From the NCBI GenBank assembly GCA_027731085.1, contig JAQCDG010000001.1:69179-105975 (forward strand): a stretch of DNA of 36,797 nt, read 5' to 3'. This DNA comes from Actinomycetota bacterium (GTDB taxonomy: Bacteria > Actinomycetota > Acidimicrobiia > Acidimicrobiales > Ilumatobacteraceae). The position numbers and the translations under genes were made by a program. The notes under the pieces are model-generated. The model was not told the origin of the DNA, made no database searches, and saw only the letters and a list, made by a program, of their open reading frames with translations. Below, in pieces: positions 1-36,797 of this stretch; positions within the stretch are counted from its first letter, which is position 1; every line of letters begins with the position of its first letter.

Positions 1-46
1 TCAATGGATCAAACTGCACAGCGTGTTTGACTCGTCGAAGTTTCAT
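1..46 (-). CDS. 5' end of an unidentified CDS running off the left edge (MKLRRVKHAVQFDPL...)
   Basis: ATG at 46-44, two nt after the TAA stop of the upstream mshC-like gene; frame open to window edge. Too short to identify. Confidence 0.4.
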   Translation of the reverse strand, partial: MKLRRVKHAVQFDPL

Positions 47-48
47 TT

Positions 49-1173
49 TTATACCTGCACTCCCAGTAACGCGGCCGCCATCGAAACATTGTGGCCCGAC
101 TTCGCGGCGTCGTCAAGCGTTGCAATCGCCTGAGGAACATTTAAGTCGTCATCGAGTGCATTGCGAACTTCTTCAAGTCCTGCGCTTCCATCGCCAGACT
201 TTGCTTGCGACCATGCCTGCAAGCGCTCGTGTGCTTTGGGCATCGCCGATGGTGTCCACTCCCACTCGTAGCGATAGTGATTCGCAATCAAGGCCAAACG
301 AATTGCGCGCGGGTCGTGTTGCTTGCGCAAGCGATCAACAAACTCGAGATTGCCGAGACTCTTCGACATTTTGCTGCCATTCATGAAAACCATCGCGACG
401 TGCATCCAATGTTTAACGAACAATTCACCAGTTGCGGCTTCAGACTGAGCACGCTCGCATTCGTGATGCGGAAAAATCAAATCGCTGCCACCGCCATGCA
501 GATCTACTGTCGAGCCGAGTTCGCGCAACGCAAGTGCCGAACATTCGATGTGCCAACCCGGACGGCCAGGACCCCAGATCGTGTCCCAACTCGGTTCGTC
601 GGCAGCCGAAGGTTGCCACAGCACAAAGTCAAGCTTGTGACGCTTGTGCGGGTCGTCTATGTGACCGCCGCGTTCGGCTGCAAGCCGCATCATTGTTGCA
701 TTGTCATAATTAGAAACACTGCCAAAAGAACCGAACTTAGTCACGTCGAAATAGACGCTCTGGCCTGCCTGATAGGCAAAACCTTTTTCTATGACCATGC
801 CGATGAACCCACGAATATCGGCAATTGCCGACGACGCTCGTGGCGTGCTGTAAACATCCAGAACATTTAGTGCAGTCATGTCGGCATTGAACCTCGCCTC
901 TTCGCCTGCAGCAAGGTCAAGATAGTGAACGCCGAGTTCGCGCGCTTTAGCAAACAACGGGTCATCGACATCGGTGACATTGCGAACACACTTCACCGTG
1001 TGTCCGAGATCGATCAACCGGCGCTGCAGAACGTCGTAAGTTACAAATGTGAAAGCATGACCAATGTGTGTGGCGTCATATGGCGTGATGCCACATGTGT
1101 ACATCAAGATTTGCTGATCGGCGACAAAATCTACGACACGCTTTTTTGCCGTGTCATAAAGTTTTAATGTCAA
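49..1173 (-). CDS. mshC: Cysteine:1D-myo-inosityl 2-amino-2-deoxy-alpha-D-glucopyranoside ligase-like (MshC), CysS paralog
   Basis: CGITPYDATHIGHA (MshC-type, versus CGPTVYD in CysS), NVTDVDDPLFAKA, GWHIECSA, HHECERAQSEA, KMSKSLGN; short length (374 aa) fits MshC better than CysS. Confidence 0.8.
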   Translation of the reverse strand: MTLKLYDTAKKRVVDFVADQQILMYTCGITPYDATHIGHAFTFVTYDVLQRRLIDLGHTVKCVRNVTDVDDPLFAKARELGVHYLDLAAGEEARFNADMTALNVLDVYSTPRASSAIADIRGFIGMVIEKGFAYQAGQSVYFDVTKFGSFGSVSNYDNATMMRLAAERGGHIDDPHKRHKLDFVLWQPSAADEPSWDTIWGPGRPGWHIECSALALRELGSTVDLHGGGSDLIFPHHECERAQSEAATGELFVKHWMHVAMVFMNGSKMSKSLGNLEFVDRLRKQHDPRAIRLALIANHYRYEWEWTPSAMPKAHERLQAWSQAKSGDGSAGLEEVRNALDDDLNVPQAIATLDDAAKSGHNVSMAAALLGVQV

Positions 1174-1841
1174 ACTGCGCCACCACGATCAGGTATGCCG
1201 GTCAATCGCGGCGCCACTCTGGTCTTATAACGCACGTTCAGTTGCAGCAGCACGGCGGTGAACGCCTCGATTGCCAAGGCGTTCGACAAAGTTCCGGCAT
1301 TCAGTGGCCGACATCCCGGAATTTTCGAGACAATATCGCTAATTGTTGCCGTCGCAACCGGATCATCAGAACAAATCAAAACATCACTGTCAACTTCATG
1401 TCCGAGGCGACCGAGTTCTGTCGCCGGTAGGTGCTGAAACGCAGCGACCACTCGTGACAACGGAATCTCGGCTTGCACATGTGCCGCGATGCTTCCACGC
1501 GGTGGCACAAGTGGCTGAAACTCTTTACCTACTCTGACCAGCGCATTGGCCATCGTCACGACAATCTTGCCGGCGAGGTCTTGTGTATGTTCATTAACGA
1601 CGGTCGCCGCCGAATCCCAAGGTGTTGCGATGATGACAAGTTCGCAACTTGCTGCTTTGTCATTGTCGCCGCCAGAAATATTCAATTTATATTCGGGCCA
1701 CTTTTTGATGAGTTCGTCGCAAAGAACTTTGGCCTTGCTCGCATCTCGAGACCCGAGCACGACCTCATAACCAATCGATGCCAATCGCAGACCCAATGCA
1801 CTGCCCGCTGGTCCCGTGCCGCCGAGCAAGCCAATGCGCAT
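1170..1841 (-). CDS. npdG: F420H2:NADP+ oxidoreductase (NADPH-dependent F420 reductase)
   Basis: N-terminal Rossmann MRIGLLGGTGPAGSALGLRLASIGYEVVLGSRD; AFQHLPA; overlaps mshC by 4 nt. Confidence 0.8.
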   Translation of the reverse strand: MRIGLLGGTGPAGSALGLRLASIGYEVVLGSRDASKAKVLCDELIKKWPEYKLNISGGDNDKAASCELVIIATPWDSAATVVNEHTQDLAGKIVVTMANALVRVGKEFQPLVPPRGSIAAHVQAEIPLSRVVAAFQHLPATELGRLGHEVDSDVLICSDDPVATATISDIVSKIPGCRPLNAGTLSNALAIEAFTAVLLQLNVRYKTRVAPRLTGIPDRGGAV

Positions 1842-1914
1842 ACCTCAAAACGCTACCTATCATCACGTCCAGAAAACGAGTTAAACCGACGCAAGACCAA
1901 CTACCGTTGAACCC

Positions 1915-2682
1915 GTGGCAATCTTAGATGGCAAAAATATCGTGATAACTGGCGTGTTGACCGATGCTTCTTTGGCTTTTGGAATCGCTCAACTCGCACA
2001 GCAAGAAGGTGCGAAAATTGTGCTCACTGGCGCTGGTCGCGGGCTGTCAATCACACAACGTACGGCCAAGAAACTCTCGTCGCCTGTTGAAGTAGTTGAA
2101 TTTGATGTGACGGTCGACGAACACACGATTAGCGCTCGAAACGAAGTGCAAAAAATACTTGGACGCGTTGACGGTGTTCTGCATTCAATTGGTTTCGCCC
2201 CGGCGGCTTGTCTCGGCGATGACTTCATGGCTGCAACTTGGCAGGATGTCTCAACTGCAATGCAGATCTCGGCATATTCTCTGAAAACTTTGGCCGATGC
2301 GTTCGTGCCGCTTATGTCAGCAGGAGGCACAATTGTCGGTCTTGACTTTGACAATACAGTTGCGTGGCCCGCATACAACTGGATGGGCGTTGCAAAATCT
2401 GCCCTCGAGAGCACGAACCGATACTTAGCCAAAGCACTCGGACCAAAAAACATCCGTTGCAACTTGATCGCAGCGGGACCGATTCGCACAATGGCGGCGA
2501 AATCAATTCCGTCGTTCGGTGCGTTCGAAAACATCTGGAGTGACCGTGCGCCGCTCGGCTGGGATGTAAACAATTCGGCACCCGTCGCCCGCAGTGCGGT
2601 CGCGCTTCTGGGTGATTGGTTTCCGTCAACGACTGGCGAGATTATTCATGTTGACGGTGGTTTTCACTCAACAGGTGCATAA
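1915..2682 (+). CDS. Enoyl-[acyl-carrier-protein] reductase, FabI/InhA-like SDR
   Basis: GTG start; ITGVLTDASLAFGIAQLAQQEGAKIVLTG, HSIGFAP, YNWMGVAKSALES, NLIAAGPIRTMAAKSI. Confidence 0.88.
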   Translation: MAILDGKNIVITGVLTDASLAFGIAQLAQQEGAKIVLTGAGRGLSITQRTAKKLSSPVEVVEFDVTVDEHTISARNEVQKILGRVDGVLHSIGFAPAACLGDDFMAATWQDVSTAMQISAYSLKTLADAFVPLMSAGGTIVGLDFDNTVAWPAYNWMGVAKSALESTNRYLAKALGPKNIRCNLIAAGPIRTMAAKSIPSFGAFENIWSDRAPLGWDVNNSAPVARSAVALLGDWFPSTTGEIIHVDGGFHSTGA

Positions 2683-4236
2683 TTGCGAAACTCAATTTCA
2701 GTCAAAAAGATCGTTGCTGGTTGTGCGGCGACTGCAGTCTGGCTTTTCAGCGGTTTATTTCTCAACGGTTCGACCGCATTTGCGACGAACGATATTGGTT
2801 TTGATGCTCAATGGAACTTGCAAGTCATTAATGTCACTGAAGTCTGGGCGATATCTACCGGCGTTGGTGTCACGGTTGCTGTAATCGACTCTGGTTCTGG
2901 CCCGAATCCTGACTTAACGCAAAATTTAAAAGCTGGCCGCTCGCTCATCCGTGGTCGACTCGGAGACTCGTCTACAGATGTTGACGCAGTCGGCCACGGC
3001 ACACATGTCGCCGGCATTATCGCTGCGCAAAATAGCAACACAATCGGCGTTAGTGGAATCGCACCAAACTCGAAGATATTGCCAATTCGCATTCTCGACT
3101 CTCGCGGTGACGGATCAGAAAGTGATTTAGCCCAGGCGATTCGCTACGCCGTTGACCAAGGTGTGCAAGTCATCAATCTGTCTTTAGGAGGCGCAACGCG
3201 AACAGGTGGTTTACAACTTGCGCTTGAATATGCCGCAGAAAATGAGGTGCTGGTCGTCGCCGCCGCAGGCAATGGTGGCCAAAAAGCTGGCACCACCTAC
3301 CCTGCCGGCAACGATCTAACCCTCGCGGTAACGGCGGTAGATCAAACAATGAATGCACCTTCGTTTAATCAAAGCGGAAGTTACATTGACATTTCGGCAC
3401 CAGGCATCAACATCTGTTCAACAGTTCGCGTTGACGCGGTTGTTGACATTTCTCGCAGGTGTGCAGGCGCAAATGAACCATTTGTAACGATGAGCGGAAC
3501 ATCAATGGCCACCGCACATGTCAGCGGGGTCGCCGCACTGATCTATGCTGCGCGACCAAATTTCAGCGCGCTACAGGTTCGAGAAGTAATAATCGCGACA
3601 GCCAAAGACATCGGCATTGCGGGGCGTGACGAAATTTTTGGCGTCGGTTTAATCGATGCCTATGCAATTTTTAAAGCACTCGGGTACTTTCCTGACAAGA
3701 TCGTATTTCCGACGGTTTCGTCTCTAGGTCAGGTCGGCCAAGAGTCTGTCGGCGGAACGGTGCAAATTCCTGAAAGCGAAAGACTGCAGTGGTATCGCTG
3801 CCTTTCACCTGGCGAAGCAACGCTCGCAATACCGATGGACTGCGTGGCAATTTCACGAGCACAGAGAAACGTCTTCATCCCCACGCGCAAAGACGTCGGT
3901 TCGTTCTTACGATTCGGCACGCTGATCACTGTTGGTGGCACGCCGCAAATGCGATTCTCAGCCACAACACCTAAAGTTACGGCGATATGGACCACGATTT
4001 CAACACTCGAAGTAGAAACAAAAATACCAATCAGCAAACTTTTGGATACTGCATCGACTGGCAAAACAAGTGCCCGCATTCTTTCTGGACCCTGCAAAAT
4101 CGTGAGAAATATTTTGATTGCAAGTGACAGCGGCACATGCAAGATGCGAATTATCGCCAAAGCGAAAGCACCATATCCAAGATTGGCTAAGACCGTCGTG
4201 GTCGAGATCGTGACTAAATCTGAGGTCACCAGCTAA
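2683..4236 (+). CDS. Secreted subtilisin-like (S8) serine protease with Cys-containing beta-type C-terminal region
   Basis: TTG start; hydrophobic N-terminal signal; catalytic motifs VIDSGSG, GHGTHVAGI, GTSMATAHVSGVAAL; C-terminal LQWYRC...DVGSFLRF and GPCKIV...SGTCKMRI. Confidence 0.88.
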   Translation: MRNSISVKKIVAGCAATAVWLFSGLFLNGSTAFATNDIGFDAQWNLQVINVTEVWAISTGVGVTVAVIDSGSGPNPDLTQNLKAGRSLIRGRLGDSSTDVDAVGHGTHVAGIIAAQNSNTIGVSGIAPNSKILPIRILDSRGDGSESDLAQAIRYAVDQGVQVINLSLGGATRTGGLQLALEYAAENEVLVVAAAGNGGQKAGTTYPAGNDLTLAVTAVDQTMNAPSFNQSGSYIDISAPGINICSTVRVDAVVDISRRCAGANEPFVTMSGTSMATAHVSGVAALIYAARPNFSALQVREVIIATAKDIGIAGRDEIFGVGLIDAYAIFKALGYFPDKIVFPTVSSLGQVGQESVGGTVQIPESERLQWYRCLSPGEATLAIPMDCVAISRAQRNVFIPTRKDVGSFLRFGTLITVGGTPQMRFSATTPKVTAIWTTISTLEVETKIPISKLLDTASTGKTSARILSGPCKIVRNILIASDSGTCKMRIIAKAKAPYPRLAKTVVVEIVTKSEVTS

Positions 4237-6243
4237 ATGACAAATCGTTTGGCGCAAGAAACAAGTCCGTATCTTCGGCAACACCAAGACAATCCTGTCG
4301 ACTGGTTCAGTTGGTCGCCTGAGGCCTTCGCCGAAGCCAAACTGCGCGGCGTACCGATCTTGTTATCAGTCGGTTACTCGGCTTGCCACTGGTGTCATGT
4401 TATGGCTCACGAATGTTTCGAAGATGTCGAGACCGCACAAATGATGAACAAACTATTTGTGAACATCAAAGTCGATCGCGAAGAGAGGCCAGACATCGAC
4501 GCCCTATATATGGATGCCGTTCAAGCAATGTCAGGTCGTGGCGGCTGGCCGATGACAGTATTCATGAGCCCCGACGGTCAACCCTTTTACGGCGGCACAT
4601 ACTTTCCGAAGCCGTCATTCATAAAACTTATGAGCGCTGTGCACGATGCATGGCAGAACCGTCGTGCCGACATCGAAAACAATATTTCCGCCCTAGGAGA
4701 ATCGCTTTCTCGTACTGCAGCCGTGACACCTGATCATTCGCTGCCAAGCATCGATTTGATCGCCCAAGCCTGCGAACAGTTAGAAAACTCTTTTGACTCT
4801 CAATGGGGTGGCTTTGGTGGCGCGCCGAAGTTTCCGAGCACTATGAATCTCGACTTGCTTTTACGCAACTACCTTGACCACCCGAGCGAAAATGCGAAGA
4901 CAATAATCACGACGACCCTCGACGCGATGGCTTCGGGTGGCATGTACGACCACATTGGCGGTGGATTCTCTCGCTACAGCGTGGACGAAAGATGGCTGGT
5001 GCCTCACTTTGAAAAAATGCTTTACGACCAGGCACTGCTGCTTCGGGTTTACACGCACGCCGCAGTCGTTTTTGGCTCAGACAGTTATCGCCAGGTTTGT
5101 GAAGAAATTGTTGAATATGTGTTGCGCGATTTACGTGACCGAGATGGTGGCTTTTTCAGCGCCGAAGATGCCGACTCGCTAGATGAACACGGACACTCAC
5201 ATGAAGGTCACTTCTATGTTTTCTCACCTAAAGAACTCCGTGATATTTTGCCAGCGAATCTTGTCACGACTGCCTTTGAACATTACGAGATCTCCGAAGT
5301 CGGAAACTTCGAAGGAAGAAATATTCCGACGCGGCTAAACCACCGTGGTGACTTCAAGCGATCACCAGATGTCGAAAAGATTCGAAAAATTATTTTTGAA
5401 GCGCGCAACATACGACGGCGGCCGTTGCTGGACGACAAGATTCTCACCGAATGGAACGCGATGATGACAGTCTCACTGATTGAGGCATCTAATTTGTTGA
5501 ATCGACCAAAGTGGCTCGCAGTTGCCGAACAAAATTGCGAATTTTTATATCGCGAACTTCGAGTCAAAGATGATTTATCGGGTTTGTTTCGCTGGAGGCG
5601 CAGTTGGCAACGAAGTGGTGAGCCGATGGCCCGCCATCGTGCGCTGGCTGCAGATCTCGCACACTTAGTCGATGCATTTACTCGGTTGGGCGAAGCGACC
5701 GGCAAAGCAATTTGGATTTCACGCAGCATCGAGGTTGCTGACGAGATAATTGCAAACTACTGGGATCAAATCAACGGCGGCTTGTTCACCGTTGCAGCTG
5801 ACGCCGAACAACTGATCGTGCGCCAAAAAGATTTGCTCGATAATGCAACACCGTCGGCTAACTCAACTTGCGCCAATGCTCTGCTAAGACTCGGGGCGTT
5901 AACTGGCGATGAAAGACTTACTCAAAGCGCACTACAAATTTTGCGGCTATTCACCAGAATCGCCACGGCGGCGCCGAGCGCGTTCGGCAATTTGTTGCAC
6001 GCTGTTTATTTGCAAAATAGAGGCATCACAGAAATCGCTATAACTGGAAACCGCCCAGACTTGGTCGAGTCGCTCGCCAATCGTTGGATGCCCACTGCAG
6101 TCGTTACTTTCGGAGAACCGTTCGACTCACCGCTTTGGCACGATCGGCGACCAGGTTTTGCATATGTGTGTCAAAACTATGTCTGCAGTGCCCCAGCCTC
6201 AACGGTCGAACAACTGCAAAACGCCCTCGAACTAATCAGCTAA
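4237..6243 (+). CDS. Thioredoxin domain-containing protein, DUF255/YyaL (SPATA20-like) family
   Basis: N-terminus MTNRLAQETSPYLRQHQDNPVDWFSW, SVGYSACHWCHVMAHECFED, FVNIKVDREERPDID. Confidence 0.92.
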   Translation: MTNRLAQETSPYLRQHQDNPVDWFSWSPEAFAEAKLRGVPILLSVGYSACHWCHVMAHECFEDVETAQMMNKLFVNIKVDREERPDIDALYMDAVQAMSGRGGWPMTVFMSPDGQPFYGGTYFPKPSFIKLMSAVHDAWQNRRADIENNISALGESLSRTAAVTPDHSLPSIDLIAQACEQLENSFDSQWGGFGGAPKFPSTMNLDLLLRNYLDHPSENAKTIITTTLDAMASGGMYDHIGGGFSRYSVDERWLVPHFEKMLYDQALLLRVYTHAAVVFGSDSYRQVCEEIVEYVLRDLRDRDGGFFSAEDADSLDEHGHSHEGHFYVFSPKELRDILPANLVTTAFEHYEISEVGNFEGRNIPTRLNHRGDFKRSPDVEKIRKIIFEARNIRRRPLLDDKILTEWNAMMTVSLIEASNLLNRPKWLAVAEQNCEFLYRELRVKDDLSGLFRWRRSWQRSGEPMARHRALAADLAHLVDAFTRLGEATGKAIWISRSIEVADEIIANYWDQINGGLFTVAADAEQLIVRQKDLLDNATPSANSTCANALLRLGALTGDERLTQSALQILRLFTRIATAAPSAFGNLLHAVYLQNRGITEIAITGNRPDLVESLANRWMPTAVVTFGEPFDSPLWHDRRPGFAYVCQNYVCSAPASTVEQLQNALELIS

Positions 6244-6844
6244 AACTCTGTTCGTGAATAATCTCGTTTGGCTTGCGCCGAGCACGCTTGGCACTCGCAC
6301 CTCGATCGGTGGCTTGTTCTGAAAGTGGCCATCCAATCGCCACTGCACCAATCAGCTGCATCTGCTCGGGCACTTTGAATTCAACGCGCAACTGTTGCTC
6401 ACCATTAAACACACCGAAGAACAGAGCGCCAAGACCGACATCGTGAGCGGCCAGCAAAAGTTGCATCGTCGCGAATGATGCATCGACCGTCCAAAATGGT
6501 GTCGGCCAAGATGAGAGATTCTCACCTAGTTTTGTTTTTACTTTGTCTGACTCGCTGTAGCGCTCTAGATATGCGTTTGGGTCGGCGAATACCAAACCGA
6601 TAATTGGCGCATCAAGCAAGTGACGCCAGCGAAAACTAGTGCGCTTTTCTTGAGGCAAGCTGATTTCCCAAAATTTTGCCGTTTGCTCATCGCGCAAGAC
6701 CAAAAGATGCCAGCCTTGGGTTTTGCCGGCGGACGGCGCCCGTGACGCAAGATCGACGATGCGATCTAAAAGTTTTGCATCTACTGGTGCCTTGCGAAAT
6801 GCCCGCACCATTTTGCGTGAGCGAACGCAGTCCGCGAACTGCAT
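6236..6844 (-). CDS. Nitroreductase family protein
   Basis: RSRKMVRAFRKAPVD, LASRAPSAGKTQGWHLLVL, VGLGALFFG. Confidence 0.8.
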   Translation of the reverse strand: MQFADCVRSRKMVRAFRKAPVDAKLLDRIVDLASRAPSAGKTQGWHLLVLRDEQTAKFWEISLPQEKRTSFRWRHLLDAPIIGLVFADPNAYLERYSESDKVKTKLGENLSSWPTPFWTVDASFATMQLLLAAHDVGLGALFFGVFNGEQQLRVEFKVPEQMQLIGAVAIGWPLSEQATDRGASAKRARRKPNEIIHEQSFS

Positions 6845-6853
6845 GACAATTAT

Positions 6854-7510
6854 TTAGTGCTTGCCGAGCTTCAGCAAGTTTTCGGTCATCGTCCAACCAT
6901 GCACGACGAGCGCGCCCGACTTTTTGGTCGAGACGCCTTTGAATAATGCCGCAACATCAGCAGGGGCCTTACCTGGTTTCAACGACTCGAAGTCGATGAA
7001 GCCGCTTTGCCCGTTGCTCTTGATCGTAAATGACTGTTCGTCGTACGCTGCCTCGCAACCAAAGCGCCTTGCCAATCGTCGGCCCCATGCACGTTCTTCG
7101 CCAACCGCCCGATGATCAGGTCGTGGAATCAATTCAGTGAGTGATTTAAAAGCCTCAAAGGCATCAACAGAAATGAACCGCGAACCGACAACCACATCTT
7201 CATCGGGAAACGCCATTAGTGCGCGATGATATGCCTCGCTCATCAAGCCTTTGAGAATTTGGTCTCGCTTTGAAGTTCGCTTGACGCTAATCATGCCCAA
7301 CAAGACGCATGGCGTGCCGCCGATGCGCTCGAGCGTTGAAAACATAAAACCATGCAATTTGCCATCAAGTTTTGCGCTGGCGAATAGAACCCAATCTTCT
7401 TTGGCTTTTGAAATTGCGCCGATACCGAATGCCCCACCCATTGCAGCAAGGTCGTCGAGGTCTGAGTCAACTAAAGCAGAGGCATCAATCGTCTTAACAA
7501 CAAGCGGCAT
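6854..7510 (-). CDS. Hypothetical protein, possibly acetyltransferase-like fold
   Basis: Intact 218-aa ORF in operon-like spacing with neighbours; no diagnostic motif recognised. Confidence 0.6.
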   Translation of the reverse strand: MPLVVKTIDASALVDSDLDDLAAMGGAFGIGAISKAKEDWVLFASAKLDGKLHGFMFSTLERIGGTPCVLLGMISVKRTSKRDQILKGLMSEAYHRALMAFPDEDVVVGSRFISVDAFEAFKSLTELIPRPDHRAVGEERAWGRRLARRFGCEAAYDEQSFTIKSNGQSGFIDFESLKPGKAPADVAALFKGVSTKKSGALVVHGWTMTENLLKLGKH

Positions 7511-7613
7511 GGCACCTCTATTCTGCCACCAAAATTCTCAATTTCCGATGGGTCGGTGAATAACTTTCGCCAACACGCTATTTGGCCGACTAATTATCGA
7601 AGCATCGCTCGTC

Positions 7614-10600
7614 TCAACCAATGTAGACGCTATTGCCATACGAAGCGCGTAGAGCACCAATTGCACGGTCAATATCAACATTGAACTCAGGTGCCAACCG
7701 CAGACTCTTGCCACCTGGCATATGCAATTGCACTGGCGTTTGCCCGCCATGATCTTTCAATAATTCTTGCAAATTAGTGATGTCTTCTTGCGACAGCGAA
7801 CGACCCGCTAGTTCGATGTGCAGACTCATATCTGTTGCTCGCATCGGCTCGACAATCTTGATTTCTTGTGCGTTAAATGAAATGCGTGAGTCATCTCGCC
7901 TGTCGAGTCGACCGCGAACGGTAATGATCGTGTCTTCTTCAATAAGGTGGCCAAAGCTTGCAAATGTCTTTGGAAAGATGTTGACTTCGACCGTGCCCTG
8001 TAAGTCTTCAATAGTCAGAACGGCCATTTGGTCACCTTTGCGAGTGAACTTTCGATTGACAACAGTGATTACGCCACCAAGAGTCAAATAGGAACCATCA
8101 TTTTTCTCTTCGAGGTCGGCTAACGAACACTCAACTTTACGGCGCAACTGACCTTCGACACCACGCAACGGATGATCAGACACATATAGACCGAGCATCT
8201 CGCGCTCGATCTTGAGTTGCTCAGATTTCTCGTAGTTGATATTCGGAATCTCGATTTGTTCTGAAAAGCCCGAGTTCGAGTCGGCGCCTTGATCGAACAA
8301 ACTCATCACACCTTGGTCTCGCTCACGACGACGATTAAGGGTGTTTTCGATGATCGATTCGAAAACAAGAAGCAGACCTTTACGCGGATGACCGAGTGAG
8401 TCGAATGCCCCGGCTTTGATCAACGACTCAACAGTGCGTTTGTTTAGGGTTGCAATTGGTGCGCGATCAACGAAATCATAAAACGAAGTAAACGAACCAT
8501 TCGCTTGTCGATATTCGACGATTTGACTGACGACCACCTCACCCACATTGCGAATTGCCGACAAGCCAAAACTAATAACACGAGTTTCGCCTTCGACAAC
8601 GGGCACGAAATCAACCCCGGAAGAATTAATGTCCGGAGTTTTAACCGTGATATTGCTGGCACGGGCATCAGCCAAAAATATTGCCGCGCGGTCATAACTA
8701 GCTTTGACGCTGGTCAACAGACACGAGAGATATTCGAACGGATAATTGGCTTTTAGGAACGCAGTTTGATATGCGATGAACGCATACCCGTAGGCGTGGC
8801 TCTTACCGAACGCGTAGTCGGCAAAGTTTTCAATCGAGTCGAATAGTGTCTCACCAAGTTCTTGGCCGTAGCCACGATCTACACAGCCCGTTTCAAAAGA
8901 GGCTCGCTGTTTCTTCATGTCGGCACGATTTTTTTTGCCGCACGCTTTGCGCAAGTCATCTGCTTTTTCGAGGCTGTAGCCGGCGAATTTTTGGGCAACA
9001 CGCATCATGCTTTCTTGATAAATCATCAGACCTTGCGTATCGCCGAGCAGATCTTGGGCGTCAGGGTGAAAAATCTTTGGCGTCTTACGGCCATTTTTAA
9101 AGTCGGCGTAATCATTGTGCATATTCGCGCCCATTGGCCCCGGGCGATAAAGCGCAACGATCGCAGCAATATCGTCGATAATCGTCGGCACCATACTGCG
9201 CACCAATGCGCGGATGTTCGTCGATTCGAGTTGAAACACTCCGATCGTGTCACCACGACGCAACAATTCGAATGTCTTGCTGTCGTCAAACGGGGCTTTA
9301 TCGATATCAAAATCTGGATTGCTTAATTCTTGAATCATTTTGTTCGTATCTGTGATCACGTCTAAGTTGCGCAAACCCAGAATGTCCATCTTCAAAAGAC
9401 CAAGTTCTTCAACTGCGTGCATTTCGTATTGGGTGACGATTGGAGCGAGATCTGCATCTTGACCCGATTCGGCTTTGCGCTGAATCGGCAAATATTCGGT
9501 CAGTTTTTCTTTTGTAATCACGACCGCCGCAGCATGAATACCGACGCTGCGCTTCAAGCCCTCAAGCCCTCGCGCAGTATCGACGACCGTTTTTACATCG
9601 GGGTCGCTTTCGTATAGCGCCCGCAATTCGGCTGCTGCCCGATAGCCATCTACGTGCTGTTCGTTTTCTTCGAAGCAATATTTCAGCGGAGTGTCTCGAC
9701 CCATCACAACTGGCGGCATCGACTTGGCGATCTTGTCGCCCAACCCATACGAAAAGCCCAATACTCGAGCTGCATCACGCACGGCGTTGCGCGCTTTGAT
9801 CGTGCCAAAAGTGATGATTTGAGCGACATGGTCGCGGCCATATTTTTCGGAGGCATAGCGAATCATTTCGTCGCGATATCGCGAGTCGAAGTCCATGTCG
9901 ATGTCTGGCATCGACCGACGACCGGGGTTCAAGAATCGCTCAAACAACAAGTCGTATTTGATTGGATCGAGGTCGGTGATTTTCAGTGAATATGCGACTG
10001 CACAACCCGCCGCCGAACCGCGACCAGGACCAACACGAATTGATTTTTCATGCGCATATCGAACCAAGTCCCAGACGATCAAGAAATATGAACTAAAGCC
10101 CATCGTTTTGATAGTCAGCAATTCGTATGCAACTCGCTCAACAACTTCTGGCGCAAGTTTCTCGCCCCAGCGTTGCTGCGCGCCGATCCAAGTTAAGTGC
10201 TCGAGGTATGCGTGATCATCGACGAAACCCTCTGGAATTGGAAAGTTCGGCAGAACAGGAACATTGAATTGAATCTCGACCTTTGCGCGCTCAGCAATCC
10301 ATAAGGTGTTGTCGCACGAAGTCGGCTGCTCGCGAAACAGCCAACGCATCTCTTCTGCCGTCTTCAAATAGTGTTCGTGTCCTTCGAATTTGAGCCGATT
10401 CGGATCGGCAATCGTGCACCCTGTCTGCACGCACAGCAGTGCATCATGCGCGGCGCTGTCTTCGCGGTGCGTGTAGTGGCAATCGTTTGTCGCCAACAAC
10501 GGGGCCCCGAGCTTTTTGCTGATCTCAATCAACTTTGGATTCGTCTCAATCTGCAACGGAATGCCGTGATCTTGTAACTCGATGAAAAAATTGTCTTTGC

Positions 10601-11141
10601 CGAAAATATCCTGCAATCGGGCGGCGGTTTTAAGAGCTTCTGCATCTTTGCCGTTTTTGAGTGCCTGCAAAACATGACCACCCAAACATCCAGAAGTCGC
10701 AATTAGCCCTGAGCTGTATTTCGTCAGCAACTCCCAGTCCATGCGTGGCTGGTAGTAGTAGCCCTCAAGAAATGCCAAACTCGCCAACTGAATCAAATTT
10801 TTGTAGCCGACATTGTTTTCAGCAAGCAGTGTCAAGTGATAATAAAGTTTCTTGCCCGCGTCGGTGTCGCCTCCACTGTCATCAACTCGACCTCGACGGG
10901 TCGGTCGCTCAAAGCGGGTTTCATACGCCATGTATGCCTCGGTGCCAATTACGGGTTTGATGCCACGCTTCGTGCACTCTTTATAAAAATCGATGACGCC
11001 ATACATGTTGCCGTGATCGGTGATGCCGAGAGCCGACTGGCCATCTGTGACGGCTCGATCAACAAGTTCGTCTAACCGCGACGCCCCGTCAAGCATCGAA
11101 AACTCGGTATGAACGTGAAGGTGCGTGAACGACTTACCCAT
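7614..11141 (-). CDS. dnaE: DNA polymerase III subunit alpha (DnaE1-type)
   Basis: PHP domain FTHLHVHTEFSMLDGA, GITDHGNMYG; catalytic GPGRGSAAGCAVAY, MPDIDMDFDSRYRDEMI; YRPGPMGANM. Confidence 0.97.
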   Translation of the reverse strand: MGKSFTHLHVHTEFSMLDGASRLDELVDRAVTDGQSALGITDHGNMYGVIDFYKECTKRGIKPVIGTEAYMAYETRFERPTRRGRVDDSGGDTDAGKKLYYHLTLLAENNVGYKNLIQLASLAFLEGYYYQPRMDWELLTKYSSGLIATSGCLGGHVLQALKNGKDAEALKTAARLQDIFGKDNFFIELQDHGIPLQIETNPKLIEISKKLGAPLLATNDCHYTHREDSAAHDALLCVQTGCTIADPNRLKFEGHEHYLKTAEEMRWLFREQPTSCDNTLWIAERAKVEIQFNVPVLPNFPIPEGFVDDHAYLEHLTWIGAQQRWGEKLAPEVVERVAYELLTIKTMGFSSYFLIVWDLVRYAHEKSIRVGPGRGSAAGCAVAYSLKITDLDPIKYDLLFERFLNPGRRSMPDIDMDFDSRYRDEMIRYASEKYGRDHVAQIITFGTIKARNAVRDAARVLGFSYGLGDKIAKSMPPVVMGRDTPLKYCFEENEQHVDGYRAAAELRALYESDPDVKTVVDTARGLEGLKRSVGIHAAAVVITKEKLTEYLPIQRKAESGQDADLAPIVTQYEMHAVEELGLLKMDILGLRNLDVITDTNKMIQELSNPDFDIDKAPFDDSKTFELLRRGDTIGVFQLESTNIRALVRSMVPTIIDDIAAIVALYRPGPMGANMHNDYADFKNGRKTPKIFHPDAQDLLGDTQGLMIYQESMMRVAQKFAGYSLEKADDLRKACGKKNRADMKKQRASFETGCVDRGYGQELGETLFDSIENFADYAFGKSHAYGYAFIAYQTAFLKANYPFEYLSCLLTSVKASYDRAAIFLADARASNITVKTPDINSSGVDFVPVVEGETRVISFGLSAIRNVGEVVVSQIVEYRQANGSFTSFYDFVDRAPIATLNKRTVESLIKAGAFDSLGHPRKGLLLVFESIIENTLNRRRERDQGVMSLFDQGADSNSGFSEQIEIPNINYEKSEQLKIEREMLGLYVSDHPLRGVEGQLRRKVECSLADLEEKNDGSYLTLGGVITVVNRKFTRKGDQMAVLTIEDLQGTVEVNIFPKTFASFGHLIEEDTIITVRGRLDRRDDSRISFNAQEIKIVEPMRATDMSLHIELAGRSLSQEDITNLQELLKDHGGQTPVQLHMPGGKSLRLAPEFNVDIDRAIGALRASYGNSVYIG

Positions 11142-11620
11142 TAAAGGTAAGTTCCCGGACGGTCCCCCGGCTGTGCATTTGGCACCTGACCTGACTGAAT
11201 TTGTCGTTGCTCTGATTGCTGGCGCATTGAAAGTTGTTGGGCAAACATGGTGGCTTGAATGCCGTGAAACAATCCTTCAAGCCAGCCAACCAACTGCGCC
11301 TTAGCCACACGCAATTCGGCATCGCTTGGCACCTCACCATCGTTAAATGGCAACGCCAGCATTCGCAATTCTTCTTGCAAATCGGGAGACAACGCCTCGG
11401 CGAGCTCGACGATTGAGCGCTCGTAAATTTCTGCTAACCGTTCGCGGGATGGCAGATCAAGGGTCATCGAATGCACTTCGTCGAGCAGTTGTTTGATCAT
11501 CGAACCGATGCGCATAACTTTTGCCGGCGCAGTCACGGTCTCAAGTGCATTTTCGACTTGTTCTTCGACGATCTCGGCAGATTGATCGACTTCGGTTGGT
11601 TTTTCTTCAGGAGTTTTCAT
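11141..11620 (-). CDS. bpa: Bacterial proteasome activator Bpa (DUF2587)
   Basis: VMRIGSMIKQLLDEVHSMTLDLPSRERLAEIYERSI, ELRVAKAQLVGWLEGLFHGIQA, C-terminal ...GTYL. ATG chosen at 11620 (MKTPEEK); ORF track extends to 11671. Confidence 0.88.
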   Translation of the reverse strand: MKTPEEKPTEVDQSAEIVEEQVENALETVTAPAKVMRIGSMIKQLLDEVHSMTLDLPSRERLAEIYERSIVELAEALSPDLQEELRMLALPFNDGEVPSDAELRVAKAQLVGWLEGLFHGIQATMFAQQLSMRQQSEQRQIQSGQVPNAQPGDRPGTYL

Positions 11621-11639
11621 GGTGGGGTCGCCAAACTTA

Positions 11640-12761
11640 TCACTTAAGGGTCGTTGCGAGCAACGGTACATCTAGTTCATCGTCGGTCAAAGCACCGTGC
11701 CGACACTGCAATAAATAGGGCCCGGTATCGGCGGCGGCGTCAAAACTCATTGGATCTCTCGGCACGAGCACAACATCGCCGAGACGCTTTCGAGTCGCCG
11801 AGCCAAGTCGTGGTCCGAGCCAATTTTCGTCGATCACCTGTTCTTTACTGGCGACCCAAGCAACACCTGAATGGTGCGCAGTCGCCCGCGCCAACAATTC
11901 GACCTGCACGCCATTGAGTGCATGCAACCATCTGAAACGACCCTCACCGGATTGGTAAGCAGTCATTGCCATTACTTCAGTGTGTGGCGGCATCGTGTTC
12001 GTACCGACCATAACTTGGCCGTGGTCAGCAGTCACAATCAAAACCGAACCTGGTGTGAGGGCTTCTTGAATGCTTTTCACAATTGCATCGGCGCTGCGCA
12101 ACTCGGCCTCGTAATAAATGCCGAAGCCACGCTCATGGGCGATTTTGTCAACGCCGTCGTAATAGGCATAAATAAACTTTTCACCGCTGCGCAGAAGTTG
12201 ACCAACTTCAACGGCGATGCTTGATGCTGCACGCCACCCTCGAGCGCGAACGCCACGTAAATGTGCCTCAGTGAACGCCGAACCTTCAAGTTCTGCTTTG
12301 CTAAGCACGGGCACACTCGCACCCATAAATGGCGGACACGGTTGAATCAGATCAGGAGGATACAAATTTCGCAGATCACCTTTTTCATCGCCCCACTTGA
12401 GCATTTGCATTACACGAGCACCCATATCGATGCGATAGCCAACCAAACCATGTTCAGCCGGAGCGAGACCTGTCGTGATTGATGTGAGCGCACTAACTGT
12501 TGTCGTGGGCGCAACTGTTGTGATCGACGAACCTTGCATCGATGCGAGCGTTGGGCAATGCACGAGATTTTTCTGCAACTGATGCCATCCCAGACCGTCG
12601 ATCACGAGCAACACGACTTGTCGCGCATCTTTAACACAACTTGGCATCCAACTTGGAATTTCTTTTGTGCCCTGTGGGCCAAGCAACGCCGGGATGATGC
12701 CCGTTATGCAGGCATTCTTATAGTCAGGAAGTCGCGGACTGGTTGGTGCTGAAGTAGTCAT
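11640..12761 (-). CDS. Alkaline phosphatase superfamily / type I phosphodiesterase-nucleotide pyrophosphatase family protein
   Basis: VVLLVIDGLGWHQL, TVAPTTTVSALTSITTGLAPAEHGLVGYRI, LIVTADHGQV. Confidence 0.85.
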   Translation of the reverse strand: MTTSAPTSPRLPDYKNACITGIIPALLGPQGTKEIPSWMPSCVKDARQVVLLVIDGLGWHQLQKNLVHCPTLASMQGSSITTVAPTTTVSALTSITTGLAPAEHGLVGYRIDMGARVMQMLKWGDEKGDLRNLYPPDLIQPCPPFMGASVPVLSKAELEGSAFTEAHLRGVRARGWRAASSIAVEVGQLLRSGEKFIYAYYDGVDKIAHERGFGIYYEAELRSADAIVKSIQEALTPGSVLIVTADHGQVMVGTNTMPPHTEVMAMTAYQSGEGRFRWLHALNGVQVELLARATAHHSGVAWVASKEQVIDENWLGPRLGSATRKRLGDVVLVPRDPMSFDAAADTGPYLLQCRHGALTDDELDVPLLATTLK

Positions 12762-12844
12762 GTTGTGCCCCCTGAGAGTAGTTCAGAGGTATTCGCTAGA
12801 GCACGCAATTCATCGGCGAAAACCATCACATAAAAGCCCCATAA

Positions 12845-12861
12845 ATACGACTCATTAGTAT
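12845..12861 (+). promoter_or_regulatory. Candidate operator/-10 region of the Rrf2 gene: interrupted inverted repeat ATAC-gActcAtTa-GTAT
   Basis: Dyad-symmetric ATACnAnTnAnTnGTAT read directly; TAGTAT lies 6 nt upstream of the GTG start. Confidence 0.35.
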
Positions 12862-12867
12862 GCGAGT

Positions 12868-13314
12868 GTGAGAATTTCTACCCGGGGCGACTATGCGTGT
12901 CGTGCGCTGCTTTCTTTGAGTTTGCACGCCGACGAGAACGGCCCCACTTCGGTGCGTGACATTGCCGAACGCACCGCTCTTCCGCAGCCGTATTTGGAGC
13001 AAATTCTTTTGGCGCTCAAAGGCGCTGGTTTGGTCAAATCAAAACGTGGCGTCGGCGGCGGATACATCTTGGCGAAATCTGCCGTTGACATTCGACTCTC
13101 CGAAATAATTTCTGCAGTAGACGGACCAATCTCAGTCGGTGATTTTGGTGAACCACATAAAGACGGTGCATGTGATCATGACGGCCAATGCGTGTTGCTC
13201 GCCGTCTGGAACTTAGCGAGCGAACATATGCGTGAACACTTGGCGAAATACACGCTTGAAGATATTGCTGCAATCTCAAAAGGCGAAGCGGCCTGGCCAA
13301 AACCTAGAAAATAA
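12868..13314 (+). CDS. Rrf2 family transcriptional regulator
   Basis: GTG start; MRISTRGDYACRALLSL, LPQPYLEQILLALKGAGLVKSKRGVGGGYILAK; CDHDGQC. Confidence 0.92.
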   Translation: MRISTRGDYACRALLSLSLHADENGPTSVRDIAERTALPQPYLEQILLALKGAGLVKSKRGVGGGYILAKSAVDIRLSEIISAVDGPISVGDFGEPHKDGACDHDGQCVLLAVWNLASEHMREHLAKYTLEDIAAISKGEAAWPKPRK

Positions 13315-14283
13315 CTAGTCGGTTCTCTGCGAGCACTTCGCCAAAACAGCAGAGAAATCTTGCGGTAACTCAACTGTAAAATCCATTTCTTTACCCGACA
13401 CAGGATGCCTGAACTGCAAACTCGTGGCGTGCAGCATTGGTCGCGGTGACGAAAGCACACTACGAGCGCCACCATAGACAACATCGCCGACAACACTGTG
13501 GCCGAGTGTGGCTAGGTGTACGCGGATTTGATGCGTGCGCCCGGTTTCTAATCCGCATTCGATCAACGAGCAATCAACTGGAACATTGAAAGCCTTTCGC
13601 ACTTCATATGTCGTGCGCGCGACTTTGCCGTCTCTAAGCACTGCCATTTTTGTTGGGTCGCGTTGATCTCTGCCGAGCGGGGCATCAATCACGCCTGAAA
13701 CTGCACTCATATGACCCCACACCAGAGCCAGATACCGACGCGTCACTACGCGTCGCGAAAGTGCATCAACGAGCGAATCATAAGCACGAGAAGTTCTGGC
13801 CATCATCATCAAACCCGTAGTGCCGGCGTCTAGGCGATGCACGACACCAGGTCGAAATGGATCGCCTACATTTGCAACTTCGGGATACTTTGCCAATACT
13901 GCATTGACCAGAGTGCCTGTTGGGTTTCCGGCACCTGGGTGCACGACAATGCCAGCGTGTTTGTTGATCACGAAAACATCGGCGTCTTCATAGACGATCT
14001 CAACAGCAAGGTTCGGCTCGGGCAATGGCAATTGTTTCTTGGGTAACAATGCGAGCTCAACTTTTAGATGTTGTCCTTCTGTGGCTTTGAGTTTTCCGGC
14101 TTTGACGGCGACTCCATCTAAAATGACGGCGCCAGCTTCGATAAGCGCCGCGGCGGCGGCTCGCGGAATATCAGCAACCAGTGAAACAATTCGGTCGACT
14201 CTTTGACCAGCGAGTGCCGCTGGCACGTGCTCGTCGATTATTCGTGAATCAGATTCATCACCCAAAAACTTGTCTTGACTCAT
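13315..14283 (-). CDS. RluA/RluD family pseudouridine synthase
   Basis: S4-like N-terminus, VINKHAGIVVHPGAGNPTGTLVNAVL, VHRLDAGTTGLMMMARTS, ETGRTHQIRVHLATLGHSVVGD. Confidence 0.94.
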   Translation of the reverse strand: MSQDKFLGDESDSRIIDEHVPAALAGQRVDRIVSLVADIPRAAAAALIEAGAVILDGVAVKAGKLKATEGQHLKVELALLPKKQLPLPEPNLAVEIVYEDADVFVINKHAGIVVHPGAGNPTGTLVNAVLAKYPEVANVGDPFRPGVVHRLDAGTTGLMMMARTSRAYDSLVDALSRRVVTRRYLALVWGHMSAVSGVIDAPLGRDQRDPTKMAVLRDGKVARTTYEVRKAFNVPVDCSLIECGLETGRTHQIRVHLATLGHSVVGDVVYGGARSVLSSPRPMLHATSLQFRHPVSGKEMDFTVELPQDFSAVLAKCSQRTD

Positions 14284-14774
14284 AATTGTGCTTTCGATCG
14301 AGATGCTTTAACGGCAGACATGATTAACATCGCAGCACCAATTGTGACCGCCGAATCAGCGATGTTAAACACCGGAAACCACTGCAAGTCGATGAAGTCA
14401 ACCACCGCGCCGGCCAACCATTTATCGCCACGAAACAAGCGATCGGCCACATTTCCGAGTGCGCCGCCAATCAACATTGAAGTACCAACCAGAGACAGTT
14501 GCGAAGTCGCTTTGCGCAAACTAAACCACAGCCACAGTGCGACACCAACCGCAAGCAGTCCGATCAGGCGTCCTGCACCTTGCCCTTGAGAAAAGGCCAT
14601 GCCCGAGTTGAAAACTAAATTGAATCGCAATGTCCAGAACAGATCGATCGTGCGACCATCGTCCAGCGAATTGAGCACCCAGTTTTTAGTCGCCTGATCG
14701 GCAACCAAAACTGCAGCAATAATAATTTTGGGTGTTGAGCCAATCGCCCTAGTAAGAACCAATGCCACCTGCAC
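14280..14774 (-). CDS. lspA: Signal peptidase II
   Basis: DQATKNWVL, NSGMAFSQGQG, GGALGNVADRLFRGDKWLAGAVVDFIDLQWFPVFNIADSAVTIG (catalytic Asp pair). Start is uncertain because the ORF overlaps the dksA-like gene by 26 nt. Confidence 0.95.
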   Translation of the reverse strand: MQVALVLTRAIGSTPKIIIAAVLVADQATKNWVLNSLDDGRTIDLFWTLRFNLVFNSGMAFSQGQGAGRLIGLLAVGVALWLWFSLRKATSQLSLVGTSMLIGGALGNVADRLFRGDKWLAGAVVDFIDLQWFPVFNIADSAVTIGAAMLIMSAVKASRSKAQL

Positions 14775-15783
14775 GCTCGACTACTAATTCAGTTGTCCAT
14801 GGAATCGCCTTTAATCGCTCACGCGGAATCGGCAACCCAGAACGCGCTGAGTAGCCATAATCGCCGGTCTCAAGTCGCTTGAGAGCTTCATCAATTTCTT
14901 CGACTGTCTGGCGTGCTGAAGCTGAAAGAGTCAGGTCGCGCTCACGCTCGACAACCATGGTGTCACCCTCGCCACCTTCGTCATCAAACTGCACATCACC
15001 CATCTCTGAGTTTTCGACGATCGCATTTGCTGCGCTCTCAAGTTGGTCGGCTTGACCGAGGAGATTGCGTCGTTCAACAGTCAACAATTCACGTTGTGAG
15101 GTCAAGAACTCGATATTGAACTCTTTGGTCGGCGTTATGCCATCTTGCATCACACCTTTAATAATTGGTGGCTTTGGTGGCGCAACTGGTTTACGGTTGG
15201 CTTCGATTTCTGCCAGACGAGCCGCTTCGCGCGCGGCGATCTTGGCCGCTTTCACGGCTTCGCGCGCCTGCTTTTCTTCTAAACGCTGCTTTTCTTTAGC
15301 GACCTTCAGCGCCAATCGCTCGGCGATTTGTTGGGCTTTGAGCTTTGCGCGTTCTTTGGCTAAACGCTGTGCTTCTTTTTGCTTTTCTTTTTGCAAACGC
15401 TTGCGTTCGGCTAGCGCCCGACGTTTGTCGAGTTCTTTTTGCTTCTTGAGCGCTTTGATCTGGGCGAGCTTTTTTTTCAGTTCGAGATTCTTCTTGAAAG
15501 CCAGTTTTTTCTTGAGTTCAAGCTTCTTCTTGAATTCGAGCTTCTTTTTGAGTTCAAGCTTCTTTTTGAGTTCGAGTTTCTTTTTGAGCTCAAGCTTCTT
15601 TTTGAGCTCAAGCTTCTTTTTCAGTTCGAGCTTCTTCTTAAGTTCGAGCTTCTTCTTGAAAGCCAGTTTTTTCTTGAGATCGAGCTTCTTTTTGAGAGCG
15701 AGCCTCTTTTTGAGCTCAACTTTTTTACGCACTGCAAGTTTCTTTTTAGCCATTGCCTGCTTTTTCTTCTTAGCAGATGCCAT
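14749..15783 (-). CDS. TraR/DksA-like protein with long Lys/Leu hexapeptide-repeat N-terminus; zinc-finger cysteines absent
   Basis: C-terminal RQTVEEIDEALKRLETGDYGYSARSGLPIPRERLKAIPWTTELV resembles DksA/TraR C-terminal; N-terminal (ELKKKL)n. ATG at 15783 has a GAGAGGTG SD upstream; ORF track starts at an overlapping GTG (15789). Confidence 0.85.
   Translation of the reverse strand: MASAKKKKQAMAKKKLAVRKKVELKKRLALKKKLDLKKKLAFKKKLELKKKLELKKKLELKKKLELKKKLELKKKLELKKKLEFKKKLELKKKLAFKKNLELKKKLAQIKALKKQKELDKRRALAERKRLQKEKQKEAQRLAKERAKLKAQQIAERLALKVAKEKQRLEEKQAREAVKAAKIAAREAARLAEIEANRKPVAPPKPPIIKGVMQDGITPTKEFNIEFLTSQRELLTVERRNLLGQADQLESAANAIVENSEMGDVQFDDEGGEGDTMVVERERDLTLSASARQTVEEIDEALKRLETGDYGYSARSGLPIPRERLKAIPWTTELVVERAGGIGSY
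15466..15753 (-). repeat. Coding tandem repeat, 18-bp unit (GAGCTCAAAAAGAAGCTT-like), about 16 hexapeptide units
   Basis: MAKKKL AVRKKV ELKKRL ALKKKL DLKKKL AFKKKL (ELKKKL)x6 EFKKKL ELKKKL AFKKNL ELKKKL read from the translation. Confidence 0.93.
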
Positions 15784-15831
15784 TTTCACCTCTCAAGTGG
15801 TTCAATTTTAGAACGCACCAATTTGACCGCG

Positions 15832-18800
15832 TTACGATATCCGATTTACCGCAACAAACACCGCTACTCCATCTAAATCGGCATTCGGTGACTGTTTATC
15901 TGATAGGACCGTGACTTCTAAATCGACAGCCAGAGTCTCGGCCTTGATCGTTTCGTGGTGAGCAGATACCTGGATGCAAAGTTCTTCGGGTAGACCAAGA
16001 CGCAATTGAATGCGATCAGAAACATCTAGGCCAGCGTCGCGACGCTGTTGTTGCACCAAGCGAATCACGTCGCGTGCCGCACCTTCGGCCTCAAGTTCGG
16101 GTGTCAACTCAATGTCTAGAACTACGACGCCAGTCGCGCTACCCAATGCTGCACTTGCGCCTGAAGCCTTCGGAACGAGTTTTAGTTGATATTCGCCCGG
16201 GTGCAAGTCGATCGAACCTGCCGTGACGACATCGCCGTTACGAACCCAGTCACCGGTCTTCACGGCTTTGATAACTGCTTGCGTATTTGCCCCAAGTCTT
16301 GGCCCGACAACACTCGGCACTACTTGCAACTCGAATTCTGCAACCGACGATACATCATCAGAAAACTTCAACGATCGCACATTTACTTCGTCTTTAATGA
16401 TGTCTTCAAACGCCGCAAGTGCCGTCGAATTTTCGGTGGCGATAATTAATGTCGCAAGCGGCTGTCGCACTCGTCGACCGTGGCTCTTGCGCAAAGACAA
16501 AGTTGTTGAGCAGACATCACGAACCCGATCCATCGATGCGACAAGTTTCGCATCGTGACGCAAGTTTTTAGTTGTTGGCCAAGACTGCAAATGAACACTT
16601 CGCTCGCCTGTCAGCCCGCGAAAGATTTGCTCGGATACGAGTGGTAAAACTGGCGCGGCAATGCGGGTCAAATAATGCAGAACCGTATGCAACGTGTTGA
16701 TCGCCGCGACATCACCCTTCCAGAATCGATCGCGACTGCGACGGATGTACCAATTGGTTAAAACATCAAGAAAGGTTCGAATCTCGGCGCAAGCAGCGAA
16801 CAAGTCGTATGCGTCAAAACTCTTGGTGGTTGCTTCGACTAACCCGTGCAATTTAGAAATGATGTAGCGGTCTAGAACATTGTCGCTTAGAACATCAAGA
16901 GTGCCAGAAACCGATTCGGCGTTGGCATACAACGACAAGAAATACCAACTGTTCCAAAGCGGAAGAATCACCTGACGCACGGTGTCGCGCATGCCCTCTT
17001 CAGTTACCGCAAAGTCAGAGCCACGCAAAATTGACGACGACAGCAAATACCATCGCATAGCGTCCGCCCCATGGCTATCGAATACCTTCATCGGGTCCGG
17101 ATAATTGCGCAAACTCTTGGACATCTTGGCGCCATCTTCGCCGAGCACGATGCCGTGACTGACACAATTCGAAAATGCCGGGCGATCGAACAACGCGGTT
17201 GCTAAAACATGCAGCGTGTAAAACCAACCGCGCGTTTGACCTATATATTCGACGATGAAGTCGCCGGGATAGTGATTTTCGAACCATTGCTGATTTTCAA
17301 ACGGATAATGCACTTGAGCAAACGGCATAGACCCGCTCTCGAACCAGCAGTCCAGCACTTCGGGCACTCGACGCATCATCGACTTTCCACTTGGGTCGTC
17401 TGGGTTCGGGCGAACCAAATTATCAATTGTTGGTCGATGCAATTCTTGAATATCGACACCAAAATCACTACGCAATTCTTCAAGGCTTCCGTAGACATCG
17501 ATGCGCGGAAAATTCGGGTCGTCACTTCGCCATACCGGTATTGGCGAACCCCAGAATCGATTGCGACTAATTGTCCAGTCGCGCGCGTTCTCGAGCCACT
17601 TGCCGAAACTTCCGTGCTGCAGGTGGTCTGGCACCCAGCGCACTTGCTCGTTGAGTTCGACCATGCGATCACGGATTGCCGTGACCTTGACGAACCACGA
17701 CCCGACTGCTTTATAAATCAGTGGTTTTCCGGTGCGCCAACAATGAGGGTATGCGTGATCGTAGGTCTCATGACGAAAGACGACACCGCGTTCTTTGAGC
17801 ACCCGAATAATCGCCGGATTGGCGTCAAAAACTAATTGTCCTGCAAAATCAGGCACTTCATTGGTGAAACGTCCGCGTGAGTCGACGGGCACAACTAATT
17901 CGATGCCCGCATCTTGACAAACTCGCTGGTCGTCTTCACCAAATCCAGGCGCCAAGTGCACGACGCCCGTGCCATCTTCCGTCGTGACGAAATCTCCGGC
18001 GATTACCCGAAACGCCCCTGGTTGATCGGCAAAATAATTAAACAACGGCTTATAAGTACGACCAACTAATTGCGCACCAGAAATTGTTTCAAGAATTTTT
18101 GGTTCGGCGAATTCTCGCTCGTAAGCCGACAGTCTCTCGGCAGCGATAATCAGTTTGCGGCCGGCGTGCTCGATCGCGACATAATCGACATTGGGCGCGA
18201 CCGCCAATGCCAAGTTCGACGGCAGAGTCCAAGGGGTGGTTGTCCATGCCAACAAAAGTTCACCGGACGAGAGTTCAAAACCAACTGTCAGTGCCGGGTC
18301 TTGCACCTGCTTGTAGGCATCATCCATTCGTGTTTCGGTGTTTGAAAGCGGCGTTTCGAGTGCCCATGAATACGGCAAGACTCTGAAGCCTTCGTAAATC
18401 AGTCCCTTGTCCCAGAGAGTTTTGAACGCCCACATCACGCTCTCCATGTATGGCGTATCGAGGGTCTTGTAATCATTTTCGAAATCAACCCACCGCGCTT
18501 GACGAGTCACATATCGTTCCCAGTCGCTGGTGTATTGCAACACCGAAGTGCGGCAATAGTCGTTGAATTTGTCGATGCCAAAATCGGTGATTGCTTGACG
18601 ACCAGAGATGCCGAGTTGGCGCTCGGCTTCGGCTTCGGCAGGTAGTCCATGACAGTCCCAACCGAAACGACGCTCGACTCGTTGACCGCGCATCGTGCGA
18701 TAACGGGGCACCGCATCTTTGACGAAACCAGTGAGCAAGTGACCATAGTGGGGCAAGCCATTAGCAAATGGTGGACCGTCGTAAAAAACGTACTCATTTT

Positions 18801-18927
18801 CGCCGTTCTTTCCGGCGTCGCGCATTTCTATCGAAGCAGCGAAAGTCTCGTCGGTCTTCCAATATTCGAGAACTTGATTCTCAAGCGATGGAAAGTTTGG
18901 CTGTGGTTCTACCTGCGGGTAAGACAC
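15832..18927 (-). CDS. ileS: Isoleucyl-tRNA synthetase
   Basis: [51 protein letters not shown]. Confidence 0.97.
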
Positions 18928-18934
18928 GAGTTAT

Positions 18935-19186
18935 TTAACACTTCAGAATCATGCGCTGCACAACGATCTGTAAAAACAACAGGACGATTAGTGGCGATAA
19001 ATCGAGAGCGCCTGTGCGCGGCATGATTCGGCGAACCCATTCAAGAACGGGTTCGGTGAATCTGCCAACGAAGTACGAAACTTGCGCGACTACCCCACCG
19101 CTAGTGGATGGAAACCATGACAAGACCACACGAACAATGATCATGTATATAAATATCTGAACGAGACTGCACAGAATGCTGGTCAT
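18935..19186 (-). CDS. YggT family membrane protein
   Basis: 83 aa; YMIIVRVVLSWFP, FTEPVLEWVRRIMPRTGALDLSPLIVLLFLQIV; position next to sepF. Confidence 0.85.
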   Translation of the reverse strand: MTSILCSLVQIFIYMIIVRVVLSWFPSTSGGVVAQVSYFVGRFTEPVLEWVRRIMPRTGALDLSPLIVLLFLQIVVQRMILKC

Positions 19187-19205
19187 TTGTGAAACCCAAT
19201 CTGCG

Positions 19206-19736
19206 CTAACCGCGCGTTATGCGTGCGCCAAAAGGCTTCATCATAAAAACACCATTGCTCATTTTCTCCATGGTGCCGTTATTGGCGTAGCAAACACCAC
19301 TTGCAAAATCGATGATTCGACGCATTGTCTTCGGGTCGGTTGATTGCACATTGATGATCACTGGGTTGCCTTCTTTGAAGCGATCGGCAATTTCTTTTGC
19401 ATCTTCGTAACTTGTCGGACGAATCGTCACGGGGTCACTGGCCGGCAACACCGGACGAGCCACAGCTTCTGTGCGACGCCCCGCAACTGGTCGAACAGTC
19501 ACACCTGAATCATGTTGTGCCTGTTGCGTACGCATGCCCCTTGAATGCGGCTCAACATTCGCTCGATCGTCGTAATCGTCGTAACCTTCATCTGAATCAT
19601 CATAAGTTTCTGCTCGCTGACGACCGCGACTCGGCATGCGACGATCGCGCTCAACTGCGACTGATTCGTCGTAATCGTCATAGGCCTCGTCTGGCCCCAA
19701 ACCCAAGTAATCCATTGCTCGGCGAAACATTGACAT
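19206..19736 (-). CDS. sepF: Cell division protein SepF
   Basis: MFRRAMDYLGLGPDE, acidic Asp/Tyr linker, ADRFKEGNPVIINVQSTDPKTMRRIIDFASGVCYANNGTMEKMSNGVFMMKP. Confidence 0.95.
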   Translation of the reverse strand: MSMFRRAMDYLGLGPDEAYDDYDESVAVERDRRMPSRGRQRAETYDDSDEGYDDYDDRANVEPHSRGMRTQQAQHDSGVTVRPVAGRRTEAVARPVLPASDPVTIRPTSYEDAKEIADRFKEGNPVIINVQSTDPKTMRRIIDFASGVCYANNGTMEKMSNGVFMMKPFGARITRG

Positions 19737-19780
19737 ATTTAAAGGATAGTTCAGAATTCTGCTACAAATACGGACTCTGA

Positions 19781-20452
19781 CTAGTCGCGAGGCCCAAAAA
19801 GTGCCGAGCCGACTCGAATCATCGTCGCGCCTTCGGCGACGGCAATTTCAAGATCGCCAGTCATACCCATGCTGCACTGCTTTAGACCAAGATCATCGGC
19901 AAGTTTGCGCGTAGTTCGAAACGCCAGGCGCGCTTGTTGTGGCTCGTTATTCGTTGGCCCGATTGTCATTAGGCCTAATACATCGAGACCCTTTGTTGTG
20001 GCGAGATCGAGAAGTTTGTCCACTTCGGCTGGTAAACAACCCCCCTTTTCAGACTCACCAGTGGCGTTGACTTGTAACAGAATTTGTGGCTTGACGCCCG
20101 TGTTTTGTTTGACGCAACGCTTGGCGATTTCATTGATCAACTCGGGGCGATCAACAGTTTGCCAAACATCAACCATCTCGGCGATCAACTTAACTTTGTT
20201 GGTTTGTAGTCGACCGATGAAGTGCACCGGCAACCGCTTCGTGATTGGCAGTTCGCGTACCTTGGCAATCAGCTCTTGGGCATAATTCTCACCGACACCA
20301 TCGCAACCTGCATCAAACGCCGCAACTATCGCTGCAACATCAAAAGTCTTTGTGACGGCGATGAGTTTTACTTCGTTGCCGCCTGCCGCGACTATGCGCT
20401 GACGAATTTGCGCGACGCGCAACCCAACTTGCGATGCATCAACTGCCGTCAT
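19781..20452 (-). CDS. YggS family PLP-binding protein (PLPBP)
   Basis: LIAVTKTF, VGENYAQELIAKV, VHFIGRLQTNKVK, LGLKQCSMGMTGDLEIAVAEGATMIRVGSALFG. Start ATG at 20452 preferred (GGTGG upstream); ORF track begins 20470. Confidence 0.93.
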   Translation of the reverse strand: MTAVDASQVGLRVAQIRQRIVAAGGNEVKLIAVTKTFDVAAIVAAFDAGCDGVGENYAQELIAKVRELPITKRLPVHFIGRLQTNKVKLIAEMVDVWQTVDRPELINEIAKRCVKQNTGVKPQILLQVNATGESEKGGCLPAEVDKLLDLATTKGLDVLGLMTIGPTNNEPQQARLAFRTTRKLADDLGLKQCSMGMTGDLEIAVAEGATMIRVGSALFGPRD

Positions 20453-20473
20453 GTCGCCACCGACATGCAAACT

Positions 20474-21592
20474 TTATTTCAGAAATGAAGGAAGATCGTC
20501 GTCATCATCGGCACCACTTAGTGGATCAGATGTGCCGCCGAACAAATCTTTCAATCGTCCGCCCTTCGAGTCGGGGCGAACCGTGCCAGATGTTGCCGTG
20601 CTTCGACCGTCACCGCGGGTGGCGGTGCGTTGCGCCGCACTGTCCCAGCGTTCGAAACCTGCTGCTACGACCGTCACGCGAACTTCATCGTTGACATCGT
20701 CGTCAATAACCAAGCCATGAATGATGTTTGCATCTTGATGTGCCACACCTCGCACGATCTCCATCGCGTTGGTCACTTCGAACAAGCCCACGTCTGATGG
20801 TCCGGTGATGTTCACAACTATGCCTCGGGCACCTTCGAGTGAAGCCTCGAGCAACGGCGAATTGATCGCCGCGTTTGCAGCCAAGACTGCTCGATTGTCA
20901 CCGCTTGCAGCACCAGTGCCCATCAATGCAGTGCCGGCATTTGCCAAAACGGTTTTGACGTCAGCAAAGTCTGTATTGATCAAACCTGGTGTGGTGATCA
21001 ACCCTGTGATGCCAGAAACGCCCTGGACCAAAACTTCGTCAGCTTTTTTGAACGCATCCAGCATGCTCGTCTTGTCGGTCGAAATTGCCAGCAATCGCTC
21101 GTTCGGAATAACGACAAGCGTGTCTACTTTTTCTTTAAGTGCAGCGATGCCGGCATCTGCCTGCACCGAACGACGACGACCCTCAAATGCAAACGGTCGC
21201 GTAACAATCGCAACTGTCAAAGCACCTTCGGCCTTGGCGATCTCAGCAATCACTGGTGCGGCACCTGTGCCAGTGCCACCACCCTCACCTGCAGTAATGA
21301 ACACCATGTCTGCGCCTGCAACAACTTCTTGAATCTCATCGCGATGCTGTTCAGCGGCTGCGCGGCCAACTTCTGGGTCGGCACCAGCACCGAGACCACG
21401 AGTTAATTCACGACCGATGTCGATCTTGACACTCGCATCACTCAACAACAGTGCTTGTGCGTCGGTATTGATCGCCACAAATTCGACGCCACGCATGCCT
21501 GACTCCATCATGCGATTGATGGCGTTCACACCGCCACCACCAACACCGATGACTTTGATAACTGCCAAATAATTTTGTGGTTGACCGACCAT
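20474..21592 (-). CDS. ftsZ: Cell division protein FtsZ
   Basis: [42 protein letters not shown]-terminal acidic peptide [11 protein letters not shown]. Confidence 0.98.
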
Positions 21593-21715
21593 TTAGAATT
21601 AACCCCCGCTGCTTGCGCTTGTTGTGCTCACTTGTTGTGAGTTCAGATATTCTGCCACACCAACACCTCAGCACCAAACATCATCTCGACGTTCAGGCAA
21701 GTTGAGAGAAAGTCT

Positions 21716-23821
21716 CTACTTCGACTTTACAGTTGGTGTTCGTGGGTCGGTTAAGTCGATCGAGATTATTTGCTTCGCGTCTTGTCGCCGCAACAACACG
21801 AGCAACGAAATCAACTTATTCTGCAGATCAACCGGCGGCCCAAAATTGATCAGGGTCCCCGTGCGCAAGGTCATGACTAATTGATTTGGGCCACCCACAC
21901 CGACATTCAAGACTCGCTCATTCAATTCATCTGGCAACCCCGCTGCGAGTTGAGCCGCGGCTTTATATACGGTGCCGGCGCTTGCGCCCGGCGCAAGGTT
22001 TGGCCCAACCCCTGTGATCTGCAAATACTGAGTTGGTTGACCAGTTTCAACAGCCAAAACACGACCTTGCGGATCAACGACTCGCGACCGGTTATCTACT
22101 CCGATATAGAAAGCCACAGGTTTGCGCTCGACAATCTCGATGACAAGTCTTGACGGAAAGAATGACTTGATCCGCACAGACTCAACCCACGGATCTCCTT
22201 CAAGTCGCCGCTCGGCGGCTCGCGTATTAACAGTCAAAATTGATTTACCGTCTAAAGACTTTTCTACGGCGATCAACAAGTCAGCACTGACATACTTAGC
22301 ACCTTCGATTTCGATCTTGCGTACGCCGATTATCGGTGATGCTAAAACGATCAGTACCAGGGCCACCGCGCCAATCACTGAACCAGCGGCGACCAACAAC
22401 CTACGGCGGTTTGACGCAAGACTTCTGATGACATCCTTGCGTCGATCCTCGAGGCGTGAATCGCGAATGATGTTGCTCGGGTCAGAAGTTGGAGCAACAT
22501 TGACAGAACTTGTCAACTCATCAATCGGGTGATCAGAGTCGACAGGTAATCGAAGATCTTCATCGACGATTACAATTCGGCCGTTATTTGTTTTAAGTGC
22601 TAGCGAAGTGTTCGTCGTTGTGGAAGATTCATCATTTATTTTGTCAGGCGATTTTGTAAAGTCATTCGGCTGCACGACTCGCAAATTGCCGATGGGTGTT
22701 GCGTCACCTTCAAAGGCATCTTTAAGTTCTGCCAAGACTTCATCTGAAAGTTGTTCGGCAAGAGATGGCACCGGAATCGACAAGTCGGTGTTGTTTGCCG
22801 AGCCAAATGCAGATTCAAGTTGCGTGTTGCGCGAGGTCTCAGTTTGATGAAGCGCACCTGCTTCGTGAGAAACAGCCGACGAAAAACCAACCAAGCGAAT
22901 TTCGCTACGAAGATCTATGCCGTGCGACTCAGTCACGCGTTGGCGAATGAATGTCATCAACTCGACGACATCGTCGGCATCACCGTCTTCGTCGGCTTGA
23001 ATAAAATTCGCGTGCTTTTCAGAAACCACAGCAGTGCCGATGCGATAACCGCGCAAACCGAGACCATCAATTAAGGCACCGGCCGACGCGGCACCCGAAA
23101 CTGGGTTGACGAAAACCGAACCGGCATTTTGACCACCTGGCTGATTTTCGCGCCGCCATTTAACAATTTCGGCTAATCGCGATTCACCTTCGACTTTGTC
23201 GCCCCATGAAAGTCGTAGAGTCGCCGCAACAACAATGTGTTGATCGTTCAAATCAGAACCACGAAATCGCAAACCCAAATTTGCGGCCGAAACATTGGCT
23301 TCAATACCTCTGTCAAGATGAAACAGTCGCACACTCAACAAAGACGCAATCATGTCTGAGCCGTGACCACCGGCGTTCATTCGAACGGCCCCGCCGATCG
23401 AACCTGGTACGCCAACTGCCCATTCGAAACCGCGCAGACTGGCAGCGACACTTTGACGGGCTACAACTGGTAACGACGCCATTGCGCCCACCAAAAGAAT
23501 TGGATCTTGAGAAGTGCTCGGAAGACTTATTTGTTCGGCGAATGGTCCTAATGCGATCGCCAAACCGCGAAAGCCGCTCTTGCTGATCAACATGTTGCTG
23601 CCACGACCGAGCATTAAGACTGGGATTTTTACTTTTGCCAACGCTCGCGATGCGGCGTGCAAATCGTCGACACTCATTGCGCGCATGAACAGCGATGCAG
23701 ACCCGCCAACCCGATATGTCGTATATGGGCCTATTGGTTCGTCTCTAGTGATGCGATCGCCCAGCAAAGATGCGAACCGGTTCAAATCTTTTTCGCTTGG
23801 ATGTGCAAATTCTGAAATCAA
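21716..23821 (-). CDS. MurB-FtsQ fusion: UDP-N-acetylenolpyruvoylglucosamine reductase plus TM plus FtsQ-type POTRA domain
   Basis: MurB residues ~1-313: TTYRVGGSA, LGRGSNMLIS, GVPGSIGGAVRMNAGG, NAGSVFVNPVSG; linker ~314-472; TM RRRLLVAAGSVIGAVALVLIVLASPIIGV; POTRA VRKIEIEGAKYVSADLLIAVE... PSRLVIEIVERKPVAFY. Confidence 0.93.
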   Translation of the reverse strand: MISEFAHPSEKDLNRFASLLGDRITRDEPIGPYTTYRVGGSASLFMRAMSVDDLHAASRALAKVKIPVLMLGRGSNMLISKSGFRGLAIALGPFAEQISLPSTSQDPILLVGAMASLPVVARQSVAASLRGFEWAVGVPGSIGGAVRMNAGGHGSDMIASLLSVRLFHLDRGIEANVSAANLGLRFRGSDLNDQHIVVAATLRLSWGDKVEGESRLAEIVKWRRENQPGGQNAGSVFVNPVSGAASAGALIDGLGLRGYRIGTAVVSEKHANFIQADEDGDADDVVELMTFIRQRVTESHGIDLRSEIRLVGFSSAVSHEAGALHQTETSRNTQLESAFGSANNTDLSIPVPSLAEQLSDEVLAELKDAFEGDATPIGNLRVVQPNDFTKSPDKINDESSTTTNTSLALKTNNGRIVIVDEDLRLPVDSDHPIDELTSSVNVAPTSDPSNIIRDSRLEDRRKDVIRSLASNRRRLLVAAGSVIGAVALVLIVLASPIIGVRKIEIEGAKYVSADLLIAVEKSLDGKSILTVNTRAAERRLEGDPWVESVRIKSFFPSRLVIEIVERKPVAFYIGVDNRSRVVDPQGRVLAVETGQPTQYLQITGVGPNLAPGASAGTVYKAAAQLAAGLPDELNERVLNVGVGGPNQLVMTLRTGTLINFGPPVDLQNKLISLLVLLRRQDAKQIISIDLTDPRTPTVKSK

Positions 23822-26355
23822 CTTGATTTACCTTGTCGAAGCGAAATCACTTCACGGGGCAATGTGGCGATGTCGCCACAGCCCATCGAGATGCATAGGT
23901 CGCCAGATTTAATTTCATCTGCCAAGAACTCTACGAGATATGCGCGGTTTGGTTGATACACGACATGACATTCGGGGTGCGATTTAAGAATCGCGTCAAC
24001 AACGAGTTGACCTGTCACGCCAGCGATTGGTTGCGTGCCAGAAGAATAGATGTCAGTCACTATGACTAGATCGGCGGCGACAAACGCGTCGGCATATAAA
24101 TGTGAAATCTCAGACATGCGATTAAACCTGTTGGGCTGAAACACCGCTACGACACGAGACCATTTGTCTGACTCGTCTCGCACACCCGAAAGCACCGCGG
24201 CAATCTCATTGGGCAGGTGGGCATAGTCATCGACGAATGTTGCGCCGCTATCGACACCTTGGACATCGAAACGCCGAGCTACCCCACCGAATCTGCTTAG
24301 TGCTTCAGCGGCTTGATCAAACTGAACACCAAACTGCATCGACATAGCGATCGCGCCGAGCGCATTGCTGACATTGTGCATGCCGCGTTGTGGCAGGTTG
24401 ATGCGACCGAGTTCAATTTTTTGATTATCGAGATTTCGAAATACTTTAAATGATGCGGCCGCATCTTTGAAATGAACTTCGGTAGCGACAAAATCGGCCG
24501 ATAAACGATCATTGACCGTATAAGTGATCGACTTGTGTGCTTGGGCGATTGATGCGCAGACAGGGTCGTCTAGACACAGAACACGTGGCCCGGAGATATT
24601 GCCGACGTAGTCAAAGAAACTTTGCTCTATTGCTGCCTGAGTCTTGAAGTGATCCAGGTGGTCGATATCGACATTCGTCAAGATAGTTGCAGCGAGTGCC
24701 AACTGTGAATGTGTGCCGTCACTTTCGTCGGCTTCGACAATGAATAAGTCGCCGTTAGTCCATGCTGCACCACGCTTGAACGAAACAACATCTCCGCCAA
24801 TCAGATAACTCGGTTTCTTGTCCGCGCCAAATAAAATAGTTGCCAACATTGACGAAGTTGTTGTCTTGCCGTGCGTGCCGGCGACACCAATACTTGTGGC
24901 ACATTGACAAATGCCGGCCAGTGTCTCGGCCCGCGACAAAACTTGAATGCCTAGTTTTCTTGCGTGCTGATATTCAATGTTTGACGCTGCGATCGCCGGC
25001 GAACCAGTAACAAAGTCGCAACCTCGCACGGCTTCTGGGTCGTGCCCGATATTGATCTTGATGCCAATAGCTGTGAGTCGTGCAATCAAATCTGACTGCC
25101 TAATGTCACTGCCTGAAACTTGATGTCCCATCTCGGCCAGCACCGTTGCAACTGCCGACATACCAGGACCGCCAACGCCCACGATATGTATTCGTTGCGG
25201 TTTTCGAAGATCCAGAACTGCATTTTTCTGAGATACAACACTCAAGATCAAACCAGCGAGTGTCGTTTCGCGATGTTGTGTGCCTGCCTTGCGCGCGGCT
25301 GATGCGAGAAGTTCAAGTTTGGCTTGATCATCAACCAAAGCAATAACTTTGTTCGCCATTTGTGCGTTAGTAATTGTCTTTTCGTCGACAACAATTGCTC
25401 CACCACAGTCACCGAGCCAATTTGCATTTGCGGTTTGATGATCTTCTGCCGCGCCACGCCATGGTACGAGAACGCTAGCGACGCCAATTGTCGATACTTC
25501 GGCTACCGTACTCGCACCCGCACGAGCAACGACCAGATCAGAAGCGCTATAGACATCTTGCATCGCCACGGTTGACTCAAGTCGTTTGTAAATGATTTTT
25601 GCATCGTCATTGATGACCGGCAGGTCATCATTTAAATATCGCTGGCCGGTCAAATGAATTATGCAAAGGTCACTGCGTTGTTGATTACTTTCGACGATCG
25701 TTCGTGCGATGACATTAAGTTTTGCCGAACCAAGTGACCCACCCGTGATGCAAACGACTTTTCGATCGCTCGGCACCGACAACCGCTCTCGTGCCTGGGC
25801 TCGCGTAGAAGTCACATCCAGATTTCGTAACACTCGGCGTACCGGCGCACCTGTGAGTGTCGCATTTTTCAATTGCGACGGCAGATACGCCACTGCGCTC
25901 GCCGCAGCACTTCGCGCTTGAAGTCTTGTCGCTAAACCTGGTTGTCGGTCATAAGAAACAGTCACCACGGGTATGTTCAATTTCTTTGCCGCGCGAGTTG
26001 CCGGCACGCTCACATAACCGCCGACCGAAACGACGACCGCTGGTTGCAAAGCCGCCAATAATTTCTGGGCGTGTTGCGTGGCGTTTTGCAAGACTTTGAG
26101 AGTTCGAATGTTATGTTGCATGGCGCTAGCCGACAAGCCACGGCGAAAACCTTGTACGGTCAGCAACGAGAGCGAAATGCCCGCGCTTGGCACGAGAGTT
26201 GTTTCGATGCCGTTGGTTGATCCGACGAAATGAAGTTGATCTTTATTGACGCCCGAATCTTGCATCAACTCTGCGATTGCGAGTGCTGGAATTACATGGC
26301 CACTGGTTCCCCCGCCGGTGATGACGGCAAAGACAGGGTGGCTGGTGACGGTCAA
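23818..26355 (-). CDS. MurG-MurC fusion: lipid II GlcNAc-transferase domain plus UDP-MurNAc:L-alanine ligase domain
   Basis: MurG residues ~1-375: ITGGGTSGHVIPALAIAEL, VSVGGYVSVPA, CITGGSLGSAKLN, VVARAGASTVAEV, AAEDHQTANANWL; MurC residues ~384-845: RIHIVGVGGPGMSAVA, GVAGTHGKTTTSSML, VEADESDGTH, VDDYAHLPNEIAAVL. One uninterrupted ORF. Confidence 0.94.
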   Translation of the reverse strand: MTVTSHPVFAVITGGGTSGHVIPALAIAELMQDSGVNKDQLHFVGSTNGIETTLVPSAGISLSLLTVQGFRRGLSASAMQHNIRTLKVLQNATQHAQKLLAALQPAVVVSVGGYVSVPATRAAKKLNIPVVTVSYDRQPGLATRLQARSAAASAVAYLPSQLKNATLTGAPVRRVLRNLDVTSTRAQARERLSVPSDRKVVCITGGSLGSAKLNVIARTIVESNQQRSDLCIIHLTGQRYLNDDLPVINDDAKIIYKRLESTVAMQDVYSASDLVVARAGASTVAEVSTIGVASVLVPWRGAAEDHQTANANWLGDCGGAIVVDEKTITNAQMANKVIALVDDQAKLELLASAARKAGTQHRETTLAGLILSVVSQKNAVLDLRKPQRIHIVGVGGPGMSAVATVLAEMGHQVSGSDIRQSDLIARLTAIGIKINIGHDPEAVRGCDFVTGSPAIAASNIEYQHARKLGIQVLSRAETLAGICQCATSIGVAGTHGKTTTSSMLATILFGADKKPSYLIGGDVVSFKRGAAWTNGDLFIVEADESDGTHSQLALAATILTNVDIDHLDHFKTQAAIEQSFFDYVGNISGPRVLCLDDPVCASIAQAHKSITYTVNDRLSADFVATEVHFKDAAASFKVFRNLDNQKIELGRINLPQRGMHNVSNALGAIAMSMQFGVQFDQAAEALSRFGGVARRFDVQGVDSGATFVDDYAHLPNEIAAVLSGVRDESDKWSRVVAVFQPNRFNRMSEISHLYADAFVAADLVIVTDIYSSGTQPIAGVTGQLVVDAILKSHPECHVVYQPNRAYLVEFLADEIKSGDLCISMGCGDIATLPREVISLRQGKSS

Positions 26356-26378
26356 GAGGTTCTACTTGTGAAGATTGC

Positions 26379-27587
26379 TCACTTCATATTACGCGCGACG
26401 TTCATCAACAGCCCTGCTGCCGACATGCACACCAATAGCGAGCTTCCGCCGTATGAAATAAGCGGCAGTGTTAAACCAGTCACGGGCATCGAACCAGTGA
26501 CTCCACCGATGTTGATGATTGCTTGGATTGCGAACCACATCGTGACGCCGCCTGCGAGAAGTGCGCCGAATCTTTCTTCGGCGCCCAAGGCTGCGCGCAG
26601 ACCGAATAATACGAGCGTCAAGAAACCCCCAATCACAACTGTTACACCAATTAATCCCATCTCTTCGGCGATCGTCGAAAAAATAAAGTCGCTGTGCGCT
26701 AGTGGTACATAGCCCCACTTGCCTGTACCTGCGCCGACACCGACACCAGAAATGCCGCCGTTCGAAATTGAAAGTATCGATTGCCAAACTTGATAACCAA
26801 ACGAACCTTTGGTCTCATCCAAGTTCAAGAATGCTGTCCAACGATTTCGACGCGATGATGTGATCAGCGTAAAAAATAATGCTGCCGCAACGCTCGAACC
26901 TGCAATGGCGTTAACAATTCGCATCGGAATACCCGCCATGCACATCACTGCCAAAACGATGCATGTCATAACAATGGCGCCGCCGAGGTCGCGCTGTATC
27001 AGGCACAGAAATACAGATGCCAACCAAGCAACAACAACTGGTCGTGTTGTGCGATTGACATCAGTGACTTCTTTTTGACGTCGCCCCAGCAAGTTTGCGC
27101 AATAGACCAAGAGTGCCATCTTCAAAAATTCAGATGGCTGAAAACCGACAGGCCCGATTGCCACCCATGCTCTGGCGCCGTTGGTACTGACGCCAATGTT
27201 CGGTGCGAATGGCAAGAACATCAAACCGAAAGCAAAAATCAAAACAGGAAACACAAACCGACGCATCAACGAATATGGAAAGCGAAAGAAAAATGCCATC
27301 CCTAATCCGCCCACTGATGCCCACATCAACTGCTTGAAGAACATCGTCCAGGGTGACATGCCGCGATTCAACGCGACGATCGAAGACGACGACATCACCA
27401 TTACGAGACCAAATGTCACCAGTGTGAGTACGGTGAAAAAAATCATGAAGAACGTCGTGTTGGCAGGTTTCTGCGCAATACGACGCGACGACAACAAGCC
27501 ACCGCGATCAAGAACAGCGCGACGACGCTGAGCCAGAGTCATCGTGCGATTTGAGATTGCAGTCGAAGTTGTAGTTGTCGTGCTCAT
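26379..27587 (-). CDS. ftsW: FtsW/RodA/SpoVE family lipid II polymerase (FtsW)
   Basis: Multi-TM; GMVMSSSSIVALNRG-like start, GPVGFQPSEFLKMALLVY, DLGGAIVM, SDFIFSTIAEEMGLIG, LTLPLISYGGSSLL. Confidence 0.95.
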   Translation of the reverse strand: MSTTTTTSTAISNRTMTLAQRRRAVLDRGGLLSSRRIAQKPANTTFFMIFFTVLTLVTFGLVMVMSSSSIVALNRGMSPWTMFFKQLMWASVGGLGMAFFFRFPYSLMRRFVFPVLIFAFGLMFLPFAPNIGVSTNGARAWVAIGPVGFQPSEFLKMALLVYCANLLGRRQKEVTDVNRTTRPVVVAWLASVFLCLIQRDLGGAIVMTCIVLAVMCMAGIPMRIVNAIAGSSVAAALFFTLITSSRRNRWTAFLNLDETKGSFGYQVWQSILSISNGGISGVGVGAGTGKWGYVPLAHSDFIFSTIAEEMGLIGVTVVIGGFLTLVLFGLRAALGAEERFGALLAGGVTMWFAIQAIINIGGVTGSMPVTGLTLPLISYGGSSLLVCMSAAGLLMNVARNMK

Positions 27588-27594
27588 GATTCCC

Positions 27595-28944
27595 CTATTT
27601 TCTGTTTTTTTCTTGTTTGGTGTTGATCAGTGCATTGACTTCATTCTTGAAATCAATGCCCCGCTCGCCGTAGTTCTTGTACCAGTCGTAACTCGTGCAA
27701 CCTGGTGAAAGCAGCACGACATCGCCTGCTGCGGCGAGTTGATCGGCACATCTGACCGCATCGTGCATTGAATCTGCCAGACGAACTTCGCACACGCCAG
27801 AAAATGCTGCCGCGATTTCTTGGGCAGCATTGCCGATCGCAACGACAGCCTTGATGCTTTCTGAATGGCTTGCCATCTCGGTGAGATCTAAACCTTTGTT
27901 CTTGCCACCAGCGATCAGAACAATCGCGTTAAACGACTTCAACGCGACGCTCGTTGCATGCGGACTAGTTGCCTTTGAGTCGTTGAACCACTGCACTCCT
28001 GCACTTTCGGCGACGAACTCAATTCGATGCGGCGCGTTGACGAAGCTTCGCAAAGCTTGTGCCACTTGATCACAGTTGGCAAGACCAGATTCGATAGTGA
28101 TTGCCGCAGCAGCCAAAGCATTGGTCACATCGTGCGGCAAACTTCGGGCCATTTCGCTGCGATGCAAAATCTCACCATCTGGGCAAGTCAACACGCCGTT
28201 GGCTGCGTGATAGTCGCCTGAGTCTTGACCGAAGCTGACGACGCGGGCACCAGACTTCGTGGCAAATTTAGTGATCGACTCATCGCGCACGGGCACGACT
28301 GCAACATCTGAAGGCAACAACTGGGCCCAAATTTTTGCTTTTGCCGACGTATATGTTTCAAGCGAAGAATGCCAATCTAAATGATCAGGCGCGAGATTTA
28401 ACCACACTGATGCTTTGGTGCGAAAAGTTTGTGTCAGTGCCAAACGAAAACTTGAACACTCGACGGCGAACGCTTGGGCGTCGCTTCGCAAGGCAGCGAT
28501 CAACGGCGTTTCGGTGTTGCCAACAGCCAATGACTTAATACCTGCAGAATTCAACATCTCGGCAGCCATCAAAGTCGTCGTGGTTTTGCCGTCGGTGCCG
28601 GTTACTGCGACCATCGGTCGCGATGACGACGACTGCTGTTCAAATTGATAAGCGAGTTCGATTTCTGACATCACTGGCTTTTGCAGTCTTCGTGAAGATT
28701 CAAACAACTGATGACCCTCAGCGATACCTGGTGATGGCACCACGCGGTCAGATTGTTGCAGTAGATCTCTCAGTTCAGAAACAGTCGGTTTGAACGAAAT
28801 CTTGCTCTTAAAGCTGAGCGCAAATTCTGAGTTGCTATCAGTTTGCAGATCGTCGACCAGAATGACTTTTTCACCGCGCGAAATAAGTTCAGTAGCCACT
28901 GCTTGCCCTGCGACAGCCAGACCATAAACAAGAGTAGTAGTCAT
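27595..28944 (-). CDS. murD: UDP-N-acetylmuramoylalanine--D-glutamate ligase
   Basis: VYGLAVAGQAVATELISRG, VAVTGTDGKTTTTLMAAEML, NLAPDHLDWH, FNDSKATSPHAT, LLSPGCTSYDWYKNYGERGIDF. Confidence 0.95.
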   Translation of the reverse strand: MTTTLVYGLAVAGQAVATELISRGEKVILVDDLQTDSNSEFALSFKSKISFKPTVSELRDLLQQSDRVVPSPGIAEGHQLFESSRRLQKPVMSEIELAYQFEQQSSSSRPMVAVTGTDGKTTTTLMAAEMLNSAGIKSLAVGNTETPLIAALRSDAQAFAVECSSFRLALTQTFRTKASVWLNLAPDHLDWHSSLETYTSAKAKIWAQLLPSDVAVVPVRDESITKFATKSGARVVSFGQDSGDYHAANGVLTCPDGEILHRSEMARSLPHDVTNALAAAAITIESGLANCDQVAQALRSFVNAPHRIEFVAESAGVQWFNDSKATSPHATSVALKSFNAIVLIAGGKNKGLDLTEMASHSESIKAVVAIGNAAQEIAAAFSGVCEVRLADSMHDAVRCADQLAAAGDVVLLSPGCTSYDWYKNYGERGIDFKNEVNALINTKQEKNRK

Positions 28945-28946
28945 TG

Positions 28947-30011
28947 TCAGCGCCGCATTTCGGAGAGACTTTGCAAATTAGTGAAGTCGGCAATGAACAT
29001 GGCCACGGCAGTTGAGACACAGATCGCAGAGATAATCCAAAAACGAATGATCACAGTTGTCTCTGGCCAGCCACTTTGTTCGAAGTGATGATGAATCGGT
29101 GAGTTTTTAAACAAACGCTTTTTTCGCCCTGACGCTTTGAACACGCCCATCTGCACCGCGACCGACCCTGCTTCAATCACATTGATGCCACAGATAATTG
29201 GCAGTAATAAGTGAGTGTTGGTTGTGACTGCGAGCAGACCGAGTGCGGTGCCAAGCCCGAGAGCGCCGACATCGCCCATGAAGATTCGCGCCGGCGCGGC
29301 ATTCCACCAGAGAAAACCACCACAAGCGCCAGCCAACGATGCAGCGAGCACCGCAAGATCGAGTGGGTTGACCACGTCGCCGTAAAACTGCGGATTTCTA
29401 AACGCCCAGTATGCGATAACGGTGAACGCTATGAAACCAAACGATGCAGAACCCGCAGCCAAACCGTCGAGACCGTCTGTGACATTGACTGCGTTTGAAG
29501 TGCCCCAAACCATTAACGCCGTCCAGATAACAAATAGTGGCCAAGTAAAAGTGATACCAGGCAAATCGGCGCGGGTGAACGAAAGGGTTTCGCTGACGCC
29601 AGTCGCCGCCGTCAACCACCAGGTCAAGGCGATGCAAATTGCAAAAGTAATGTAGCCCTTTTTCTTCCAGAAAAGTCCACGATTGTGTTGGCGCTGAACT
29701 TTGAGAAAGTCATCCAGAAAGCCGACAAAGCCCAATACAAAAACTGCCGCCCAAATGATCATCGACTGATCAGAAAATGGCAACCCGTCTCTGAAGTGGG
29801 CGATAAACCAACCAAACGCCGCCGAAAACAAAATTGCAATTCCACCCATTGTCGGCGTGCCTTGCTTTTTTATGTGTTGCACCGGGCCACGGTCTTCAGC
29901 ACCAAGAATTGGTTGACCTTTGCCCAGGCGCTTGAACACCGAAATTAAAACGCGAGTGCCAATGAGTGACGCGATCATCGCCACTGCGGCGGCTGTCAAA
30001 ATTGCAATCAC
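28947..30011 (-). CDS. mraY: Phospho-N-acetylmuramoyl-pentapeptide transferase
   Basis: GPVQHIKKQGTPTMGGIAIL, NAVNVTDGLDGLAAG, FMGDVGALGLG, SPIHHHFEQSGWPETTVIIRFWI. Confidence 0.97.
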   Translation of the reverse strand: MIAILTAAAVAMIASLIGTRVLISVFKRLGKGQPILGAEDRGPVQHIKKQGTPTMGGIAILFSAAFGWFIAHFRDGLPFSDQSMIIWAAVFVLGFVGFLDDFLKVQRQHNRGLFWKKKGYITFAICIALTWWLTAATGVSETLSFTRADLPGITFTWPLFVIWTALMVWGTSNAVNVTDGLDGLAAGSASFGFIAFTVIAYWAFRNPQFYGDVVNPLDLAVLAASLAGACGGFLWWNAAPARIFMGDVGALGLGTALGLLAVTTNTHLLLPIICGINVIEAGSVAVQMGVFKASGRKKRLFKNSPIHHHFEQSGWPETTVIIRFWIISAICVSTAVAMFIADFTNLQSLSEMRR

Positions 30012-31498
30012 GACGCGACCCTCAACAATTCGCGAGAAACTTCGACGTCACTGAAGGGCAGTTCGTTGGCGCCGATCGTTTGGGTTGCCTCATGGCCTTT
30101 GCCCGCGATGATCACGATGTCCCCAGATTTCGCCGATGCAAAGGCAGCAGCGATCGCGTGGCGACGATCTAAGTCAACAATCACTTTGCTTGAATCATTC
30201 AAGTCTTTTGAAGCCCCTTGTAAAATTTCGTTGGCGATTGTTAGGGCATCTTCATGGCGGGGATTATCTGAGGTGATGTAAACCGAATCTGCAAACTTCA
30301 CCGCAACCGCCCCCATCTTAGGTCGTTTCAAGTGATCGCGACCGCCACCACAGCCAAACACGAGAATCACTCTGTCGTTGTTGCTGACAATTTGTCGCGC
30401 AGCGATCAATACATTTTGCAATGCCTCAGGCGTGTGCGCATAGTCGACTACGACTGAAAAACTTTGACCGACGCTCACAGATTCAAATCTTCCCGGAACT
30501 GCGCTTGCAGCAGCCAAACCTTTAGCGATGTCACCAAGAGTGACACCAAGTTTGGCTGCTGCAGTCGCGGCAGCTAGCGCGTTCATTAAATTGAATTGTC
30601 CGCCCATTTGTATTTTGAATTTTTGGTCTTGCCAAACGAACGAGACTTTTGAGGCGTCTGCGCGAATTTCTCGTACATCTTCGACGCCAAAAGATTCGCA
30701 CTGCATGTCTTTGTCCTTCGCAACTGAATCAATCAAAAGAGAGCCGTGAACATCGTCTCGGTTGATGATGCACACATTTGTGAACTGTTTCGTGAATAGC
30801 CTGGCTTTGGCGCCAAAATATTCTTCGGTTGATTTGTGAAAATCTAAATGATCTTGACCAAGATTTGTGAATAGGGCGACTTTGAACGATGTGCCTTCAA
30901 CGCGTCGCAAAGTAAGCGCATGCGATGAAACTTCCATTACGACTGCTTGACAACCGCGATCCAGTTCTTCAGCCAAGAGTCGTTGCAAGTCTGTCGATTC
31001 TGGTGTTGTGCGTACGCCTGTAAGTGTGCCGATCACTGAGGTCGACCAGCCGTGTTGATGCAAGATTGCTGCCAGCATATGGGCTGTCGTCGTTTTGCCG
31101 TTTGTGCCAGTTATGCCGATGACATTTAGTTTTTGGCTTGGTCGATCAAACAATTCGGCAGCAAGAAACCCCATCGCTGAGCGCACATCAGCGACGACAA
31201 CCTGTGAAATATCAATTTCAAGTCGCCGCTCAACAAGCAATGCAACCGCACCATTGGACACGGCAACTTTGGCAAAATCATGGCCGTCGACATTTTCGCC
31301 GACGACACAACAAAAGATTGCGCCACTAGAAACTTTTGACGAGTCGTGAGTGATGTTCGAGACTTTTACTGTTGTGCTGCCAATTATTTGAGTGACAATA
31401 ACCTCAGATGTACTTGCTAACAATTCATCTAACTGGCGTTCTAATCTGACCGACATCTCAGTGGCTCGGTCCAAATTCTGCTGGGCGCGAACCGACAC
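30008..31498 (-). CDS. murE: UDP-MurNAc-L-Ala-D-Glu--2,6-diaminopimelate ligase
   Basis: VIGITGTNGKTTTAHML, VMEVSSHAL, NLGQDHLDFH, VVDYAHTPEAL, TSDNPRHEDA (DNPR, mDAP-type). Alternative ATG at 31456. Confidence 0.95.
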   Translation of the reverse strand: MSVRAQQNLDRATEMSVRLERQLDELLASTSEVIVTQIIGSTTVKVSNITHDSSKVSSGAIFCCVVGENVDGHDFAKVAVSNGAVALLVERRLEIDISQVVVADVRSAMGFLAAELFDRPSQKLNVIGITGTNGKTTTAHMLAAILHQHGWSTSVIGTLTGVRTTPESTDLQRLLAEELDRGCQAVVMEVSSHALTLRRVEGTSFKVALFTNLGQDHLDFHKSTEEYFGAKARLFTKQFTNVCIINRDDVHGSLLIDSVAKDKDMQCESFGVEDVREIRADASKVSFVWQDQKFKIQMGGQFNLMNALAAATAAAKLGVTLGDIAKGLAAASAVPGRFESVSVGQSFSVVVDYAHTPEALQNVLIAARQIVSNNDRVILVFGCGGGRDHLKRPKMGAVAVKFADSVYITSDNPRHEDALTIANEILQGASKDLNDSSKVIVDLDRRHAIAAAFASAKSGDIVIIAGKGHEATQTIGANELPFSDVEVSRELLRVAS

Positions 31499-33380
31499 AA
31501 CCCATGTCGTCGCCCTCGGGGCGAATGTTCAACTCGTTAATCAGCACCTGGCCAATGCGTGCAAAAACAGGCGCAGCCGCGGTGCCACCAAATCGGTCTC
31601 GAGAATACGGATCAGGCTCGTCGATTGAAACAAGCACGGTCATGCGTGGATTATTCGCCGGCAGAAAACCGACGAATGATGCAAAGTAAGTTCTCGCGCC
31701 CTCGTCGTTCATATATGTGCCGTTTTCTTGCAACTTATAGGCCGTACCGGTCTTGCCGGCGACACTTAATCCCGGCAATTTTGCAAGAGTGCCGGTGCCG
31801 TGGCAAACAACATCGGTCATTAGCGAAGCCATGGTCTGTGCGGTTGACTCTGAAATCACCTGGTGGGATGGCGATTCAGGAGACGCGGTCACCACGCCGT
31901 TTTTGTCGGTTGTCTTGAACACCAACTTGGGCGCAACATACACACCCTTGTTGGCAACTGTATTCACCGCTGCGGCGAGTTGCAGCGCCGTTGATGTGTA
32001 TCCATAACCGTAGGCAAATGTAATTTTCTCGGTGCCTTGCCATTTAGACGCGGGTCGTAACGCCCCACGAGATTCACCCGGATATTCAACAGCAGTCTTG
32101 ACACCAAAACCAAAAAGCTTTAGATATTCGTGGTTCTTTTTTGTATCGAGCGTTCGCGAGACAAGCACCGTACCAAGGTTTGAAGAGTCGACGAAAATTT
32201 TTCGAACCGACATTTCTTCAAGACCGTGCGGGTATGCGTCAGTAACTTTGTATTCCCATTGGGTTCCTTTGTCGAACATTTGATAGCCGGGAACGCTAAA
32301 TGTTGAACCAATGTTGACCGAACCTTCGTTGATTGCCGCAGCGATGCTAAAAACTTTGGCAACTGAACCTGGCTCGTTTGCTTCGACCGAGGAGAAGTTG
32401 CCAGATTGGCTCGAGTAACTTCTGTCTTTGTTGCGACGTATATTTGATATCGCATAAATCTCACCTGTTTTCGTGTCCATCACGATCGCAGTGCCGCCAC
32501 GGGCGCCAAGTCGCTCGACTTGTTGTTTGACGATGCCGTCAACTTGAAACTGAATCGTGCGATCAATGGTCGTCGTCAATTGACCACCAGACTGCGGTTC
32601 GAGCACTTCACCTGATCCTGCAGCGATTGATTTACCACTGCTATTTACTTCTCTAACGATTCGGCCATCTACCCCAGTAAGCAAATCGTGATACTTCAAC
32701 TCAAGGCCTGAGATACCGACGCCATCAACATCGGTGCGACCGACAACAGCCAGCAAACTCTCACTCGAAAGAGCACGGCCCGATTCACGATATGAAGAAA
32801 CACCCTTCAACCCGAGCGCCAAAATTGCATCGGCTACTTCTTTGTCGACCTGGCGGGCGATATAAACAAAACTCGAAGTTTTATTCTGCAACTTGGTCGC
32901 AAGTTCAACTTCGGCTTGCGGGTCAAGCTGCAACACTCCGGCCACTACATGAGCCACACCAACCGGGTCAACCACAGAACGAGGATCAGCAAAAACAGTT
33001 TGAGTCGGCACAGGAAGCGCCAACTCTCTACCGTTACGATCTAAAATTGAGCCGCGCTCGGCGCGAATTACTCGCACGCGGGTTCGTTGTGAAACACTCG
33101 CCTCGCGATAGTCGCTGGCCCAAATTGTTTGCAAAAGTGCGACTCGCACGCCAAGTAGCGAGAGCAAAATTGCGACAACCATGAACATCGAGACAATGCG
33201 CTTGTGCATGTTGCCACCGCGCAGGTCTTTTGTAAAAAAATCCCTGCTATTCGCAGTTACTGACCACGCTCGATACGAGATCTCGGAGTTGCGCACACGG
33301 TTTGTATCAATGTGTCGCCCACCACGTGACTGACCCCGCGTGCGAGAGCCAGTGTTATTGCGGTCAGCAATAGTGCTCAT
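31458..33380 (-). CDS. ftsI: Penicillin-binding protein 2/3, FtsI-like transpeptidase
   Basis: N-terminal TM; RGSILDRNGRELA, EPGSVAKVF (SxxK), DSSNLGTV (SxN), VAGKTGTA (KTG). Confidence 0.92.
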   Translation of the reverse strand: MSTIADRNNTGSRTRGQSRGGRHIDTNRVRNSEISYRAWSVTANSRDFFTKDLRGGNMHKRIVSMFMVVAILLSLLGVRVALLQTIWASDYREASVSQRTRVRVIRAERGSILDRNGRELALPVPTQTVFADPRSVVDPVGVAHVVAGVLQLDPQAEVELATKLQNKTSSFVYIARQVDKEVADAILALGLKGVSSYRESGRALSSESLLAVVGRTDVDGVGISGLELKYHDLLTGVDGRIVREVNSSGKSIAAGSGEVLEPQSGGQLTTTIDRTIQFQVDGIVKQQVERLGARGGTAIVMDTKTGEIYAISNIRRNKDRSYSSQSGNFSSVEANEPGSVAKVFSIAAAINEGSVNIGSTFSVPGYQMFDKGTQWEYKVTDAYPHGLEEMSVRKIFVDSSNLGTVLVSRTLDTKKNHEYLKLFGFGVKTAVEYPGESRGALRPASKWQGTEKITFAYGYGYTSTALQLAAAVNTVANKGVYVAPKLVFKTTDKNGVVTASPESPSHQVISESTAQTMASLMTDVVCHGTGTLAKLPGLSVAGKTGTAYKLQENGTYMNDEGARTYFASFVGFLPANNPRMTVLVSIDEPDPYSRDRFGGTAAAPVFARIGQVLINELNIRPEGDDMGCVGSRPAEFGPSH

Positions 33381-33907
33381 GGCGTCACGCTTTTCGTTGT
33401 TTTGGAAACCAAATTTTCCAGCATCGGTGGATTCAAAATTTCTTTATCCATAGCGCCGGTGGCAGCAATAACACTCGCCACTACATCAGCCGGAATTTCT
33501 TCAAATTGTGCCGATAGTCCCTGCGACATTCCGAGCATCATCGCCTGCTCGCGCAAATAATCAGGCGCCCGAAGTTCGGCGCGCCGCTGGCGAAGTTCGT
33601 CATAGTGCAAACGAGCGAGTCGCACATCGGTGGTGACTTTGTCTAGACGCAATTGTTGCTCGGCGATGACGGTTTGAAAGACAACGATCAAAGTCAACAC
33701 GGCGGCGATGCCGATAAGCACTGAGGTCACTTTTGAGAACTTTTGGACTCGAATAGTTTCGACAACCCGCAAATCAGGGCGCTCACCTAGTTCAAATTGT
33801 TCTTGCGAATTTGCTCGACCCTGAGAATTGCGAACTGGTCGAACTACCGAACCGGCTGGTCGACGAAGTCGAACTGGGGCTGGTCGAGTTGCAAGTGCAG
33901 TTGCCAT
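33377..33907 (-). CDS. FtsL-like bitopic division protein
   Basis: Short N-terminal cytosolic region, one TM (VTSVLIGIAAVLTLIVVFQTVI), coiled coil (RLDKVTTDVRLARLHYDELRQRRAEL), position between rsmH and ftsI. Confidence 0.75.
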   Translation of the reverse strand: MATALATRPAPVRLRRPAGSVVRPVRNSQGRANSQEQFELGERPDLRVVETIRVQKFSKVTSVLIGIAAVLTLIVVFQTVIAEQQLRLDKVTTDVRLARLHYDELRQRRAELRAPDYLREQAMMLGMSQGLSAQFEEIPADVVASVIAATGAMDKEILNPPMLENLVSKTTKSVTP

Positions 33908-34882
33908 TTAATTACCAACTTCAACAAGTGTTTTTTCAATTACACGCATTCGCGCTGATTTAGCGCGACGATTAAGTGTCTGCTCTTTGCTTGACGGATA
34001 CTTTGGTGCTCGAACACGGCGAGTGCGGCGCACGCCCGATTGTGATTCGTGAACATACGGCGATGCGTGGGTCGATTCGTTGGCGTCGCGCTCAGAATCA
34101 GAGAACACGCGCTTGACGATGCGATTTTCACCCGAGTGATATGTCAGCACGGCGACTCGACCGCCAGATTTGGTCGCGTCGATTGCGATCTGTAACGCAC
34201 GCTCAAGAATCTCTAGTTCTTTGTTGACTTCAATTCGAATTGCTTGAAAAGTTCGCTTAGCTGGATGCCCACCAGTTCGACGCGCCGGAGCAGGAATTGC
34301 CGCGACTATCACTTCGGCAAGTTGTGTAGTCGTAGTAATCGGTCGAGCAGCCACGATTGCCTTGGCGATTCGACGGGCAAACTTCTCATCGGCGTTGTCG
34401 GCAATCAGTCTCGACAGTTCTGACTCGTCATAATTATTGACGACTTCAGCGGCACTCAGTTGACTGCGCTGATCCATACGCATGTCGAGAGGACCTTCGT
34501 GACGATACGAAAAGCCGCGTTCAGCAACATCTAACTGCGGCGAAGAAACACCTAAGTCAAACAATGCACCTGAAATCTCATTAATCGATAGTTCTTCGAG
34601 AACTTCATCAAGCGAATCGAATCGCACACGACGAACCGTGAGACGACCCTGCAGACTTGAGTCTTCGGCGATCAGTCTTTCGGCGTTGGCGATCGCATCG
34701 GCGTCTTGATCAAGTCCGAGGATTTGCAAGTTCGGATATGCATTGAGTATCGCCACGGCATGACCGCCAAGGCCAAATGTTGCATCAACGACGACGCCTT
34801 CTGGCACCGAAGCGAAGCACTCAACGATTTCATCGATCATTACTGGCAGATGCGAACTGACGTGTGAATTTTGATTTGTCAT
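33908..34882 (-). CDS. rsmH: 16S rRNA m4C1402 methyltransferase RsmH (MraW)
   Basis: HLPVMIDEIVE, VVDATFGLGGHAVAIL, GLDQDADAI, LFDLGVSSPQLDVAERGFSYRHEGPLDMRMD, TFQAIRIEVNKELE. Confidence 0.96.
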   Translation of the reverse strand: MTNQNSHVSSHLPVMIDEIVECFASVPEGVVVDATFGLGGHAVAILNAYPNLQILGLDQDADAIANAERLIAEDSSLQGRLTVRRVRFDSLDEVLEELSINEISGALFDLGVSSPQLDVAERGFSYRHEGPLDMRMDQRSQLSAAEVVNNYDESELSRLIADNADEKFARRIAKAIVAARPITTTTQLAEVIVAAIPAPARRTGGHPAKRTFQAIRIEVNKELEILERALQIAIDATKSGGRVAVLTYHSGENRIVKRVFSDSERDANESTHASPYVHESQSGVRRTRRVRAPKYPSSKEQTLNRRAKSARMRVIEKTLVEVGN

Positions 34883-34901
34883 ATATATTGCGCAACTTGC
34901 A

Positions 34902-35065
34902 AACTGTCACTATTCGATGCCTCGCTTATCAGCAGCCCCCCGGCCAACGGTGCCTCCGGGATTTCTCCCCGGATAGCGAGATGGAAAGCGGGCGGAGTTG
35001 GGGGCTATCCATCTTGTTAACCGGGAGACTGCTGATAAGCGAAACTTGTGCAACTTGTGACAGTT
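34902..35065 (-). ncRNA. Structured 5' leader / cis-regulatory RNA candidate upstream of rsmH (position of the known mraW RNA motif)
   Basis: 25-bp G.U-tolerant stem between 35021-35045 and 34919-34943 (core GUUUCGCUUAUCAGCAGUCUCCCGG / CCGGGGGGCUGCUGAUAAGCGAGGC), outer 9-bp stem AACUGUCAC (35057-35065)/GUGACAGUU (34902-34910), inner hairpin UCCGGG-GAGAAAU-CCCGGA (34955-34973). Confidence 0.8.
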
Positions 35066-35097
35066 GCGAAAAGTTTGTTGCTTGGCCCCCTTTCGCT

Positions 35098-35511
35098 TTA
35101 CTCGGTGCCAGCTAGTTCCTGCGTGCCAGAGTCGCTGATGCGCTGGTGGCGCTCTGGATCCCAAATTTCAACCCGATCAAATGAACCGCTGACAATCACG
35201 CGCGAATTAAGTTCGAGGCCCGCGTATTGACGCAATTTTTCGTCGACATTGATACGACCTTGAGCATCAACAGATACTTCAACCATGTTCGACGACAACG
35301 CTCGCTGTTCTTTGCGATCCATTTCGCCGCGACGAACTTTTTCCATTACATCGTTGGCAACTGCCAAGAAAGTCTCAGTCGTCAAAACATCGACGCACTT
35401 GTCTCGACCCAGAGCCAAATAACATTTCGGCTCGAACTTCGGCCGAAAGGATGCAGGCAAGGCGATACGACCCTTTGGGTCCAACTGCCGCTCATGCGCA
35501 CCTACAAACAC
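35098..35511 (-). CDS. mraZ: Transcriptional regulator MraZ
   Basis: MFVGAHERQLDPKGRIALPASFRPKF...LSSNMVEVSVDAQGRINVDEKLRQYAGL. GTG start at 35511 preferred: GGAGG SD 4 nt upstream and canonical start; ORF track starts at TTG 35532. Confidence 0.95.
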   Translation of the reverse strand: MFVGAHERQLDPKGRIALPASFRPKFEPKCYLALGRDKCVDVLTTETFLAVANDVMEKVRRGEMDRKEQRALSSNMVEVSVDAQGRINVDEKLRQYAGLELNSRVIVSGSFDRVEIWDPERHQRISDSGTQELAGTE

Positions 35512-35581
35512 TGTTCCTCCGCTTTGTCCCAAAACCCCGTTATTTACTGGGTTTTAGAGCTCTCCCTAAATCCCAACAATG

Positions 35582-35610
35582 ACTATATCCCCACTACCCC
35601 CCACTGTCAA
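35582..35610 (-). promoter_or_regulatory. Predicted sigma70-type promoter of the dcw operon: TTGACA-N17-TATAGT
   Basis: On the minus strand TTGACA (35610-35605), 17-nt spacer, TATAGT (35587-35582), about 70 nt upstream of the mraZ start. Confidence 0.8.
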
Positions 35611-35634
35611 ACACCTTTCACCACTTTTCCCCAC
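35585..35634 (-). promoter_or_regulatory. MraZ-box array: five in-phase 10-bp direct repeats
   Basis: Minus strand: GTGGGGAAAA GTGGTGAAAG GTGTTTGACA GTGGGGGGTA GTGGGGATAT, contiguous with no spacing error. Confidence 0.85.
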
Positions 35635-35644
35635 TTTTTGGGAT

Positions 35645-35664
35645 ATTTTTGGGCAGCCAAAAAT
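35645..35664. repeat. 8-bp perfect inverted repeat ATTTTTGG-gcag-CCAAAAAT
   Basis: Read directly; lies between the lplA-like gene and the MraZ boxes. Confidence 0.7.
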
Positions 35665-35701
35665 CACTGCTTATTAGCGGGTTAGGCGCCGGGTTCAGCG
35701 A

Positions 35702-36394
35702 CTAAATAATTGAAGCGAGTTCGACTACCGCTTCGGCAATCTGGTTCAACCCAGAAGCCTCGGCGACGGCAATATTCGAAATCTCGGCGTCAAGCGAGAT
35801 TGATCGGCTACTTACGTGCTGTTCAATTTTGTCAAACAGCAAATATTTTCGATACAGATCTGGCGACCAGCGCTGGTGCACGACACATTGAAAACGGGCC
35901 ATCTCGCGCGTGCGACGCTGCGAGATGCCGACAATTTTCTGTCCGTGCAAAGTGACCTCGCCTGGGCCGAGCCCGCCAAAACAAATCAAATCTGAAAGTG
36001 CTGATCGCTCGAGACCGCCCCGATGCACACGCAGTTGATCACGGTCTGCGATTTCGCATTTCGCCAAAGCATCTGCCCAAAGTTCACCCACCCACCACAT
36101 TGATTCGCCAACATCATCTCGCCAAAGCTCGTCGTCACGCGGCACAACAAAATCGATCCATAAATGCGCATCGGCGTTCAACACGACGACCCCGCCGCCA
36201 CTTCGTCGTCGCACGGCTGAAATGCCGTCTCGTTCGCAAGCGGCTTGATTAACGATGTCTAAGTTTTGTTTTGAGCCCAACACAACGGCTGACTCGATAA
36301 TTGAGGCTCGCCAGATTGCGCGCTCTGCCGGCAGTTCACGACCGTGAATTGATTCTGCAGAATCGCGCAGATGATTAAACCGCCATTCACTCAT
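35702..36394 (-). CDS. Lipoate--protein ligase / BPL-LplA-LipB family protein
   Basis: AVRRRSGGGVVVLNADAHLWIDFVVPRDD, GQKIVGISQRRTREMARFQC. Internal ATG at 36394 (MSEWRFN) preferred over the ORF-track start 36466. Confidence 0.8.
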   Translation of the reverse strand: MSEWRFNHLRDSAESIHGRELPAERAIWRASIIESAVVLGSKQNLDIVNQAACERDGISAVRRRSGGGVVVLNADAHLWIDFVVPRDDELWRDDVGESMWWVGELWADALAKCEIADRDQLRVHRGGLERSALSDLICFGGLGPGEVTLHGQKIVGISQRRTREMARFQCVVHQRWSPDLYRKYLLFDKIEQHVSSRSISLDAEISNIAVAEASGLNQIAEAVVELASII

Positions 36395-36399
36395 CCAAA

Positions 36400-36797
36400 T
36401 TATGAGGCAAAAGCCAAATATTGCTTCCACTCTTCGGGCACTCTGCCTACAGAAACCGTCACCCATGCGAGTTCACGAGGCGTATGTGGTTGATTAGCAA
36501 GAGCCATGCCTGCTTCTTGCGGGGTTCGATCGCGCTTTTTCAGATTGCAACCTCGACATGCAGCAGTGACGTTCTCCCAGACGTGCATGCCGCCACGAGA
36601 ACGCGGCATCACATGATCGATGCTGTCGGCGTGCGCACCACAATATTGACAACGGTGATTATCACGAGCAAAAATTGCCCGTCTCGACATTGCTGTGCGT
36701 CGGTGATACGGCACCTTGACGACATAGCGCAGCCTGATGACCAGAGGCCCGGGCATGACAAAAGTTTCTGCTCGAATCTGTGTGCCGTCTTCTTCGA
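36400..36797 (-). CDS. HNH endonuclease family protein, 5'-truncated by the window edge
   Basis: SRRAIFARDNHRCQYCGAHADSIDHVMPRSRGGMHVWENVTAACRGCNLKKRD; frame is open upstream of the ATG at 36756 (EEDGTQIRAETFV-M...), so the gene continues beyond the window. Confidence 0.88.
   Translation of the reverse strand, partial: EEDGTQIRAETFVMPGPLVIRLRYVVKVPYHRRTAMSRRAIFARDNHRCQYCGAHADSIDHVMPRSRGGMHVWENVTAACRGCNLKKRDRTPQEAGMALANQPHTPRELAWVTVSVGRVPEEWKQYLAFAS

Follow-up and report, generated by a model that had tools for sequence, protein, structure and literature searches.

A MurG-MurC fusion gene throughout a genus of Ilumatobacteraceae, with unfused and triple-fused relatives

MurG and MurC are essential cell-wall enzymes that are separate proteins in most bacteria. 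Whether the Mur enzymes form a physical complex is debated, and natural fusions are a main genomic argument for it. We analysed a window of 36,797 nucleotides (by which we mean the whole stretch of DNA under study), part of contig 38 of a 1.53 Mb metagenome-assembled genome (MAG) of the family Ilumatobacteraceae, in which one open reading frame (ORF) was predicted to encode both enzymes. The locus raises the question of whether the two are indeed made there as a single polypeptide, how they came to be joined, and what the join might do. The features on which the answer rests are the following.

19206-34882, minus strand: division/cell-wall (dcw) cluster, in the order mraW-like, ftsL-like, ftsI, murE, mraY, murD, ftsW, murG-murC, murB-ftsQ, ftsZ, YggS-like, SepF-like (ftsI, murE, murD, ftsW and murB-ftsQ by Pfam/NCBIfam, the others by reading translations)
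26379-27587, minus strand: ftsW, a separate gene upstream, 23 bp before the start of the fusion
23818-26355, minus strand: murG-murC fusion gene, 845 aa, TTG start, stop included
25222-26355, minus strand: MurG half, residues 1-378, two GT28 domains and a C-terminal helix (PF03033, PF04101)
25195-25221, minus strand: linker, residues 379-387 (about 9, unstructured), between the last MurG helix and the first MurC strand
23821-25194, minus strand: MurC half, residues 388-845, UDP-MurNAc:L-alanine ligase (TIGR01082, motifs, Foldseek)
21716-23821, minus strand: murB-ftsQ fusion, 701 aa, the next gene, its start overlapping the murC stop by 4 nt

The original prediction had placed an 845-aa ORF at 23818-26355 without naming a strand; translation recovered it on the minus strand, the plus strand having many stops across the same interval. 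It had also described an apparently complete MurG followed by a complete MurC, that is, the lipid II synthase paired with the first Mur ligase. A Pfam scan bears this out, with all matches above the gathering score: Glyco_transf_28 (PF03033, residues 11-152, 6e-23) and Glyco_tran_28_C (PF04101, 200-354, 2.5e-28), GT28 domains that span the full length of the MurG half, are followed by Mur_ligase (PF01225, 388-483), Mur_ligase_M (PF08245, 491-671) and Mur_ligase_C (PF02875, 694-827). Pfam and NCBIfam together place MurG at about residues 9-370 and MurC at about 388-837, and the two-enzyme reading holds. The boundary, expected near nt 25206 with a linker of about 10 residues, was found there, the last MurG helix ending at residue 378 and the first MurC strand starting at 388. 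AlphaFold, run on an 83-row alignment, predicted both domains to be well folded (mean pLDDT 93.4), with a dip to 79 in block 371-380. The pTM was 0.69, so that the relative placement of the two halves is not fixed.

The MurC half matches NCBIfam TIGR01082 (MurC) with 411 bits (cut-off 335) over residues 388-836 of 845. Its catalytic motifs are intact in the window (GTHGKTTT, EADESD, DHLDH, HNVSN, RRFD and DDYAH) and are conserved in nearly all of 147 loci, and Foldseek aligned it with H. influenzae MurC (1p3d, TMt 0.91) and E. coli MurC (2f00, TMt 0.87).

For the MurG half, Foldseek found P. aeruginosa MurG (3s2u, TMt 0.88). TIGR01133, the NCBIfam model for MurG, matches it over its full length at 228 bits, against a cut-off of 250 that none of the 29 genomes of the genus reaches; no other full-length MurG candidate was found in any of them. 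Alignment to 1f0k, 3s2u and 7d1i placed three MurG motifs in the fusion, TGGGTSGH, GGSLGS and AGASTVAE (consensus GGGTxGH, GGSxG and GAxTxxE); the first is the glycine-rich loop with its His near the N-terminus, and the second belongs to the nucleotide side. The HEQNxxxG motif, which we take to have a role near the acceptor site, was not found in the fusion's MurG, where SYDRQPG stands instead at residues 134-140. In 116 of 123 sequences of the family SYDxxPG or a near variant replaces HEQN, whether MurG is fused or separate, and the replacement is a family trait, not an effect of fusion. Most of the genomes sampled from other orders of the phylum keep HEQN. Its absence weakens the residue-level equivalence of this MurG with that of E. 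coli. Because the half is the sole MurG candidate and the dcw cluster is otherwise complete, we infer that it is a divergent MurG that is still active, a reading based on its fold, its position and the lack of another copy. In three loci from other families of the order (L208, L216 and L139) the HMM matches MurG in two pieces that lie apart in the same frame, which suggests that MurG carries a large insertion there.

We searched 151 genomes of the family, 29 of them in the window's genus, in all six frames and found a full-length open fusion throughout the genus, at 60-96% identity. When MurG, MurC, MurB, FtsQ and FtsW domains were mapped onto the stop-to-stop frames of 61 loci, MurG and MurC fell in one frame in the window and in 24 of the 24 further loci fetched from the genus; in another congener (G128) the fusion runs without a stop in a match at a contig edge. 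Both domains share a frame in 26 of 26 judgeable genomes, three of the 29 standing outside the count (two with contig breaks, one unmapped). The nearest named relative, MsH-30jul19-148, is 96% identical over residues 1-845, followed by Baikal-G1 (88%) and the LBMAG acIV bin (78%). These relatives, taken from GTDB contigs, are MAGs filed by their submitters as Acidimicrobium, Ilumatobacteraceae, acIV and similar. The original prediction was right to point to Acidimicrobiia, and the lineage of the window reads as freshwater acIV. Three high-GC relatives (G007, G012 and G008) also have open frames that resemble a fusion in length only; domain mapping assigned their two enzymes to separate frames.

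An artefact of assembly, a frameshift or a missed stop might be suspected in a source that is a MAG in 160 contigs, 86.8% complete and with 6.5% contamination. A missed stop or frameshift at the junction is excluded by the 26 genomes of the genus in which the two domains share a frame, and these genomes also answer the concern, raised with the original prediction, that the fusion might be absent from close relatives. Since these records come from different projects and linker lengths vary by whole codons only, we consider the chance of an artefact negligible. As to individual records, the fused gene of L088 (genome G060) is broken by a frame change inside MurC and not at the junction, probably through an error in sequencing or assembly. 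In L095 the junction contains Ns, which makes this locus weak evidence for its own junction.

Second copies would render the fusion dispensable. Neither a second full-length MurG (29 genomes) nor a second full-length MurB was found in the genus, where every strong MurG match either belongs to the fused frame or sits at the edge of a contig. A PF08245 search of the window's genome revealed no second MurC, the only matches being the fusion, MurD, MurE and one 439-aa frame that we read as FolC-like. Dispensability through second copies was hence rejected and, as no other full-length copies were found, both halves of the fusion are presumably essential.

Unfused relatives indicate how the genes may have been joined. 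Where the sister lineages are unfused, murG and murC for the most part share an ATGA overlap or lie almost end to end. The ATGA overlap, a translational-coupling arrangement, is typical of the nearest unfused clade (L168, L170, L187 and L123; GCGATGAGC in L123). MurC of the sister clade starts with a short leader ending xFDLSxPxRIHV. This leader recurs in fused linkers right after the MurG tail (LDLRKPQRIHI in the window), which implies that joining the genes did away with the overlap while adding little or no sequence. We propose that two translationally coupled neighbours lost their short stop/start overlap, which would have fused them with both enzymes whole and left a linker made of MurG's own tail and MurC's own N-terminus, with little or nothing inserted. 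Since the sister-clade overlap lies in a different frame, an indel would also have been needed in the window's genus, and simple loss of the stop codon is not favoured there. Other sister genera have murG and murC in one frame with a single stop between them, so that losing it would be enough; stop loss is a plausible route in lineages whose genes share a frame.

Linkers in the genus are 15 to 34 residues long, their differences being whole codons only, and conservation in block 361-380, at the junction, is among the lowest of the fusion (0.41, versus 0.6-0.9 over most of MurC), as a tether would lead one to expect. The polypeptide could in principle be split in vivo into MurG and MurC, by an internal translation start or by proteolysis, and some genomes do have GTG, TTG or ATG codons in frame near the junction. 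However, no Shine-Dalgarno-like motif was found upstream of the window's in-frame TTG and GTG near the junction, and such a motif is present in only 2 of 22 genus loci, at a GTG inside MurC's first strand; the fused genes have also lost the overlap that couples translation in the sister lineages. Moreover, MurG has no stop before MurC and the fused product must therefore be made. We regard splitting as very improbable.

We built a quick IQ-TREE tree from 112 loci, with MurG and MurC concatenated (a fast search with some long branches, so that change counts are approximate), and counted on it seven changes for the MurG-MurC fusion, two for MurC-MurB and one for MurB-FtsQ; FastTree gave 5, 2 and 1. 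Placing all fused rows in one clade was rejected (p-AU 1.3e-69), as was placing the within-family fused rows in one clade (AU p=7.6e-7), and the AU tests rule out a single common origin of all MurG-MurC fusions. The fusion is polyphyletic among the sampled lineages. Beyond the family, three other families of the order (L135, L136 and L137) have open MurG-MurC fusions, as does, outside the order, at least one genome (L229) among the matches listed from a phylum-wide sample of 397 genomes.

Such recurrence might be no more than compaction, adjacent and overlapping dcw genes in small streamlined genomes fusing by chance and with no functional gain, tolerated since the MurG C-terminus and the MurC N-terminus are both free. 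Indeed, only immediate neighbours join, and they do so in several combinations (MurG-MurC, MurC-MurB, MurG-MurC-MurB and MurB-FtsQ); the junction is variable and poorly conserved, the parent genes overlap, and in several unfused relatives a stop alone separates the two genes in frame. The fused lineages seen in the order's other families have genome sizes of 1.5-2.2 Mb, where the median is 3.2 Mb (P is about 0.005 that three random members of the order all fall in this small class, with the threshold set post hoc). It fits less readily that the fusion has been kept, with no loss, in 22 of 22 distinct genus loci, and that joining recurred at MurG|MurC but is absent at FtsW|MurG in all mapped loci. 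Un-fusing is hard, though, and both observations are for that reason compatible with neutrality. Chance fusion is a contender, if short of an even chance.

Alternatively, selection may have held MurC at the site of MurG, MraY and the divisome, so that, following the Mur-complex (scaffold) model, stem peptides would be made in concentrated form close to where lipid II is assembled. In B. pertussis MurG has been described as scaffolding other Mur enzymes, and it binds Mur ligases (PMC6420597); the fusion recurs independently, as the within-family AU test indicates, and MurB is joined to the membrane protein FtsQ in the same operon, which leaves two consecutive enzymes, MurB and MurC, each linked to a protein of division or of the membrane. 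Against this, MurG and MurC catalyse non-consecutive reactions, the linker is not conserved, and AlphaFold predicts no fixed interface. Selected tethering is a tentative possibility, short of an even chance.

The reading that we favour, with a probability of roughly 0.75, is that the fusion is a working bifunctional MurG and MurC, born of overlap loss, which holds MurC 1:1 beside MurG. Weighing against it are the pTM of 0.69, the MurG score under the NCBIfam cut-off and the missing HEQN, although nearly the whole family lacks that motif. The N-terminal MurG would act at the membrane, transferring GlcNAc from UDP-GlcNAc onto lipid I, and the C-terminal MurC would add L-alanine to UDP-MurNAc with ATP; both activities are presumed to be retained because these are the only full-length copies found. 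Fusion fixes synthesis at 1:1 and tethers MurC next to MurG, probably also near MraY and the membrane. As MurG binds the membrane peripherally, the fusion protein may be located there, as the original prediction had it. The product of MurC goes to MurD and the substrate of MurG comes from MraY, hence no direct transfer between the two sites is possible, and catalytic channelling between them was rejected on this pathway logic, the reactions being non-consecutive. This is what makes MurG-MurC an instructive case, since channelling between its own sites is ruled out. Any benefit of the fusion is putative.

The next gene of the operon encodes a second fusion. MurB (about 22-316) is followed by a linker of about 139 residues with conserved islands, a TM segment (about 477-495) and a POTRA domain (500-566). 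The gene joins an FAD reductase of the cytosol to FtsQ, a division protein of the membrane. On the 112-locus tree this fusion arose once, in a clade made of the window's genus and sister genera, and MurB lies in a frame of 659-770 aa in 27 of the 28 genus genomes with a MurB match; the remaining one has a fragment at a contig edge. If functional, MurB-FtsQ would couple a precursor enzyme of the cytosol to the divisome. Two separate lineages also have MurG-MurC-MurB triple fusions, of about 1160-1210 aa.

L023:517-4008, L025:475-4026 and L026:478-4032: triple fusions of genus g2 (same genes in L104-L106)
L021:1426-5061: triple fusion of g25 (same gene in L110)

Triples are present in L159 and L162 as well, and three other g2 species have MurC-MurB fused with MurG apart. 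FtsW is separate from MurG in every locus mapped. It is conceivable, if unlikely, that the family progressively welds ftsW-murG-murC-murB-ftsQ and that the welds mark contacts of a cytoplasmic precursor-making complex, with MurB on FtsQ and MurC on MurG; were this true, UDP-MurNAc and its first amino acid would be made at the division site. Regarding the rest of the cluster, murF is absent between murE and mraY (window 30008-30011) and from the window's incomplete MAG; loss of MurF is ruled out by its presence elsewhere, above the cut-off, in 22 of the 29 genus genomes. Outside the cluster, a 346-aa ORF (14749-15789, minus strand) carries a long lysine/leucine-rich repeat (LKKKLE / LAFKKK), after which it reads like a DksA/TraR-type protein.

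One family thus contains the same two enzymes unfused, fused and triple-fused, with junctions resolved to the base, and the effect of tethering is therefore testable with natural pairs. The original prediction knew of no characterised MurG-MurC enzyme. On that point it stands, as no characterised enzyme and no biochemistry were found in the open-access literature; the pair itself, however, had already been reported, as a murG/murC fusion in C. gilvus in 2016 (PMC4929429 Figure 3), and MurG-MurC fusions were mentioned again in 2019 together with the MurG scaffold model (PMC6420597). The C. gilvus case, compared here by description, has the same two enzymes with non-consecutive reactions, from adjacent dcw genes fused in an actinobacterium as a single murG-then-murC ORF (an order read from 'murG/murC'). 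C. gilvus lies outside Acidimicrobiales, whereas here the fusion is genus-wide in freshwater Acidimicrobiales and accompanied by MurB-FtsQ, of which we found no report in the open-access literature. In K. flavida another actinomycete dcw fusion, ftsW/murG, joins a neighbour to MurG's other side (PMC4929429 Figure 3), whereas FtsW is separate in all loci mapped here. MurE-MurF of B. pertussis likewise fuses neighbouring dcw Mur genes, into a flexible protein that interacts with MurG, but it joins consecutive steps and has been purified and characterised (PMC6420597). The MurC-Ddl of chlamydiae (NCBIfam NF011171) is, like ours, a bifunctional MurC whose partner does not act in the next step; unlike ours, it has MurC at the N-terminus and Ddl as partner, and NF011171 matches only the MurC part of the window's fusion (280 bits, cut-off 1015). 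MurB/MurC of Verrucomicrobium spinosum is a Mur fusion with MurC that is lineage-wide in its order; its partner is different, and it complements E. coli murB and murC mutants (PMC4803751), while MurG-MurC is known from sequence. The MurG-MurC-MurB triples of the relatives combine the MurG-MurC pairing with that of V. spinosum. The MurG-MurC pair is hence already known, and what is new is its polyphyly, the triples and the single-origin MurB-FtsQ, the last two being the less familiar parts.
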